Assembly (NCBI GenBank): GCA_030537355.1
Contig: JAUNNF010000003.1
Location: 124,001 to 188,000, forward strand
From: Coriobacteriia bacterium
GTDB lineage: Bacteria; Actinomycetota; Coriobacteriia; Coriobacteriales; Eggerthellaceae
Direction of reading: 5' to 3'
DNA length: 64,000 bases
Part shown: positions 1 through 64,000 of the stretch, piece by piece
Numbering within the stretch: the first letter of the stretch is position 1
How the letters are laid out: the number at the start of each line of letters is the position of its first letter
The notes under the pieces: model-generated
Seen by the model: the letters and a program-made list of their open reading frames with translations, nothing else
Databases searched by the model: none
Told to the model about the DNA's origin: nothing
Program-made: the position numbers and the translations under genes

Positions 1-736
1 TCGAAATATTTGTGTATTTTCTATAAGATTCTGTCTGTTTTAATTCATCAGGGAAACAAATATCTTCAATATTAAGTTGCTGTTCTTGGATTACTATCCG
101 ATTTTTTATATTTTCAGCAATTTGTACTAAATTTTCAAAATACCTTAAAATGTATGGGATATAAGTTGTTCTTTTACTTCTATCTACATACACATTAGAT
201 ATATCTGAATCAAATACTGATATGTTAGAAAACATTGCTGGGTACTCTTTGCATTCACCATTAAGATCACAGGCATATTTATTCTCATTGTTATCTACAT
301 CCTCAACAAAAATTTCAACACTAGGAGGCTCATATTCTTCTTCGTAAATATTACCTATGATGGTCTGTTCAGTAAATTCAGTAGATGATATGGTTTTAAA
401 TATCCTGAAATAACTAGACTTACCTGTTCCGTTATCTCCGTATATTACACACATGTTATTATTATTAAATTCTAGTGGAGTTTCCGATTTAACAGCATTT
501 ACACCTTCAACATTACTTAGTTTTCTAAAATAAAATTTAGTATCTTGGCTATCGTAATTAATATTATTGTTTATGTTAAATAACAATTTTTTGTCAGGAT
601 GTATAGCAAGACTAGTTAAATCATTAAGCTCTTTTTCAGAAATATCTGTTTTATTAAAAAACATTTCTGAAGCTTTAATAAGCCATGGAGGCATTGAATT
701 TATCCAGTCTATCAATTCTTGTGTTGAATGAAACAT
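1..736 (-). CDS. AAA/SMC-type ATPase, N-terminal part (cut by window edge)
   Basis: An open frame runs from an ATG at 736 to the left edge without a stop, giving about 245 residues. Seen: a Walker A motif (YGDNGTGKSS, about residues 99-108) after about 90 residues rich in Asn, and a later stretch FDSDISNVYVDRS. A GAGG ribosome site lies about 11 bases before the start. Family knowledge: this layout, with a P-loop after a short N-terminal segment in a long ATPase, resembles PrrC/RloC-like or OLD-like AAA proteins, several of which act in phage defence. The Walker B and any nuclease domain would lie outside the window, so the function is open. No defence partner is visible on this side. Confidence 0.7.
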   Translation of the reverse strand, partial: MFHSTQELIDWINSMPPWLIKASEMFFNKTDISEKELNDLTSLAIHPDKKLLFNINNNINYDSQDTKFYFRKLSNVEGVNAVKSETPLEFNNNNMCVIYGDNGTGKSSYFRIFKTISSTEFTEQTIIGNIYEEEYEPPSVEIFVEDVDNNENKYACDLNGECKEYPAMFSNISVFDSDISNVYVDRSKRTTYIPYILRYFENLVQIAENIKNRIVIQEQQLNIEDICFPDELKQTESYRKYTNIS

Positions 737-851
737 AATGTATTATTCCTCTTTATGAAACTTAATTGACTTATGTGTTGTTATTAGACTTATTTTACAT
801 AGGTATTCTATAACCAGACGACCAGGTTTATTATTTTTAAATTTATACTCA

Positions 852-1190
852 TTAAAGTTTTTCGTTTAGCTTATCTAATCCCTTATTCATTAAGCCTTTG
901 AGTTTTTCATTTCTTTCGACCTTTTTTTGTTGCTTAACCACGTCATCAGGATTCCAATCATAACCACAATCTTGACAAATAGCTAATTTAGATTTAACAA
1001 TTTTGGATTTATTAGTACCTTTACTTTTCTTCCACACTAAATTTGACATACCAAGAGTAGCAACTGCAGTAAATCCACGAGCTGCATTATTTGCATGGCC
1101 TCCAAGACCCACACCTTTTTTTGATGTTTTTATCTTATCATCAACAACCTGAACATTAACGTTTTCGCTATCACAATTAGGACATATCAT
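852..1190 (-). CDS. small zinc-ribbon protein of unknown function
   Basis: A 112-residue protein with a strong ribosome site (AGGAGG) before its ATG. It starts MICPNC and has a second knuckle CQDCGYDW near residue 72, so a four-cysteine zinc ribbon is likely. Between the knuckles is a glycine/alanine-rich stretch (KGVGLGGHANNAARG) that could be a short membrane-associating hairpin. The C-terminal 30 residues are highly charged and probably helical. I do not recognise a family with a known job. It stands alone: the ATPase gene upstream of 736 has its own ribosome site and the next gene starts at 1690. Confidence 0.7.
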   Translation of the reverse strand: MICPNCDSENVNVQVVDDKIKTSKKGVGLGGHANNAARGFTAVATLGMSNLVWKKSKGTNKSKIVKSKLAICQDCGYDWNPDDVVKQQKKVERNEKLKGLMNKGLDKLNEKL

Positions 1191-1275
1191 TTTAGCCTCC
1201 TTTTACTGTACGTTATTGTACTACAAAACAAAGGAAATCCTTTAGCTACGAGCTAAATAATAAGAGAGATCTTCA

Positions 1276-1366
1276 CACAGCCTTGCAACCTCCCACTCAT
1301 CCTCGCCACTCCTCCTCGCCACTAACTACCACAAAGTCTCGCCAACTTAGTCTCGCAACTATATAC
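1276..1366. repeat. cluster of CTCGCCA/CTCGCAA motifs in a gene-free stretch
   Basis: The 185 bases between two genes hold at least four CTCGCCA or CTCGCAA words in irregular tandem. Similar clusters lie near 2275-2310 and 6830-6930, always next to surface-protein genes or the toxin/RNA repeat. On the other strand the word reads TGGCGAG. No coding potential is seen. Its role is unknown. Confidence 0.4.
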
Positions 1367-1375
1367 CCTCAATAA

Positions 1376-1690
1376 TTAACGCTTAACCTTCATCTTACCA
1401 CAAGTTTTTACGAACTTAATCGAATCTGGACAACCATTAGTAAAATAATAGTGGATTTCCATTGTTTCATCAAAAGCGGCTAATCTCACTTTATCGTCTT
1501 TAACTAATGCGTATTGAGGAGTACCGACTATGCCTTTTCGCTTAAAGCCATATACTATATAACCATTAAATGTAGCTTTTCTGTAATAACCATCAGATGA
1601 AGAGAATTTTGAATTAAGTTGATCCAGTTGGGATTTGATACTGGTTTCTAAGTGCTTTGAGTTTGTTTGTTTATGAGTTTTGGTTGGCAT
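1376..1690 (-). CDS. hypothetical 104-residue basic protein
   Basis: An open frame with an AGAAAG-type ribosome site a few bases before the ATG. The product is rich in Lys, Tyr and Phe. It has a Lys/Gln/Ser-rich N-terminus and a compact C-terminal part with two cysteines (NGCPDS, KTCGKM) about 11 residues apart. The centre (YYRKATFNGYIVYGF, then YALVKDDKVRLAAF) alternates in a beta-strand-like pattern. No signal peptide or membrane segment is present. I do not recognise the family. Reading of the frame as a real gene rests on length, start site and amino-acid make-up only. It ends in the gene-free motif cluster and begins next to the toxin/RNA repeat. Confidence 0.5.
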   Translation of the reverse strand: MPTKTHKQTNSKHLETSIKSQLDQLNSKFSSSDGYYRKATFNGYIVYGFKRKGIVGTPQYALVKDDKVRLAAFDETMEIHYYFTNGCPDSIKFVKTCGKMKVKR

Positions 1691-1723
1691 TATGTATCTT
1701 TCTCGTTAATTTTGATTTACCTA

Positions 1724-1752
1724 TTGCTTATAGACAAATAGTGTTGTACAAT
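1724..1752 (+). promoter_or_regulatory. promoter of the short RNA in toxin/RNA repeat copy 1
   Basis: TTGCTT and TACAAT are separated by exactly 17 bases. The same spacing and surrounding sequence (TGTTGTACAATA) recur at repeat copy 4 (22359-22387), where the flanking DNA is otherwise unrelated. That conservation supports a real promoter. Transcription would begin near 1757-1760. Confidence 0.7.
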
Positions 1753-1756
1753 ATCA

Positions 1757-1828
1757 GTGCTGCCGTGGGAACGGTTAGCCTAAAAGCTTTGACCGCTCAC
1801 CAATTGTATTGGGAGCGGTCCGTTTTTA
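1757..1828 (+). ncRNA. candidate antitoxin-like RNA, about 70 nt (copy 1)
   Basis: The promoter at 1724-1752 would start an RNA here that ends at the hairpin and T-run at 1791-1827. The RNA begins GTGCTGCCGTGGGAACGG and is complementary to the 3' part of the message for the 25-residue peptide on the other strand. Family knowledge: type I antitoxins of the RNAII, RatA and SR4 kind are short stable RNAs overlapping the 3' end of a small hydrophobic toxin message. Inference: this RNA is such an antitoxin. Its 5' end is nearly the same as the 5' end of the toxin message, so both would compete for the same complementary 3' segment. No peptide is evident within it. Confidence 0.55.
1791..1827 (+). 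terminator. hairpin terminator of repeat copy 1
   Basis: GACCGCTC (1791-1798) pairs with GAGCGGTC (1813-1820). The stem continues through CCAAT/ATTGG with one bulged A and a TGT loop. Five Ts follow at 1823-1827 on the + strand. In the other direction the T-run is poor (AAAGCTTTT), so the minus transcript may read past it. Confidence 0.75.
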
Positions 1829-1903
1829 ATGACGAAGGCTAAGTCCCAAGGTCAATCCGACAGAGAAACAGCCAAGGCATAAACAAAGTGTGCTTATATC
1901 CAT
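1826..1903 (-). CDS. 25-residue hydrophobic peptide, candidate type I toxin (copy 1)
   Basis: The ATG at 1903 follows a near-perfect ribosome site (GGAGGAGGT, 7 bases away). The peptide starts MDIST, continues as LCLCLGCFSVGLTLGLS and ends LRH: one short membrane helix with a basic tail. An identical peptide is encoded at 7930-8007. Family knowledge: the pattern L-x-L-x-x-G-x-F-x-x-x-L with a positive tail matches Fst/TxpA and holin-like type I toxins, although those are usually 30 or more residues long. The start codon sits inside a possible hairpin (GCTTAT, GGAT, ATAAGC), as in toxins whose translation is held back. A promoter lies at 1986-2014 and a complementary RNA on the other strand. 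Toxicity is inferred. The peptide could instead be a small membrane peptide with another job. Confidence 0.6.
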   Translation of the reverse strand: MDISTLCLCLGCFSVGLTLGLSLRH

Positions 1904-1985
1904 AAGCTTCACCTCCTCCCTAGACGAGGAACGCCTAAAATGGAGGCTAACCGCTACCCACATACTGGCAGCACCTTGACTCGAG

Positions 1986-2014
1986 ATTTTAGCACGCTTG
2001 GTTAGTGAATACAA
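1986..2014 (-). promoter_or_regulatory. promoter of the toxin-like message, copy 1
   Basis: On the minus strand TTGTAT and TAAAAT are 17 bases apart, with TGC just before the -10 box. Transcription would start near 1979-1980, about 75 bases before the peptide's ATG, leaving a long leader that contains one arm of the repeat's terminal inverted repeat. Confidence 0.6.
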
Positions 2015-2310
2015 TACTAATTTTAAAAATTTTTACATATCTAGCTGGGCATATATGTTGTTAATTTGTATTTTTGTTGTATAAATTTTAATTATTTTGT
2101 GATTATTTTTAATTTCTGATGTATTGTAAAGTAACAATTTTTATGATTGAAATTTTTATTAAATATAAATACTGATAGAATCGTTTTTAAAATCGCAGTT
2201 TATTGTAAATGGCACAGTTATAAAATGAAAATCAAAGTGTTAACCACATAGCTCATCTAAAATTTTACAAGAATCTCACAAACCTCCTCGCCACCATTGC
2301 CTCGCAATAA

Positions 2311-2350
2311 TGCGAACGGTTAACTACCTAAGCAGAACCCGCATTTTTTT
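2311..2350 (+). terminator. terminator-like hairpin without an obvious gene
   Basis: ATGCG and GGTT pair with AACC and CGCAT across a loop of about 15 bases, followed by eight Ts. No protein gene on the + strand ends here, so it may end a small RNA that starts within 2100-2300. No convincing promoter was found for it. Confidence 0.45.
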
Positions 2351-2434
2351 TATCAAAAGTGAAAGGTATTGTGACACCTAAATAATGTAATTGCTACAGG
2401 TAAATAACTTATTTTCACAATTACCAATGTAAAT

Positions 2435-2451
2435 TAGTACAAAATAGTACA
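2435..2451 (+). promoter_or_regulatory. tandem TAGTACA motif, candidate operator (site 1)
   Basis: TAGTACA occurs twice with starts 10 bases apart, one helical turn. The same arrangement with small changes lies upstream of two paralogous surface genes (6938-6954 and 11446-11462). A direct repeat of this size suits a regulator binding side by side, such as a LytTR or OmpR-type protein. The regulator is not identified. Confidence 0.5.
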
Positions 2452-2531
2452 GATTTCATAAGTATTAATTATAACCTTGAATGTCTTAAATTAAATTAAT
2501 ACAATAACAACATAAGTTAAAGGAGAAAAAA

Positions 2532-3686
2532 ATGTATAAAACAAAACCAAAATTTAAATTTATGTCAATTATTTTATCGCTACTAATTGCATCTAGTCTC
2601 GTTATTGGATTTATTCCTAGTGTCTCTTTTGCAAATAGCGAAAATTCTGCTTCTCAAGAACAAACTGAGGCTGGGCACTACGTCAAAAATTCACGATGGA
2701 AATTATATGATAGCGACCCTCTAAGCCATGATATAAGAGTAGCAGATAAAATATTGAATGTTGACAGCGTCGGGAATAATCAAGTTCGTAATTTCTTCAG
2801 TATTGAAGGGAATTATTATGATGGAGGCTGGAGCATTAATAGAGGTGGATATTTTGATATTGGAAAAGATAGTCCATTTCTAAATAGTATTAATAAAATT
2901 AGAATTGGTGTTGCTCTTCAAGAGTGTCCTGCAGCTGCTCTTTATTTTTATCCACTCGGGACAACAGGTCATGACTTTTTTTGTGCTAAAATGTTTAAAA
3001 AACTTGGTAACTCATACGTATTTGAACTTGATGCAAAAGAATACCCACAAATCAAAAAGGGTTTTAGAATCTTTAATAAAGACCCAGTAACTTCAAAAGC
3101 AATAATCGCATTTATAGATTTTGAAGTAGACGCAAATATTCGTGGTTTTGTTCCTAAACCAGAAATCACAAATCATTTTGTATACAACAGAGACTATCAA
3201 AGGGTTCTTGATGCAAGCGAACAATATACTTTAACTGCGGTACAAAAAGAAGGTTATCAGAATGCTGTCATTACAGAAAATGGAGCTGAAATTCTACATG
3301 CTGGCAAATATGCAATAAACGTAAAATTAAATGAAGACTATAAATGGGATGAGAGATATGCAGAACACGATAAAGATAATATTACTCTTGAATTAGAGGT
3401 TGAAAAACTACATCCTACTATCAAATGCAACAAAAAGCTTGTCGTAATTAATCCTTATACCTGTGGAGAAATTGACATGCAAGTTTCTGAATGTGGACAA
3501 ATAAAGTATGACGGCTTTTATGCTCCAAATTTAAGATTAGTAAGGGAATATGATACTCCAGACGGTCTTCATCATGTAAGTATGACAGGAAATACACCAG
3601 GTACCTACAAGATTACAGCTAAAATAGAAGCAACAGGAGATACAGACGCAGCAGAGGATACATTCACTGTTATTGTTTGTAGCTAG
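2532..3686 (+). CDS. secreted surface protein with Ig-like C-terminal modules
   Basis: A 384-residue exported protein with a good ribosome site (AAAGGAG). Residues 1-35 are a signal peptide with a basic start, a hydrophobic core and a likely cut after SFA. The N-terminal half is not recognised. Residues about 215-300 hold an Ig-like module (ITENGAEILHAGKYAI) and about 300-384 a second beta-rich module ending in APGTYTI-like NTPGTYKITAKIEATGD. Both modules match the end of the 845-residue protein at 11558. The signal peptide and whole leader match the gene at 7034. There is no sorting motif or membrane tail, so it may be released or held non-covalently. The tandem motif at 2435 and its shared leader suggest joint control with those paralogues. 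Confidence 0.8.
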   Translation: MYKTKPKFKFMSIILSLLIASSLVIGFIPSVSFANSENSASQEQTEAGHYVKNSRWKLYDSDPLSHDIRVADKILNVDSVGNNQVRNFFSIEGNYYDGGWSINRGGYFDIGKDSPFLNSINKIRIGVALQECPAAALYFYPLGTTGHDFFCAKMFKKLGNSYVFELDAKEYPQIKKGFRIFNKDPVTSKAIIAFIDFEVDANIRGFVPKPEITNHFVYNRDYQRVLDASEQYTLTAVQKEGYQNAVITENGAEILHAGKYAINVKLNEDYKWDERYAEHDKDNITLELEVEKLHPTIKCNKKLVVINPYTCGEIDMQVSECGQIKYDGFYAPNLRLVREYDTPDGLHHVSMTGNTPGTYKITAKIEATGDTDAAEDTFTVIVCS

Positions 3687-3692
3687 ACTAAC

Positions 3693-3800
3693 GCTGCCGT
3701 AGGAACGGTTATGACTAAGTTATTGATGGAGCCGCTCAGCAAATTTATTGGGAGCGGCTCTTTGTTATCTGCGAATACTCAACCCCAATGTCAATCCGAC
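3693..3800 (+). repeat. toxin/RNA repeat, decayed copy 3
   Basis: GCTGCCGTAGGAACGG opens the copy and a strong hairpin follows (GAGCCGCTC 3729-3737 with GAGCGGCTC 3752-3760). On the minus strand the peptide's C-terminal half survives (CFSVGLTLGLSIRR then stop), but its start and ribosome site are gone. The hairpin probably now serves as terminator for the gene ending at 3686. Confidence 0.65.
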
Positions 3801-3831
3801 AGAGAAGCATACTAAACGTATTAAAGTAAAA

Positions 3832-3863
3832 TTAAAGGGTCATCTTAATAGACAACCCTTTAA
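3832..3863 (-). terminator. hairpin terminator of the 941-residue surface protein gene
   Basis: TTAAAGGGT and ACCCTTTAA form a 9-base stem around a 14-base loop. T-rich sequence follows on the minus strand. It lies just past the stop of the gene at 3884. Confidence 0.55.
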
Positions 3864-3883
3864 TTAAAATTATATACTATTAA

Positions 3884-6709
3884 TTAAAATTCTCTTCTTT
3901 TACGTATTACTAAAGCGCAAGTACCTAAAGAACATAGTACTAAACAAGAAACAACCACGTATGTCATATCTCCAGTTTGTGCAGAAACATTTTCTGTGCT
4001 AGAAGCCTCTTGTGACTCCTCCTGTTTTTTCTTTTCGTCATCTGCACGCTGCTTTTCTACGTCTGACTTAAATTGATCTACAATATCTTGTATGACCTTT
4101 TTATTGTTCGCCAAGTTTAATTCATTATCGAAATTGGTGTTATTGATTTTATTTATAGCTTCTGCAGCAATAGCTTTCTCAGTGTCTGAATCATTTTTTT
4201 CACTTGACATAAGAGCCTCTACATCATTAGTATATTCATATTGAACAAATTTTCTAATTTCGGCAATCTTTTCAGATTTAAAACTTTCAAACTCTGGAGT
4301 TCTTGTTTCTTCAAGAGCTTTTTTGATTTCGTTTGTTGGAGTGTCAATAAGTTCTTTGTTCTCTTTTGGAGATTTTGCCAGATCATAAGTTAGACTATTT
4401 AACTCATCAATTTTATCATTAATAGTTTTTGTTGTTTCTGGAGAATCTGATGGATCTTTTAATCCCTCTAAAAGAGCTATACTTGCTTTTTTATTTGCTT
4501 CAAAAATATCGAGTCTATCATTATATACATTATTCTCTGCTTCTGTAACACTAGAAATAACTATTTGTTTATTAGCTAAAGGAGTCTTGTTCGTATCATA
4601 TTTAATATCATTAAGGTTTTTAATAGTATCGTTGATTATTTTTTCCGCATTAGCAGAATCACCTTCTTGTTTCATATTTTCAAGTTCTTGGACTTTTTCA
4701 GCTTTAAGATCTTCGAATTCTTGTGTACGTTGAACGTCTATATCTAACAAAGTCCTATCGAAAATGTTTTGTATTACTTCGTAATTTTCTTCAGGAGATA
4801 AACTAGCATTATATTCAAGTGCATTTAGCTCAATCTTTGCATTAGCGATAATAGTTTTAACAGCTGCACTATCACCCTCTTTATCAACATAATCTAATGC
4901 TTCAATTTGTTCTTTTTTGAAGTTCTCAAATGCTGTTTGATAACTCATAGTCGTAGCTTCTGCAGGAGTTGCACAAATAGCTTCATCATGATTGTCATCT
5001 CCAGCATATTTACTATAAATATAATATTTAGTATTGTCTTTTAAACTATTAAATGTAGTACCACTTTGCCATCCAGATGCTGGGGCAGCCTTTGTTTCAC
5101 TTATTGCATAAGAAGTATCTCCATAACCAGGACCAATAGGAGATATTGTAATATAGTCATAACTTATTGTTTGAATGAAAGGTGTAGCAATATTCTGCGA
5201 TGCTTTATCAATGGTAAAATCACATTGCGCAATTAAACCACTTACTGCCATAAATGCAGAATAATTTCCTGCATCAACTGGATGATCAACATATTCTCCA
5301 TCTTTTTGATACGTCAAAACGAGAGTATGTCCTGTGAGTTCTTCAAAATTTTGTTTATTTTTAATAGAGCAATCTAATGCTTCACCAGTATATATAGTAA
5401 TTTGGGGAGCTTGAATAGTAGCAGTTACAGTTGTTCCACATTTCATACATTGTGCAGTTATTTTATCGCCATCAACTTGGTATGTCAACAGATGTCCTGT
5501 ATGAGGGATAACAGTTTGTTCTTGTGTAATCTCGTTTTGAGCATCTGCATCGGAAAAATATTTACCACAATTTTTGCAATACCAATACTCTATATTTCCA
5601 TCTACTGTGCATGTAGCTTCTTTGCTAGAATGGTGTTCAAGATCATGACCTGTTTTTGGAAGAATAGTATCTTCTTCTTCTATAAATTGTGAAGCAATTG
5701 CATCAGTAAAGCACATACCACAGGTTAAACATTTCCAGTATTGAGTATTACCGTCAGTCGTACATGTTGGCTCTATTCTAGGATGCTCTTCTAAAACATG
5801 ATAGTTCCATCCAGATGCTTTAAATTCCACATTAGAGTCGCCCATAGTATATTTTGATCCAGGAGCATATGTTGTTTCTCCATCTGACCAAACAGTTGCA
5901 TGTTTGCCAACTGTACCATTACTTCCTGGCTGATAAAATGGAATATTTGGTAATGTAATTTGAGTGTTTGGATCAACGGTAATATCGCTAGGAGCTGTAC
6001 CTTCTGCTCCTTCACCACCTTTAAAGGATGCTGTAACGCCAGAGGATCCTTCGTGTTCTAATGCAAATGAATATATATTAATAGCATTTTCAGGATAAGT
6101 AACTGAATAAGTACCTGCTCCTACATTAGCGCTTAAAACAGGATAAATCTTACGTGTTTTAATTTTTCCTCCTTCTTCATATTTCTCTTCCACGGCCTCG
6201 CTTTCTAATAAAACGTGATTAATAATTTCCGTACCTGAAGAAGAAGTAACAACAATATTTCTGTCTGTAGCACTATTAGATGCAGTTCTAGCACAAATAT
6301 GAAGTATTCCATCTTCTTTTACATCCAATTCAAGTTTATTATCAGGAGTAGATTTGCCACCGGTTTTTAGACGTGTTGAAAACAATGTATGACTGCCTAT
6401 AACTCCAAAATTTGTATCATTCGCATCAACTTCCATATGAGGTTTTGATGCAGTGTCTGTAACGTTTAATATAAATGAACTAGCATCAATTGTTGTGGGT
6501 ACTTGTCCTTTGCCACATGTTTCAAACGTCATAGTATCTATAGTAGTTTTTTTAACATTAGCATCATCTGATACATTCAATTCCATAGCACCTACAATAC
6601 TACACGGAATTAAAACAGCAGCAATAGCAATACCTATTAATATATATACCAATGTGCGTTTAAGTGTATTTTGCCTCAGCTGAATTAAACTCGAATGTTG
6701 ACCTTTCAT
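3884..6709 (-). CDS. large wall-anchored stalk protein with Cys-knuckle modules
   Basis: A 941-residue exported protein starting at an ATG after GGAGGT. Residues about 18-45 are a membrane/signal segment. A beta-rich region follows (to about residue 270). Next come three related modules with two-cysteine knuckles (WKCLTCGMCFTDA, WYCKNCGKYFSDA, AQCMKCGTTV), a repeat type common in surface proteins of anaerobic Gram-positives. After a further beta region, about residues 590-890 are four or five helical repeats rich in Glu, Lys, Asn and Asp. The C-terminus is a sorting signal: AQTGD, a 20-residue hydrophobic stretch and RKRREF. Sortase anchoring to peptidoglycan is therefore likely. Binding target unknown; an adhesin-like spacer is the simplest reading. 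Confidence 0.8.
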   Translation of the reverse strand: MKGQHSSLIQLRQNTLKRTLVYILIGIAIAAVLIPCSIVGAMELNVSDDANVKKTTIDTMTFETCGKGQVPTTIDASSFILNVTDTASKPHMEVDANDTNFGVIGSHTLFSTRLKTGGKSTPDNKLELDVKEDGILHICARTASNSATDRNIVVTSSSGTEIINHVLLESEAVEEKYEEGGKIKTRKIYPVLSANVGAGTYSVTYPENAINIYSFALEHEGSSGVTASFKGGEGAEGTAPSDITVDPNTQITLPNIPFYQPGSNGTVGKHATVWSDGETTYAPGSKYTMGDSNVEFKASGWNYHVLEEHPRIEPTCTTDGNTQYWKCLTCGMCFTDAIASQFIEEEDTILPKTGHDLEHHSSKEATCTVDGNIEYWYCKNCGKYFSDADAQNEITQEQTVIPHTGHLLTYQVDGDKITAQCMKCGTTVTATIQAPQITIYTGEALDCSIKNKQNFEELTGHTLVLTYQKDGEYVDHPVDAGNYSAFMAVSGLIAQCDFTIDKASQNIATPFIQTISYDYITISPIGPGYGDTSYAISETKAAPASGWQSGTTFNSLKDNTKYYIYSKYAGDDNHDEAICATPAEATTMSYQTAFENFKKEQIEALDYVDKEGDSAAVKTIIANAKIELNALEYNASLSPEENYEVIQNIFDRTLLDIDVQRTQEFEDLKAEKVQELENMKQEGDSANAEKIINDTIKNLNDIKYDTNKTPLANKQIVISSVTEAENNVYNDRLDIFEANKKASIALLEGLKDPSDSPETTKTINDKIDELNSLTYDLAKSPKENKELIDTPTNEIKKALEETRTPEFESFKSEKIAEIRKFVQYEYTNDVEALMSSEKNDSDTEKAIAAEAINKINNTNFDNELNLANNKKVIQDIVDQFKSDVEKQRADDEKKKQEESQEASSTENVSAQTGDMTYVVVSCLVLCSLGTCALVIRKRREF

Positions 6710-6825
6710 TATTTACCTCCAAATAGTATTAAGTTTTACATTACGCCATATAATGCTATCATATTAATATATGTTTTAAATATTATTTTATAATTTGAAT
6801 ATTTAAAATTATCTAATCTAGACTT

Positions 6826-6932
6826 CGTCACCCACGCTCGCGAATAAGCTGCCGAGGATCTCAAAAAGATCATCGTCAATATTGTATATGAGCCTTGCCA
6901 ACATTTCCTCGCAACTCGTCTTCGCAAATATA
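6826..6932. repeat. CTCGC-type motif cluster upstream of a surface gene
   Basis: Words CTCGCGA, CTTGCCAA, CTCGCAA and TTCGCAA follow one another in about 100 bases, as at 1276-1366 and 2275-2310. There is no coding potential. The cluster ends a few bases before the leader shared with the gene at 2532. Confidence 0.35.
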
Positions 6933-6937
6933 TAAAT

Positions 6938-6954
6938 TAGTATAAAATAGTACA
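6938..6954 (+). promoter_or_regulatory. tandem TAGTAYA motif, candidate operator (site 2)
   Basis: TAGTATA and TAGTACA start 10 bases apart, at the same distance from the start codon as site 1. The 75 bases that follow are almost identical to those before the gene at 2532, so promoter and leader were duplicated together. Confidence 0.5.
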
Positions 6955-7033
6955 GATTTCATAAGTATTAATTAAATCCTTGAATGTCTTAAATTAAATT
7001 AATACAATAACAACATAAGTTAAAGGAGAAAAA

Positions 7034-7867
7034 ATGTATAGAACAAAACCACTAATTAAAATTACATCGCTATTATTATCATTATTTATTGTTGTTAGCC
7101 TTACTATTGGACTTACCCCTATCAAATCTTTTGCAAACAGTGGCAATTGCACAAAAGCAAGACAGTACAACCACAAACTTGATAGCTTTGAAGTTGCAGC
7201 TGAAATCGATCGTATTAATCTAACAGATGAAAAACATAATGAAAACCACAGCTATTCACATAGCGATAGAAGCTGGGATGATTGTTTTGGTCAGCCACAA
7301 GATACAAGTCCAGATATACATTTAATGAATGTTATTCATACTTATATAGATGGTACTGATTATCCATTCCAATATACTGTTACAGGTTTTTATGGTGACG
7401 AAAGTGGTTCTTGGGGCAGAAAAGCAAATGTTCAATTTTTCTATAATGACGAATCAAAGGTGCTAAGGATTTTATGCTTTGGTGGTGGATCTGAAGGTTT
7501 CAATACTTACAACTATCATAGCGGTTCTACAATATTGGAAGATGAACCAGAAATTGAAATTGGAGGTTGGAGGTTCGAAAAATTCCATATATCTCAACAA
7601 GTGAAAAAAATCGAAATTGATCCAAAACTACAAAAAATCATGAAAAGAAGTTTTCAAAATATGCCATATCTAGAAAGTGTAGATATTATAGGACAACGCT
7701 ATGACAAATCTAATCTTAACGAAATTCGTAGTTATGCGTTTAGAGATTGCGGTAAAAAAAATAACAACTTCTATCATGCTGTAAAAATGAATATACTCAA
7801 AGTTAAAGAACATCATTCTGTGGATATGGATAAGGATTGGGCCGAAAATACTAATCGTGAAGAATAG
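7034..7867 (+). CDS. secreted BspA-like (LRR_5-type) surface protein, short form
   Basis: A 277-residue exported protein with AAAGGAG before the ATG. Residues 1-35 are a signal peptide nearly the same as in the gene at 2532. The rest (about 85-250) matches each of two modules in the 845-residue protein at 11558: a KANVQFFYN strand, then a leucine-rich BspA-like piece (QKIMKRSFQNMPYLESVDI). Unlike that paralogue it lacks Ig-like modules and ends abruptly in a charged tail, with no sorting motif. It may be a natural short form or a paralogue that lost its 3' part when repeat copy 2 arrived: the repeat's hairpin starts only 26 bases after the stop. Ligand unknown. BspA-type repeats often bind host matrix proteins. 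Confidence 0.75.
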   Translation: MYRTKPLIKITSLLLSLFIVVSLTIGLTPIKSFANSGNCTKARQYNHKLDSFEVAAEIDRINLTDEKHNENHSYSHSDRSWDDCFGQPQDTSPDIHLMNVIHTYIDGTDYPFQYTVTGFYGDESGSWGRKANVQFFYNDESKVLRILCFGGGSEGFNTYNYHSGSTILEDEPEIEIGGWRFEKFHISQQVKKIEIDPKLQKIMKRSFQNMPYLESVDIIGQRYDKSNLNEIRSYAFRDCGKKNNNFYHAVKMNILKVKEHHSVDMDKDWAENTNREE

Positions 7868-7892
7868 ACATTCTCTCTACTGAAGCAATAAA

Positions 7893-8079
7893 GAGCCGCT
7901 CACCAATGGAATTGGGAGCGGTCCTTGTATTAATGGCGAAGGCTAAGTCCCAAGGTCAATCCGACAGAGAAACAGCCAAGGCATAAACAAAGTGTGCTTA
8001 TATCCATAAGCTTCACCTCCTTACCTGACGAGGAACGCCTAAAATAGAGGCTAACCGCTACCCACATACTGGCAGCACC
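7893..8079. repeat. toxin/RNA repeat, copy 2 (left arm missing)
   Basis: From the hairpin (AGCCGCTC 7894-7901 with GAGCGGTC 7916-7923) to the right arm GGCAGCACC (8071-8079), this copy is nearly identical to copy 1. The left inverted arm and the short-RNA promoter are absent, so the peptide gene here lacks its own antisense RNA start. It lies between a surface gene ending at 7867 and another ending at 8195. Confidence 0.7.
7930..8007 (-). CDS. 25-residue hydrophobic peptide, candidate type I toxin (copy 2)
   Basis: Identical in sequence to the peptide at 1826-1903, with the same AAGGAGGT ribosome site and the same start-codon hairpin (GCTTAT, GGAT, ATAAGC). Silent or non-coding changes lie around it while the peptide is unchanged, which hints at selection on the product, although the copies may simply be young. 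If the peptide is toxic, this copy would depend on the RNA from copy 1 or copy 4 acting in trans, because its own antisense promoter is missing. Confidence 0.6.
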   Translation of the reverse strand: MDISTLCLCLGCFSVGLTLGLSLRH

Positions 8080-8088
8080 TTAAACTAA

Positions 8089-8117
8089 ATTGTTACATGC
8101 TCACATAAAAACTGCAA
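8089..8117 (-). promoter_or_regulatory. promoter of the toxin-like message, copy 2
   Basis: On the minus strand TTGCAG is followed after 17 bases by AACAAT (or after 16 by TAACAA). The position relative to the right arm matches the promoter at copy 1, although the sequence differs. Confidence 0.5.
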
Positions 8118-8194
8118 TACTAAATCTAAAATTATTTATTTATCTAGCTGGGCATATATGTTAAAAGTTTGTATTTTTATAGGATAAAATTTTA

Positions 8195-10240
8195 TTAATC
8201 TTTTGTAGCACTTAAAACTATCTTTTCAAATCTTGATTGTCTACCTAAAATATTAAAAGTAGAAGACTCCCATTCTGTTGTAGGATTACATATTCTACTA
8301 AAAGTAGCATTATCCAAAAGCAAACTAAAAACATGGTTGTGCTCGTCCAAATTATAACAATCACAATTAACATCTACATATTTTGACTGCCATGCTCCAT
8401 CTTGAACTTGAAAATACCAATCTTTTTCACATCCACTGTAATATGTAATACCCGTGAATTTAATATAAAGGCCTTCATATGCACCAGCATTTTTTATTTC
8501 TTGACCTCCTCTACTGAAAACACTTAATTGAGGTCCAGACCAATCAGGAAAATCTCCTCCTTCAGAATACAGTTCAACATCTTTGAATTGAAAAGTTGTA
8601 TTTATAGTTGCATCTTTAACAAGTTTTCCATGGTCAGGAACACCACTGCAAGAAATATATTTGTGATTATTATCTGGAACAGCGTAAAGTACCTTTGACG
8701 TTTCTGTACCTGGTTCTTGAAAAGTGATAGTACCTATGTCTTCGTTAGTAGCATATTTACCATATGTAACTATCGTGTTATTTTTAACCGTAGTTGAGCT
8801 TATAGGAGAGTCTGATGATGCTGGATTTGGTGTGGAATATATATTGCCGTGCTGATTTTGAAAATCGACATTTATAGTATTTTTAGTTATTGTAACTTGA
8901 GAACATGAAATATTTTTACCATTAAGAACAAAAGTTCCACCCCATCCTTGAGCAGGAATTGATCGAATGGTAGCAAGTAATTCATCTGTAAGAAGTAACG
9001 AATAACAATACCCATTAGTTTTTAAATCATAGAAAGTTCTACTTGATTCACCAGGATCATCAGTTATATTTGCAAAAGGCTGTTCAATTGACCAATGTCC
9101 TTCTTTTAGCTCTAAGTAATAATATTCTTGAGGGTTAATTGGAGCTAAATAAAAATTGAGATAATCTCCACCATGTGCCGAAGCAAGTTCAGGAGCTCCA
9201 TCAGTTAACACATAGGCATCTCCCTGTCCCCAATCTGGAGCAAGTCTAGGTGGATTGTATGTGGCCAATATAGTCTCTTCAGGACCTACTTGTTTTGCAA
9301 ATGTTGATGTAATTTTTGTAGCTTCAGCAATTTTTCCATCAACTGGGACTCCTAAGAATAATGCAAATTTGAAGTTAGCGTTTGGAACAGCATACAATAC
9401 TTGAGGATTCTCGCTACCAAATGTAATCTGTCCTATATTAGTATCTTCTGAATAAATACCTGCAGTAACAGGAGCACCTGTAGGAACATTTACACTTGTA
9501 ATAGGCGTATCTGATTCTGTAGGAGTAGGCGTATTGTAGAAACTGCCATTAGGACTTTCTAAAGTAACTGGAATCATCTCTGGAGCTGATGGTTCAACTG
9601 TAAAAGTAACATCAACAACTTCACTACCAATTAGAGAAACAGCAGTTTCTTTTGTTGTACCCTTTACTCCAAAATTAACAACTCCTTCAGAAATAGCTTT
9701 ACATACTGAAACTTTGCCACCAGCAGATTTGTCGTAATACAAAGTACCATCCACACTCACCTGCCAAGAACAATCATCCTCAACCTTAATATCTTTGCAA
9801 AAATCTAATGAGATGTCTTTAAGTTGCACTTTTTCAGCAACTTTAGTTAATGCACCGTCTTCAATTGTGATTTCTCCAGAGTCCTTATCAACAAGAGCTT
9901 GAACTTTTGGAGTAGATTTAGCAATCTCATTGCCTTCTGATGCGATTGCTTTATGAGTATTAATAACAAGTACTGACGAAAGCAACAATACTGAAACCGT
10001 AAACAAAACTACAGAAGCTATTAGTGAAATGTTGCTCTGTAATATACTCTTAACATGCTTGCCACTTACTGTCGTAAGAGATGACTTCCTTTGAAAAACT
10101 AATAAAACAATACCAACCAAAGCGAATAATACGGCAATAGCTGCTCCTAGAAAATCTCCTGTTTGCCCAAGTGAACTTGCTGCGTCTCCACTTGGATTTG
10201 CCTTATCAGCAAATTCAATAATTGTATGTAAAGCTTCCAT
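8195..10240 (-). CDS. membrane-anchored surface protein with N-terminal QTGD segment
   Basis: The start is the ATG at 10240, which follows GAGGAGG; the frame is open 45 bases further upstream. The 681-residue protein begins with an unusual pair of membrane segments. Near residue 26 is SLGQTGD followed by a 22-residue helix and RK, which looks like a C-terminal sorting signal but sits at the N-terminus. A basic loop follows, then a second helix (about residues 72-92) and a long outside part. That part has two related beta-rich modules, each with a GSFYNTPTPTESD-like or GNIYSTPNPASSD-like start and a VLYAVP strand. Expected topology is N-terminus out, loop in, bulk out. Ligand unknown. The gene at 14070 shares the N-terminal layout. 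Confidence 0.75.
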   Translation of the reverse strand: MEALHTIIEFADKANPSGDAASSLGQTGDFLGAAIAVLFALVGIVLLVFQRKSSLTTVSGKHVKSILQSNISLIASVVLFTVSVLLLSSVLVINTHKAIASEGNEIAKSTPKVQALVDKDSGEITIEDGALTKVAEKVQLKDISLDFCKDIKVEDDCSWQVSVDGTLYYDKSAGGKVSVCKAISEGVVNFGVKGTTKETAVSLIGSEVVDVTFTVEPSAPEMIPVTLESPNGSFYNTPTPTESDTPITSVNVPTGAPVTAGIYSEDTNIGQITFGSENPQVLYAVPNANFKFALFLGVPVDGKIAEATKITSTFAKQVGPEETILATYNPPRLAPDWGQGDAYVLTDGAPELASAHGGDYLNFYLAPINPQEYYYLELKEGHWSIEQPFANITDDPGESSRTFYDLKTNGYCYSLLLTDELLATIRSIPAQGWGGTFVLNGKNISCSQVTITKNTINVDFQNQHGNIYSTPNPASSDSPISSTTVKNNTIVTYGKYATNEDIGTITFQEPGTETSKVLYAVPDNNHKYISCSGVPDHGKLVKDATINTTFQFKDVELYSEGGDFPDWSGPQLSVFSRGGQEIKNAGAYEGLYIKFTGITYYSGCEKDWYFQVQDGAWQSKYVDVNCDCYNLDEHNHVFSLLLDNATFSRICNPTTEWESSTFNILGRQSRFEKIVLSATKD

Positions 10241-10337
10241 TTGAACCTCCTCGTAAACGATTTTTAACATTATACAACAAATCACTTAATTCAAATATAG
10301 AATTTGAAATTAGGGTGAAGTAAAAATGAATACGTGT

Positions 10338-10378
10338 AAGGGCGAGCCTCAAACAGTACACCTCATAGCCCTTATAAC
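10338..10378 (-). terminator. weak hairpin terminator after the lipoprotein gene
   Basis: TAAGGGC and GCCCTTA pair around a long loop just past the stop at 10387. A modest T-rich stretch follows on the minus strand. The long loop keeps confidence low. Confidence 0.3.
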
Positions 10379-10386
10379 CTCACATT

Positions 10387-11313
10387 TTAAAGCTTAACCA
10401 TTCCAAGAATAGCACTTAGAGCATAGCTTAGCTTGTCAGCTGGTTCGCGAAAAATGATTGTGTAAACCTTGCCATTATCAGAAAAAAGCCAGACACGTTC
10501 GTTATAATGTTTGCCATTTTCCTCGAAATCTAACAAAACGCAGTGTCCATAATCTCTGTTAGAACGCGAATCATAACCAATGCGACAATTGTACTTTTCG
10601 CGATACGACTTAAGCTCGTCTACAAAATTACCTTCCTTTGAAGAAATGATTATTTCTGGAATTGGATTTCTGGAAGCTGTAGTATATGTTGTTGTGTCTC
10701 CAGAAGTTGTTGACTTTGCTGCCATTGGAATAGAAATTGTAATGTCAGTGTCGCCTACTTTGGTTTCTTGGCAAAAATACATAAAGTCAATCATGACCAT
10801 GTCCTCGCCATCTTGCACAATCACAGTTTGAGAAATCTTTGGAGCGGCCTGAGCCTGATAAAACTTAACCATGTAGCCGCATTGAGATGCTGGAATCGCA
10901 GGACAAACATCATAGGTGGGTCCAATAGCCCAGCTTGTCTCGTCAAGTGCGTAGAAAAGCGCCTCTTGCTGAGTAAATTCTGTAAGAGTTTGATGCTGAG
11001 TATTTTTAATATGCCCAATGTGAATGTTTGCTGAAGCGTCCTTGTTTGAGTAGTACTCGTTTTTATAAATGCCGATGATGTCCATGTGCTCTGTTACCTC
11101 GTTTGGAACTGTGCATGTATATAAGTCTCCCATTTGAAAATCGGCGGCCTTTGCTTGCGGAAGCGTATTTCCTAGAGGGATCGTGTCAACTTTTTGATCG
11201 GTCACCTCTGCCCCCTTTGGTGCTTTTTGTGTAGTTGTATTTTGAGCTACGCATCCAGCTACCCCGAATATAACTGCAAATAATAATGGTATTACTATAA
11301 ATAATTTCTTCAT
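10387..11313 (-). CDS. lipoprotein of unknown function
   Basis: I place the start at the ATG at 11313, which follows AAAGGAG; a further in-frame ATG upstream lacks a site. The 308-residue product has a short basic start, a hydrophobic core and a lipobox (VAGC), so it should be lipid-anchored outside the membrane. After a Thr/Gln linker the mature part is soluble and mixed alpha/beta, with a region DMVMIDFMYF near its middle and YRVWLFSD-like strands near the end. No family was recognised. Codon use is less A+T-rich than in the neighbouring surface genes, suggesting an older resident gene. Confidence 0.75.
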   Translation of the reverse strand: MKKLFIVIPLLFAVIFGVAGCVAQNTTTQKAPKGAEVTDQKVDTIPLGNTLPQAKAADFQMGDLYTCTVPNEVTEHMDIIGIYKNEYYSNKDASANIHIGHIKNTQHQTLTEFTQQEALFYALDETSWAIGPTYDVCPAIPASQCGYMVKFYQAQAAPKISQTVIVQDGEDMVMIDFMYFCQETKVGDTDITISIPMAAKSTTSGDTTTYTTASRNPIPEIIISSKEGNFVDELKSYREKYNCRIGYDSRSNRDYGHCVLLDFEENGKHYNERVWLFSDNGKVYTIIFREPADKLSYALSAILGMVKL

Positions 11314-11445
11314 TGTGACTCCTTTGAACATGAGGATATTATACTATGTGAGCCATTCTATTAGATGTGAATTTGTTTACAAGTAACTTATAAGGTATGT
11401 ATCTCTACTTCATATTGAAAAATAAAACTTATCTATCAGTATGTT

Positions 11446-11462
11446 TGGTACATTTTGGTACA
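11446..11462 (+). promoter_or_regulatory. tandem TGGTACA motif, candidate operator (site 3)
   Basis: TGGTACA and TGGTACA start 11 bases apart in near-identical form to sites 1 and 2. It lies about 95 bases before the start of the 845-residue paralogue. The leader after it is not otherwise similar to the other two, which makes the shared motif more telling. Confidence 0.5.
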
Positions 11463-11557
11463 ATTTTAATTAAAAATTTAAGTACGTTTGATTTTTTTTA
11501 CATACATATTATAATTACATTATAGTCATACATCACAGATACTTTAGGGGGTTGATC

Positions 11558-14089
11558 ATGATAGTTAAAAATAAAATATTCGTTTTTGTTTGTAGTTTAA
11601 TTGCTGTCCTAATGTTTGCTTTATGTGTTATCAATATTCAACCTGCTTATGCAGAGCAAAGTAATGGTGCAATGGAGCCAAGAGAAGCTGAAGAAGAACA
11701 CCATTGTTGGACTTCTTGGGAAGATGATTGTATTGACGATTGCTTAAATCATTTAGTTTATAAGAAAAAAGTTTATTTATATCATGGTGATAGACATGGT
11801 ATAAGTCCTGTAACACGTATTGTTGATGGTTTTGATGAAGTTAGATTGGATGACAACGGAGGTAGTGGCACTTTTGCATTTGATATAAAGGGTTATTTTG
11901 GTAATTGCAGTGATTGTCTGTATCGAGAGCCTAACGTACAGTTTTTTTATAACACCCAAACAAAAGAAATGTTGATTTTAGCTTTTGGACCTTCAAAGCA
12001 TGATTACGATATTATTAGCTACAATCTATTTGCTTCGACTATTTTTCAGGATGAATTAGAATTTGATAATGGTAAGTTATGTATAGCAAATGAAGTGACA
12101 ACACTTAGGTTGGGCACAAAAATTAGAGAAATTGGTACTAGAAGCTTTAATAGTTTACTTATGCTTAATAACGTAGATATAATAAATCAAAATTATTCAC
12201 AGAGTAGATTACAAAAAATCTGTTTTGACGCATTTAATTGGGCGAGTACTGGCTCATCAATTCCCGGTAGAGGTATTGACATGCCAGTTTTACATGCAGG
12301 TGATAGTGAATCTTATATAAAAAATAAATCAGATTGGGGCCGATGTATTGATTTTAATTTTAATGGAGTTCTTTATAGGGGAAAACATTGGGATAAACCC
12401 CTAACTGGAAAATATTTAACAGCTGTGGAGAATTTTGAGAAGACATTATGCGATAAAATTTTACCTGAGGAAGAAGCTGATAAAGATTCTAAGGACGTAT
12501 ATCATGTTGTAGGTGGTTTTAATAATATAAAAGTTCCAATCGGAGATAAAGAAACAACAATTTCGTACGATATTAGAGGATATTTTGGTTACAATCCTAC
12601 AACCCTGACTCGTGAGCCTCACATTCAATTTTTTTACAATACAAGTTCAAAAGAATTAAATGTTGTTGGTTTTAACGATGAGCTTATGATGACAACGTAT
12701 AAATACAACGTATTATTTACTAGTAAAACAATTTTTAATGACACTTTGAAATTCAAGAGTGGTTTTAAGTATATTATTTCAGATAACGCAAAACAAATTT
12801 TTGTTGATACAAAAGTTGACACATTAGGGGATCTTGCATTTCAACATTTCAAACATTTAGAACTTGTAGATATTAAAAATAAGGAGTATAACAAAGCAGC
12901 ATTTTGCATTATTGATTTTCATGCATTTTATGATTGTTCAGAGTTTGTAGACAACGGATTGGATGTTGAGATATTACATGCTAGCAAAGTCGACGAAAAC
13001 TATTATTTGAACAAAGATAAATTATGGCATAGTGACACTAAAGTGTTTTTAAATGGTAAAACAAACGTTAATCCAGTACAAGGATTAACTTATAAATATG
13101 AAGAGTCTCAAGTGGGCATTCCTAACGTAGAAGGGGTAATCCTATCAAATGCAGAAGACCCAAATTATAATACAGCAACAATTACTAACCGAGGTGCTGA
13201 AGGTACAAATGCTGGCATATACAAAGTTAAAGCTTCCCTTAAGACAGGACACTGCTGGGAAGATTATTCCACAAATGATAGATTTTATGAATTTAGAATT
13301 GAAGGACGAAAATTTGACATAAAACCAATAAGGCTAGTTTATAATTCTACATTTCAGGTAGCATACAAAGCAAATCTTTTCTGCAAATTTGAAAATGTTC
13401 CATGCGAAATCGGCTACCTCGATCCACTAATTACTCAAAGAGGTGTTGAAGGTCTTAGTGTTGGCAAATATAAAGTTCGTGCAGTCCCAAACCCAGCATT
13501 TACTTGGGAAGACGGAAGCGGAATCGGAAAAGTTGTAGAATTCCATATTACTATAACCGACAAAACAAGTATAAAAGAACCTGCACAAGGATTAGTATAC
13601 AATGGCAAATCACAACTAGGAGTGGAATCAAATGTAGGCTTTGCCTTAACTAATGAACCATTAGAAGGTTACAGTAAAGCTAATATAACTGAAAATGGTG
13701 CAGAAGCCTTACATGCAGGTAAATATGCAATAAGAGCTACACTTTTTCAAGGTTGGAGCTGGGAAGACGGCACTAGAGATGACAAAATTTTAAAATTTGA
13801 AATAGCTAAGGCACACCCTAGATTTAATTGCCCAAAAGATCCTATAAAACTTAATGTTTACGATTGCTATTGTGCTGATATAGAAACTGTAGATTTGAGT
13901 ACAGATATTAAAGTAGAAAAACATGGTGATTGTGGATTGGTAATAACAAATCAAGATGATAGTGAGCCAGGACACTTTAAATTAAACATGTCTACTTACG
14001 CACCAGGCACTTACACAATCATTTTAAAAATTGATGCTACAAATGACACAGATGGAGCAGAAGGTTCATTTACAATTGTTGTACATTAA
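11558..14089 (+). CDS. large secreted protein: BspA-like modules plus Ig-like repeats
   Basis: The start is the ATG at 11558, six bases after AGGGGG; an in-frame TTG upstream overlaps that site. The 843-residue protein has a signal peptide ending near AYAEQ. Two homologous modules follow (about residues 75-260 and 290-500), each with a REPNVQFFYN or REPHIQFFYN strand and a leucine-rich BspA-like segment. Three Ig-like repeats come next (about 515-610, 610-680, 685-755; motifs such as NGAEALHAGKYAI), then a final beta module with APGTYTI. It appears to be the full-length parent of the shorter proteins at 2532 and 7034. No sorting motif is present. Its 3' end overlaps the convergent gene at 14070 by 20 bases. 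Likely role: adhesion to host or matrix. Confidence 0.8.
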   Translation: MIVKNKIFVFVCSLIAVLMFALCVINIQPAYAEQSNGAMEPREAEEEHHCWTSWEDDCIDDCLNHLVYKKKVYLYHGDRHGISPVTRIVDGFDEVRLDDNGGSGTFAFDIKGYFGNCSDCLYREPNVQFFYNTQTKEMLILAFGPSKHDYDIISYNLFASTIFQDELEFDNGKLCIANEVTTLRLGTKIREIGTRSFNSLLMLNNVDIINQNYSQSRLQKICFDAFNWASTGSSIPGRGIDMPVLHAGDSESYIKNKSDWGRCIDFNFNGVLYRGKHWDKPLTGKYLTAVENFEKTLCDKILPEEEADKDSKDVYHVVGGFNNIKVPIGDKETTISYDIRGYFGYNPTTLTREPHIQFFYNTSSKELNVVGFNDELMMTTYKYNVLFTSKTIFNDTLKFKSGFKYIISDNAKQIFVDTKVDTLGDLAFQHFKHLELVDIKNKEYNKAAFCIIDFHAFYDCSEFVDNGLDVEILHASKVDENYYLNKDKLWHSDTKVFLNGKTNVNPVQGLTYKYEESQVGIPNVEGVILSNAEDPNYNTATITNRGAEGTNAGIYKVKASLKTGHCWEDYSTNDRFYEFRIEGRKFDIKPIRLVYNSTFQVAYKANLFCKFENVPCEIGYLDPLITQRGVEGLSVGKYKVRAVPNPAFTWEDGSGIGKVVEFHITITDKTSIKEPAQGLVYNGKSQLGVESNVGFALTNEPLEGYSKANITENGAEALHAGKYAIRATLFQGWSWEDGTRDDKILKFEIAKAHPRFNCPKDPIKLNVYDCYCADIETVDLSTDIKVEKHGDCGLVITNQDDSEPGHFKLNMSTYAPGTYTIILKIDATNDTDGAEGSFTIVVH

Positions 14090-15833
14090 TAGAAACTGGC
14101 TTTAAGCTTGACATACTCAAAGTATACGACTGAACGCCAGCACAATAACAATTATCTTTGCATTTGTTAACGATATATTCTGTATTGATATATGAAATTA
14201 TGCCGCGTCTTTTATAGCAGTCATCTTTTATTTGCTTGTTACGTTCATTATAGTGTTCAACAGTTGCTGGGAAAAATATGGCTGTTGGATTAACCATGTC
14301 ATAGAATGTGCGATTTCCATTTCTGGCCCTGTATCTATCTTGATCGTGCCCGTGATGCGGGACTGTCATAAGCTCACTGTGTAGGATATCAGGCGTATAA
14401 CGCTTGATAACTTGGTTGATGTTGTAATCTCCAATATCTCCTGTATAGAGTAAGGACTTACCCGTAGCCTCGCTTGTAATTTTAACAAGTGCAGATTCCA
14501 AGTTGCCATCAGCTTTACGTTTGGCGGCTTCAGTTTTAACTTCCTCGTCATCTGACTCCTCGCCTATTACCGTAGGACACATATCACTATAGGTTAAAAG
14601 TACCTCAAATTTAGCGCCTGGGAATTGAAATACCTGACCTGCGAAAGCTTTGTAGACTTTTGTATTAGGGAACTCTTGCATATCTTCTTTGAACCGGACG
14701 TAAGCCTCTTCATTGTCTTTTAAGTGGACATAAGCCTCATCAGTCTCGCCAAAGTTATAGCAGAAGCTCTGGATGTCAAGATTTGGAAATTTTTCTTTGT
14801 TTTTGCAGTAGTCATGCAGACCATAGGTATGATCACCGTGGCAATGAGAAAAATACCACATTCTGATGATTATGTGATTTGGGTCAGGAGCTTGATTTTT
14901 TAGACAGTCATACAAGTCCTGAAATTGAACCCCAGAGAAACTCTGAATTGCGCAATTGCTGTCTAGGATGATGAAACTGCCATCTATAAGCCTGTATACA
15001 CAACACTCCGCATCTCCTTTTGAAACGCGGATTTTCATAATGGATGCTGTCTCCTCGCCTGATGGATTGTATGACTCTGTTTCTTTAGGAGGCAATGGAA
15101 CATTTTTTGCTGTGATCATTCTTATTTCGTTGTTATCGTGAGTAAAGTATATGTATACAAAATCCTCACCTTTGGTGTAAGTGCTAAATAAATTCTCGTT
15201 TAGGTTGTTGGAAGTATATAGGCTATAACCATCCTTTTCGAGTTCGGCACATCTAATTTTATAGTTTGTGGCGTCAGAGTTCTCGAAAGTTGTTTGGGTG
15301 TATCCCCTACCAATATCAGTTACAGCCTTCTGTTTGTCAGTGGTATGAAGCGTGATATCAAATTCAATTTTAGCGACTGATTTATTGAATAGGAGTTTAG
15401 CTTTCTCGTAGTTGAAACCATCAAAGCTTATACTTAATGTGTTGGTTTTATTTAGCTCTATTTTATCGTTGTTTAAAACTTGGTCATTGACCTTGAGTTG
15501 GTATTTAAAATCTTTAAAGTTGCCATCTAAAATATCAAGCTTATAAGAATTTAGAGTTCCTTCAGAATCTATATTGAGCTGTCCATCAATTACTTTGTAA
15601 TCATTGTCTGAAACTTGAACTTGAATATTTTGATTGTCAGCATATGCGAAGGTTGTTAGACAACATAGAAGAGCAAAGCTAGACAATACAAACATGGACT
15701 TTCTTAGCTTTTTAAAAAATATCGCAGCGATAATAAAGCAAACAAGCAAAATAGGAAATACAAAATCTCCAGTTTGTGCCAACTGCGTTGGCAAGCTCTG
15801 AAATTCGATATATGTTAAACTTTGGATATCCAT
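14070..15833 (-). CDS. exported metallo-beta-lactamase-fold protein with N-terminal QTGD segment
   Basis: A 587-residue protein after an AAGG site. Residues 19-45 read AQTGD, a hydrophobic helix and KKLRK, like a C-terminal sorting signal placed at the N-terminus. A second helix follows, with a signal-peptidase-like end at FAYA. A beta-rich linker precedes a metallo-beta-lactamase fold (about residues 260-570) with the metal site HCHGDH, a later YTGDIGD and HHGHDQD. That order matches ComEC-type C-terminal domains and related hydrolases. Acting outside the cell, it might cut nucleic acids, phosphodiesters or wall phospholipids; which of these is not decided by sequence. It overlaps the convergent surface gene by 20 bases. 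Confidence 0.75.
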   Translation of the reverse strand: MDIQSLTYIEFQSLPTQLAQTGDFVFPILLVCFIIAAIFFKKLRKSMFVLSSFALLCCLTTFAYADNQNIQVQVSDNDYKVIDGQLNIDSEGTLNSYKLDILDGNFKDFKYQLKVNDQVLNNDKIELNKTNTLSISFDGFNYEKAKLLFNKSVAKIEFDITLHTTDKQKAVTDIGRGYTQTTFENSDATNYKIRCAELEKDGYSLYTSNNLNENLFSTYTKGEDFVYIYFTHDNNEIRMITAKNVPLPPKETESYNPSGEETASIMKIRVSKGDAECCVYRLIDGSFIILDSNCAIQSFSGVQFQDLYDCLKNQAPDPNHIIIRMWYFSHCHGDHTYGLHDYCKNKEKFPNLDIQSFCYNFGETDEAYVHLKDNEEAYVRFKEDMQEFPNTKVYKAFAGQVFQFPGAKFEVLLTYSDMCPTVIGEESDDEEVKTEAAKRKADGNLESALVKITSEATGKSLLYTGDIGDYNINQVIKRYTPDILHSELMTVPHHGHDQDRYRARNGNRTFYDMVNPTAIFFPATVEHYNERNKQIKDDCYKRRGIISYINTEYIVNKCKDNCYCAGVQSYTLSMSSLKPVSINVQQL

Positions 15834-15903
15834 ATACCTTACATATTACAATATTTTTTATGTTTTTATGTATATAATATAGGTTCGTATTTAAGGAAGA
15901 TTT

Positions 15904-16211
15904 ATGTCAGAAATAGCAAAAAAGTCTAAACGCATTTTATCAGTAGACGTACTTCGAGGAATCACGATTGTATTTATGATTCTAATTGACGATCCAGCCG
16001 GGAAAAAATTCGAATTCATGTGTCACCAGTGTGAATTAGGCTCACACTCGTCCTTCTTGCATAGATTATCGACATCAAGGGTCACATAAAGTGGACAACA
16101 TGCTGCGGAGTTACAGGCCTAGCTTCTGTATTGACCACAGGGCTTTTTGTGCTCGCCTGGTATTTGGTATTGTATGTGCTAGACAAAAAGAAAATTTATA
16201 TTAGACTATAA
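15904..16211 (+). pseudogene. remnant of a duplicated acyltransferase gene
   Basis: The first ~120 bases match the start of the intact gene at 16797, with the same ribosome-site region. Then come about 35 bases matching 17680-17716 (ATCGACATCAAGGG) and about 110 bases matching its 3' end, including the stop at 16211. The middle 1.5 kb or more is missing. A hairpin (AGTGTGA, TCACACT) lies at the main deletion joint near 16030. The short open frame of 61 residues here should not be taken as a gene. Confidence 0.85.
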
Positions 16212-16295
16212 ACAATACTCGGCAACGTTAGTGAGTTTTTTATCTATACCAGTGTCAATAAATAATTGGCGTTGGAATTTTATACGCTCAATTTT
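16212..16295 (-). pseudogene. remnant of the 3' end of a duplicated nitroreductase-like gene
   Basis: ATAAATAATTGGCG and its flanks match the 3' end of the gene at 17957 (18000-18050), in the same position relative to the acyltransferase remnant. Two adjacent, convergent genes were therefore copied together, and the left copy was then almost wholly lost. Confidence 0.7.
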
Positions 16296-16304
16296 TTACT
16301 CAAC

Positions 16305-16332
16305 TTGACAAAATTTTTAAATTTATTATAAT
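16305..16332 (+). promoter_or_regulatory. consensus promoter for the small zinc-ribbon gene
   Basis: TTGACA and TATAAT are separated by 16 bases, about 25 bases before the start codon at 16357. Both boxes are perfect matches to the main sigma-factor consensus. Confidence 0.75.
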
Positions 16333-16356
16333 AATTATAGCTATAAAGGGAGGAAA

Positions 16357-16590
16357 ATGAAAAAGTTAGAGAAGGCATTTACTGAAGAACTGGAACAAGC
16401 AACTGGTGCCGCAAACTTTAGATTAGGAGATAAATCAAAACTTGAACACGCTTATCTTGTTTGTCGTGCTTGCCATCAAAAATATGGTCCCATGACAAGA
16501 GATTACGCTGAAATGCTTTTTGATTTCATAAAAGCGAATAGTCATAGAACATGCCCTAACTGTAAAAAATACGATTGGGAACTTAAATAA
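16357..16590 (+). CDS. small zinc-binding protein
   Basis: A 77-residue soluble protein with a strong ribosome site (GGGAGG) and a consensus promoter. Two knuckles are visible: CRACHQKYG (about residues 37-45) and CPNCKKYDW (about residues 67-75). Together they should hold one zinc. The N-terminal 35 residues are charged and probably helical. I do not recognise a defined family. It was inserted between, or survived between, the decayed and intact copies of the acyltransferase locus. A short relic of its own 3' end follows at 16622. Confidence 0.8.
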   Translation: MKKLEKAFTEELEQATGAANFRLGDKSKLEHAYLVCRACHQKYGPMTRDYAEMLFDFIKANSHRTCPNCKKYDWELK

Positions 16591-16621
16591 ATACGCAAAA
16601 CTTTATTTAAAATTCTTAAAA

Positions 16622-16678
16622 ATGGACGAAAAAAAATGCGATAAATGCGATTCTTTAAAGTGGGACCTTAGCAAATAA
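16622..16678 (+). pseudogene. 18-codon relic resembling the zinc-ribbon C-terminus
   Basis: The open frame begins MDEKKC and continues CDKCDSLKWDLSK. This parallels CPNCKKYDWELK at the end of the gene just upstream. It has no ribosome site. It is most likely left from a tandem copy, though a very small zinc peptide cannot be excluded. Confidence 0.4.
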
Positions 16679-16796
16679 CCACAAATTAAATTCCAAGTTC
16701 ATAACACTAGTAATTTAGCATACATAGGAATTATATTTTAACGTTAATCAGAACTGATTTATGTATATAATATGCGAGTAACTTTAAGGAGACTAT

Positions 16797-17948
16797 ATGT
16801 CAGAGATAGCACAAAAATCAAAACGCATTTTATCAGTGGACGTACTTCGAGGAATCACGATTGTATTTATGATTCTAATTGATGATCCAGCAGGGAAAAA
16901 ATTCGAATTTATGTGCCACCCAATATGGATGGGACTTACTCTCGCCGATTTTGTATTCCCTACTTTTATCACTTTAGTTGGTGTGTCCATGTACTTCTCG
17001 CTCAAGAAATATGACTTTAAACCTTGCAAACAGTCCATATTTAGAGTTGTCAGGCGTTTCATTTTGCTCATGCTGTTTGGCTGGGTAGTTGTTATGGTTG
17101 CGCACGGATTTTCAGCCGCATTTGCAGGAAAGGATTGGGTGCTTACTGCTTTTGATTTTGCTAATATGCGAATTTTAGGTGTTATCCCCCGTATCGCAAT
17201 ATGTTATTTTATTGGTGCATTAATTATTTTACTCGTCCGTAATAAAAAAGTTATCATTGGCATTATCGCTGCTATTTTAATTGGATATTGCATACTGCTT
17301 ATTGCAGGCAATGGGTTTGATTTTAACGACACTAATAATATTTTAAGTACAATTGATCAAAGCGTGCTCGGACGCGAGCATATGTACAAAATGGCCATTG
17401 ACGAGCAAGGCACTGCCACGATCTTCTTTGATCCAGAAGGTCTTGCGTCTACAATCCCTTGTGTAGCACAGGTTTTGCTAGGCTTTTTGATTGGCGGAAT
17501 TATATGCGACAAGAAAAAAGACAATAATGCAAAAGTAATGTACATGTTTATTGTTGGTTTCAGCTTACTAGCATTAGGCTTTATTTTCAGCCCTGCAGTT
17601 CCTATTTTCAAAAAAGCTTGGACAAGCACATTTGTATTAGTTACAGTGGGTAGTGATGCTTGCTTACTTGCCCTTCTTACTTGGATTATCGATATCAAAG
17701 GACACAAGAAGTGGACTACATTCTTTAGAGTTTATGGATCAAATGCCATAATTTCTTTTGCTGCAATGGATATCATTTGGGTAATTTTAGCAGGATTAAA
17801 ACTAACCAAGCTTGCATACAATTTCTTCTTGCCAATATGTTGCGGAGTTACAGGATTGGCTTCTGTGTTAACCACAGGACTTTTTGTACTAGCCTGGTAT
17901 GTTGTATTGTACTTGCTAGACAAAAAGAAGATTTACATTAGGTTGTAA
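16797..17948 (+). CDS. heparan-glucosaminide N-acetyltransferase-like membrane acyltransferase
   Basis: A 383-residue integral membrane protein with about ten hydrophobic segments, preceded by AAGGAG. The start SKRILSVDVLRGITI and the following HPIWMGLTLADFVFP are typical of the HGSNAT/DUF5009 (NagX) family, which moves acetyl groups across a membrane onto sugars; a His in this region carries the acetyl group in the human enzyme. The natural acceptor here is probably a cell-wall or surface sugar, but this is not shown by the sequence. A decayed copy lies at 15904. The convergent nitroreductase-like gene ends 9 bases away. Confidence 0.85.
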   Translation: MSEIAQKSKRILSVDVLRGITIVFMILIDDPAGKKFEFMCHPIWMGLTLADFVFPTFITLVGVSMYFSLKKYDFKPCKQSIFRVVRRFILLMLFGWVVVMVAHGFSAAFAGKDWVLTAFDFANMRILGVIPRIAICYFIGALIILLVRNKKVIIGIIAAILIGYCILLIAGNGFDFNDTNNILSTIDQSVLGREHMYKMAIDEQGTATIFFDPEGLASTIPCVAQVLLGFLIGGIICDKKKDNNAKVMYMFIVGFSLLALGFIFSPAVPIFKKAWTSTFVLVTVGSDACLLALLTWIIDIKGHKKWTTFFRVYGSNAIISFAAMDIIWVILAGLKLTKLAYNFFLPICCGVTGLASVLTTGLFVLAWYVVLYLLDKKKIYIRL

Positions 17949-17956
17949 AACTAGCG

Positions 17957-18697
17957 TTATAATTTATATTCTGCAACCTTTGTAAGCTTTTGATCTGTAC
18001 CAGCGTCAATAAATAATTGGCGCTGGAATTTTATGTCTTCATTATTCAAGCAAATCTCTAGTATGCAAAGATAAATTCCAATGTCGATCCGGTTAAAATA
18101 GCGTGCGGCTTTTGTTGTCATAATGCCAATTCGTCCAGGCTTTTTATACCTATAAACCACAAGCTTATTATCAATATTCTCAACATACCAAGGCTGCGAG
18201 TTGACCGCACTTGGGGCAAACCGAGCGATGTTGGCAACACCTAAATCGTCCCCTCGCCATATGTCTTTTAAATCTTTTCGACGAGCCTTAAACATGTCAA
18301 TTCTGTACTTGGTCTTATTGCTTACTTTTTTGATATGAAACATAATTACATAGTCAAGCCCGTGATGAGTTTGCTCATCGGGTTTGTCAATACCACACCA
18401 CAGGCTTGCGATGCTGTTATGTTGGAGATACAAATCCAGCTGCTCGCCAATATAACCTGCATTCATGAGGTAATTATCCGCCTTCTCGCTATAAATTTCT
18501 ATTTGATACTCAGCGCCTTTTTTGGTGGAAGGAATAATCTTGATTTCAGTTTTAATGTCTGGATAAAGAGGCTCGAAATTATTATATACAGTTCTGATGT
18601 TATCTAATTCCTCTCGCGTCAGCTTTTCATCACCAAGATTTCTGAACAGATGAAAAGATTTGCGTTTAAAAATTGTGTTGTAATATTTGTTATCCAT
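17957..18697 (-). CDS. nitroreductase-like flavoprotein (putative TM-nitroreductase family)
   Basis: A 246-residue soluble protein with AAGGGG before the ATG. The N-terminus FKRKSFHLF and the later segment FAPSAVNSQPWYV are typical of nitroreductase-fold proteins, where the second motif lines the FMN site. Both halves of a duplicated nitroreductase core are visible, as in the TM1586-type family. The reaction is unknown: FMN-dependent reduction of quinones, nitro compounds or an unusual substrate is possible. No redox partner gene adjoins it. A relic of its 3' end sits at 16212-16295. Confidence 0.75.
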   Translation of the reverse strand: MDNKYYNTIFKRKSFHLFRNLGDEKLTREELDNIRTVYNNFEPLYPDIKTEIKIIPSTKKGAEYQIEIYSEKADNYLMNAGYIGEQLDLYLQHNSIASLWCGIDKPDEQTHHGLDYVIMFHIKKVSNKTKYRIDMFKARRKDLKDIWRGDDLGVANIARFAPSAVNSQPWYVENIDNKLVVYRYKKPGRIGIMTTKAARYFNRIDIGIYLCILEICLNNEDIKFQRQLFIDAGTDQKLTKVAEYKL

Positions 18698-18803
18698 ATG
18701 TAACCCCTTTGCAATTTAATTTCTTGAATATTACATCGGACTGTAATTTTTATATAAATTTACACTATTTTTGAAAAAAGTGAGGGTAATTTCCAAAATA
18801 AAT

Positions 18804-18915
18804 GGAAAAATGTTGAGTTGTGTGGTAAAAATACACTATTTTAACCCAAAAACTGAACTCTAAATAAATACGGAATTTTTTGTAAAGCCTCTGAACTGGC
18901 ATTTTAAATTTAAGA
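18804..18915. repeat. diverged relative of the inverted-repeat element at 27588
   Basis: GAAAAATGTTGAGTTGTG matches either arm of the 27588 element. The next ~80 bases match its interior loosely (TCTAAATAAAT, then a TTTTTTGTAAA stretch and a GGCATTTT end). The right arm is lost. It lies in the 375-base gap before the phosphatase gene; the rest of that gap is A+T-rich, without other recognisable features. Confidence 0.45.
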
Positions 18916-19072
18916 TAAAAATTGTTTATTTTTTTACGATAAAAATAAGATAAAAATTACAACGTAACTATAAGTTTTTTTCAAAAAATCATACAAATGC
19001 CCTACTTTTAAGTAGTTTTGCGGAAAAAACAAAATTAAATACGTTAGAATTAAGTTTTTCGAAAGGATAATT

Positions 19073-20407
19073 ATGAACACAACAAAAAAATCTAGATTAA
19101 TATATATTTCTATAGTTGTAACCACACTTGTCGCTATTTTGGTATTTTCCCTTTGCGCCTGTCAAGCACAAAGTTCATACAATGATACAGGTGAAAAACA
19201 CGGACTTCCCCACTTCGATGGCTACAAACTCAAGCAAACAACTGTGCTCAGCCGTCATAACATTCGCTCCCCCTTAACCGATGGTGGCTCTACTCTTACC
19301 AAAGTTACACCGCATAAGTGGTTTGATTGGACATCAAAACCAAGCGAGCTGTCGCTGCGTGGTGGCGAACTTGAAACTGTAATGGGACAATATTTTGCTA
19401 AGTATTTACAGTCCGAGGGGCTAATTTCAGAGAATTGGGAACCTAAAGATGACGAGGCTTTCTTTTACGCAAACTCAGCACAGCGCACCATCGCAACTGC
19501 AAAATATTTCTCCGCAGGACTATTGCCTGTAGCAGACGCTAAGGTTTACCATAAATATGCACTCGGTGGTAAAGATGACGTATTTTTGCCTCTTCAGGTT
19601 TATGTGAACGACAAGATAAAAGAACAAATCAAAAAAGAAATAAATGAAAAATTTGATCTCGGTAATATTAATAAAAATTTAAGTGAAGAGTATAAAACAC
19701 TTGAGTACGTCCTTGACTTTAAAGACTCTGAATATGCTAAGGAGAAAAACATTACTTCATTTGAGCAAGATATGCCAGAAATCAATATTAAGCAAAACGA
19801 CGAGATCACAACAACAGGCACCTTGAAAGCCGCTAACGAGGCATGTGACGCGCTCAAGCTTCAGTTCTACGAAGAAGAAAACGACAAGACAGCTGCCTTT
19901 GGTCATGACATGACAATGCAGCAATGGACACAAATTGGTAAAATTGGCGACACTTATGAAAACGTTTTGTTTGGTACTCACACAGCAGCTGTTGGTGCAT
20001 CAAACAGAATATGTGCCGAACTGCTAAAAGACATAAATAACAAAAACAGAAAATTTACATTTTTGTGCGGGCACGATTCTACAATTTTATCTTTACTTAC
20101 AGCGCTTGATGCAAAAGAATATCATCTACCTAATGCTATTGAGCAAGACACTCCAATTGGTGTCAAACTAGTGTTTAACAAATACTTAGGACAAGATGGT
20201 GTCGAGTATTGCTCGATTAACCTCGTCTATCAAAGTATCGACCAGTTGCGTCATAAACAATCAGTTGACATGAATCATCCTCCAGAAAAATGCGACATCG
20301 AACTTAACGGACTCACTAAAAACGATGCTGGACTATACAAAATGTCTGATGTTAAGAGCCGCCTTAATAAGGTAATTGATGAATATAGGAATAATGTAAG
20401 AAATTAA
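19073..20407 (+). CDS. histidine-type acid phosphatase lipoprotein
   Basis: A 444-residue protein with an AAAGGA site. The N-terminus has a hydrophobic core ending in a lipobox (SLCAC), so it is a lipoprotein facing outside. The catalytic motif SRHNIRSP near residue 60 matches RHGxRxP of the histidine phosphatase branch 2, and the second half has the HD motif (CGHDST) that donates the proton. The family includes phytases and glucose-1-phosphatases. Scavenging phosphate from extracellular phospho-esters is the likely role. It lies 17 bases before the peptidase gene and probably shares its message. Confidence 0.88.
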   Translation: MNTTKKSRLIYISIVVTTLVAILVFSLCACQAQSSYNDTGEKHGLPHFDGYKLKQTTVLSRHNIRSPLTDGGSTLTKVTPHKWFDWTSKPSELSLRGGELETVMGQYFAKYLQSEGLISENWEPKDDEAFFYANSAQRTIATAKYFSAGLLPVADAKVYHKYALGGKDDVFLPLQVYVNDKIKEQIKKEINEKFDLGNINKNLSEEYKTLEYVLDFKDSEYAKEKNITSFEQDMPEINIKQNDEITTTGTLKAANEACDALKLQFYEEENDKTAAFGHDMTMQQWTQIGKIGDTYENVLFGTHTAAVGASNRICAELLKDINNKNRKFTFLCGHDSTILSLLTALDAKEYHLPNAIEQDTPIGVKLVFNKYLGQDGVEYCSINLVYQSIDQLRHKQSVDMNHPPEKCDIELNGLTKNDAGLYKMSDVKSRLNKVIDEYRNNVRN

Positions 20408-20424
20408 TTTTTTTAGGAGCTATC

Positions 20425-22389
20425 ATGAAAATTAAAGTTTGTTTAATAGGGCTCTTCGTAGTTGTTTGTGCGCTTAGTTTTGTGCCGCGTGATGTTTATG
20501 CATCAAGCCCGCTAGTGGAAGCAATACTACAGCAAACAGACAATAAAGAGCGTCATATCGATACAGAACCTAAAAGCTTTCCTGCAAAATTTGACTTACG
20601 CTCTTGTGACCTAGACGGAAATGGAGAGCTTAAAAACTATGTTACAAGCACAAAGCTACAAAACACTTGGGGTAACTGTTGGGCTCATGGTGGTATTGCT
20701 GCAGCAGAGATAAGCATTCTCGCAAAGCAGCGTCAAAACTCAGTTACAGTTGATGCTACTGGGAAAAAGCGTGACAGTCTGGATTTGAGCGAGCACCATC
20801 TCTCGTGGTTTAACTATGCCCCAATGACAGCAGCAGAGACCCCGACACATGCTGGTGAAGGTGCCTATAGCTTTAGAGAAGAAGAAGCAAAAGCCAAAGG
20901 CCTAGAATATTGGTGGTCCAAGCGTTTAAACTCTGGCGGAATTGGAATGTCTGTTACCAGCGCCTTTTCTCGTGGAGATGGACCTGTTCGCGAACCTGAC
21001 TGGAACAATCCCAATTTAACTCCACAACAAAAGCAGCTACTATACAAAGGTAAAAACGAATACAAGGCTAAAGATGTCAGAGGCTTTGACGTTTATTCAG
21101 AAGCAGATGATTGGGCAATTGATGATGATCAGCGCAGCAAGAAAGATTACGAACTTAACGAAGCATACATACTGCCAGATGCAGCTACATTCTAAAATGA
21201 CAAATATGATCAAGAACACGCTGAATATGTCACAAAACTCATGAAACAGCAACTCATGGATGGACGTGGTTTATTTATTACTTACAACTGTGACAACTAT
21301 ACAACAGACCAGAAAGAGACCATGAAGCCTCGCTATATTAATGTTGATACATGGTGCCAATATGCATATCAGCCTGACTTCCCGTCGCACTGCGTTTGCG
21401 TTGTTGGCTGGGATGATACCATCCAGCAAGACAAGTTTTTGAAAAAGGGCGCCGACAAAGAAGGCAAAATGGTTGACATACCACTACCGCCAATGCCAGG
21501 TGCTTGGATTGTTAAAAACAGTTGGGGTGCTGCTGATAGCATTGGCCAAGGCATCACATACGAGCCATGGGGAGATAAAGATAGTGGTTATTTCTACCTG
21601 AGTTACTATGATCAATCGCTTGTTGACGAGGCAGCTTTTGACTTTAATATCAACTTTGACAAAAATAAAATTACTCATCAGTTAAATTACATGTCAAGCG
21701 AGAAACTTCACGGTGTTGAACTTGATAATCTAGTAACTACAGCAAACATCTTTTGCGCTGATACAGATGAGGATTTAGTTGAAGTTAGTGGCATGACAAA
21801 CACCGAAAACGTTGACGTAAACTACAAGGTTTATCTACTTGACAGTAAAGATCAACAAATAGACACTGGGAAGCTTCTGTGTAGCGTTGACCACACATCC
21901 ACATACAAAGGTTTTCATCGTGTGAGCTTAGGTGGTGCATATCATTTGAATAAAGGACAGTACTTTGCTGTTACCACAACACAGAAGGTACATAACGGAG
22001 GCCCATACATTATGTCTTGCTGGTATGACTGTAATCATGATGGTTATGACAAAAAAATGACAATTGACGACTACTTCTGCAAGGCTATTGTAAACCCAGG
22101 TGAAAGTTTTGTCTACACCGCATCTGATGGAAAATGGACTGATTTTGCAAGTCTAAAAAGTGAACTTGAAAAAACTGAAAAAGGTAAATACTACACTTAT
22201 GACAATTTCCCAATCAAAGCTTATGCCACACCAGCGGCTCCATCTCCTGATCAAACAAATAAGCTTGCTCCAACTGGAGATACGCTTCCTTTTATTGAAT
22301 TGATAATTGTAGCTTTGGTAAGTGGATTAATTGTTTTGAAAATATCACATCTTAAGTATTGCAAAAACAAAAAATCTGTTGTACAATAA
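20425..22389 (+). pseudogene. C1 (papain-like) surface peptidase interrupted by one in-frame stop
   Basis: One reading frame of 654 codons is interrupted only by TAA at 21193-21195 (codon 257). Before the stop are the signal peptide and the catalytic Cys (GNCWAHG, C85). After it are the His (PSHCVCVVGWDD, codon 322), the Asn (VKNSWG, codon 365), a lectin-like beta domain found in bacterial C1 peptidases, and a sorting signal (LAPTGD, hydrophobic stretch, KNKK). The dyad is therefore split over the stop. Translation restarting at ATG 21241 would yield a piece without the nucleophile. Apart from this codon the gene looks intact, so the mutation is recent, or a read error, or there is read-through. 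The terminal codons overlap the promoter of the RNA at 22391. Confidence 0.85.
22359..22387 (+). promoter_or_regulatory. promoter of the orphan short RNA (repeat copy 4)
   Basis: TTGCAA and TACAAT are 17 bases apart. The -10 box overlaps the last sense codon and the stop of the peptidase gene. Spacing and the TGTTGTACAATA context match the promoter at copy 1. Confidence 0.7.
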
Positions 22390-22390
22390 C

Positions 22391-22466
22391 AGTGCTGCCG
22401 TGGGAACGGTTAGCCAAATTAATGGTAGAGCCGCTCACCAATTGTATTGGGAGCGGTTCCTTTTTT
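22391..22466 (+). ncRNA. orphan antitoxin-like RNA, about 75 nt (copy 4)
   Basis: The first 26 bases are the same as in the copy 1 RNA. The hairpin (GAGCCGCTC 22428-22436 with GAGCGGTTC 22451-22459) and a six-T run follow. The peptide gene that should lie beyond the hairpin is missing and a GNAT gene starts there. The kept promoter, kept 5' end and kept terminator, with variable sequence between, support a conserved RNA. It could restrain toxin messages from other copies or act only as terminator for the peptidase gene. Confidence 0.55.
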
Positions 22467-22471
22467 AAAAT
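22442..22471 (+). promoter_or_regulatory. promoter built into the hairpin, for the GNAT gene
   Basis: TTGTAT (in the hairpin loop and stem) and TAAAAT are 18 bases apart. The -10 box ends 7 bases before the ATG at 22479, which fits a message starting at its own start codon. There is no ribosome site in between. Confidence 0.5.
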
Positions 22472-22478
22472 CGCAACA

Positions 22479-23000
22479 ATGAACAAAAAATCACAACATA
22501 AAGCTCAAATTTCAGACATTAAGCACGCCGCCGATACCGATATAGACCGTATCTTAGAGATAATTGAAATTGGAAAACAAACACAATTAGCTAATAATAA
22601 TCCGCATCAGTGGTGTGACGAGCCTCCTGTAAAAGCTAAAATACTAGAAGATATCAAACTTAAAAGAAGCTATGTCTATGATGACGGGAACATCTATGGC
22701 ACTTTCATGTTTTCCAACAAGCCAGATCCATCATATGCCAATATTGAAGATGGAGCATGGCTTAATGAAGAGCCCTATGGCGTAATTCACCGCATTGCTA
22801 GCGATACTACACATACTGGCATCTTACATACAGCTATTGAGTACGCAAAACAAACTTGCAGCAATATCCGCATAGACGCTCACCCAGACAACACAATCAT
22901 GAAGCACCTGCTTATAAAGGAAGGCTTTATGCGAGTCGGAATCGTCTACATTGACGGAAAACTAAGGCGTGAAGCTTATCATCTAAGAAGTATTACTTAG
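22479..23000 (+). CDS. GNAT-family N-acetyltransferase
   Basis: The first plausible start is the ATG at 22479; the frame is open upstream, but that stretch belongs to the peptidase end and RNA. The 173-residue product has GNAT features: an N-terminal ADTDIDRILEI helix, a central beta strand with VIHRIASD, and a C-terminal part DAHPDNTIMKHLLIKEGF typical of the acetyl-CoA fold. The substrate cannot be told. No ribosome site is visible and a -10 box lies 7 bases upstream, so the message may be leaderless. The 3' end overlaps the convergent GH3 gene by 8 bases. Confidence 0.8.
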   Translation: MNKKSQHKAQISDIKHAADTDIDRILEIIEIGKQTQLANNNPHQWCDEPPVKAKILEDIKLKRSYVYDDGNIYGTFMFSNKPDPSYANIEDGAWLNEEPYGVIHRIASDTTHTGILHTAIEYAKQTCSNIRIDAHPDNTIMKHLLIKEGFMRVGIVYIDGKLRREAYHLRSIT

Positions 23001-24177
23001 CAAGCCCATGCTTAAGTTTTACATTAATGATACGCTTGACATGCTCGTTAATGCTGTCTTGTGATATGCGACCATCATTAACAGCTTTAATTACGCCTTG
23101 ATAGGCAAGCTCAAAATCTTTTGGCATGAGCAAAATATCAACACCAGCATTAAGTGCCGTTATACATGCAACATCTGATGTATATAATGAGTTAACAGCC
23201 TCCATAGCGAGAGCATCAGTAATAACAATGCCTTTAAAACCAAGTTCACCTTTGAGCTTATCTGTAATAATTTCTCTGCTCAAACTTGCCGGATAATCAT
23301 TACCTGTAACACGAGGATACTCAATATGGCCAATCATTGCAAAATCTGTATCAGCCTCAATTGCACGTTCGAAAGGTATAATGTCAAAAGACTTTAACTC
23401 TTCCCATGTCTTGTCAACAACCACAGTATTTTTATGAGTATCTCCTTTAGAGCTACCATCCCCCGGAAAATGCTTCATAGTAGACATAATATTTTTGTCG
23501 TGTAAACCGCGAATGTAATTTTGTGCCATATCGCCAACAAGTTTAGGATCAGATCCAAAAATTCGACCCTTATTATTAGGTGCATCATTATTTGGAAGCA
23601 CATCACATACAGGAGCAAAGTCTAAGTTTAATTTATATTTAGTGAGATAATCTCCAATGTAGGCTGATGCTTCGTAAGCTTTGCCTGGATCGCCAGTAAC
23701 TCCAATACTCTTCATTCCACCTTCAACATTATTAACACCGAATGTTGGATTATTTGCAATGCGGGCTACCTCGCCACCTTCCTCGTCAATACCCATAAAA
23801 AGCTTAATATCACTATTATTTTGAAACTTATCAATAAGTTCTGTAGTCTGATTAGGAGTTGCGATATTTTTGGCAAAAAGCGCAATCCCTCCTAAGTGAT
23901 GCGACTTCATATTGTTAATCATGTCATCTGAGGCAACCTTAACACCAGCCTCATCAGCCACATTTTCTATCTCAGCTGTTGTAAATTGAGTAGATAGAGC
24001 TTCTGGCCTGATTAAGAAAAGTTGCCCTACCTTCTCTTCTAAACTCATCTTATCAACAATCTCATTTGCGCGGTCAACTTGTTGTTGAATAGCACAATTT
24101 CTCACTGCAAAAGCAATTAGGCCTAGAAAAACTAAGCTTAACAGCATTGTTATTATTTTTGTGCGACGTTCACTCAT
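22993..24177 (-). CDS. glycoside hydrolase family 3, NagZ-like beta-N-acetylhexosaminidase
   Basis: The start is the ATG at 24177 after GGGAGG; 19 more codons upstream are open but lack a site. The 394-residue protein has an N-terminal membrane anchor or signal (MLLSLVFLGLIAFAV), then a GH3 barrel. KHFPGDGSSKGDTH carries the mobile-loop residues of NagZ-type enzymes and DALAMEAV holds the probable nucleophile Asp. It should cut N-acetylglucosamine from peptidoglycan fragments outside the membrane. Length fits the single-domain NagZ group. It is divergent from the aldehyde oxidoreductase operon, with about 105 bases between starts. Confidence 0.88.
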   Translation of the reverse strand: MSERRTKIITMLLSLVFLGLIAFAVRNCAIQQQVDRANEIVDKMSLEEKVGQLFLIRPEALSTQFTTAEIENVADEAGVKVASDDMINNMKSHHLGGIALFAKNIATPNQTTELIDKFQNNSDIKLFMGIDEEGGEVARIANNPTFGVNNVEGGMKSIGVTGDPGKAYEASAYIGDYLTKYKLNLDFAPVCDVLPNNDAPNNKGRIFGSDPKLVGDMAQNYIRGLHDKNIMSTMKHFPGDGSSKGDTHKNTVVVDKTWEELKSFDIIPFERAIEADTDFAMIGHIEYPRVTGNDYPASLSREIITDKLKGELGFKGIVITDALAMEAVNSLYTSDVACITALNAGVDILLMPKDFELAYQGVIKAVNDGRISQDSINEHVKRIINVKLKHGLAK

Positions 24178-24283
24178 GAAGCCTCCCTTACTATCAAAAA
24201 TAACAATTTGTATTATATACTGACAAACATACAAACAAATTAATAAAATTTTGATATAATAAAAATAATCGAAGGAGGCTATT

Positions 24284-26197
24284 ATGTCTACAAAATTCGG
24301 TGGTTATACCGGTTGTATTGTCAAAGTAGACTTATCTACTAAAGAAATTAGCGAGTATCCGTGGACTGATGAGCAACGTGAACTGTTTATAGGTGGCAAA
24401 ATTGCGGCTGCCAAAATCATTGGCGATAATGTTGGAGCCGAGGTTGACCCTTTAAGCCCGGAAAACATGCTTGCAGTTGTAACTGGACCGTTCACAGGAT
24501 GTGGAGCTCCAAGTTCTGCTAGATTTGATATTTCAACAAAATCGCCATTAACTGGTTATTTGACTTCTTCTAACTGCGGTGGAAGTTTTGGTTTTCACTT
24601 AAAGAAAGCTGGATACGATGCTTTGCTTATAACAGGCAAAGCTAAAAAACCTACATGGCTTGAAATCGATGATGGCGAAATTAAATTTCATGACGCTAAA
24701 GACTTATGGGGCAAAAAAACAAGCGAGACACAAGTTGCTCTTGATGAAAAACTCAAGAGTAAAACAGGTAAAATTGTTATCGGACCTGCCGGAGAGAACC
24801 TTGTGCTTTATGCATCTATCACGTCTAACGAGCGTTTTGCTGGACGTGGTGGCGTTGGTTGTGTTATGGGTTCTAAAAATCTAAAGGCAGTAACTGCCAA
24901 AGGTACTCACAAGATGGAAGTCAAGCAACCTGAAAAGTTCAAAAAACTCACCAAAAAGTGGATTAAATACTTAAAGTCTCACCCACTATGTGGAGACCAA
25001 TTACCACGCCTCGGTACAGCAGGGCTAATGTCTATCATGCAAGAAAACGGTCAGTTGGCTACCAAAAATTACAAGTACGGACAATTTGAAGATGTAGACA
25101 AAGTTAGTGGCGAAACTCTCGCACGTGACCATAACATCACAAATAAAGGGTGCTTAACTTGCCCTATTAAATGTGCCCGTACAGTTAAAGTTGACGGTAA
25201 AGAGGTTAAAGGTCCTGAGCTTGAGACGCTAGGACTACTCAGTGCAGGTATACTAAACAACGATATTGAAGCTGTATTTAAGTGGAATTACGAAATTGAT
25301 GAGCTAGGTATGGATACAATTTCTGCTGCCAACACACTCTCATATGCAATGGAGGCAAACGAGCAAGGACTTTGGGACACAGGTCTCGATTTCGGAAAAA
25401 TCGATAATATCTCTAAGACTTTTGAAGATATTGCATACAGACGTGGTATTGGTGATGAACTCGCAAATGGTTCTAAGTGGTGTGCCGAAAAACATGGTGG
25501 AACAGAATTTGCAGCAAACGCTAAAGGTATGGAACTATCAGCATACGAACCAAGACGTTCAGTGGGTCTTGGTCTTGGATATGCAATATCTAACCGAGGC
25601 GGCTGTCACTTAAATGGAGGTTACTTAATTCTAGTTGAGGGCTTATCATTACATGTTAATCCTCAAACACCTAAAGCTAAGGCTGATTTTACTCAAGTAT
25701 TCCAAAACATGATGGAATTTGTATCTTCGTGTGGACAATGCTTGTTTACAACTTATGGTTTCTTACCACCAATTTTGCTCAAGAAACCTAATGCATGGTA
25801 TACGCGTGCATTGTGTGGAATTGTGCCTCACATCGGCTGGGCCCTAAGATTTATGAATAAATTCCCAGGTGCCCTCGCAATTAATTTACCAGTTGTTTTC
25901 AACCAATCTAAAGCACTCAAATATATCACTGGAATGAAAGTCAATTTTGGTAAGTGTATGAAAATTGGTAAACGTGGTTACAACCTAGAGCGTCACATCA
26001 ATACAAAATATGGTGTAGATGCCAGTAAAGATACTATTCAATCAAGGCTTACTGACGAAAATCAAATTGAAGGCGACAACACTACAAAAGTGCCATTAGA
26101 AAAATTAAAAGCAAAATATTACAAAGGTAGAGGCTGGGATCAAAACGGTATCCCTAAGGACAAATTATTAAGAAAGTTAAAAATTAAGGAGGATTAA
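24284..26197 (+). CDS. aldehyde:ferredoxin oxidoreductase, tungsten type
   Basis: A 637-residue cytoplasmic enzyme with GGAGG before the ATG and a TATAAT box about 30 bases upstream. It catalyses aldehyde plus water to carboxylic acid with reduction of ferredoxin, and can run backwards when ferredoxin is very reduced. The N-terminus GGYTGCIVKVDLS and the region TGPFTGCGAPSSARF are typical of the family. Cluster ligands are C290, C293 and C297 (GCLTCPIKCA) with the fourth at C483 or C486 (SSCGQC). The next gene, an alcohol dehydrogenase, starts 1 base after the stop, so acid, aldehyde and alcohol are probably interconverted by the pair. MobA and FdhD for pterin cofactor lie about 35 kb away. 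Confidence 0.92.
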   Translation: MSTKFGGYTGCIVKVDLSTKEISEYPWTDEQRELFIGGKIAAAKIIGDNVGAEVDPLSPENMLAVVTGPFTGCGAPSSARFDISTKSPLTGYLTSSNCGGSFGFHLKKAGYDALLITGKAKKPTWLEIDDGEIKFHDAKDLWGKKTSETQVALDEKLKSKTGKIVIGPAGENLVLYASITSNERFAGRGGVGCVMGSKNLKAVTAKGTHKMEVKQPEKFKKLTKKWIKYLKSHPLCGDQLPRLGTAGLMSIMQENGQLATKNYKYGQFEDVDKVSGETLARDHNITNKGCLTCPIKCARTVKVDGKEVKGPELETLGLLSAGILNNDIEAVFKWNYEIDELGMDTISAANTLSYAMEANEQGLWDTGLDFGKIDNISKTFEDIAYRRGIGDELANGSKWCAEKHGGTEFAANAKGMELSAYEPRRSVGLGLGYAISNRGGCHLNGGYLILVEGLSLHVNPQTPKAKADFTQVFQNMMEFVSSCGQCLFTTYGFLPPILLKKPNAWYTRALCGIVPHIGWALRFMNKFPGALAINLPVVFNQSKALKYITGMKVNFGKCMKIGKRGYNLERHINTKYGVDASKDTIQSRLTDENQIEGDNTTKVPLEKLKAKYYKGRGWDQNGIPKDKLLRKLKIKED

Positions 26198-26198
26198 A

Positions 26199-27398
26199 AT
26201 GGGAAAAGCTTACGCACGCACATATCAAGGAGCATTTAAAATTGGTATGAATTTCATACCTTGGCGCATGCCAGAAAAAATTGAAGGAGCAGGAAAAATT
26301 AAGGAACTCCCTAAATTCTTGAAAGACCAAGGAGTAAACAAAGTTCTTGTTGTAACTGATAAAGTCCTAAATCAAGACTTACACATGCTCGATTCTATGT
26401 ATGAGGCCGCAAAAAAATGCAATCTTGAATGTATTGTCTACGATGGTGTAAAACCAAATCCGACAGACACAAGCATTGAAGAAGGCTTAAAACTCTACAA
26501 AGATAATAACTGTGAAGGCATCATCGCATTTGGCGGTGGCTCCCCTATGGACTGCGCAAAAGTCATCGGAGCTCGCGTTGTTAAACCAAATAAATCTGTT
26601 AAAAAGATGAAAGGACTGTTTAAAGTTCTACGCAAACTTCCACCTTTTGTAGCAGTACCAACAACAGCAGGAACTGGTTCAGAAACTACAATTGCAGCTG
26701 TTATCACGCTTGAAGCTGACCACCATAAAGTAACAATTAACGATATCTCGTTAATGCCTAAATGGGCAGTATTTGATCCTGAACTAACCGTAGGCTTACC
26801 TCCTCACATTACATCCACTACAGGCATGGACGCTCTTTGCCACGCTGTTGAGTGCTACACAAACAAAACCTACAACTCAAAACTTGAGGACAAATTATCA
26901 AAAGACGCTGTAAAACTCATAAATGATAATTTGTACAAATGCTACAGCGATGGGAAAAACATCAAAGCTAGACAGAACATGCAACTTGCCGCATTCTATG
27001 CAGGACGCGCTTTTACACGAGGATGTGTTGGTTATGTACATGCTGTAGGACATACATTAAGTGGTCTATATGGTGTGCCTCACGGGCTTACAATGTCTGT
27101 AATATTACCTCATGTTATGCGTCAATTTGGCTCAGCTGTACATAAACGCCTTGCTGAACTTGCAGATGTAATTGGCATTGAAGGCAGAACAGACAAGCAA
27201 AAAAGCGACAACTTTATTAAATGGATCGATGAGCTCAATGCAAAGATGGACATCCCTAATAAGATTGAAGGCATTAAGGATAAGGACATTGACCAGATAG
27301 TTGAATGGGCTAGCGCTGAGGCCAACCCACTCTATCCTACTCCTGTCTATTGGGGTCCAGAGGACTTTAAGAAGCTAATCGCTTCAATTAGAGCTTAA
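26199..27398 (+). CDS. iron-containing alcohol dehydrogenase
   Basis: A 399-residue cytoplasmic enzyme. It has the nucleotide-binding GGGSPMDCAK (about residues 108-117), PTTAGTGSETT, and the metal ligands in DALCHAVE and HAVGHTLSGLYGVPHG, all marks of group III (Fe-dependent) NAD(P)H alcohol dehydrogenases. It reduces an aldehyde to an alcohol or the reverse. It is preceded by AAGGAGG within the end of the aldehyde oxidoreductase gene and is surely cotranscribed with it. The substrate range is unknown. A terminator follows at 27438. Ethanol, butanol or aromatic aldehydes are all plausible. Confidence 0.92.
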   Translation: MGKAYARTYQGAFKIGMNFIPWRMPEKIEGAGKIKELPKFLKDQGVNKVLVVTDKVLNQDLHMLDSMYEAAKKCNLECIVYDGVKPNPTDTSIEEGLKLYKDNNCEGIIAFGGGSPMDCAKVIGARVVKPNKSVKKMKGLFKVLRKLPPFVAVPTTAGTGSETTIAAVITLEADHHKVTINDISLMPKWAVFDPELTVGLPPHITSTTGMDALCHAVECYTNKTYNSKLEDKLSKDAVKLINDNLYKCYSDGKNIKARQNMQLAAFYAGRAFTRGCVGYVHAVGHTLSGLYGVPHGLTMSVILPHVMRQFGSAVHKRLAELADVIGIEGRTDKQKSDNFIKWIDELNAKMDIPNKIEGIKDKDIDQIVEWASAEANPLYPTPVYWGPEDFKKLIASIRA

Positions 27399-27437
27399 AG
27401 GAAAACGTATACATAATTAAAGTACAGAAAACTCATA

Positions 27438-27466
27438 AAGGCCAGGACTACCCTGGCCTTTATTTT
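27438..27466 (+). terminator. terminator of the aldehyde/alcohol operon
   Basis: AAGGCCAGG and CCTGGCCTT form a 9-base stem with a short loop, followed by TATTTT. It lies 40 bases after the alcohol dehydrogenase stop. Confidence 0.85.
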
Positions 27467-27587
27467 AAAAGATCTAATACTTTTCTATTACAAGAAATGT
27501 TTTTATAATAGTTACCACTACTTTAACAATACAAAAAATAAAATCATAGTATTTAACCTTAAAAGTCATCCTAATTTTGATTTTTTT

Positions 27588-27733
27588 GCAAAAATGTTAA
27601 GTTATGTTGTAAAAATTTCTAAATAAATTAAAACTTTTTATAAAAACACCAGGTGACAAAAATCTGAAATCGCTGAAACGCATAATTTTATTAATAAAAT
27701 GCCATTTTTTACAACATAACTCAACATTTTTGC
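27588..27733. repeat. 146-base element with 28-base terminal inverted repeats
   Basis: Left arm 27588-27615 and right arm 27706-27733 are inverted copies with a single mismatch (GCAAAAATGTTAAGTTATG against GCAAAAATGTTGAGTTATG). The interior is non-coding. A diverged relative with one arm sits at 18804. The layout suits a MITE-type element, or a large cruciform. A C7T9 run follows at 27753. The rest of the 440-base gap (27399-27836) is A+T-rich and otherwise empty. Confidence 0.7.
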
Positions 27734-27836
27734 TAAATTATTGACTTGCACACCCCCCCTTTTTTTTTGTTTAACATTTAATGTTGTTTAATGTTTTGCA
27801 TATTATTAAAAATTATAGCTTAAACTAAAGAATTAC

Positions 27837-28508
27837 CTATGTTAGCGCATTGCTCAAATTGGTATTATTCAAGAAAAACACATCATCCACATGCCTAACA
27901 ACATTTTCGGAGTGCGTGACCACAATCACGCACTTCCCCGCATCTGCTAATTCCCTAAAAATTTTCATAATATCATTTTCAGTTTGAGTATCAAGGTTTC
28001 CCGTCGGCTCATCGGCAAGTATTATATCTGGATCATACGACAAACTACGAGCAATGGCAATACGCTGCTGCTCGCCACCGGACAACTTTAATACTCTTCG
28101 ATCGGCTAGAGATTTTTTTAGGCCTACTTGCTCAATTAACTCAACAGCCTTTAATTTTTTATCTTGAACTTTTTTACCATTAATGTCCATAGAAAGCATA
28201 ATGTTTTCAGCTGCAGTTAAATGAGGGAGCAAGTTATAACTCTGAAAAACTATTCCAATATCGGAGTTTCTGTACTTGTCCAAATTAAGAGTTTTTATAT
28301 CTTTGCCGTTATACAAAACCTGTCCTTCGTACTTGCTTTCGAGCCCGCTAATTAAAGACAATAATGTTGTCTTACCGGAACCAGAAGCTCCTTTTATTGC
28401 ATAACACTTACCCTTTTCAAAACTGAAGTTTATGTTTTTTAAACAATATTCATCACGTTCGGCATCTGCATATCTGTATGCCACATCTTTTGTTTCTAAT
28501 ATACTCAT
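27837..28508 (-). CDS. ABC transporter ATP-binding protein (MacB/LolD type)
   Basis: A 223-residue ATPase with Walker A (GASGSGKTT, about residues 40-48), signature [14 protein letters not shown] (about 143-156) and Walker B (IILADEP). Sequence and size match the LolD/MacB group that powers FtsX-type permeases for peptide export or sensing. Its ATG overlaps the stop of the permease gene upstream by one base, so the two form an operon. The divergent two-component system (30179) is the likely regulator, as in many bacitracin/peptide-response modules. Confidence 0.9.
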
Positions 28509-30067
28509 TAGCTTCTCTCCTTTAAAATTGTCAATGGTTTAAATCTTACTATCGCGATACACGATGCAATACTGCTGATAAGTGTTAGTCCAATACCAAT
28601 ACCCAACAACTCAGCAAGCACAATAAAGTCTACAACCGCTTCTATGTCTTCAACAGCTTTCATCTCAACCATACCATCGAATTTTTCTGGTTCTGGCTCA
28701 TCCGGTGGTGCCTCCATACCAGGACCACCAGGACCCATATCTCCCCCAAAGTTTTTATCTATGTTTTCTTTTTGCATTTGAGAATTTACAATTTCTGATT
28801 CGAGTAATCTATTAGCAACAGGAGCACTTGTCGCAGCACCTATAGCTGATCCAATCGCTAGTGATAATAATGTAACAATCAATAATTCACACATAAATTG
28901 TGTAATAACTTTAAGTTTGCTCATACCGATTGTTCGCAATACTCCAATTTCATATTTGCGCTCTCTAATGTTTATCATATTAATTACAAACAAAACAACA
29001 GCGCCTATAATAAGTACAATAAGTAAGAAAGTTTGCGCGAAAGAGCTTATATTGTCTATGCCTTTAGCAGCATCAACCACCTCTTCAAGGTTGTTTGTAA
29101 CTTCAAAGTTTTCATTTAATCCTTTAGCTTTTACCTCGTTTGCAAAATCTTCAGCATGTTCCTTATCTTTCAATACAAAAGTTGGAGTTACTGTTGCCTT
29201 TAGGCTTGAATCAGCTGATAAGAACTTCTTGCATACAGTCTGATTTGTGATTATATTATTAACCGAACTGGAAAACATAGAACCCATATCCTTAGCTTCC
29301 ATTGAGTTTTCTTTATAAATGCCAGTTACTTCCAGTTCATATGTAAGCGATGTATTCTTTGGATCAACGAGTGTGATTTTTGAGCCTACACTCAAGTTGT
29401 TTAAACTGGCTAGTTCTTCGCTAACAACACATGTGTTTGATGTAAAGTCAGAGGTAACCTTGCCTGAAGTAATTGTGTAATTACCATCGATAAAATCACT
29501 CATTGAGCTATATGAGTTGTAACCAATTACTGTAAAAGCACCATTTTGAGCTTTGATATTCTCAACTGTCTTTGTAATCTGAGTTTCTTCTTCAGTGGTA
29601 GTTTGGCCTTGACCAGGATGTCCACCTGGAGGTGCTTGATGAGTAGTCTTTTTTTCTGTGCGAGTTTCAGTTGTTTCCTTTTGAACATGATCTGTAGCCT
29701 CACTAAGACCATTAGCATTCATACCAACACTATATGTATAGTAATAGTTTTTGACATAATCACTATTTCCATACTTATTAATGTCGTCTTCGCTAACCTG
29801 CTCCAAGTTAGCAAAATCATTAATCATGTTCTCAGCACTACTGTTCTCGTTCTTCTTAAACGTTTTCATTAAGTTTTCACGGTTCGTGCCAATTGTTGCC
29901 TTGCACTCGTACTCATTGTTGTACGCATTCACTATCTGGTTTGCGGAATTTAAAATAGACAGTGCAATAGTCGCGGCAACGGCAATAACAACCACAATAA
30001 TGCCTATGAGCAGGTTTCTACTCACGTTTCTTGTAATTGAAATCCACGCATTTTTTAAAATATACAT
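28508..30067 (-). CDS. FtsX/MacB-type ABC transporter permease
   Basis: The start is the ATG at 30067 after AAGGAG. The 519-residue protein has an N-terminal membrane helix, a large outside domain (about residues 45-310), two helices near 325-400 joined by the FtsX core, and a last helix after about 470. Two unusual inserts are visible: a Pro/Gly/Gln-rich piece (HQAPPGGHPGQGQ) in the outside domain and a Gly/Pro/Met-rich acidic piece (GGDMGPGGPGMEAPPDE) before the last helix. It pairs with the ATPase at 27837. It may expel or detect an antimicrobial peptide or lipid. The substrate is unknown. Confidence 0.85.
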   Translation of the reverse strand: MYILKNAWISITRNVSRNLLIGIIVVVIAVAATIALSILNSANQIVNAYNNEYECKATIGTNRENLMKTFKKNENSSAENMINDFANLEQVSEDDINKYGNSDYVKNYYYTYSVGMNANGLSEATDHVQKETTETRTEKKTTHQAPPGGHPGQGQTTTEEETQITKTVENIKAQNGAFTVIGYNSYSSMSDFIDGNYTITSGKVTSDFTSNTCVVSEELASLNNLSVGSKITLVDPKNTSLTYELEVTGIYKENSMEAKDMGSMFSSSVNNIITNQTVCKKFLSADSSLKATVTPTFVLKDKEHAEDFANEVKAKGLNENFEVTNNLEEVVDAAKGIDNISSFAQTFLLIVLIIGAVVLFVINMINIRERKYEIGVLRTIGMSKLKVITQFMCELLIVTLLSLAIGSAIGAATSAPVANRLLESEIVNSQMQKENIDKNFGGDMGPGGPGMEAPPDEPEPEKFDGMVEMKAVEDIEAVVDFIVLAELLGIGIGLTLISSIASCIAIVRFKPLTILKERS

Positions 30068-30178
30068 AACATCTCCTTCTTTCTGTTGCGATAAATAATA
30101 AAAAGTCAAACTTAAAACAAAGTTAAAGAAAGAGAAGATTTTAAGTTTGGTTTAAGATATTGATATAAAATATAGCTC

Positions 30179-30859
30179 ATGAAAGTTTTAATTGTAGAAG
30201 ACGATGTCAACTTAGCCAAAGCTCTTGGCTATATCCTTATGGAAAACAAGTATGAAGTAGACCTTGTACATAATGGTGAGGAAGGCTTAAACTATGGCAA
30301 AAGTGAAAACTACGACATAATTATCCTAGATGTGATGCTACCTAAAATGGATGGCAATGAAGTATGCAAACAACTTCGTAGATCTAAAATTAACACACCA
30401 ATCATAATGCTAACCGCAAAAGACAGTATAAAATCTAAGATTGAAGGGCTTGATAGCGGTGCCGATGATTACATGACAAAACCATTTGCACCAGCAGAGC
30501 TACTCGCCCACTTACGCGCGCTAACACGACGCAAAGGTGAAGTAATATTTGAAGAATTGGAACATCTAGACTTAAAGCTAAACCTTTCTAGCCATGACTT
30601 GTCCTGCAAGGCCAAAACAGTAAATTTAAGCTATAAAGAATTCTGTATTATGGAAATATTGATGCAAAACACAAGTTCTGTTGTATCTAAACAAAATCTA
30701 ATAGATAAAGTATGGGGCACAAACAGTACTGCAGAAGACAATAATGTAGAAGCTTACATTTCATTCTTGCGAAGAAAATTAGAGTTCCTTAAGTCAAAAG
30801 CCAAAATCGAAACTCTTCGCAAAGCTGGTTATAGATTAGTGGCTGCCGATGATAAATAA
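30179..30859 (+). CDS. OmpR-family response regulator
   Basis: A 226-residue regulator with a receiver domain (acidic pair ED near residues 8-9, phospho-acceptor D51 in LDVMLPKMDG, K in TKPFAP) and a winged-helix DNA-binding domain ending RKAGYRL-like. It has no ribosome site: a TAAAAT box ends 7 bases before the ATG, so the message may be leaderless. The histidine kinase gene overlaps its 3' end by 11 bases. It is divergent from the ABC transporter, with 111 bases between the starts, and probably controls it. Confidence 0.92.
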   Translation: MKVLIVEDDVNLAKALGYILMENKYEVDLVHNGEEGLNYGKSENYDIIILDVMLPKMDGNEVCKQLRRSKINTPIIMLTAKDSIKSKIEGLDSGADDYMTKPFAPAELLAHLRALTRRKGEVIFEELEHLDLKLNLSSHDLSCKAKTVNLSYKEFCIMEILMQNTSSVVSKQNLIDKVWGTNSTAEDNNVEAYISFLRRKLEFLKSKAKIETLRKAGYRLVAADDK

Positions 30860-32015
30860 ACTTAGAACAAAATTTGTAGTAACAATTGTTGTCATGGTTG
30901 GCATAGTACTGGTATTAACTCTGGCTATTGTTCTTACCATAAATTACAACATAAATAACAGACGTGTTAATGAAATGCTTACAAGCGAAATTAACAATAC
31001 TATTGACTCGCAAATAACAAGAACACAACCAAAAATTGGCAGACCAGACGATATACCTTGTGTTGTATTTGCCTTAAAAGATGGAACCTTGTACAACTAT
31101 CAAAGCAACGATATTCCAACAGAGTTATTAAAAAACATAAGCCCCATACTGGTCAATGCCAAATATGGATATGGAAACATTCCACAGTATGGTCTTGTAT
31201 ATGAAAAGGTATATAACGGAACATACAGCCTAATAGCAGTTGCTGATGATGTTGCGACAAAAGAATGTTTTGACATCCTAGCTGTATTTTTACCTTTAAT
31301 TGTGCTTGCATTGGCCGTAATTCTTATTATTAGTATATTCATTTCAAAATGGGCAGTCCGCCCAATAGAAGAGAACCTAGAACAACAAAAACACTTTATT
31401 GCTAATGTTTCGCACGACCTCAAAACCCCAATTACTGTTATGATGGCTAACAATTCTATACTCCTAAAAGATGCAAATGGAGAACAAAAACAGTGGATTG
31501 ACAGCAACCAAAATGAGGCAAATAAGATGCTTAAACTTGTTAACTCGATGCTAGACCTAATAAAAACAGGTGTTAAAGGTGGTAAACGAGAAAAACTCAA
31601 CTTAAGCGAAATTGTTGAAGCTGAAACTTTGAGCTTTGAGAGCTTAGCTTATGATCAAAAAATCACATACAACACCCATATTGAAAAAGAGATTAATATC
31701 ACAGCTGTAAAAGAAGATATTGTGAAGCTGATTGCAAGTTTGATCGACAACGCATTTAAACATGCTGCCAACGAAGATATAATAACTATCACCTTAAAAG
31801 GAAACAAGTTCACAGTTAACAATAAGAAAACACATATCAACAAGGAAGATTTAAATCATATTTTTGACAGGTTCTACATTGCAGACAAATCTCGCTCAAA
31901 CAAAAGTCATGGTCTGGGACTTGCCATTGCCTATGAACTCGCAAACAAAAATAAAGCTAAACTAAGCACTACAAGCAACAAGTCAGACGGCACAACATTT
32001 ACTATTGCGTTTTAA
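30849..32015 (+). CDS. sensor histidine kinase
   Basis: A 388-residue membrane kinase: helix 1 (about residues 10-33), an outside sensor of about 105 residues, helix 2 (about 140-162), then the kinase core. H189 (ANVSHDLKTP) is the phospho-acceptor; the N box (DNAFKHA) and the G box (HGLGLAIAYEL) are intact. The sensor has no recognised fold. Coupled by an 11-base overlap to the response regulator upstream. It likely senses the substrate of the adjacent ABC transporter. Its 3' end overlaps the convergent HAD-lipoprotein gene by 14 bases. Confidence 0.92.
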   Translation: MINKLRTKFVVTIVVMVGIVLVLTLAIVLTINYNINNRRVNEMLTSEINNTIDSQITRTQPKIGRPDDIPCVVFALKDGTLYNYQSNDIPTELLKNISPILVNAKYGYGNIPQYGLVYEKVYNGTYSLIAVADDVATKECFDILAVFLPLIVLALAVILIISIFISKWAVRPIEENLEQQKHFIANVSHDLKTPITVMMANNSILLKDANGEQKQWIDSNQNEANKMLKLVNSMLDLIKTGVKGGKREKLNLSEIVEAETLSFESLAYDQKITYNTHIEKEINITAVKEDIVKLIASLIDNAFKHAANEDIITITLKGNKFTVNNKKTHINKEDLNHIFDRFYIADKSRSNKSHGLGLAIAYELANKNKAKLSTTSNKSDGTTFTIAF

Positions 32016-33453
32016 TGTTGTGATAACCATCATAGCTATCCAAAAAACCCCAACCATTACTATTCTTAATAGAAAGCCTATTTAGGATGTCTGCAGTAGT
32101 CATGTTGTTGTCTCTCATATATGCAAGTTGAGCGTAATTCTTATCGCCTTTAAATAGTTTTTCTTCACTTTTTTCCAACTTAATTGTTGAATTGCTGTTT
32201 CTGAATGAGCGCATTCCGTTCTCGTCGCGACCTTGCAAAACATATAAAGTGTCCCCTGCTGCATTTGCAGACTTTAAATCGTAATGCAAATTCTCTTTTT
32301 GATAAACAGCAAGTTCGGCAATTAAACCAGCTCCATTATTTACATCTCTGTTTGCCAAATTAAAACAAATAACAAGCTTTAAACTGTCAAACTCTGTACA
32401 AAAATTAAAATCACCGCTATTGTCCATAAAACCAGCTAAGGGCCACTTATTGTATATCGGATAAATTGAATTCTTTATAGCATTAACCTTACCTTTACCC
32501 TCAGTAACAGTTTTTATAGGATATGAATTTGGTACAAAATTGCCGTTGTCTTTAATATATCCAGGACCCGAATCTACATCAAACTGATCACACATACGTC
32601 CCGCATTATCATACTTATAAGTTATGCCTAAAAAACCAGAGACGCTATCTTTGAGATCAAATACCTCAACAGCCGCTCTTACAATTTCTATTGGCGAGGC
32701 TGAATTAATCCATACGTCAATTCCATTATTGTTGAGTTCTCGCATAAGCTCTTTAATGTTAGGTGTAACACTAACGCCAACGTCCATACTTGTTTTAACA
32801 CTACCTATTTTTGACGAAATAGAGCTTGGAGTCTCTATTGCATAAACATATGATTCGACTTTCGAATAGGTTTCAAGTGCCTTTTTTGCAAGATTAAATT
32901 CCTCATCTTTAGTCATGTTGTAACAGCTATAACCAACCCAAACATAATCTATTTCTTTAGATTCGTGTTCGCTTATATAATCCATGAAGCTTAAGTATTT
33001 ACCACAAAACTCTTGCCATTGAGGGTCTGCATGAAGACGGTCAAGGTCACTATCTTTAACACCTTGGCTGTTAAATGGACCATAAGTATTGTATAAATAA
33101 GTGTATGACTTAGCAATGTCGTCAGTATAATCGTCATATTTTGGATCGTTTAATTTTAAACCGGACTTAATGTCAGAAGGCCTGTTTGTTGGCGTAACAT
33201 TAAATGCCATATGCATAAGCTGATAAAAAACAGTTGTATTGCAAATATCGTTTATAGATGTTGTGTTATCAAAATCAAAAACAACGTAACTGTTTTGTTC
33301 GTACTTAGGCGACTTACACCCATATTCGTCTATAAAGGTATTTGTAGCAGCTTTTACATCATCAGACCATGTTGGCTCGTTTAAGTGTGAATTTGTACAA
33401 GAACATAAAACTACAAGAGATAAACAACTCAAAGCTAAAATAATTTTTTTCAT
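32002..33453 (-). CDS. HAD-superfamily phosphatase-like lipoprotein
   Basis: The start is the ATG at 33453 after AAAGGAG. The 483-residue protein has a signal with lipobox (VLCSC), so it is anchored outside the membrane. The motif VFDFDNTTS near residue 55 is the HAD catalytic DxDxT, and a second motif (WINSASP) matches HAD motif II. GFMDNSGDF near residue 320 probably supplies the acidic motif IV. Large inserts make it longer than most HAD phosphatases. A phosphomonoesterase that works on extracellular substrates is likely, which complements the histidine phosphatase lipoprotein at 19073. Substrate unknown. Confidence 0.82.
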   Translation of the reverse strand: MKKIILALSCLSLVVLCSCTNSHLNEPTWSDDVKAATNTFIDEYGCKSPKYEQNSYVVFDFDNTTSINDICNTTVFYQLMHMAFNVTPTNRPSDIKSGLKLNDPKYDDYTDDIAKSYTYLYNTYGPFNSQGVKDSDLDRLHADPQWQEFCGKYLSFMDYISEHESKEIDYVWVGYSCYNMTKDEEFNLAKKALETYSKVESYVYAIETPSSISSKIGSVKTSMDVGVSVTPNIKELMRELNNNGIDVWINSASPIEIVRAAVEVFDLKDSVSGFLGITYKYDNAGRMCDQFDVDSGPGYIKDNGNFVPNSYPIKTVTEGKGKVNAIKNSIYPIYNKWPLAGFMDNSGDFNFCTEFDSLKLVICFNLANRDVNNGAGLIAELAVYQKENLHYDLKSANAAGDTLYVLQGRDENGMRSFRNSNSTIKLEKSEEKLFKGDKNYAQLAYMRDNNMTTADILNRLSIKNSNGWGFLDSYDGYHNIKTQ

Positions 33454-33511
33454 AACACTCCTTTTACGCACAATATTATATAATAAAAACAATCAAAAGA
33501 GAGGATTCAAA

Positions 33512-36388
33512 ATGAAAACTAAGCATGTATATAGATTTATTGTTGTAGGAATACTTATTCTATTAATAGCTATTCCAGCTTTTGCTAAAGCAAAAGAAAG
33601 CAATGGGACTAAACGAGCGGTTCCGTTTTCAGAAGTTGAGGTGAATGAGGGTTTTATGCATGATTATATGAAGCTTGTTATATGTAAAGTTATTCCTACT
33701 GCTATAGAAAATGTCGAAAAAGATGGTGGTGGTATCAAAAATATCAAAAACTGTGCTAAGTGGCATAGAGGAGAAATTGAACGTCCAAAACAAGATGGAG
33801 CAATATATGTAGATTCAGACGTCCATAAAGTATTAGAGTCTATGTGCATGGCTCTTGATACTCCAACAGGTGGAGATGCGGAGATTGAAGCTGCACAAGC
33901 AACTATTAAAGCTAAACTTGAAGAATGGATACCTTACTATATTGATGCACCTGAAAAAGAAGACGGAACAAACCGTTATAAAGGTTATTTTGATACTTAT
34001 TGGTCTATATACACCAATGATCAAGGCGAAGAATATCAAAAGTATAGCAACGTTGATAACCACGAATTATATTGTCAGGGCCACTTTATGGAGGCAGCTG
34101 TTGCTCATTATCGCTACACAAGTCATGAAGGTACGCCTGATACTCGTCTTTTAAATGTTGCTATAAACAGTGCGGATCATATTGTAAAAACATTTGGCAC
34201 TGATCAAGGACAACGTAAACAAATTCCAGGACATCAAGAAATTGAGCTTGCTCTGATGAAGCTCGCAAAATTATGTCAAGAAATTGGTGGCGAGTATTCA
34301 GTTAAAGCACAAGGTTATATTAACAAAGCTGCCTATTTCTTAGAAGAACGCGGAAACTATGAAGGACGCACAGCTGATCTTACACCAGATAGACGTATAT
34401 ATTATCAAGATCACCTACCAGTAGCCAATCAAACTGAAGCTTTTGGACATGCAGTTCGTGCACAATATATGTATACTGGCATGGCAGAGCTCGCTTCAAT
34501 TGATCCAAATTATGCAACTAAATATGACAATGCGCTAAAAGCACTTTGGGATAATGTAACTCATAAAAAACAATATATAACAGGTGGTATTGGTGATAAA
34601 AGTAACAGTAACGAAGGTTTTGCCGGTAATTACTTTTTACCAAACTATACATCTTATTGTGAGACATGTGCTGGCGTTGCTAATATGTTGTGGAATCGTT
34701 CTATGTCAACCTTATATGACGGTTCAAAATATGCAGATCAAATAGAAACAGACTTATACAATAATGTCCTTGGTTGTGTAAATTTTGAAGGAAATAAATT
34801 TTACTACCAAAATCATATTTGCGATAAAGACGCTTTTGACCGCAGCTCTTGGTTTGGTACAGCATGTTGTCCACCTAATTTTACTCGTACAATTTTGCAA
34901 GTTGGAGGTTATATATACAATACAAGCGACGATGAAATATTTGTGAACCAATACATTTCAAATAATGCTAAATTTGATGTAGGCGGTAATAAAGTAAACA
35001 TAAATATGAAAAGTACTTTTCCTTATAAGTCAAACGGTGAGATAACAATTACTCCTGAAAAGTCAGGAAAATTTAACGTAAACTTACGAAAACCATCATG
35101 GGCAGACAGCTACAACATTAAAGTAAATGGAAGCAAAGTCGACCCACAAGAGAAAGACGGTTATCTTATTATTAATCATGATTTTGGTGTTAATGGCACA
35201 AAAATTGAATTTGAATTTGATATGCCACTTAAATACGTAAACACCGATAGCAACATTGAAACAAATGAAGGCCTTGTAGCTCTTCGTCATGGACCTCTGC
35301 TATATTGTAGCGAAGGCTGCGATAATGATCCTAATTTTGATTACAACAAAGCAATTATCGATAGAGGCACCAATTACAATTTTGAACCAGTTACTCCATT
35401 AGATGGCATGCCAGACCCTTATGGAGTTTGCTCGGTTTCTGTTTTAAAACACGGAGGAAAATTAATTAATGGCTCGGGAACTAGTGATATTACCTGGAAA
35501 CTTATTCCTTATTATGCACGTTGTAATAGGCAACTAGGATCAATGCGCGTTTTTATGCATGATAGTAACTATCCAATTAAAACACACAGAAGAGCAACTG
35601 CCTCAACCTCGTATACTTGGCCTGCTGATACTGTACAAGCCTTAAATGATGGAATTTATGATAAAGATATACGTTGGACAAGTTATAAGGAAGGAGATTA
35701 CCTCCGTAACCCAAATGTACAATATGACTTTAAAGAGCCTGTAAAATTTAAGGGATTTCGCATTTGGTGGTATGATGATAAAGGTGGCGTACAACTTCCA
35801 GATGACATAAGCTTTGTTGTATATAATAAAACAACAGGAGTAACCGAAGAAGTAACTAGCGAGAACTTCGCCATTTCTAATGATAATAAATACACAGTCT
35901 ACCAATTCCCTAAAACATACGAAGGAAATCAAATCAGAATGACAATCAAAAATGAAAAAAGTGCTCATGCTGCAGGAATTGTGCAATGGGAGCTCATTGA
36001 CGATGATACATTAGAAGGTATCACAGTAAGCAAAATGCCTAATAAAACACAATACGTAGTAGGAGAAAGTTTTGACCCAACTGGAATGGTGGTAGAAGCA
36101 AGTTATCCAAATTATGCAAATAAAGCAAAAAAAGAAATAACAAACTATACTTATAGCCCGAGCAAATTTGAGCATGCAGGAGACCAAGAAGTTACAATTT
36201 CATATACAGAAGGAGAAACAACTAAGACAACAAGCATACCAGTAAAAGTTAGCGAAGCACAAGATCAAACTAACTCAGATCTACCTATTACAGGTGATCA
36301 TATATTATTGATGTTGCTGATTATAGCTTTAATTGCTATCACAATTAAACTTGCATTTTCTTCAAAAAAGATACACTTAAGCAGATAA
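33512..36388 (+). CDS. wall-anchored GH127 beta-L-arabinofuranosidase
   Basis: A 958-residue secreted enzyme with GAGAGG before the ATG. After the signal peptide comes a GH127 catalytic barrel. The metal/catalytic site of this family is seen: E384 and C386 in CETCAG and C452-C453 in TACCPPN, matching Glu338, Cys340, Cys417 and Cys418 of the founding enzyme. A beta domain resembling a discoidin fold (about residues 700-820) and one Ig-like domain (about 830-910) follow. The tail is LPITGD, a hydrophobic stretch and SKKIHLSR, a sortase signal. It should release L-arabinose from plant glycoproteins or arabinans at the cell surface. No uptake system for arabinose adjoins it. Confidence 0.88.
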   Translation: MKTKHVYRFIVVGILILLIAIPAFAKAKESNGTKRAVPFSEVEVNEGFMHDYMKLVICKVIPTAIENVEKDGGGIKNIKNCAKWHRGEIERPKQDGAIYVDSDVHKVLESMCMALDTPTGGDAEIEAAQATIKAKLEEWIPYYIDAPEKEDGTNRYKGYFDTYWSIYTNDQGEEYQKYSNVDNHELYCQGHFMEAAVAHYRYTSHEGTPDTRLLNVAINSADHIVKTFGTDQGQRKQIPGHQEIELALMKLAKLCQEIGGEYSVKAQGYINKAAYFLEERGNYEGRTADLTPDRRIYYQDHLPVANQTEAFGHAVRAQYMYTGMAELASIDPNYATKYDNALKALWDNVTHKKQYITGGIGDKSNSNEGFAGNYFLPNYTSYCETCAGVANMLWNRSMSTLYDGSKYADQIETDLYNNVLGCVNFEGNKFYYQNHICDKDAFDRSSWFGTACCPPNFTRTILQVGGYIYNTSDDEIFVNQYISNNAKFDVGGNKVNINMKSTFPYKSNGEITITPEKSGKFNVNLRKPSWADSYNIKVNGSKVDPQEKDGYLIINHDFGVNGTKIEFEFDMPLKYVNTDSNIETNEGLVALRHGPLLYCSEGCDNDPNFDYNKAIIDRGTNYNFEPVTPLDGMPDPYGVCSVSVLKHGGKLINGSGTSDITWKLIPYYARCNRQLGSMRVFMHDSNYPIKTHRRATASTSYTWPADTVQALNDGIYDKDIRWTSYKEGDYLRNPNVQYDFKEPVKFKGFRIWWYDDKGGVQLPDDISFVVYNKTTGVTEEVTSENFAISNDNKYTVYQFPKTYEGNQIRMTIKNEKSAHAAGIVQWELIDDDTLEGITVSKMPNKTQYVVGESFDPTGMVVEASYPNYANKAKKEITNYTYSPSKFEHAGDQEVTISYTEGETTKTTSIPVKVSEAQDQTNSDLPITGDHILLMLLIIALIAITIKLAFSSKKIHLSR

Positions 36389-36428
36389 ATATTACTGTAT
36401 AATATAGCCAGTTGATGCAAGGAGATAT

Positions 36429-37808
36429 ATGTCAGATTTTAAAGGTGCAAATTTAAAACCTGTCAAAGCACTCATTAAAGAAAAAACTAAAGATGGAAAC
36501 TTAAGTGATAGTGACATCAACGATATAATCAACCAAACTAAATCCCTTTATAAAGATACACCTCTTACCAGGCAAGATATTTTGGACTTGCAAAAGACTG
36601 TTAATAAAGAACTTGATAAGAGCGTCAATAAAAGCAAGAAAAATCATATAAGTACAAAAATTATTGGTGTAATAATGATTTTTGCTTGGTTAATTTTGCT
36701 GCCAAGTATCATTCACGCCTTTGGTTATGTATTGGAAATGATTAAAAACTCTAGTGGCGTTTTGACACCTACAACAACAGTTACAATAATATTATATATG
36801 GTATGTGTGTTTATATGTGCAGCCCTATCAATTATCACAGGAATACTAATGCTATTAAACAAACGGGCATGGGCTGGCCGTACATTGTATACAGAAATTG
36901 CTATCACGGGCGTATTGCTAATTATTATTGTGTCTTTAGAAGGCGTAAGTGATGCGTTTTTCATTACCGTTGCTTCCATGATTGTTGAGGTTATAATTTC
37001 TGTATTTTTACAACCTAAGCTTTATCAAGAGCGAAAATTTAGCAGAAAAATTCAAGACCTTGACACCGAAGAGCGTGCCAAAAGCGGACGTCTAGGAATC
37101 TCTGTAGATCAGACTAAAGGTTATATCGAGCTCGATTTCTTTAATCTGTTTTGGATATTTGTTGTTGGCAGTATCCTAGGTTTAATTGGCGAGTATGTGT
37201 TCCATATTCTTTTTGTATGGGGCTTTGATCCTGCTAATTGGTACGATCGAGCTGGCCTTTTATTTGGACCATTCAGCCAAATCTATGGTTTTGGCGCACT
37301 CTTTATGACGTTGCTATTAAACAGGCTCAGAAACGTACAACCAGTTTTATTATTTATATTTACAACAATTATTGGTGGCGCTTTTGAATATGTCGTTAGC
37401 TGGTTCATGGAAACATCTTTTGGAATCAAAGCCTGGGATTACTCGGGATACTTTTTAAACATAAACGGCAGAACATGCTTGTTGTTTGCTGCAATATTTG
37501 GAGTTATGGGTTTTGTATGGATTAAATGGGCACTTCCTCTGTTTATGAAACTGCTTGCAAAAATTCCATGGAAGCTTCGCTACCCTATAACATTTATTTT
37601 CACAGCATTTATGATTGTAAACTGCATTATGACACTTCAAGCACTTGATTGCTGGTCGCAAAGACAAGCAGGCAAACAACCAGTAACACCAATTGAACAA
37701 TTCTATGACAAAAACTTCGGAGATGACTTTATGTCAAAGCGCTTCGCAAGTATGTCATTTAATAACGAGAATTCTACTCGTAGCAATTTAGAAAAAGCGA
37801 GTAATTAA
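36429..37808 (+). CDS. putative ABC-transporter type IV (CmpB-like) membrane protein
   Basis: A 459-residue protein after AAGGAGA. Residues 1-75 are a charged, Lys-rich cytoplasmic part. About residues 80-200 hold four hydrophobic segments, and about 240-400 a second group with FGPFSQIYGFGALF and GGAFEYVVSWFME, which are typical of the CmpB family (PF06541). That family's role is poorly defined. The N-terminal half is not part of the usual family. The next gene, a small membrane protein, starts 14 bases after its stop behind a GGAGG site, so the two form an operon. Confidence 0.8.
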   Translation: MSDFKGANLKPVKALIKEKTKDGNLSDSDINDIINQTKSLYKDTPLTRQDILDLQKTVNKELDKSVNKSKKNHISTKIIGVIMIFAWLILLPSIIHAFGYVLEMIKNSSGVLTPTTTVTIILYMVCVFICAALSIITGILMLLNKRAWAGRTLYTEIAITGVLLIIIVSLEGVSDAFFITVASMIVEVIISVFLQPKLYQERKFSRKIQDLDTEERAKSGRLGISVDQTKGYIELDFFNLFWIFVVGSILGLIGEYVFHILFVWGFDPANWYDRAGLLFGPFSQIYGFGALFMTLLLNRLRNVQPVLLFIFTTIIGGAFEYVVSWFMETSFGIKAWDYSGYFLNINGRTCLLFAAIFGVMGFVWIKWALPLFMKLLAKIPWKLRYPITFIFTAFMIVNCIMTLQALDCWSQRQAGKQPVTPIEQFYDKNFGDDFMSKRFASMSFNNENSTRSNLEKASN

Positions 37809-37822
37809 GAAAGGAGGGTAAA

Positions 37823-38362
37823 ATGGCAGAAGCAATTAAACAAAAGAGTAAGGTTTGGTGGCTATGGCTAATTCTTGGTATTCTTGTTACCGTTTTAGGC
37901 GCTACACTATTTGGAAATCTTGCATTTACATTTGTTCTAGCTGAACTATTAGCAGGAATTTTCTTTTTAGTTGCAGGTATTGGTGGCGCAATTGTTACCA
38001 TTGCAGATAGAAAATTCATTAGCCTATGGGGTTTAAAATTAGTGCTAGAAATTTTAGTTGTAATTGCAGGTATTTTTATGTTAACCAGACCAGCTTTTGC
38101 AGCATCATTCATTTGGTTTATTTGCGGCTTTGGTTTCTTATTTAATGGTATTTCATTAATAATGTTATCATTGAGTATCAAGAAATTAAATCAAGGTGCA
38201 GGTTGGGTTGCTATTCTTATTTTTGGCATAATCATTTTGTTAGCTGCATTCGGCATTCTCGCAAACCCAATATTGGGTCTCGTATTTGTTAACATTTGCA
38301 TTGCGATTGATGTACTATTCTTTGGAATCAGTACAATTGTTTACGCAATACAAGTAAAATAA
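37823..38362 (+). CDS. HdeD/DUF308 family membrane protein
   Basis: A 179-residue protein with six hydrophobic segments in three pairs, as in the HdeD family linked to acid resistance in enterobacteria. In Gram-positive anaerobes the role is unknown. AAGGAGGG precedes the ATG. Glycines recur at segment ends (LGILVTVLG, GIFFLVAGIGG). It follows the CmpB-like gene closely and is followed by a two-way terminator at 38369. A second protein of similar type lies at 53969. Confidence 0.85.
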   Translation: MAEAIKQKSKVWWLWLILGILVTVLGATLFGNLAFTFVLAELLAGIFFLVAGIGGAIVTIADRKFISLWGLKLVLEILVVIAGIFMLTRPAFAASFIWFICGFGFLFNGISLIMLSLSIKKLNQGAGWVAILIFGIIILLAAFGILANPILGLVFVNICIAIDVLFFGISTIVYAIQVK

Positions 38363-38368
38363 GAAAAT

Positions 38369-38402
38369 TATATGGCTCGTCTATTTTTTAGATGAGCCAT
38401 AT
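38369..38402. terminator. two-way hairpin terminator
   Basis: ATATGGCTC and GAGCCATAT, extended by TCTA/TAGA, close over six Ts, with A-rich and T-rich flanks on both sides. It can serve the operon ending at 38362 and also the PTS gene on the other strand, whose last codons lie in one arm. Confidence 0.8.
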
Positions 38403-40462
38403 TTTCTTCCAATCGGAATACCCTTCCACTTACCTAAATCAGCTAGTTTAGGATCAGCGTCGCGTCTTAAGAGTCCAATCAATATACAATTTACTACTGC
38501 CCCTATAAATGTAGCGAGTATGCCCTTCCAGCAACTGGCTCCCATAACAATAAAGGATATCGTACCTCCTTCAGGAGCAATAGCCTCCATACCAAACAAT
38601 ACACATAATAGGCCACCTACAGCAGATCCTGTAATGCACGAAGCCCAGAACACAAATGGAGAAGCAGCAACATATGGGATTGAAGGTTCAGTGATACCGC
38701 AACATCCTATAAAGCAGTTAGCAAGGGCTGGTACACGCTCTGCACGAGTAAACTTTTGAGGGAAAACCCATGTTGCGAATGATATTCCAATTGGAGCTAC
38801 CATCATACCTAGCAAGTTTGCAGCCATAAGCTGGAACGCAATAGTTTGCATCTCAGATGTTGCTCCTGGTTCTAATGCAGCAGTTACCAAACCCAAAACA
38901 AAGAAGTGAGTTGCTTTATTAATTGGACCACCCATATCAATAGCCATAAGTCCTGCTACAAGTGCACCTAAAAGAAGGACCAAATTGGCTTCCTTCAATA
39001 CCATTAGTCCAGCACTTAAGCCAATGTTGATAAAGCCAAATGGAACATTCAATAAAAACATACATGCTCCAACAAAAGCTGTGGAAATAAATGGTATAAG
39101 TAACATATCACGAATTCCCTCAACAGTACGAGGAACGCCATCCATTTTCTTTAGTAAGAATCTAGTAAAATAACCAGCAATAAATCCTGCAAAAATAGCT
39201 CCTATAAAACCTGAACTAGAACCGGCCAACATTATTGCATCTTCAGAGCCTACTCCTTGAGTTGCAACAGTCATGTAATACAATAGCGAATAAGTTCCTT
39301 TTGTGGCAGAAAATGCTCCAACAAAACCAGAAACTAAACCTGGCTTACCGGCAATAGAGTAAGCAATAAACCCACCGAGTACAGGCAACATTAAACCTAA
39401 GCCAAAAGTTGCACCGAGTTCTCTAAATACTCGTGCAGCTATGTTTACAGAGCCAAAAGCGTAAGCTACACCATCAATCGTGGCTCCATCTTTAGGGGCA
39501 CCACATATACCATCAATTAAATATGCAATAGCAAGAAGTATACCTCCGGCCACAACAAATGGAACCATATGTGATATACCACTCATTAAGTGTTTGTATA
39601 ATTCATGGGCCTTACCCTCGCCATCAGATACTTGGAACATATCAGAACCACTTGTTTTATGAATAGGAGCATCGCCTGACAATGCCGCCTTGATTAAAGC
39701 TTCAGGTTGATTAATTGCTTTGGCTACTGCACATTGAATAACTGGTTTTCCGTTAAACGGATCCATATCAACAAAAGCATCAGCAGCAACAATAATAGTT
39801 TTGGCTCTTGCAATCTCGTCTTTAGTGAGTATATTTTTAGCACCACCAGAGCCGTTTGTTTGAACTTTAATTTGAACACCTAATTTTTCGGCAGCTTCTT
39901 CTAATGCTTCCTTGCCCATATAAGTATGAGAAACTCCTGTTGGACAAGAAGTAACTGCTAAAATTAAGTCTCCCTCTTCAGTTTTTTTTTGGGGTTCTTC
40001 CTCTTCTTCTACGTCGTATTTATCAATAACCTCAATAAATTTGTCAACTGAATCAGCAGCTATCAGTTCTTCGCAAAATTCTTCATGCATTAACATACGA
40101 GACAACTTTGCCAATACGTCAACATGTACATTATCTTTTGTGTTTGGAGCTGCAATCAAAAATACGAGTCTGACAGGTTCACCATCAAGAGAATCCCACT
40201 CGACCTCGCCTTTCAATTTCATAGCAACAAGACCAGGTGCATTAACAGCGTCTGATTGACAGTGAGGAATGGCTATATGATTTCCAACACCAGTAGTTGA
40301 AATTCCTTCTCTTACAAATACGCCTTTTTCATATTCTTTTATATTGTCAATATTGCCTGATGCGTCCATTATTGCAACTGCTTGTTTAATTGCAGAATAG
40401 ATATTATCCGCATCAGAATCAAGGACAATACTCTCGCGTTTCAATAAATCCAATATCTTCAT
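38381..40462 (-). CDS. fructose-type PTS permease, fused IIA-IIB-IIC
   Basis: A 693-residue fusion with AGGAGG before the ATG. Residues about 1-150 are IIA with the phospho-His in IAIPHCQSDA. About 170-265 are IIB with the active Cys in TSCPTGVSHTYM. About 290-670 are the membrane IIC with eight or more helices. The order and motifs match FruA. It imports fructose or a related sugar and phosphorylates it. No 1-phosphofructokinase or regulator gene adjoins it. A Glu-rich linker joins IIA and IIB. The gene-free repeat block at 40505 lies upstream. Confidence 0.9.
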   Translation of the reverse strand: MKILDLLKRESIVLDSDADNIYSAIKQAVAIMDASGNIDNIKEYEKGVFVREGISTTGVGNHIAIPHCQSDAVNAPGLVAMKLKGEVEWDSLDGEPVRLVFLIAAPNTKDNVHVDVLAKLSRMLMHEEFCEELIAADSVDKFIEVIDKYDVEEEEEPQKKTEEGDLILAVTSCPTGVSHTYMGKEALEEAAEKLGVQIKVQTNGSGGAKNILTKDEIARAKTIIVAADAFVDMDPFNGKPVIQCAVAKAINQPEALIKAALSGDAPIHKTSGSDMFQVSDGEGKAHELYKHLMSGISHMVPFVVAGGILLAIAYLIDGICGAPKDGATIDGVAYAFGSVNIAARVFRELGATFGLGLMLPVLGGFIAYSIAGKPGLVSGFVGAFSATKGTYSLLYYMTVATQGVGSEDAIMLAGSSSGFIGAIFAGFIAGYFTRFLLKKMDGVPRTVEGIRDMLLIPFISTAFVGACMFLLNVPFGFINIGLSAGLMVLKEANLVLLLGALVAGLMAIDMGGPINKATHFFVLGLVTAALEPGATSEMQTIAFQLMAANLLGMMVAPIGISFATWVFPQKFTRAERVPALANCFIGCCGITEPSIPYVAASPFVFWASCITGSAVGGLLCVLFGMEAIAPEGGTISFIVMGASCWKGILATFIGAVVNCILIGLLRRDADPKLADLGKWKGIPIGRKYGSSKK

Positions 40463-40478
40463 ACTTCCTCCTTTTATT

Positions 40479-40504
40479 AATTTATTTTAACATAAATAAT
40501 ATAT
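40479..40504. repeat. left 26-base direct repeat bounding a gene-free block
   Basis: AATTTATTTTAACATAAATA and the following ATATAT match 41124-41149 in 25 of 26 bases. Joining the two copies would remove 645 bases and leave a short region between divergent genes. Low complexity lowers confidence. Confidence 0.5.
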
Positions 40505-40592
40505 GTAAATTGTAAACAAATCTGTCTCAACAAAATTTACTATTTTAATTGCATTCGCAAATGAAAATATGTTCAACTATATAATTACAAAT

Positions 40593-40877
40593 ATGGACAA
40601 AATCCAATTAATAGGGTTTACTAATTTTTGCGACCAGGCTTAATGATGTTTTGTTGTTTCGCATAATGGACGAAACCCAATTAATAGAGTTCCAAAATCT
40701 TATTTTCGCTATCAATTTGATGAATTACAACTTTTGCAATAGCAAAAGACCAGGTCGAAATTGTCAATTTTTTCTAAGAAACCCTATTAATTGAATTTGA
40801 TCCATTTCGAAAAACAATTTGCTAACATTTATGCTGTTCACTAAGATTAAATAACCCTATTATTTGGATTTCGTACA
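40593..40877. repeat. four 73-base units, two direct and two inverted
   Basis: The core ATGGACRAAATCCAATTAAT plus AGGGTTT occurs at 40593-40621 and 40666-40692 on the + strand and at 40778-40805 and 40851-40877 on the minus strand. Start-to-start distance is 73 bases in each pair, and the sequence between cores is weakly shared (GCGACCAGG-like words). The block therefore forms one large nested palindrome. It encodes no recognisable protein. Its function is unknown. Confidence 0.7.
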
Positions 40878-41072
40878 TGACTGCTATATTTTTAAGTTAA
40901 GCATGGAAAACTCGATTAAAGTAAAGAATTTTATCTTTTTTAAACAAAAAAGTGACAAAATTAACCCTCCTCCTAACTAAGTGCCTGTTCTCAATTTTAG
41001 TTTAAAAACTTTCCCCTTTAACGGTATTCCGTCGCATCCAATATAGGATCGTATTACTCACAACTTTATTGA

Positions 41073-41113
41073 GGAACATTTTTACTTGGGATTGGACGGG
41101 ACATTTTTACTTG
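41073..41113. repeat. tandem GRGACATTTTTACTTG pair
   Basis: GGAACATTTTTACTTG (41073-41088) and GGGACATTTTTACTTG (41098-41113) are 25 bases apart. They resemble, from memory, the multiple end repeats of IS21-family elements, so this may be the relic of one IS end. The 650-base gap holds no transposase. Confidence 0.4.
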
Positions 41114-41123
41114 CGAATTAGTG

Positions 41124-41149
41124 AATTTATTTTAACATAAAAAATATAT
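41124..41149. repeat. right 26-base direct repeat bounding a gene-free block
   Basis: It matches 40479-40504 except for one base. See that entry for the spacing and the meaning. Confidence 0.5.
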
Positions 41150-41184
41150 AGCTAATTTTATTTAATTATATTATAATCCTGCAT

Positions 41185-43212
41185 GTGGGCCAAACAAAAA
41201 AACATATTTCCTCTCAATTCATAGGAAGTCAATGCAAAGCTATCGTTAAACCAGGTGACAAGGTAAATAATGGAACAGTTATAGCTTTTAATGATGCCGA
41301 TGATTCTAAGATTTACAGTACAGGCACAGGAATCGTAAAAAAAGTAACAAGTGTTGCTGTAATTATTGAAACAGAAATTGAAATCAAGCCGGAAACTAAA
41401 CCAGTAGAACCTGCTCCTAAAAAAAAGATCATCAACATCGATGCACTTGATGGTTTACGCACGCTCGCCATTGTATCAGTTATGATTTATCACCTAAATT
41501 TTGGATGGTTTAAGGGCGGCCTGATTGGTGTTACGATGTTTTTCGTTTTGTCTGGCTATTTAATTACCGGACTTATTAAAGAAGAAATCGAAACAACTGG
41601 AAAACTAAGTTTAAAAAACTTTTGGATACACCGAGTAAGAAGGCTGTTTCCAGCAATTGCAATAGTAGTTATTGTAGTGGCTATATTATGTGTAATATTT
41701 AATCACTTACTGCTAACAAAAATGAAACCAGACATAATTCCATCCCTTGTCTGGCTTCAAAACTGGTGGTATATCATACGTGACCTCTCCTATTTTGATG
41801 CAATTGGAGACCCGTCCCCTCTTGTTCATTTTTGGTCATTAGCAATTGAGGAACAGTTTTATTTAATTTGGCCATTAATTTTAATAGGTACTTACAAAAT
41901 CGGAGCTAAACATAAAATCATCCGTAGAGCTTGTTTAGTACTCGCTATTCTATCGGCGCTTAAAATGGCATTTATATACAATCCAGACAGTGACCCAACA
42001 AGAGCTTATTACGGGACAGACACTAGAGCATTTTCATTGCTTCTAGGTGCATGGCTCGCTTATGTTTGGCCATGGAAAAGAATGAATTCTGAAAACAGAA
42101 ATTATAGTAGCGATGATCTATTTAAAACCGATTTTGTAGGAGCCATATGCCTAATAGGGCTTATAGCCATTATGGTTTTGGTTGATGGATTATCACCATT
42201 AATGTACTACGGAATTATCTTTTTAGCTTCTGTTTTAACAATGTTCTTGATAGGAGTACTTGTTGTTCCTGGAAGCAAAATTGCTGCATTTTTTGCATTA
42301 AAACCTATTGCTTGGATTGGCAAACGTTCTTATGGAATGTACTTATGGCATTTTCCGCTAATTCTTCTACTAAAACCAATTTGTGACGGACTTACAAACA
42401 CCTGGTGGTTTGCAATTCTAATTTTAGCACTCACCATAGGTATAGCAGCCGTTCAATATAAATTTATTGAAAACCCAATTAGACGTGGCCTTATTGGTAG
42501 ATGGTACAGCGACTTTAAAGCAAGAAAGCATAAACCTAAAGTAAAAGAAATTGTTATTGCTGTTGTATGTGCTGTAGTAATCCTAGGCACCACTATTGCT
42601 GTTGTCGCAACTCCAGATGAAACATATATACCAGAAGGTGCTTTAGATGAAACTGGAGATAGTGAGGACCAATCCAAAGTTATGGAAGGTCATTATTACC
42701 CTCTTTTAATTTCTGATTCTATTGCAGGCGAAATTCAACTAAATAAATGCTTCCCTTACGGCATGAACGATAGCGTTGTTGGAAGAACACTGTCTCAAGC
42801 TGTAGATGTAATTAAAGATTATACTCAAAAGAATAAACTCGGTAATGTTGTAGTGGTAGACTGTTTTAGTAACCATTTAATTGAAAAAGGCGAGCTTGAT
42901 AAAATACTGACATCCGTAGGCCCAGACAGACAACTCTTTTTGGTTAATAGCTACTTACAACATCCGACATGTTTTGCAAATAACGAAACAATACAAAAAT
43001 TTCAGTCAGAGCATACTAACCAAGTACATATTATTGATTGGTATAAAGCTGTATCTATGAATCCTGATGCGTATTTATACAAAGATAATATTCACCCAAA
43101 TGCCACTGGACAAGTATTATTTGTGCAGCTTCTAGCAAATGCCATAAACGACTTCTTGCCAGATAACGCAAAATGCAACACAGCTACAATTGAGAAAAAT
43201 CTTGCAAAATAA
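41185..43212 (+). CDS. OatA-like acyltransferase with an N-terminal barrel-sandwich domain
   Basis: A 675-residue membrane protein starting at GTG 41185. A TATAAT box ends 7 bases before it and there is no ribosome site, so the message is probably leaderless. Residues about 10-65 (AIVKPGDKVNNGTVIAFND, then STGTGIVKKV) look like a barrel-sandwich/RnfC-N or biotinyl-lipoyl-like fold, which is not usual here. About 80-440 form an acyltransferase-3 domain with ten or so helices (YHLNFGWFKGG, FFVLSGYLITG). About 500-675 form an SGNH-like outside domain with LISDSIA and the DNIHPN pair. It probably O-acetylates peptidoglycan or another wall polymer. Two bases separate its stop from the next start. 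Confidence 0.85.
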   Translation: MGQTKKHISSQFIGSQCKAIVKPGDKVNNGTVIAFNDADDSKIYSTGTGIVKKVTSVAVIIETEIEIKPETKPVEPAPKKKIINIDALDGLRTLAIVSVMIYHLNFGWFKGGLIGVTMFFVLSGYLITGLIKEEIETTGKLSLKNFWIHRVRRLFPAIAIVVIVVAILCVIFNHLLLTKMKPDIIPSLVWLQNWWYIIRDLSYFDAIGDPSPLVHFWSLAIEEQFYLIWPLILIGTYKIGAKHKIIRRACLVLAILSALKMAFIYNPDSDPTRAYYGTDTRAFSLLLGAWLAYVWPWKRMNSENRNYSSDDLFKTDFVGAICLIGLIAIMVLVDGLSPLMYYGIIFLASVLTMFLIGVLVVPGSKIAAFFALKPIAWIGKRSYGMYLWHFPLILLLKPICDGLTNTWWFAILILALTIGIAAVQYKFIENPIRRGLIGRWYSDFKARKHKPKVKEIVIAVVCAVVILGTTIAVVATPDETYIPEGALDETGDSEDQSKVMEGHYYPLLISDSIAGEIQLNKCFPYGMNDSVVGRTLSQAVDVIKDYTQKNKLGNVVVVDCFSNHLIEKGELDKILTSVGPDRQLFLVNSYLQHPTCFANNETIQKFQSEHTNQVHIIDWYKAVSMNPDAYLYKDNIHPNATGQVLFVQLLANAINDFLPDNAKCNTATIEKNLAK

Positions 43213-43214
43213 TT

Positions 43215-44048
43215 ATGACTCTTATTATTAGCATAATTGCAATGTTGGCCGTCGGCCTTTTAGCAGGTTTTTTAGGTTCGCTACTTGGTATTGGCGGAGG
43301 CATTATCGTGACGCCATTTATAACAATTTTCTTAGGCGTTGATATTAAATATGCAATTGCAGCAAGTATCATTGTGGTTATTGCCACCTCAACTGGTTCA
43401 ACTATTAATTATCTCAAAAAAAATATACTCAATTTGCGAGTAGCTATGTTTCTTGAAATATTTACGACAATTGGTGCATTGATAGGAGCCCTACTCGTAG
43501 GTATTGTGTCCCCACAACTGCTATATGCAATATTTGGCTGCTTCCTGCTATTCTCGGCGTTTAATATGATCAGAAACTTAAAAGATAATTTGATTAAAAA
43601 ATCAAGTCCTCTAGCATTAAAACTTAAATTAAATGGTTCATATTATGATAAATCTCTAAATAAACAAATAGACTATGGTGTGGAAAAAGTACCATTGGGC
43701 TCAGCTGTAATGTTTATAGCTGGAATTGCTTCAGGGCTGCTTGGTATAGGATCTGGACCTTTTAAGGTTATAGCCATGGATACAGTTATGAAACTGCCTC
43801 TGAAAGTGTCTACATCAACTAGCAATCTAATGATGGGCGTAACAGCCGCAGCAAGTGCTGTTGTTTATTTTTTTAATGGCCAGATTCAATGTGATATCGT
43901 TGTTCCTATTGTACTAGGAGTTGTTGGTGGTTCAATAATTGGAACAAAAGTGATGCCTCATATAAAACCTAAGGTATTACGCATAATTTTTATTCCAGTA
44001 TTAGTTTTATTTTCAGTATCGATGATAGTAAAGGCTTTTGGTGCATAA
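43215..44048 (+). CDS. TauE/SafE-family anion exporter
   Basis: A 277-residue membrane protein with about eight helices. The start GLLAGFLGSLLGIGGGIIVTP and the repeated motif ASGLLGIGSGPFKV are typical of the TauE/SafE family, which moves sulfite, sulfoacetate or similar anions. The ATG follows the stop of the acyltransferase by two bases, so translation may be coupled. The gene overlaps the next one, DUF1634, which is a common partner of this family. The ion is unknown. Confidence 0.9.
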   Translation: MTLIISIIAMLAVGLLAGFLGSLLGIGGGIIVTPFITIFLGVDIKYAIAASIIVVIATSTGSTINYLKKNILNLRVAMFLEIFTTIGALIGALLVGIVSPQLLYAIFGCFLLFSAFNMIRNLKDNLIKKSSPLALKLKLNGSYYDKSLNKQIDYGVEKVPLGSAVMFIAGIASGLLGIGSGPFKVIAMDTVMKLPLKVSTSTSNLMMGVTAAASAVVYFFNGQIQCDIVVPIVLGVVGGSIIGTKVMPHIKPKVLRIIFIPVLVLFSVSMIVKAFGA

Positions 44049-44298
44049 GTTAGAAAAGAACATAACACGTGTAATGATTGCAGGTCTCGCCATCTCTGTA
44101 ATACTGATGCTTATAGGACTCATAATGCTAAATGATGTAATTATGTATATAGGAATTGGTGTTTTAATTGCAACACCTATCATGCGAGTTATCGCATCAA
44201 TTATTAGTTTTGCAGTTGAGAAAGATAAACTCTATTGTGTAATCACTACTCTAGTTCTATTAATATTAATTGCAGCAATTATCAAAAGTCTGGTATGA
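44041..44298 (+). CDS. DUF1634 membrane protein, partner of the TauE/SafE protein
   Basis: A small protein of about 85 residues with three hydrophobic segments. It starts at GTG 44041 with AAAGG 7 bases upstream; the TTG just before it is less likely. The overlap with the preceding gene and the frequent pairing of DUF1634 with TauE/SafE proteins suggest a small subunit of the same transporter. Its 3' end overlaps the convergent radical SAM gene by 17 bases. Confidence 0.82.
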   Translation: MHKLEKNITRVMIAGLAISVILMLIGLIMLNDVIMYIGIGVLIATPIMRVIASIISFAVEKDKLYCVITTLVLLILIAAIIKSLV

Positions 44299-45178
44299 AA
44301 CTAGTTTTTGCCGTATCCCCTTGTTGCCAATAATAATCATCAATACCGAGTTCGTCTGCATAATTAAGTAAGGCTTCATATTCCTCTTCTGTTGCGCTAC
44401 TATTAAGCTCATCATACTCTAATTTATTACAAGGAGTATATTGATTCATAATTGAATACTTTATCTCATTTCCAAAATTATCATATAAAAGTCGTAGGCA
44501 CTCTTTTGAATTATCAAGATGTCCTGGCAGGAGTAAATGTCTAACAATAACGCCTTTTGTCATTCTTGCCTCTTCATTAAAAATATCGAATTTTCTCGTA
44601 TCACAAAAATCTAACATGGTCGATATTGCTTCCAGAGCTATATCCCTATAATTGTCAATCTTATTCATTGATAATTTTTTGCATAAATCATTATCAGAAT
44701 ATTTAAAATCTGTTAACCATACATCGACAATACTAGAAAGTGCACTTACACTAGCTTGAGTTTCATAACCTGAAGTATTCCAAACAACAGGTATGTCTAA
44801 ATTAGCTTGCCGAACAGCACTTATTATTTGACTTCTGTAATGGGTTCCAGTTACAAAATTGATATTCATTGCACCTTGATTTTGCAAATCTTGGCACATA
44901 TCAATAAGTTCTTCAATACTGACAATACAACCCGCGCCTTCAAATGAAATCTTGTGATTCTGACAGTAAATACATTTCATAGAGCAATTACTAAAAAAGA
45001 TTGTGCCACTACCAGACTTACCCGATATGGGAGGTTCCTCCCAATGATGAAGAGAATGTCTGGCAACATAGATTTCGTCATCAGCACCACACAAACCAGA
45101 ATTTCCTTCTAGCCTGTTTGCTCCACAGGCAAGTGGACACCAATCGCAATGTGTAGGTAATAAACTAGATTTTTGCAC
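44282..45178 (-). CDS. PflX-like radical SAM protein
   Basis: A 298-residue enzyme that starts at GTG 45178 and overlaps the end of NadE. The radical SAM motif is CSMKCIYCQNH (about residues 68-78), holding a 4Fe-4S cluster and SAM. Before it is a Cys pattern (CDWCPLACGANR, later GLCGA) and HHWEEPPISGKSGSGTIFFS, all typical of the PflX/COG1313 family, distantly related to pyruvate formate-lyase activase. The target protein is unknown; no glycyl-radical enzyme is in this window. The Cys-rich N-terminus may bind an extra metal. Confidence 0.85.
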   Translation of the reverse strand: MQKSSLLPTHCDWCPLACGANRLEGNSGLCGADDEIYVARHSLHHWEEPPISGKSGSGTIFFSNCSMKCIYCQNHKISFEGAGCIVSIEELIDMCQDLQNQGAMNINFVTGTHYRSQIISAVRQANLDIPVVWNTSGYETQASVSALSSIVDVWLTDFKYSDNDLCKKLSMNKIDNYRDIALEAISTMLDFCDTRKFDIFNEEARMTKGVIVRHLLLPGHLDNSKECLRLLYDNFGNEIKYSIMNQYTPCNKLEYDELNSSATEEEYEALLNYADELGIDDYYWQQGDTAKTSFIPDF

Positions 45179-46061
45179 AAGGAGGCTCGTAATGTCTTTT
45201 ATATTCTGACCTTTTAACTTTGGTTACGACATTTTGAACTTGAACTTCGCTATAGCCCAAGAACACAATTTCGTTAGCTGTTTTTTTGTTGTCTACATAT
45301 TCATGTAAAATGGCATCTAGCGTTGGATAGTCAATTCCTAACGAGGCTTCGTCAGTTTGATTATCAGTGAGCTCTGCACTAGGTGGCTTTGAGATAATAC
45401 TTTGAGGAATTACATCAACATCCTTCTCGTAAGTTCTTCTTTCCTGCATATTTTTGCAAATGCACATCTTAAAAACATCTGTTTTATAAACATCACCAAG
45501 CGGCGCAAAACCACCAGCCATATCTCCATATAAAGTAGAATAACCAGTATAAACTTCGCTTTTATTTGCAGTATTTAAAAGCAACCAATTATACTCATTT
45601 GAAGCTGCCATAAGCACAATCATACGCAAACGAGATTGTATGTTCTGTGATGTTATATCCTTAATCTTGACATCATCAGCAGGAAACTCTGCCAAGTTTA
45701 AACTGTTAACAATAGCCTCATATGCTGAATTAATAAACATGGTATTAGTTGAAATACCAAGATTCTCAACTAATTGCTTTGCATCCTGCATGGATTCTTG
45801 AGATGAATAAGGCCCAGGGAGTATTATCCCGTGTACGTGTTCTGCACCAAATGCATCTACTGCTATTTTTGCTACAAGAGAAGAATCTACTCCGCCTGAA
45901 AGTCCTATAGCAACATCACTAAAACCACTTTTCTTAACAAAATCTTGTGTTTGATCAACACATGCATTATATGCACGTAAAATACGTTTTGCATCTTTTC
46001 CCGTAAAACACTCTTGCTCGAAATTTTCCAATTGTTTATCTAAAGGTAAAATTTTTGGCAT
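45165..46061 (-). CDS. nadE: NAD(+) synthetase
   Basis: The start is the ATG at 46061, 6 bases after AGGTGG; a GTG 9 bases upstream overlaps that site. The 298-residue enzyme makes NAD from nicotinic acid adenine dinucleotide, ATP and ammonia. It has the P-loop of the N-type ATP pyrophosphatases (GLSGGVDSSLVAK) and the later NTANKSEVYTGYSTLYGDMAGGFAP. It lacks a glutaminase domain, so it is the ammonia-dependent form. It overlaps the radical SAM gene by 14 bases and follows the HypA-like gene by 9 bases, in one long minus-strand operon. Confidence 0.93.
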   Translation of the reverse strand: MPKILPLDKQLENFEQECFTGKDAKRILRAYNACVDQTQDFVKKSGFSDVAIGLSGGVDSSLVAKIAVDAFGAEHVHGIILPGPYSSQESMQDAKQLVENLGISTNTMFINSAYEAIVNSLNLAEFPADDVKIKDITSQNIQSRLRMIVLMAASNEYNWLLLNTANKSEVYTGYSTLYGDMAGGFAPLGDVYKTDVFKMCICKNMQERRTYEKDVDVIPQSIISKPPSAELTDNQTDEASLGIDYPTLDAILHEYVDNKKTANEIVFLGYSEVQVQNVVTKVKRSEYKRHYEPPCAKI

Positions 46062-46070
46062 ATGAACCAC

Positions 46071-46325
46071 CTAACTTTCTACTTCGATTTGCTCGATGTA
46101 AATATCGTGCCCCTCTACATACTTTGTATTTATTGTACTATTTTTACACAAATTATAATCCTCAACTTCGCGCAGTGCATCAAAAGCGTTATCTAGGGCC
46201 TCAGCAATTACTGCACGAGACTCGCCAATTACTAAATTGATTGACTTTACTGACTTAGCTTTATTGTCAGTAGCAACTTTTACAACATTATCAAGAACGC
46301 CTGTAGCAATACTTAATTCGTGCAT
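46071..46325 (-). CDS. HypA-like protein lacking the zinc-ribbon half
   Basis: An 84-residue protein. The start MHELSIATGVLDNVVKVA is the HypA N-terminus, where Met1-His2 bind nickel in the true factor. The next 45 residues still follow HypA (NLVIGESRAVI, then ALDNAF). HypA normally runs to about 113 residues, with a CxxC...CxxC zinc site; here the end carries only one Cys. The stop of TatC overlaps its start (TAATG) and a GAGGAAG site is present. No nickel enzyme lies nearby. It may be a relic, or a small metal-binding protein with a new job. Confidence 0.7.
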   Translation of the reverse strand: MHELSIATGVLDNVVKVATDNKAKSVKSINLVIGESRAVIAEALDNAFDALREVEDYNLCKNSTINTKYVEGHDIYIEQIEVES

Positions 46326-47077
46326 TATTCTTCCTGCTCAATTTTTTTAGCGAGGATTATGCGAGACAAAGTTAGGCTTATCTCATATAACGCAATTAAT
46401 GCTGCAAATAACAACAGCATTGTTACAGGAGAAGCATCTGGAGTAATAATTGCAGAGAACACAAGCAAAACAAGATAAATTACTCGCCATGAAGAACGCA
46501 ATTTTTTATACGGAATAATACCAAATATTACAAGATAAAATACAATCAACGGAAGCTGAAATGCGATGCCAAAACCTATTTCAAACTTAATTATTATGTC
46601 AATATAAGCCGACATCTGAGGCATTATGTCCCCCAGCCCTTGAGATTGGTCAATCAACCACTGAAAAGCCGTTTTTAAAATTATCGTATAACAAAAAATA
46701 ACACCTAAAATAAATAGTATTACAGCTGCTATAAAAGTTGGTATAAACCATCTTCTTTCTTTTGGTTTTAGTGCTGGCAAGAAAAATGCGAGTATTTGCC
46801 AAAATATCATTGGAGAGGTAGCCACTATTGCAGACCAAAAAGCGATTTTAAACCGTGTTCCAAAAGATTCAAACGGAGTTAAAGCATAGAGTTGCATACC
46901 GTTATCACTTTGAGGAAGATAATCCTTAATAGGCCAAATAAGAATTTGTCCAATAACAGGAGCTGCAGCATAAAAAACTAGTATACCAACAACAAGTACT
47001 ACTAAAATACGTACCAGACGAAGTCTAAGCTCTCCTAAATGATCCATTAATGGCATACGTGCTGGACCTATGGCCAT
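46325..47077 (-). CDS. tatC: Sec-independent protein translocase TatC
   Basis: A 250-residue membrane protein with six helices. The motifs MPLMDHLGELRLRLVRI at the start, FESFGTRFKIAFW and the Pro-rich FFLPALKPKERRW in the first outer loop are typical of TatC. It receives folded proteins with twin-arginine signals. AGGAG precedes the ATG. TatA/B lies directly upstream with no gap, and both belong to the operon that continues to NadE and the PflX-like gene. No protein with a clear twin-arginine signal is seen in this window. Confidence 0.93.
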   Translation of the reverse strand: MAIGPARMPLMDHLGELRLRLVRILVVLVVGILVFYAAAPVIGQILIWPIKDYLPQSDNGMQLYALTPFESFGTRFKIAFWSAIVATSPMIFWQILAFFLPALKPKERRWFIPTFIAAVILFILGVIFCYTIILKTAFQWLIDQSQGLGDIMPQMSAYIDIIIKFEIGFGIAFQLPLIVFYLVIFGIIPYKKLRSSWRVIYLVLLVFSAIITPDASPVTMLLLFAALIALYEISLTLSRIILAKKIEQEE

Positions 47078-47296
47078 CTATTTCTCCTTTGGTGCATCAT
47101 CAGGCTTATTAGCTTCCTCCATGACAGGATCTACAATTTCTTCCTTCACGACCTTGTCCATTTCAGCTTTAGCTTTTCTGAATTTTTTTATACCACGACC
47201 AGCTAATTTTGTGACTTGAGGAAGTTTATCTGGGCCAAAGACCACAAAAATAAATACAATTATAATAAAAAGTTCGAATCCACCAATTCCAAACAT
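47078..47296 (-). CDS. tatA: twin-arginine translocase TatA/TatB subunit
   Basis: A 72-residue protein with one N-terminal helix, a FGPDKLPQ hinge and a following amphipathic, Lys-rich helix. These are the marks of the TatA/TatB family; the Glu-Leu-Phe (GFELFIII) start and the short length do not tell which. It makes the pore with TatC encoded just downstream. The start is two bases after the stop of the small basic membrane protein gene. Confidence 0.9.
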   Translation of the reverse strand: MFGIGGFELFIIIVFIFVVFGPDKLPQVTKLAGRGIKKFRKAKAEMDKVVKEEIVDPVMEEANKPDDAPKEK

Positions 47297-47298
47297 AT

Positions 47299-47526
47299 CT
47301 ATTGACTTTGCTCTTGATTTGCTTGTTTATTTGTAGCACTACAAACTGTTAGCGCCATAGTAGGAATACTTAGGCCTAAGACCAAGATAACACAAACAAC
47401 AACTGTTACAACTTTTTTTGTTCGCTCCCTTTTTGCTTGAGCGCGTTTTGCAGCTGCTTCTCTTTTTTTAGCAGCTTCAATCTTAGCTTCTTTTTCTTTT
47501 GGACTTTGTCTTCTTTTTTTACTCAT
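47299..47526 (-). CDS. small basic single-pass membrane protein
   Basis: A 75-residue protein. Residues 1-38 are almost wholly Lys, Arg, Ala, Glu and Gln and should form a charged helix in the cytoplasm. About residues 39-62 are one membrane helix, and the rest is a short polar tail outside. No family is recognised. Its place just before TatA and TatC, with a two-base gap, suggests a link with the Tat system, but this is only positional. It is well conserved in composition with signal-anchor proteins. Confidence 0.7.
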   Translation of the reverse strand: MSKKRRQSPKEKEAKIEAAKKREAAAKRAQAKRERTKKVVTVVVCVILVLGLSIPTMALTVCSATNKQANQEQSQ

Positions 47527-47550
47527 AACTCATACCTCTTTTTATCAATA

Positions 47551-48543
47551 TTATAATATAAATCTTTGTATATCTTGTCTTATCATAATAATAAATAATA
47601 ACAAAAATAATGCAATTCCAACAATTGAAATTAGAGTAACAACTCTTTCAGGAACATTTTTACCAGTAATTTTTTGAATTATCTCGACAATAAATTTACC
47701 TCCATCCAAAGGTGGAATAGGAAGAAGATTCATTATTCCTAATGACACACTTATCATAGCCATGAATTCTAGGAACGCACATATACCTCTTTCAGCAGCA
47801 CTTTTAGAAATAACAGCTATGCCAATCAACGATGTTGAATTATTGACAGTCTCTGCTGCAGTGGCGGGGTTAAATAATTTTACAACAGCCTGTATAACAA
47901 GCCAAATATAATTAAAACCGTATTGTATAGCTTGCAACGGATTCATTGTGACATGTGCAATTTCACCTGTATCTTGGTACTTAACGTCAAAACCCACTAG
48001 TGTATAAAGAATAACAAAAATAATCATCGCAAATAATAAATTAACAAATATACCTGCGAGTAAAATTATGATGCGTTTCCAGAAAGGCAGTGATCTATAC
48101 TGACAAAAATACTCTTCCTTAAATGTCTTCTTGCAAAACTTATTTATCGTAAATACATCTTTATTCTCACTAACACTACCCCACTGAAAAAGCTCGAACA
48201 AACAATCACTTGCTGCTTCCTCGCTAATATTTAGCGCATTAGACACATCATTAGCATTAGCTTTTTTATTCTCTAACATATATTCATAAACACGTTTTAA
48301 ATGAGGTTTCATGTTTCCGGCTTCCATACCACAAACACGTGCATATCCACCTAATGGTATACATGTAACACCATACTTAGTCTCGCCGTGTTTAAAACCT
48401 ATATTAGGACCTGGAAGACCTAGCATAAATTCAGTTACTCGGACTCCAAACAGGCGTGATGCTATAAAATGACCGCCTTCATGTATAAACACAAGAACGC
48501 TAAGTACAATTACACAACATGCTATTGTTAATAAAATATCCAC
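47551..48543 (-). CDS. M50 site-2 protease with a winged-helix-like insert
   Basis: A 330-residue membrane protease with a GTG start and no ribosome site; a TATAAT box lies about 11 bases upstream. The zinc site HEGGH is in helix 1 and LPIPPLDGGKFIV, carrying the third ligand, is near residue 280. In the usual RseP a PDZ domain sits between; here about residues 80-150 (VYEYMLENKKANANDVSNA, then SEEAASDCLFELFQWGSV) look like a winged-helix fold. The protease would cut membrane-embedded substrates such as anti-sigma factors. It precedes the Tat genes. A distinct substrate-control mode is inferred from the missing PDZ. Confidence 0.82.
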   Translation of the reverse strand: MDILLTIACCVIVLSVLVFIHEGGHFIASRLFGVRVTEFMLGLPGPNIGFKHGETKYGVTCIPLGGYARVCGMEAGNMKPHLKRVYEYMLENKKANANDVSNALNISEEAASDCLFELFQWGSVSENKDVFTINKFCKKTFKEEYFCQYRSLPFWKRIIILLAGIFVNLLFAMIIFVILYTLVGFDVKYQDTGEIAHVTMNPLQAIQYGFNYIWLVIQAVVKLFNPATAAETVNNSTSLIGIAVISKSAAERGICAFLEFMAMISVSLGIMNLLPIPPLDGGKFIVEIIQKITGKNVPERVVTLISIVGIALFLLLFIIMIRQDIQRFIL

Positions 48544-48569
48544 AATGTTGAAATATTATAACAAAGTTC

Positions 48570-48597
48570 TTGACATTATAAATAATAATGGTATTGT
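48570..48597 (+). promoter_or_regulatory. promoter of the ferredoxin gene
   Basis: TTGACA and TATTGT are 16 bases apart, about 35 bases before the ATG at 48631. The divergent protease gene starts 27 bases to the left. Confidence 0.65.
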
Positions 48598-48630
48598 TTG
48601 CGCAGTAAAAATTGAGACAAAGGAGTTTGA

Positions 48631-48822
48631 ATGCCACGTCCAATACTTGAAAAAGATGAATGCACAGCATGTGGAGCATGCGTTGAAGCTTGCCCTAATG
48701 ACGTTTTAGAGATTGTAGGTACAAGTGTAGACATTGTTGCCGAAGATGAATGTGTAGCTTGCGAGGCATGCATTGAAGAATGCCCTATGGGCGTAATTAC
48801 TTCTATTGACGAAGAAGATTAA
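48631..48822 (+). CDS. ferredoxin with two 4Fe-4S clusters
   Basis: A 63-residue protein with AAAGGAG before the ATG. It has two CxxCxxCxxxCP motifs (CTACGACVEACP and CVACEACIEECP), each carrying three ligands for one cluster and the fourth ligand of the other, as in clostridial-type ferredoxins. It is acidic and small, a low-potential carrier suited to the aldehyde oxidoreductase and formate dehydrogenase in this window. Its 3' end overlaps the convergent PTS IIB gene by 20 bases. Confidence 0.95.
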   Translation: MPRPILEKDECTACGACVEACPNDVLEIVGTSVDIVAEDECVACEACIEECPMGVITSIDEED

Positions 48823-49117
48823 GTATGTCACGCACAGCAGTTTTTGCGTCTAGATTTGCATAAACATTTGTATCCATTACAAATACATCGCAATCAAACT
48901 GCTTATCAACTTTATCTTTAAGATATTTTACTTGAGGTCCTAGCACTATAAGAGCTGGGGCTTTTTGTTGTACAAAGTTGTCTGCGAGTGCCACAGAATG
49001 AGCCTCAATATCAAGCGGAAGATCATGCGTTTGAACTACTTCCATCATCTTGGCTGTCATGATAGAAGTAGAAATACCTGCGTCACATAAAAAATATACT
49101 AAATACTTATCACTCAT
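48803..49117 (-). CDS. PTS IIB protein of the lactose/cellobiose type
   Basis: A 104-residue soluble protein with the active Cys in LCDAGISTSIMTAKM (about residue 11) and the fold pattern of the cellobiose IIB family. It would pass phosphate from a IIA to a sugar entering by a IIC, but neither is present nearby, so it acts with partners elsewhere or regulates. It overlaps the peptidase gene at 49114 by four bases and may share its message. Confidence 0.85.
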   Translation of the reverse strand: MSDKYLVYFLCDAGISTSIMTAKMMEVVQTHDLPLDIEAHSVALADNFVQQKAPALIVLGPQVKYLKDKVDKQFDCDVFVMDTNVYANLDAKTAVRDILNLLRQ

Positions 49118-50376
49118 GACACTAAATTATATATAGCAGCCTTATATATTTCAAGATTTTTTGCCAAATCTTGCTTATACATATACTCATTTGCATTATG
49201 GACAACATTTTGTATTGAGCTTCTGTTTTGAAAAGCAGCACCAAATGCTACAGTATTAGGTAAATGTTTAGCATATGTTCCTCCCGTAGAAGAAACAGGT
49301 TTTGACATGTCCCCTGTTATATCTCTATAAGCTTTTAATAACTTTTGGGCATTTTCGTTTTCTACATCCATAAACGCTGGAGGAACAGCACGCCTAACCT
49401 CATGTGTCGTATTAGGAAAATACTTAAAAATTTTATTTTCAATTTCCGTCTCTGTTACAAAAGTAGGATATCTAATAGAAATATTGACAGAGATAATCCC
49501 GTCTTTATAGCTAAGCTTGTATGGAGTGCAAATAAATGTTTGACTTGGATCTTTACTTAAATCAAATTCATCAAGTCCAATACGTCTACCATCATGATTG
49601 TCAACAAACCCATTATATAGCGAAGAAAAATATATGCGAACATCTTCATCAACATCAGATTTAGATATAATACCAGCAACTTTGATTAATGCATTTTCGC
49701 CACAAAAAGGCCATGCAGCATGAGCACCACGTCCTTTAGCATAAAACTCATGCCCGTCAATAATAACAGTCAATTCTTCTGGAACTCGGTTCCTGTTCAT
49801 GTCACCTTTAACCTGAACTTTATGATCAAACTTATAATTAATTTTGTAATTGACAATACCCTTCTCAGCATAAGTAATTGGATACTCGCTATCTGGGGTA
49901 AAACAAAATTCAGGAGCTTTTTCATGAGCCAGATAATGCTCAATTTCATGACTACCACATTCTTCATTTGTACCAAATATCATCCTAAATTTTTTCTTAG
50001 GTATAACACCATCGTCCCGCAAACTCTTCATTGCATAAAAACAGCACATAGTTGGACCTTTATCGTCTAAGACACCACGAGCAAAAAACTTATCGCCTAC
50101 TTCTGTCAACTTAAAAGGATCTGTGTTCCAACCATCTTTAGGTGGTACAACATCTAAGTGAGACAAGCATGCGACATAATCCTCGCTATCAGGGCCCCAA
50201 TCAACATAGCCTACTACACCATCGATATTATTGGATTTAAAGCCATAAGATTCGCAAATATTTAACATCTCTTCTAAGCATAATGAACACTTTGCGTTAT
50301 CTGGAAAGTCTTCATGAGTAGAAATACTATCGATTTCAATTATTCGAGATAAATCTTTTATAAAATCCGCGTCCAT
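49114..50376 (-). CDS. M20-family dipeptidase, PepV-like
   Basis: The start is the ATG at 50376; further upstream the open frame would run into the tRNA. No ribosome site is seen. The 420-residue enzyme has the M20 metal residues: VACLSHLDVVPP, the bridging Asp in ARGVLDDKGP, GTNEECGS with the general-base Glu, and a late STGGTYAKHLP His region. A dimerisation-type domain lies between. It cuts dipeptides of a free amino terminus in the cytoplasm. The gene is divergent from tRNA-Pro and just upstream of the PTS IIB. Confidence 0.88.
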   Translation of the reverse strand: MDADFIKDLSRIIEIDSISTHEDFPDNAKCSLCLEEMLNICESYGFKSNNIDGVVGYVDWGPDSEDYVACLSHLDVVPPKDGWNTDPFKLTEVGDKFFARGVLDDKGPTMCCFYAMKSLRDDGVIPKKKFRMIFGTNEECGSHEIEHYLAHEKAPEFCFTPDSEYPITYAEKGIVNYKINYKFDHKVQVKGDMNRNRVPEELTVIIDGHEFYAKGRGAHAAWPFCGENALIKVAGIISKSDVDEDVRIYFSSLYNGFVDNHDGRRIGLDEFDLSKDPSQTFICTPYKLSYKDGIISVNISIRYPTFVTETEIENKIFKYFPNTTHEVRRAVPPAFMDVENENAQKLLKAYRDITGDMSKPVSSTGGTYAKHLPNTVAFGAAFQNRSSIQNVVHNANEYMYKQDLAKNLEIYKAAIYNLVS

Positions 50377-50397
50377 GTTTTGTATAATCGTATCTGT

Positions 50398-50474
50398 CGG
50401 GTGATGGCGCAGTTTGGTAGCGCACACGTCTGGGGGGCGTGGGGTCGCCGGTTCAAGTCCGGTTCACCCGACCA
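50398..50474 (+). tRNA. tRNA-Pro (anticodon GGG)
   Basis: The acceptor stem pairs CGGGTGA with TCACCCG and is followed by A and an encoded CCA. The D arm is GCGCAGTTTGGTAGCGC, the anticodon stem-loop is CACGT-CTGGGGG-GCGTG with anticodon GGG, and the T arm is GCCGGTTCAAGTCCGGT. A TATAAT box lies 10 bases before it. All stems close. Confidence 0.97.
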
Positions 50475-50476
50475 TT

Positions 50477-52225
50477 TTATGCACTGTCTGCAAACTGACT
50501 ATTGTACAGTTTTGCGTACTTTCCATCCTTTGCCATAAGCTCTTCATGGCTACCTACCTCTAAGATATCACCATGCTCCATATACAAAATGTTATCAGCA
50601 TCTTTAATGGTTGAGAGCCTATGAGCAATAACAAAGCTTGTTCGTCCTTTCATCATGTTATTCATAGCTTTTTGTATAAGTAACTCAGTACGAGTATCAA
50701 CACTTGATGTGGCCTCATCTAGTATCATAATTGGAGGATCGTTGAGCATAGCACGAGCAATAGTTAATAACTGACGCTGACCTTGAGCAATGTTTGAAGC
50801 GCCTTCATGCAAAATAAACTTATATCCACCTGGCAAAGTATCTATAAATCCATCAGCATGAGCAGCTTTAGCTGCAGCAACTACTTCTTCGTCAGTTGCA
50901 TCCAACTTACCATAACGGATATTTTCCATGATAGTATCGCTATATAACCATGTATCTTGAAGTACCATACCAAATATATTACGCAAATCTGCTCGTTTCA
51001 TATCTCTGATATCAACACCATCAACCTTAATTGAGCCGCCTTTAACATCGTAAAAGCGCATAATCAAATTAACGAGAGTGGTTTTACCAGCACCTGTAGG
51101 ACCAACGATTGCAGTTTTTTCGCCAGGCTTTGCAATAAAATTCATGTCTGTAATAAGTGTTTGATGAGGAACATATCCAAACTTAACATGATCAAATTCA
51201 ACACTACCCTCTAACTTCTCAGGGAACTGCGGATCATCAGTTTCTTGAACCTCTTCCTCCTCATCCAAAAATTCGAACACACGACGTCCGGCAGCTCCAG
51301 TCTGTTGCAATATTGAAGTTAGCTCCATAACTTCATTAATAGGAGTAGAAAACTGGAATAAATACTGAACAAAAGCTTGAATCATACCAACAGTAAGACC
51401 ACCAGCAATTGCCATGAATGCTCCAGCAAAACAAACAAGCGCATAACCTACATTGTTTGCAGACAATGTAAGAGGGTACAAGACACCAGCCAAAAATTGT
51501 CCTTTATATGAGTGTTCATATAATTCTTTGTTTGTCCCATCAAACATCTCATCAACGTCTCTCTCACGTCCAAACAAAGCAACAACATTATGTCCAGCAT
51601 AATACTCTTCAACATAACCATTAAGTTCACCAGTTTTGTCCATCTGTTTATTAAAGTGTACTTCACTCTTAGTTGTAATTTTTGATGCAATAAAGAGCAA
51701 TATTGGAATTGAAATTAAACCTATAATTGTTAACCAAACATTAATTATAAGCATCATAATAAGAACAACAACTAATGTAAATGCTGCTTTTATAATCTCA
51801 TAAATACTCTGCTGGAAAGCTTGCGAGATAACTTCTACATCATTTGTTAACCTTGCTAAAATATCACCATATGTTGTAGTGTCATAATAATTAAGTGGCA
51901 AAGCATCTATCTTAGTATCAATCTCGTGTCGTAGGTCATAAATTGCATTTTGCGAAGCTATTACAATCAATACGTTACCAATATAAGATATAAGCGAAAA
52001 TCCACAATAACAAACAATCATTAAGATTAGAAACAAAAAGAAGTTCTCCCAAACTTCATCTGCAGGATTATCATTTAGAATAGTTGTCATATCATTAATT
52101 GCAACACCCATAAAGAAAGGAGCTAAGGCATATAACAATACAGCAATTAATACAAGTACAATGGCAAATGTCATCATAAATTTATATTTAAATAAATATC
52201 TTATAAGGCGTCCATATACATTCAT
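50477..52225 (-). CDS. ABC exporter half-transporter, second gene of a heterodimer
   Basis: A 582-residue protein with a six-helix membrane domain (about residues 1-310) and an ATPase. Walker A is VGPTGAGKTT, the signature region is NIAQGQRQLLTIARA, which departs from the LSGGQ consensus (SNIAQGQ), and Walker B is IMILDEATS with the catalytic Glu. Its ATG directly follows the stop of the partner gene. Such pairs export drugs, peptides or lipids. The gene's stop lies three bases from the tRNA on the other strand. Confidence 0.9.
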   Translation of the reverse strand: MNVYGRLIRYLFKYKFMMTFAIVLVLIAVLLYALAPFFMGVAINDMTTILNDNPADEVWENFFLFLILMIVCYCGFSLISYIGNVLIVIASQNAIYDLRHEIDTKIDALPLNYYDTTTYGDILARLTNDVEVISQAFQQSIYEIIKAAFTLVVVLIMMLIINVWLTIIGLISIPILLFIASKITTKSEVHFNKQMDKTGELNGYVEEYYAGHNVVALFGRERDVDEMFDGTNKELYEHSYKGQFLAGVLYPLTLSANNVGYALVCFAGAFMAIAGGLTVGMIQAFVQYLFQFSTPINEVMELTSILQQTGAAGRRVFEFLDEEEEVQETDDPQFPEKLEGSVEFDHVKFGYVPHQTLITDMNFIAKPGEKTAIVGPTGAGKTTLVNLIMRFYDVKGGSIKVDGVDIRDMKRADLRNIFGMVLQDTWLYSDTIMENIRYGKLDATDEEVVAAAKAAHADGFIDTLPGGYKFILHEGASNIAQGQRQLLTIARAMLNDPPIMILDEATSSVDTRTELLIQKAMNNMMKGRTSFVIAHRLSTIKDADNILYMEHGDILEVGSHEELMAKDGKYAKLYNSQFADSA

Positions 52226-53959
52226 TTAGGCCACCTCCGATTTGCTCATTTGTGATTCTACAATCTCTTTATATACATCACATGATTTTAACAACTCTTC
52301 ATGTGTGCCTATTCCCTTTACTTCTCCTCTATCAATACAAATAATTCTATCAGCCTCTAAAATTGTACTTACGCGCTGCGCGACAATTACTGTTGTTGCG
52401 TCCTTTGTTTTATCTTTTAAGGCATGACGAAGAGTCTTATCTGTTTTAAAGTCAAGTGCCGAGAAACTATCATCGAATATATATATTTCAGGTTTTCTAA
52501 CAATAGCACGAGCAATACATAGCCTCTGTTTTTGTCCACCAGAAAAGTTTTGTCCACCTTGTGCAACAGGCTCTTCAAATCCCTTTTCCTTTTCCATAAC
52601 AAAATCATAAGACTGAGCAATTTGGATTGCTTCTTCAACAGCGTCCTCTGTTGCTTCCTTATCGCCAAACATAATATTTGAATCGATTGTTCCTTTAAAA
52701 AGACAAGCTTTTTGTGGAACGAAACCAATTTTTTTACGAAGTTCATCGAGCTTATAATCGCGAACGTCAACACCATCAACAAGTATAGAACCCTCACTTA
52801 CATCATATAATCTAGGAATCATATTAATAATTGTAGACTTACCCATGCCAGTACCACCAATAATAGCTGTAGTCTCGCCTGGTGCAGATGTAAAACTCAA
52901 ATCCTTAATAGCAGGCTTAGAAGCGCCAACATAAGTAAAACTTACATTCTTAAATTCTAAATAGCCTCGCTTATCAGGATTATTCTTTGGATCTAGTGCA
53001 TCTTTAATTAGATTTTCACTTTGTAAAACTTCTTTTGTACGTTTTGCACAAGCAGCTGCTCTTGGCAATAACAAAAATACGATGGTCAATAAAATTACTG
53101 CAGCCATAATATTAATAATATAGGAGATGATTGCCATAACCTCACCAGTTGTATATTGAATACCAGCTGTATAGTCAGACCTACATGCAATATACATCAA
53201 TGCTGCAACTGTCAATGCTAAAATTAAAACAATTACTGGCAACATAGCAGCAACAACAATCATCATCTTTTTATTCATCTTTGTATACTCAACATTGATT
53301 TTATCGAATCTTCCTTCTTCAAATTTTGTAGTACCAAATGCCCTTATTACACGAGCACCAGTCAATTTTTCTCTAATAACCATATTGATACGGTCGAGTT
53401 TCTTTTGAATCCTATTTGAAAGAGGAATCGCAATACGACCAATTATAACTAGCGCAATTGCAAGCATAGGAATAGAAAAAATCAAGATTGCAGATAAGTC
53501 AGGAGAAGTTGAAATTGCCATGATCATACCAACAATACACATAATAGGAGCCATCATAGCAATACTTAAACAAAGTGCCAAAAACAACTGTATTTGCTGA
53601 ATATCAGTGCAAGTACGTGTAATTAATGACGAAGTAGAAAAGGCGTCAATTTCAGCTTCTGAAAATCCTTGGACTTTATGAAAAACCTTTCCTCGCAAAT
53701 TTCTAGATACACCCATTGCAACACGAGCTGCTAAATTAGCAGTAAACAAACCGCTCAATAATTCAATACCAACTAAAAGCAACATAAATCCACATACAAC
53801 AACTACAGACATATAATCTTCTTCAGGAATTGAATAATCAATTAGTGCCTGCATTAAATATGGAAGCCCCATAGCAGTTGTGGTTAAGCCTATAACTGCA
53901 ATTACCAATCCGACAAACTGCTTCCAAAAATATTTAAACTCACGAAATACTATAGACAT
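52226..53959 (-). CDS. ABC exporter half-transporter, first gene of a heterodimer
   Basis: A 577-residue half-transporter with a six-helix domain followed by an ATPase. Walker A is GGTGMGKST, the signature is NFSGGQKQRLCIARA and Walker B is IYIFDDSFSALD. The Walker B ends in Asp instead of the catalytic Glu, so this half has a degenerate site, as in LmrCD/TM287-288 type heterodimers; the partner at 50477 has the intact Glu. Together they should form a multidrug or lipid exporter. Ten bases separate it from the membrane protein gene upstream. Confidence 0.9.
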   Translation of the reverse strand: MSIVFREFKYFWKQFVGLVIAVIGLTTTAMGLPYLMQALIDYSIPEEDYMSVVVVCGFMLLLVGIELLSGLFTANLAARVAMGVSRNLRGKVFHKVQGFSEAEIDAFSTSSLITRTCTDIQQIQLFLALCLSIAMMAPIMCIVGMIMAISTSPDLSAILIFSIPMLAIALVIIGRIAIPLSNRIQKKLDRINMVIREKLTGARVIRAFGTTKFEEGRFDKINVEYTKMNKKMMIVVAAMLPVIVLILALTVAALMYIACRSDYTAGIQYTTGEVMAIISYIINIMAAVILLTIVFLLLPRAAACAKRTKEVLQSENLIKDALDPKNNPDKRGYLEFKNVSFTYVGASKPAIKDLSFTSAPGETTAIIGGTGMGKSTIINMIPRLYDVSEGSILVDGVDVRDYKLDELRKKIGFVPQKACLFKGTIDSNIMFGDKEATEDAVEEAIQIAQSYDFVMEKEKGFEEPVAQGGQNFSGGQKQRLCIARAIVRKPEIYIFDDSFSALDFKTDKTLRHALKDKTKDATTVIVAQRVSTILEADRIICIDRGEVKGIGTHEELLKSCDVYKEIVESQMSKSEVA

Positions 53960-53968
53960 AAATTTTCC

Positions 53969-54529
53969 TTAATCAATAATAGCAGTCCTATCAGCAGCAA
54001 AAGCAGTAAGGATAAGTCTTACACCAAAAACTGCTATTGCAATACTTGTATATATGTTCAAAATACTTTCATCAAATTGATATCCAGTAAATATCGCAAG
54101 TGCAGTGATGATTTCTGCAATAAAAATAATGAGATACAAAATTGATGTACCCTTTGTATGAGAATATTGTTTGAATTGTACATAGCTATTCATGCACAAA
54201 ATACCATCAATAACAAGCCATATTATTGATATAACCAATATGATACTCTGTAGCATATTAAATATGTTTTCATAAAAGTTAGAAACAATGAGAAAAAACA
54301 GCGCAATAGCTCCAGCAGTAGTTGCAACTATCCCTCTACATATAACAAGTACATCCGCAATTTTGCTTTTGTCTCTTGTAAAATAAGCGAAAAAAGAACA
54401 TAAGCCCCATGCTAAAACAACAATACCAAAAATCCAACATGAAATATATGGATGAATGTCTGGATACAGCATACAATACCCTGCTCCAAATATGGACATA
54501 AATCCTAATATCGAATTAAAAAATCTCAT
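53969..54529 (-). CDS. six-helix membrane protein, DUF308/HdeD-like
   Basis: A 186-residue protein of six hydrophobic segments in three pairs, like the HdeD family and the protein at 37823, but weakly similar in sequence. GAGGTAATT precedes the ATG. It sits just upstream of the two exporter genes and is probably cotranscribed with them. A role in the same export process, or in acid or membrane stress, is only a guess. Confidence 0.7.
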   Translation of the reverse strand: MRFFNSILGFMSIFGAGYCMLYPDIHPYISCWIFGIVVLAWGLCSFFAYFTRDKSKIADVLVICRGIVATTAGAIALFFLIVSNFYENIFNMLQSIILVISIIWLVIDGILCMNSYVQFKQYSHTKGTSILYLIIFIAEIITALAIFTGYQFDESILNIYTSIAIAVFGVRLILTAFAADRTAIID

Positions 54530-54576
54530 AATTACCTCCTTCTACTATTCTACTATAAGAAGGTGGCGAATTTCTC

Positions 54577-55054
54577 TTAATTATTAAAAAGGCAATTATT
54601 GTATGTCGAAAACTCCACGGTATCTAATGTACTATGCTTTATAGCACTATTTCTAAAATCACAATTACTAAACTTAAAGTTTTTACAATTTACAATTTTG
54701 TCATCCTTGGTAGATCCGTGTATTTCGAAATTATCAAATACAAGACCATCAACATATTCAAGGTCAAAAGCCTGAGTTGAACCTAATAATTTTGAATTAG
54801 TAAATGTAAAATCTTTGATATAACAATCTGTAATTTCATGGCCTACCTCACAGAACTTTGCAATACATGGCTTATCAAACCCTCTGATTTGCATTGCGTA
54901 TTTACCACCATGACCTTCTATATTGGCGCCATTTACAGTTAGGTGATCAATCTTAACATTTTTAATAGATGGCATATAAGCTTTTTTGCTGACATCCACA
55001 TAGCATAAAACCAAAAGCAAAGATCGATAATACTACTAAAATTTTGAACTTCAT
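54577..55054 (-). pseudogene. lipoprotein gene with a frameshift in an A6 run
   Basis: From ATG 55054 (after AAAGGGG) the frame encodes a lipoprotein signal (MKFKILVV...MLCGCQQK) and then stops after 30 codons. The remaining 138 residues lie in another frame from about 54980, with right-handed beta-helix character (short repeats with NCKNFKFSNCDF). The frames meet at six As (54982-54987 on the + strand as Ts); five As would join them. Either the gene is broken, or it is switched by slipped-strand change, or the read is wrong. It starts one base after the purine nucleoside phosphorylase gene, in the formate dehydrogenase operon. Confidence 0.75.
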
Positions 55055-55055
55055 A

Positions 55056-56015
55056 TTATCCCCTTTCATTGATTTCTGTCACTATACCACAAATCAAATC
55101 TTGAAATTTATTTGATACCTTAGCCGTCTCTTCATTCACTTCTTTACCAGTAGGAGGATTATCAACCAAACCAGCTCCCATATTTGAGATACAATTAATA
55201 TTAATAACACGCATATTTGCGTGTTTTGCACCAATTGCTTCACACAACGAACTCATTCCGACAGTATCTGCTCCTAATTTTTTAAACATTTTTATATCTG
55301 CAGGGGTCTCATAAGTTGGCCCTAATGTTTGCACATAAACACTATCATGGAGTGTAATACCATGTTTATCAGCAACTCTGTGAGAAGCTTTAATAAATTC
55401 TTTATCGTATAAATCATTTAAACTTGTAAAACGCTCACCAAACTGATCAATGTTTGGACCTGCTAAACTGCTTGTTATAAATTGTGTGATTGCATCATTG
55501 GCCACGGCAAAGTCTCCAACATTATAACTTTCATTAATCGCCCCACACGCATTGGTTAGTATGACCTTATTTGCCCCAAGCATATTACAAACTCTAATTG
55601 GCACAAGAACACCCCATAAATCCAAATCTTCGTATAAATGAATTCTTCCTTTCATGCAAACTACTTTTGCACCACATAAATATCCAAATATAAGGGTGCC
55701 CTCATGTCCATTCACGGTAGTCTGAGGAAATCCATTAATATCTTTATAAGAAATACTTTTGACAACATCAATTTTATTACTTAAACCATCTAGTCCAGTA
55801 CCAAGTGTGATTAAAATTTCTGGCGTAAAATCAGTTTGTTTTTTTATGGAATCAACACATGTTTCTAATTGTTGGTAATAATCATCAGAATTATTATTTT
55901 GATTATAGGTTTTTTCTATCAAATAAATTCGTGATGCTAAAAATATTACGACAATAGAAAGAATTCCAACTAAACAAAAAAGGATAATTTTACTGATGTC
56001 TACTTTTTTATTCAT
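55056..56015 (-). CDS. purine nucleoside phosphorylase with an N-terminal membrane anchor
   Basis: The start is the ATG at 56015, which overlaps the stop of the formate dehydrogenase gene (ATGA). The 319-residue protein begins MNKKVDISK, then a membrane helix (about residues 10-30), a polar linker, and the trimeric PNP fold: LGTGLDGL (phosphate loop), GHEGTLIFG, KGRIHLYE and GPTYETPAD with GMSSLCEA. Trimeric PNP cuts inosine and guanosine with phosphate. The positive N-terminus puts the enzyme outside the membrane, which is unusual because PNP is normally cytoplasmic. It follows formate dehydrogenase, so purine salvage is oddly coupled to redox genes. Confidence 0.87.
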   Translation of the reverse strand: MNKKVDISKIILFCLVGILSIVVIFLASRIYLIEKTYNQNNNSDDYYQQLETCVDSIKKQTDFTPEILITLGTGLDGLSNKIDVVKSISYKDINGFPQTTVNGHEGTLIFGYLCGAKVVCMKGRIHLYEDLDLWGVLVPIRVCNMLGANKVILTNACGAINESYNVGDFAVANDAITQFITSSLAGPNIDQFGERFTSLNDLYDKEFIKASHRVADKHGITLHDSVYVQTLGPTYETPADIKMFKKLGADTVGMSSLCEAIGAKHANMRVININCISNMGAGLVDNPPTGKEVNEETAKVSNKFQDLICGIVTEINERG

Positions 56016-58648
56016 TTTGAAATGTTTACTGCACAAACTTTATATTCAGGAATGCGAGCATATTTATCTAGCGCCGCATTAGTCAATATATTTGCATATC
56101 CATCTGGAAAGTGAAATGGCATCCATGTCTCCCCTTGGGAAACTTTATATGACACTCTAGCAGTGGTCTTAATAGATCCTCGTCTAGAAGAAACTTTGAT
56201 TTTGTCTCCATCTTTAATACCTAGTTTATCAGCATCGATTTTATTCATTTCAATATATGATTTGCCCTCGCGTTGCATCAAACCTTTGGTCTTTCCTGTC
56301 ATAGCACGAGTATTGTAATGATAAAGTATCCTACCAGTCATTAAGATGAATGGATAATCCTTATCTGGAAGCTCAGCACTTGGAACATATTTAGCGGGAT
56401 AAAACCAACCTCGTCCCCTACTAAATTTATCAACATGTAAAATAGGTGTTCCGGGATGACGCTTACTTGTGCAAGGCCATTGAAGGGTCTCGCCTGAATC
56501 TAGACGTTTGTGGCTAATGCCTGCAAAACTTGGTGTTACACTTGCAATTTCATCCATTATTTGAGCAGAAGTCATTTTCTTTTGTTTATATTTCATGCGC
56601 TTCATTAAATCAATGAAAATATCTGTATCTAACCTCATATTGCCTTTTAACTCAACAGCCTTGCGAACACGTTGAACACGACGTTCGGTGTTTGTAAATG
56701 TACCTTCTTTTTCAGCATAACTAGTACCAGGTAAAATAACGTCAGCATATTTAGCAGTTTCTGTCATAAACAAATCATCTAATACAAAGAAATCTAAACT
56801 CTTTAAAGCTTTCTTTATATGGCCCTGGTCAGCATCAGTGACAATTGGGTCTTCACCAAATATGAAGAGGCCACGAATGTCTTTATTAATGGCGGCCCCG
56901 AACACATCTGTTGCATGCATACCAGGATTTCTGTTTAACTTTGTTTTCCAAGCACGCTCGAATTTTTTGATGATCTTCTCGTCTTTAACAGACTGATAAC
57001 CTGGGAAAGAAACAGGAAGTGCACCCATATCACATGCGCCTTGAACATTGTTTTGACCACGAAGTGGATTAACGCCACAACCAGGCTTCCCTAGCTTGCC
57101 AACCATCATCGCCATGTTAGACATTGACATAACACCTTCGGTACCGGTTGAATGTTCTGTAACACCCAAGCAATATATGATTGGAGCTTTGTCTGCACGA
57201 GCATACATCCTGGCAGCTTCAATAAGTTTGTCCTTATTAATGTTGCAAATTTTTGCAACTTTCTCTGGAGTATAATCTTTAACTATCTCAGCAAGCTCTT
57301 TATAACCTTCAGTCCTGGATTTAATAAATTTCTTGTCAGTTAAGCCTTCATTGATCATTACATTCATAATTCCATTAGCAAATGCTACATTTGTACCAGG
57401 TTTAAGTTTAATATGAATATCAGCAACTTGTGTAAGGCCAATATCTCTAGGGTCAACGACGATTAATTTTGTACCATTTGCAACAGCATTGCGTATTTGC
57501 ATACCGATAACTGGATGCGCTTCTTCTGGGTTAGAGCCAACCAACATTATTACATCAACATCATTAGTGATATCCCCTATTGGATTGGTCATAGCCCCTG
57601 AACCTAAAGTCATTGCAAGACCAGCCACTGATGCCGAATGGCAAACGCGTGCACAATTATCTACGTTGTTTGTACCAAAAGCACATCTAACCATCTTCTG
57701 GAACATATAGCAATCCTCATTTGGAGCACGAGAGCAAGCAAAACCAGCCAACGCATCGGCACCATATTTGCGTTTAATCTCCAAGAATTTACTTGCGATT
57801 AAATCTAGAGCCTCATCCCAACTAGCACGACGAAACTTACCATTCTTAGTTTTAATTAGAGGACTTGTCAATCTCTCTTTAGAATGAACAAAATCAAATG
57901 ATCCGAAACGACCTTTTACGCAAAGCCTTTTATGATTAGAAGGTCCATCTACAGCTTCTGTTCCAACAATTTTATTACCTCTTACAAGTAAATTAAATTG
58001 ACAACCAGTTGCACAATGTGGGCATGTAGTTAGAACTTTCTTTGTGTATTTTAAATCGTTTTTAGTAGATAGTGCACCTGTAGGACAAGCAGCTGCACAA
58101 TTACCACACGACTCGCAATCACTTTCCCTCCATTGCTCATCAAATGGAGTTTGAACGTATCCACGCTTTGCCTCTAAAACACCATTACGAGCCAACTTTT
58201 TACATGCTGCAACACATCTTTTACAATTAATACAGATTTGAGAATCATAACTTAAAAATGGATTTTTATTTTGCTTGATAGCATGTCCATTAAATCCTGA
58301 TTTTTTAACGCCATACTTCTTAGCTAGTTTTTCTAGTTCACAATTCCCTTTACTTTTGCATTTTTTGCAATCATGGCCAGCCATAAGAAGATTAAGCATC
58401 TTTTTACGAGCTTCAATAACCTTTTCACTATTAGTTAAAATCTTCATATTGGCTTTAACTTTGGTATTACATGCAGTAACAAGATTATCTTGACCTTTGA
58501 TTTCGACAACACATATTTTGCAAGAGCCGATATTGTTTACGCCTTTGAGATAGCAAAGAGTTGGAATTGAATCTCCAGCTACATCAAGTATAGTAGAATT
58601 CTCATCTACTCTTTTTCGTTTGCCGTCTATTGTTATATTAATCGACAT
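56012..58648 (-). CDS. fdhF: formate dehydrogenase catalytic subunit, Cys type
   Basis: The start is the ATG at 58648 inside the last codons of the upstream gene, an 11-base overlap. The 878-residue protein has, in order, a 2Fe-2S domain (PTLCYLKG, GSCKICVVE, ACNTK), a His/Cys segment (HDCKKCKSKGNCELEK), two 4Fe-4S ferredoxin motifs (CINCKRCVAAC, CESCGNCAAAC), a further cluster CPHCATGC and a molybdopterin domain. NVDNCARVCHSAS holds Cys where the E. coli enzyme has selenocysteine. It oxidises formate to CO2 or the reverse and passes electrons to the flavoprotein encoded upstream. MobA and FdhD are close by. Confidence 0.92.
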   Translation of the reverse strand: MSINITIDGKRKRVDENSTILDVAGDSIPTLCYLKGVNNIGSCKICVVEIKGQDNLVTACNTKVKANMKILTNSEKVIEARKKMLNLLMAGHDCKKCKSKGNCELEKLAKKYGVKKSGFNGHAIKQNKNPFLSYDSQICINCKRCVAACKKLARNGVLEAKRGYVQTPFDEQWRESDCESCGNCAAACPTGALSTKNDLKYTKKVLTTCPHCATGCQFNLLVRGNKIVGTEAVDGPSNHKRLCVKGRFGSFDFVHSKERLTSPLIKTKNGKFRRASWDEALDLIASKFLEIKRKYGADALAGFACSRAPNEDCYMFQKMVRCAFGTNNVDNCARVCHSASVAGLAMTLGSGAMTNPIGDITNDVDVIMLVGSNPEEAHPVIGMQIRNAVANGTKLIVVDPRDIGLTQVADIHIKLKPGTNVAFANGIMNVMINEGLTDKKFIKSRTEGYKELAEIVKDYTPEKVAKICNINKDKLIEAARMYARADKAPIIYCLGVTEHSTGTEGVMSMSNMAMMVGKLGKPGCGVNPLRGQNNVQGACDMGALPVSFPGYQSVKDEKIIKKFERAWKTKLNRNPGMHATDVFGAAINKDIRGLFIFGEDPIVTDADQGHIKKALKSLDFFVLDDLFMTETAKYADVILPGTSYAEKEGTFTNTERRVQRVRKAVELKGNMRLDTDIFIDLMKRMKYKQKKMTSAQIMDEIASVTPSFAGISHKRLDSGETLQWPCTSKRHPGTPILHVDKFSRGRGWFYPAKYVPSAELPDKDYPFILMTGRILYHYNTRAMTGKTKGLMQREGKSYIEMNKIDADKLGIKDGDKIKVSSRRGSIKTTARVSYKVSQGETWMPFHFPDGYANILTNAALDKYARIPEYKVCAVNISK

Positions 58649-60365
58649 GATTACACCCATAAACATCACAACGCAAGCATTTTTTGCATTCCTGCATTGC
58701 TTCTTCCTCGCTCAAACCAATTTCTATTGGCTTAAAGTTTTTTATTCTTTTGTCAGCAGCAACAGTACTAATTTCTGACCTTCCAATTAAATCCCTGCAA
58801 TTAGGATTTGCGTCTGGGATATCAATAATCTCTCCAAATTTATGATGATAACCTAGGTATTCATCAATCTGAACGGCAGTTTCTTTACCTGCTGCAACAG
58901 CTTTGATTACAGTAGATGGACCATAATCGCAATCGCCACCAAAAAATACTTTATCGTCCATATATTTAGAAAAATCTTGAGCTACATCTTGACCTATAGC
59001 CAACAGTGCTACATCACATTTGATTTCAATATCATCTTTATTTGCAGCAACTACTTTAGGGCGTCCACTTTTATCAAATACAGATACCATTTGAGGCGTT
59101 GCTATTAAAGTCTTATTTTTGATTTTCTTAGGAGCGCAAAGAGTCTTGATCTCAACACCCTCTTCAATTGCTCCTTGTATTTCTGCGTCCAATGCAGTCA
59201 TGTCACATTGGCGTCTACGATAGACGACTGTAACACTTTTGGCATTGCATCTAACAGCACTGCGTGCAGCATCCATAGCAACATTACCACCACCGATAAC
59301 TACTACATTTTTGCCTTTATAATTTGGAAGCTTTCCATCCCCTATAAGCCCTAACATCTCTACCGCTGAAGTTGTGCCAGAAAGACGAATTTTCTTCCCT
59401 ACCTGACAACCAATTGCAACAAACAAAGCATCACAATTATCTTTTAGCTTTTTAAAGCTTATATCAGAGCCTACTTTAACACCTGTTTTAACTGTGATAT
59501 TTTTATGCTTTATAATCATATCGATATCACGTTTAAGCTCAGTCTTAGGTAAGCGATAATTTGGAATTCCGTACTGCAACATGCCACCAAGTTTTTTGTG
59601 AGCTTCATAAATTTGAACCTTATGCCCCATAAGTGCTAGATAATATGCACAAGTTAACCCTGCTGGACCAGCGCCAACAATGTTAATTTTCTTACCCGTC
59701 TCAACATTTGATTTAGGATTATCTATTCGCATTGAATGATCTATAGCATAACGTTTTAAAGCACGAATGTTGATTGCGTCATCCAAAATATTTCTTCTGC
59801 ATTTCATCTCGCATGGGTGCTCGCATACATAAGCACATGCACAAACAAATGGATTATCTTTTCTAATTAACCTGACAGCATCATCGCATCTATTTTGCTG
59901 GATTAATGAAATATAGCCAGGTATATCAACATTTGCTGGACAATAAGATACGCAAGGTGCACAATCTAAATTGTAAGATGAGCACTTTTTCTCAAAAACA
60001 TGAAGTTCATATTCATCTTTAAATAAGTCTAAGCTAGCGAGTATGGTATTAGCTGCACCATAACCGACAGCACAGTCAGCAGTTTGATTGATAGTTGTGA
60101 GTAAATCTTTTAACGACTTTAGCGAGTCTTCATTTGCTTTAAACTCAATAATAGATTTTAAGATCGTTTCAGCTTGTTTTAGTCCATCCCTACAAGGTAC
60201 ACATTTTCCACATGATTGACTAATGTATGCTTGCAATAATGCAAGAGTTTGAGAAAGTGGACATATACCTGGGATATAAGTGTGTTTAAGTTTGTCAAAC
60301 TTGAGAGCTGTGTCATCCATCTTCCTATCATTATTATTGGGTTGACAGTGACGTTTCAAATTCAT
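58638..60365 (-). CDS. NuoF-tail/GltD-like flavoprotein, electron partner of formate dehydrogenase
   Basis: A 575-residue protein starting after AGGAGG at 60365. Residues about 30-110 match the C-terminal 4Fe-4S part of NuoF (CGKCVPCRDG). A Cys-rich link follows (CAPCVSYCPAN, CACAYVCEHPCEMKC), then a glutamate-synthase-beta-like FAD/NAD(P)H unit (VGAGPAGLTCAYY, GGMLQYGIPNYRLP, VIGGGNVAMDAARSAVR). The NuoF flavin half is missing. It probably carries electrons between NAD(P)H and the FeS chain of the formate dehydrogenase subunit next to it, perhaps by bifurcation; the sequence cannot decide. A TATAAT-like box lies about 25 bases upstream. Confidence 0.87.
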   Translation of the reverse strand: MNLKRHCQPNNNDRKMDDTALKFDKLKHTYIPGICPLSQTLALLQAYISQSCGKCVPCRDGLKQAETILKSIIEFKANEDSLKSLKDLLTTINQTADCAVGYGAANTILASLDLFKDEYELHVFEKKCSSYNLDCAPCVSYCPANVDIPGYISLIQQNRCDDAVRLIRKDNPFVCACAYVCEHPCEMKCRRNILDDAINIRALKRYAIDHSMRIDNPKSNVETGKKINIVGAGPAGLTCAYYLALMGHKVQIYEAHKKLGGMLQYGIPNYRLPKTELKRDIDMIIKHKNITVKTGVKVGSDISFKKLKDNCDALFVAIGCQVGKKIRLSGTTSAVEMLGLIGDGKLPNYKGKNVVVIGGGNVAMDAARSAVRCNAKSVTVVYRRRQCDMTALDAEIQGAIEEGVEIKTLCAPKKIKNKTLIATPQMVSVFDKSGRPKVVAANKDDIEIKCDVALLAIGQDVAQDFSKYMDDKVFFGGDCDYGPSTVIKAVAAGKETAVQIDEYLGYHHKFGEIIDIPDANPNCRDLIGRSEISTVAADKRIKNFKPIEIGLSEEEAMQECKKCLRCDVYGCNHVD

Positions 60366-60404
60366 TGTAAATTTCCTCCTAGCTTGACGTCGATATTATA
60401 GCAT

Positions 60405-61427
60405 TTATTGAAGCCCTAGTTCTTCAAATGTAAAATCATGATTGTACAATAGCTTATAAAAACTCAACGAATTGCTAACTACTCTATCTTTTGAATAAAC
60501 TTCCGGATGTAACTTATTGACAAGCCAGCATAAACCAAGGCATGAGGAACATGTAGCATAATCCCAAGGTTCAAGCGCACTTGGAAATTTAAAAACATTT
60601 TTCTGCTTAACAGCATCTATATTAGATAGTTTCTTATCATTTAATATATCATCAACAGAATATTTTGCATAACTAGGAATAAATATATATTCAGGGTTTT
60701 GTGCATTCAGTGTTTCAGGCTCAACAGACACAAAATAACTTTCGTTATTAACATTAGAATCAATACACCTAGATCCAGCACTTTCTATTAAATCATTTTG
60801 AATCATATTTTTAGCAGCTACTGTATACAATTGAGGTCCGAAAAATACTACTTTAGGTTTTGTTTTAACATCCCTAACAGAAGCATTAACATCATTATAA
60901 ATTTCGTTATACTTATCAATAATTAGACTAGCCCTCTCTTCCTCGCCAAAAAGTTTAGCTAGGTCAGTCAAGCTCAATTTAATACTATCTACACTTTCAT
61001 CCTGGGGGAAACAAACAAAAGTATCAATGCCAGTACCTTCGTAATCCTTTTCTTTTGCTCGCCAATTTAGTTCAGGTAAAATAATTAAATCTGGGTGAAG
61101 CTTTACAATTTCTTCTTTATTAACAGAAGTGCTATCACTGCCAACACATTCAATACTATCCCAATCAGGTAATATTTTACTATAAAGATTAGATGCTATA
61201 TCCTTCCTGCCAAAACCTGCAATGTATTTAGATGTACCATTACCCAAAACAATTAGATGATTTAATGTAGGGTTATGTGTGGATGTAACTTTTTTTAGCG
61301 GAAGATTTAATGAAAACTCATGGCCTACACTATCTTTAATATTACTTGTTGCAGCCTTTGTGTTAACACATGCACATAAGAAAAATAAACAGAACGATAA
61401 AATTATTATTTTTAATAGCTTTTGCAT
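60405..61427 (-). CDS. metal/cofactor-binding lipoprotein of an ABC transporter
   Basis: A 340-residue lipoprotein (LFFLCAC) with the Fe/B12-type periplasmic-binding fold. The usual motifs are seen: DLIILPELNWR, then FGPQLYTVA and AKNMIQNDLIESAG in the second lobe. The family binds heme, siderophores, cobalamin or, in some cases, oxyanions. No permease or ATPase gene adjoins it. Its place between formate dehydrogenase and mobA hints at metal supply for the pterin enzymes. The start lacks a ribosome site: TTGCAA and TAAATT are 16 apart and the -10 box ends 7 bases before the ATG. Confidence 0.82.
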   Translation of the reverse strand: MQKLLKIIILSFCLFFLCACVNTKAATSNIKDSVGHEFSLNLPLKKVTSTHNPTLNHLIVLGNGTSKYIAGFGRKDIASNLYSKILPDWDSIECVGSDSTSVNKEEIVKLHPDLIILPELNWRAKEKDYEGTGIDTFVCFPQDESVDSIKLSLTDLAKLFGEEERASLIIDKYNEIYNDVNASVRDVKTKPKVVFFGPQLYTVAAKNMIQNDLIESAGSRCIDSNVNNESYFVSVEPETLNAQNPEYIFIPSYAKYSVDDILNDKKLSNIDAVKQKNVFKFPSALEPWDYATCSSCLGLCWLVNKLHPEVYSKDRVVSNSLSFYKLLYNHDFTFEELGLQ

Positions 61428-61478
61428 AATAAAAAATTTAGCATAATTAGCTCTAATTGCAAGATATAATTTAGTTTT

Positions 61479-62036
61479 ATGGTATCAATTGATGAAATAG
61501 GCATTGGGGTTCTCTCGTCGAGTAAAAGTAGACGAATGAATATTAATAAAGCCAATTTAAAAATCGGTAATGAAACTTTTCTAAATCATATATGCAAAAA
61601 ATTTGAGTCTTTTTCAGAAATTACCATAGCAACAAATGACAGGAGTATAACAGCCAATGCGGTTTATGACGAGCACGAAGGCGTCGGACCTATGGAGGGC
61701 ATATACCAAATTCTTAAAAGCACAAACAAAAAGTATTGTTTTATTTGTAGTGTCGATATGCCATTTATAAATCAAGATTTAGTTTATTATCTAGTTGAAA
61801 AAATAGATAACGAGCATGAATGCTATATTTTCAAAGATGAAGAGAGAGTTCACCCTACCTGCGGAATTTACTCAAAAAATATTGTTCCTGTACTTAAAGA
61901 TCTTATCGACAACAAAAAGTACTGTTTACTCGAAATTTATGAGCGTTGCAAAACAAAATATATAGATTATAATCTGGATAAAAAGATGCTAATCAACATA
62001 AACACAAATGAGGATTATGAAAAATTGTGCAACTAA
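61479..62036 (+). CDS. mobA: molybdenum cofactor guanylyltransferase
   Basis: A 185-residue enzyme that joins GMP to molybdopterin. The start GVLSSSKSRRMNINKANLKI is a variant of the family's GGxSxRMGxDK motif, keeping SxRM and K. ICSVDMPFI holds the metal-binding Asp, and HPTCGIYSKN follows as usual. A TATAAT box ends 8 bases before the ATG and there is no ribosome site, so the message is probably leaderless. It overlaps FdhD by 20 bases and together they serve formate dehydrogenase. Confidence 0.9.
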   Translation: MVSIDEIGIGVLSSSKSRRMNINKANLKIGNETFLNHICKKFESFSEITIATNDRSITANAVYDEHEGVGPMEGIYQILKSTNKKYCFICSVDMPFINQDLVYYLVEKIDNEHECYIFKDEERVHPTCGIYSKNIVPVLKDLIDNKKYCLLEIYERCKTKYIDYNLDKKMLININTNEDYEKLCN

Positions 62037-62676
62037 AATAATTTCAAACAATGGAAAGTCAAGGTCTAGTGAAGTCCAAGTTGTAGAAGAACATAATCTT
62101 GACTTATATGTTAACGGACAATTAAAGAAAACTTTTATTTGTATAAACGAAGACCTCGATGAAATTGTAATTGGATGGCTTATCGGTAAGGCCTTAATCA
62201 ACAATTACTCTGATATTAAAAACATTAATTTTAAAGATAGCGAAGTATTCGTTGAAACAAATCAAAAACTTTCAGTAAAAAAACAAAAGGACGAACTTAA
62301 ATATAAAGACGTGTGGATATTTGACCTTGTTAATGACTTCCATAAAGGCACGTCAATCCACAAAAAAACAAGCGGTACACATTGTGCAATATTGAGCGTT
62401 AATGGAAAAATAACGCAAGTTAGAGAAGATATTGGACGCCATAATGCTGTAGATAAAATAATTGGTTATATATATAAAAACAACATTGACGTTAACAAAT
62501 GTATTATTTTTACATCAGGAAGAGTATCTTCAGATCTATCAAGAAAAATCGTTAATGCACAAATTCCAGTTTTTGTGTCAAAATCTGTTACAAGCTATCA
62601 AGCAGTTGAGATTGCCAAAGGTAACTATCACCTAATTTGCAAAGCCTGGCCTGATAGCTTTGAGGTTTATTGCTAA
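62017..62676 (+). CDS. fdhD: formate dehydrogenase sulfurtransferase
   Basis: I choose the ATG at 62017 because a TGAGG site lies 4 bases before it; a further ATG at 62008 has none. The 219-residue protein has the FdhD core: IVIGWLIGKALI, REDIGRHNAVDKIIG and FTSGRVSSDLSRKIV, then SKSVTSYQAVEIA. It hands sulfur from a cysteine desulfurase to the cofactor of formate dehydrogenase. The usual CxxC loop has only one Cys here (SGTHCAIL), which still leaves one sulfur carrier. It overlaps MobA and the convergent gpsA. Confidence 0.92.
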   Translation: MKNCATKIISNNGKSRSSEVQVVEEHNLDLYVNGQLKKTFICINEDLDEIVIGWLIGKALINNYSDIKNINFKDSEVFVETNQKLSVKKQKDELKYKDVWIFDLVNDFHKGTSIHKKTSGTHCAILSVNGKITQVREDIGRHNAVDKIIGYIYKNNIDVNKCIIFTSGRVSSDLSRKIVNAQIPVFVSKSVTSYQAVEIAKGNYHLICKAWPDSFEVYC

Positions 62677-63695
62677 TTAATAGTTTCGAATTTTTTCCAA
62701 GGCATATTGATGGTAATGCCTTGAGTCAATAATTCATAAACATGCATTAACAATGGGTATTTATCCATCTCACCTAGTTCACAAACTGCTTTGCCTGTAC
62801 GTTTTGCAATTACAACAGCCTCTAGGGTCTCGCCTTTAAGTTGTTCTAGAGCCTCGTCAATCGTGTAACCTTTGCCCAAAAGAACACCAACTTTTCGGCT
62901 TCTGCCACCCTGAGAAGTTACATGACAATCCCCTGCAGCATACATAATTTTATCTTGAGATCCTCCAAACACAGGAAGCAAATCGTACATCTCTTTAACA
63001 CCTTGCATGAACAATGCTGATTGAGCATTCCATGAATTTACGCCTTCACGGTTTTCCTTCTCAGCCATTCCAACAGCCAATGCTGTGGCCAATGCATAAG
63101 CATTTTTTAGAGCAACAGAAACCTCTAAACCCACAACATCTTGAGTTAAGCTGATAATATAATAATCTGTAGAGAATATCTTCTTAATCTTCTTTAATAT
63201 CTCCATATCTGGTCCGCAATATGCAACATAAGATGGTACATGATCAGCCAAACACTTTGCCTCGCAAGGCCCACCAATTGCATTTAAAACTAATTTAGAG
63301 CCTTCTCTCAGTTGGCTCTTCCAATACTCTGGGTAACAAATCATTTTGCCATCGCCTTGATTCATGAGCCCCTTTGTAACAGAAATCATTGGCACGTTTT
63401 CATCTAAGATTGGCAAGATTTCTTTACCGTACCATTCAACACCAAAACTGGACACACCACACAAAACAAGGTCAGCTCCTGTAAGAGCTTCTTTTGCCTC
63501 TTCAATCTGATAAAACTTGACACCTTCGTGAACTTTACGTTTTAGATTTAGGTGATAATTAGACTTTCGCAGCTCATCGATAATTTCACGATCTAGGTGC
63601 GTACCAACAAGACGCACCTCGTTACCGTTTTCAAAAGCTGGAAAACTTAAGGCTGTAGCCATTTGTCCTGAACCAATTACTGTTACTACACTCAT
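62673..63695 (-). CDS. gpsA: NAD(P)-dependent glycerol-3-phosphate dehydrogenase
   Basis: A 340-residue enzyme making sn-glycerol 3-phosphate from dihydroxyacetone phosphate for lipid synthesis. The nucleotide motif GSGQMATALSFPA is a variant of GxGxxGxA. The active site Lys is in SVTKGLM and the second in VALKNAYALATALAVGM; GGPCEAKCLA and GGSQDKIMYAAGD follow the family. No special context: it overlaps FdhD's end by four bases and is divergent from the gene at 63766. The catalytic lysines are in the usual order. Confidence 0.9.
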   Translation of the reverse strand: MSVVTVIGSGQMATALSFPAFENGNEVRLVGTHLDREIIDELRKSNYHLNLKRKVHEGVKFYQIEEAKEALTGADLVLCGVSSFGVEWYGKEILPILDENVPMISVTKGLMNQGDGKMICYPEYWKSQLREGSKLVLNAIGGPCEAKCLADHVPSYVAYCGPDMEILKKIKKIFSTDYYIISLTQDVVGLEVSVALKNAYALATALAVGMAEKENREGVNSWNAQSALFMQGVKEMYDLLPVFGGSQDKIMYAAGDCHVTSQGGRSRKVGVLLGKGYTIDEALEQLKGETLEAVVIAKRTGKAVCELGEMDKYPLLMHVYELLTQGITINMPWKKFETIN

Positions 63696-63765
63696 ATTTG
63701 CTCCTTACTGTTGTGTTTATTATAGTATAAAATATATATAAAGTTGATATATAATAATAAGCAAT

Positions 63766-64000
63766 ATGAGAAAGAGACTAAAAAATATCCCAATAAACAT
63801 ATGGATTCCAGCAATTTTCTTTATAGCTTTATGCGTTTTTAGCTTATACAATGGGATTTATTATTTATGGGGTGCTTTTAATGAAGATCTTTTAATAACA
63901 GATAGCTTAAATGTTGTTATAGATGGATTAACAAAAACATTCGATATGGCAGAATGGGACTTAGGTGATTTTTCATGGCTTGCAGGGGTTTTAACAGCAG
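63766..64000 (+). CDS. membrane protein, N-terminal part (cut by window edge)
   Basis: An open frame from ATG 63766 to the right edge, at least 78 codons. The product starts with a basic region (MRKRLKNIP), then one hydrophobic helix (about residues 12-32), then a polar outside part with NEDLLITDSLNVVIDG. The frame continues. There is no ribosome site: a TATAAT box ends 10 bases before the ATG, so the leader is very short or absent. I cannot name the family from this fragment. Confidence 0.6.
   Translation, partial: MRKRLKNIPINIWIPAIFFIALCVFSLYNGIYYLWGAFNEDLLITDSLNVVIDGLTKTFDMAEWDLGDFSWLAGVLTA

What the first reader, a model, noticed from the sequence alone, without database searches (positions are those of the whole stretch)
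14070..15833. Sorting-signal-like QTGD segments placed at the N-terminus
Two exported proteins (8195-10240 and 14070-15833) begin with QTGD, a hydrophobic helix and a basic cluster, followed by a second membrane segment and the whole outside part. QTGD-helix-basic is the form of a C-terminal sorting signal, as in the genuine one at the end of the 941-residue protein. With the N-terminus outside, a sortase could cut T-G and join only the ~20-residue N-terminal piece to the wall while the protein stays in the membrane; or the piece may hold the protein near sortase. I know of no described role.
Basis: partly seen in the sequence, partly recalled or inferred. Interest (0 to 1): 0.7.

Follow-up and report, generated by a model that had tools for sequence, protein, structure and literature searches.

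The report
Sortase signals at protein N-termini
In a little-known bacterial lineage (Coriobacteriia), a family of at least 25 secreted enzymes and surface proteins carries the wall-attachment signal at the front instead of the back, as a few streptococcal proteases do, followed by a second export signal; it matters because it offers a large, diverse set for finding out what a front-end sorting signal does.

Summary
Window proteins A (8195-10240) and B (14070-15833) belong to a homologous family: 9 members in this genome, 13 in a second Coriobacteriia genus, 3 in a third genus of another family. They share an acidic N-tail with an amphipathic core, xT[GSF]D (T and D in 25/25, G in 21/25), TM1, a basic loop, a signal-peptide-like TM2 with AxA-type sites in nearly all, and (nearly all) a ~100-residue beta-rich domain. 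Unrelated passengers follow (GDPD, lipase, GH84, MBL hydrolase, repeat proteins). A profile built from this genome's C-terminal sorting signals scores all 20 N-terminal segments tested above every background ORF. Charges predict the N-terminus outside. Eight members here read to the end have no C-terminal TGD anchor. 'No described role' is wrong: streptococcal IgA1 protease, ZmpB, ZmpC and ZmpD carry N-terminal LPXTG. What differs here: no upstream signal peptide, a conserved N-tail, xTGD, diverse passengers. Most likely sortase cuts T-G, fixing the short tail to the wall, and signal peptidase frees the passenger. Sortase cutting and the passenger's fate are inferred. Verdict: new variant of a known kind.

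The parts
14070..15833 (-). Protein B, 587 aa: N-terminal sorting-signal hairpin + beta domain + MBL-fold (ComEC-like) hydrolase
   Evidence: ORF; C-terminal half resembles ComEC (E=1.8e-5; E=0.004); HCHGDH metal motif in sequence
15777..15833 (-). B N-tail, residues 1-19; no K/R, net charge -3 through the motif
15765..15776 (-). B QTGD motif, residues 20-23
15714..15764 (-). B TM1, residues 24-40, followed by KKLRK
15639..15695 (-). B TM2 / signal-peptide-like segment ending AYA|DN, residues 47-65
15339..15638 (-). B beta-rich domain just after the AxA site, about residues 66-165
   Evidence: alignments; AF2 of a homologue, pLDDT 62
8195..10240 (-). Protein A, 681 aa: N-terminal sorting-signal hairpin + beta domain + passenger of unknown function
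   Evidence: ORF; ATG preceded by GGAGG
10154..10165 (-). A QTGD motif, residues 26-29
9941..10030 (-). A TM2 / signal-peptide-like segment ending AIA|SE, about residues 71-100
9587..9940 (-). A beta-rich domain, about residues 101-218
3968..3979 (-). Genuine C-terminal QTGD signal of the 941-residue protein (comparison)
22273..22281 (+). TGD of a C-terminal signal (LAPTGD) on the ORF 21241-22389 (comparison)
36290..36298 (+). TGD of a C-terminal signal (LPITGD) of a 1032-aa open frame (comparison)

Best explanation
A and B carry a shared N-terminal export-and-sorting module. The short acidic N-tail is pushed out first, so TM1 lies N-out and puts the xTGD motif outside just above the membrane, as in a C-terminal sorting signal; the basic loop stays inside; TM2 works as a second, cleavable signal peptide that exports the passenger. 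A sortase (two of the class B type were found in the genome) cuts T-G and joins the roughly 20-45 residue N-tail to the wall; signal peptidase cuts after AxA, separating the passenger from the membrane hairpin. The passenger is then released or held non-covalently near the surface. Shown by sequence: homology, motif conservation, charge pattern, AxA sites, no C-terminal TGD anchor in the G000 members read to the end. Inferred: topology in the cell, both cuts, wall linkage of the tail, fate of the passenger.
For: 25 proteins in 3 genera and 2 families share the layout. T 20/20, G 17/20, D 20/20 and Q before T 12/20 in the aligned set; 6 of 7 members not used in profile A4 keep TGD. A profile of 11 C-terminal signals scores all 20 N-terminal segments above every background ORF (lowest 5.9, best background 4.2 bits). 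Pfam Gram_pos_anchor hits two members weakly. G102 N-terminal variants QTFD and TSD also occur in its C-terminal signals (QTFD, KTSD). N-tails hold 0-2 K/R, net charge negative in 19 of 20; 2-6 K/R follow TM1. AxA-type sites 42-80 residues after the motif. Two class B-like sortases. Precedent with cleavage 56 residues downstream (PMC9637739).
Against: No experiment. Four of 25 have TSD or TFD rather than TGD. What linking a 20-45 residue tail to the wall would achieve is unclear, and after both cuts nothing covalent holds the passenger. The AxA sites were found by pattern, not by a trained predictor; one member (L041) has only GFA or AYG, and L030 has a proline close after the site. The C-terminal-signal profile partly rewards any TM with a basic flank. 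The class B sortases found need not be the ones that read xTGD.
Confidence: 0.6

Rival explanations
1. Recruitment only: the xTGD hairpin docks to sortase or to its membrane site but is rarely cut; it serves as a targeting address so that passengers are exported where sortase and wall synthesis sit, then freed by signal peptidase.
For: The module would work without wall linkage; a minority of members (4/25) have TSD or TFD; the tail is too short to be a useful display.
Against: Motif variants parallel those of true C-terminal signals, suggesting the same catalytic reading; T and D are invariant although the rest is only about 20-30% identical.
Confidence: 0.2
2. Membrane display: TM2 is not cut, the passenger stays on a two-helix anchor, and sortase merely trims or ties the tail.
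For: TM2 is strongly hydrophobic in all members scanned.
Against: AxA-type sites at the expected place in nearly all members; IgA1 protease is described as cleaved downstream of its N-terminal LPXTG (PMC9637739).
Confidence: 0.15
3. The conserved N-tail itself is the point: wall-linked by sortase, it binds the family's common beta domain (own or neighbour's) by strand or helix contact and so retains the released passenger at the wall.
For: The N-tail core (roughly L-x-T-x-I-x-F-V) recurs across two families and is amphipathic beyond shuffles; the beta domain co-occurs with it in nearly all members; weak fold matches include donor-strand pilins and appendages.
Against: AF2 of tail+hairpin+domain failed (pLDDT 40); fold matches are not significant (best E 0.06); a conserved tail may only serve N-tail translocation; L041 has a tail but no clear beta domain.
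Confidence: 0.12
4. Chance, or a fused upstream C-terminal signal, with no function.
For: The form QTGD-helix-basic is short.
Against: 25 homologous cases with conserved T and D, a recurring N-tail and the same order of parts.
Confidence: 0.01

Closest known systems
N-terminal LPXTG of streptococcal/Gemella IgA1 protease (ZmpA) and ZmpB/C/D (M26); Bender and Weiser 2006 as cited in PMC7695701 and PMC9637739; PMC7939560; PMC2225412; PMC2705793
   Same: Sortase-type motif near the N-terminus, further transmembrane segments beside it, whole catalytic part outside, processing some tens of residues downstream of the motif (56 there; predicted 42-80 here).
   Different: Here no conventional signal peptide precedes the motif; motif is xTGD; N-tail is short and conserved; passengers are GDPD, lipase, GH84, MBL and repeat proteins, not G5+M26; the sortases found are class B-like, not sortase A.
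C-terminal cell wall sorting signal (PF00746 Gram_pos_anchor)
   Same: Motif, hydrophobic stretch, basic cluster; a profile of this genome's C-terminal signals recognises the N-terminal ones.
   Different: Position at the N-terminus and followed by a second export signal.
Coriobacteriia protein L092 (genus g9, same family as the window genome)
   Same: LPETGD-TM-basic loop-TM-AIA hairpin.
   Different: Has a conventional signal peptide before the motif, Zmp-like, and its frame ends 17 residues after the AxA.

Membership tests
M26 IgA1 protease / Zmp N-terminal LPXTG proteins | LPXTG-type motif near the N-terminus with transmembrane segments after it | tested here: met
   xT[GSF]D within residues 18-49, two hydrophobic segments after it
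M26 IgA1 protease / Zmp N-terminal LPXTG proteins | conventional signal peptide upstream of the motif | tested here: not met
   no hydrophobic segment before the motif in the 20 members scanned; only the related L092 has one
M26 IgA1 protease / Zmp N-terminal LPXTG proteins | G5 domain and M26 peptidase region | tested here: not met
   no such hit for the members scanned with Pfam
M26 IgA1 protease / Zmp N-terminal LPXTG proteins | cleavage about 56 residues downstream of the motif | tested here: inconclusive
   AxA-type sites 42-80 residues downstream, pattern only
Sortase substrates in general | motif + hydrophobic segment + basic cluster of the genome's own sorting signals | tested here: met
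   20/20 above background with a profile of 11 C-terminal signals
Sortase substrates in general | signal at the C-terminus | tested here: not met
   all at the N-terminus; eight G000 members read to the end have no C-terminal TGD anchor
Sortase substrates in general | cut between T and G and linked to the wall | not testable with these tools
   needs wall proteomics or a sortase mutant
N-out membrane hairpin | acidic or neutral N-tail, basic loop after TM1 | tested here: met
   net charge -1 to -7 in 19 of 20 N-tails, 0 in one; 2-6 K/R after TM1
Donor-strand beta-domain proteins (pilins, Ena, TasA-like) | jelly-roll/Ig fold completed by a neighbour's strand | tested here: inconclusive
   AF2 pLDDT 62 with 4 sequences; Foldseek best E 0.06

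The most novel reading that the evidence does not exclude
Sortase fixes a conserved amphipathic N-tail peptide in the wall, and that peptide non-covalently captures the signal-peptidase-released passengers through their shared beta domain: a split wall-display system in which one protein makes both the hook and the cargo.
Probability: 0.1. Interest if true: 0.85.

Novelty: new variant of a known kind. Interest (0 to 1): 0.57.

Why it matters
N-terminal sortase motifs are known to me and in the papers found only from a few giant streptococcal and Gemella proteases, and why a protein would carry a sorting signal at the wrong end is unsettled. A lineage with about ten such proteins per genome, of many enzyme types and with a conserved tail, shows that the arrangement is a module that can be joined to many passengers, and gives small enzymes (GDPD, lipase) on which the processing can be tested.

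Tried and rejected
Chance origin (rejected by conservation). N-terminus inside (rejected on charges). A fused upstream gene (rejected: same order in 25 homologues). AF2 of tail+hairpin+domain: pLDDT 40, unusable; AF2 of the beta domain alone 62, fold matches not significant. PDB profile search: no significant match. Orthologues of B's enzyme part: none in 299 genomes of the order other than the window's own, so conservation was tested on the module. Sampled phylum: only the window genome. Genome-contig scan: only two loci, both of G102. First profile of C-terminal signals held one false member; rebuilt without it. The original 2006 paper on the pneumococcal N-terminal LPNTG is not held; its content is taken from citing papers.

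Full report
What was checked. B (14070-15833, minus) starts MDIQSLTYIEFQSLPTQLAQTGDF and A (8195-10240, minus) starts MEALHTIIEFADKANPSGDAASSLGQTGDF. A's ATG follows a clear GGAGG; B's has only a weak AAGG, but B's N-terminal segment has homologues, so the start is credible.

More than chance. In the whole genome (G000, 1.51 Mb, 19 contigs) the DNA for QTGD occurs 13 times: 4 encode this N-terminal layout, 6 lie in C-terminal sorting signals, the others are internal or in a very short frame. Profiles of the N-terminal segment found further members with PITGD, PSTGD and ASTGD and one with ASTSD, giving 9 in G000. G102, another genus of the same family, has at least 13; its matching contigs are JAUNQF01, 'Coriobacteriia bacterium isolate S38M_St_18'. 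G365, another family of the same order, has three. A sample of 396 genomes of the phylum gave no other, and most of the 397 genomes of the order have none.

Anatomy. Reading from the front: an N-tail of 17-45 residues whose first part is an amphipathic core, roughly L-x-T-x-I-x-F-V (helical moment above all 2000 shuffles, strand moment weaker; the register was chosen by eye); often a Gly-, Pro- or Ser-rich linker; xTGD; TM1; a basic loop, short or about 40 residues; TM2 ending in an AxA-type site; a beta-rich domain of about 100 residues in nearly all; then the passenger. In 20 aligned members T and D never vary, G varies in three; over all 25 read, 21 have TGD, three TSD, one TFD. Passengers: GDPD, lipase class 3, DUF6273, CarboxypepD_reg and GH84 by Pfam; MBL-fold in B; others are long repeat proteins. 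The 790-aa protein L076 looks GH99-like by eye only; Pfam gave nothing.

Why a sorting signal. A profile built only from 11 C-terminal signals of G000 scores all 20 N-terminal segments above the best of the window's other open frames. The variants QTFD and TSD seen at N-termini in G102 also occur in its C-terminal signals. Eight G000 members read to the end (A, B, the GDPD protein, and L074-L078) have no C-terminal TGD anchor. Two class B-like sortases are encoded; the first scores below NCBIfam's cut-off, the second above.

Topology and processing. N-tails carry 0-2 K/R with net charge negative in 19 of 20 and zero in one, and 2-6 K/R follow TM1: N-out by the positive-inside rule (established knowledge). 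AxA-type sites lie 42-80 residues after the motif, so TM2 is best read as a second signal peptide.

Known relatives. Papers describe N-terminal LPXTG in IgA1 protease, ZmpB, ZmpC and ZmpD, with localisation by sortase and cleavage 56 residues downstream (PMC9637739, PMC7939560; [quoted passage not shown] L092 from a related genus has a conventional signal peptide before LPETGD and a similar hairpin, a bridging form. The family here differs by lacking that signal peptide and by its conserved tail. I did not fetch streptococcal sequences for a direct comparison.

How it works. Most likely sortase cuts T-G and links the tail to the wall while signal peptidase frees the passenger. Neither cut is shown. 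What the wall-linked tail does is open; its conservation suggests a function beyond being a leader.

Noticed in passing
G102 (JAUNQF01): L058, L060, L062, L072: This Coriobacteriia MAG appears to read TGA as Trp: TGA interrupts N-tails (PTPGG-TGA-TPTQTGD) and stands at the beta domain's conserved Trp in L060; no RF2 hit over the cut-off, only an RF1-like gene with an in-frame TGA, whereas G000, G003, G005 and G017 have RF2. The genome is 75% complete, so absence of RF2 is not proof.
   Followed up: partly
window 15904-16019 (+): A truncated copy of the first ~40 codons of the gene at 16797-17948 (acyltransferase-like membrane protein) lies just upstream of protein B.
   Followed up: no
window 7034-7867 and 11552-14089 (+): Two exported proteins with conventional signal peptides appear to share a paralogous domain (...NVQFFYN...) and flank the N-terminal-signal genes on the other strand.
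   Followed up: no
L053 (G023, genus g24): Open frame at a contig end with PRTGD-TM-KRRR-TM-AYA followed by a long exported part: possibly another N-terminal sorting signal of a different family.
   Followed up: partly
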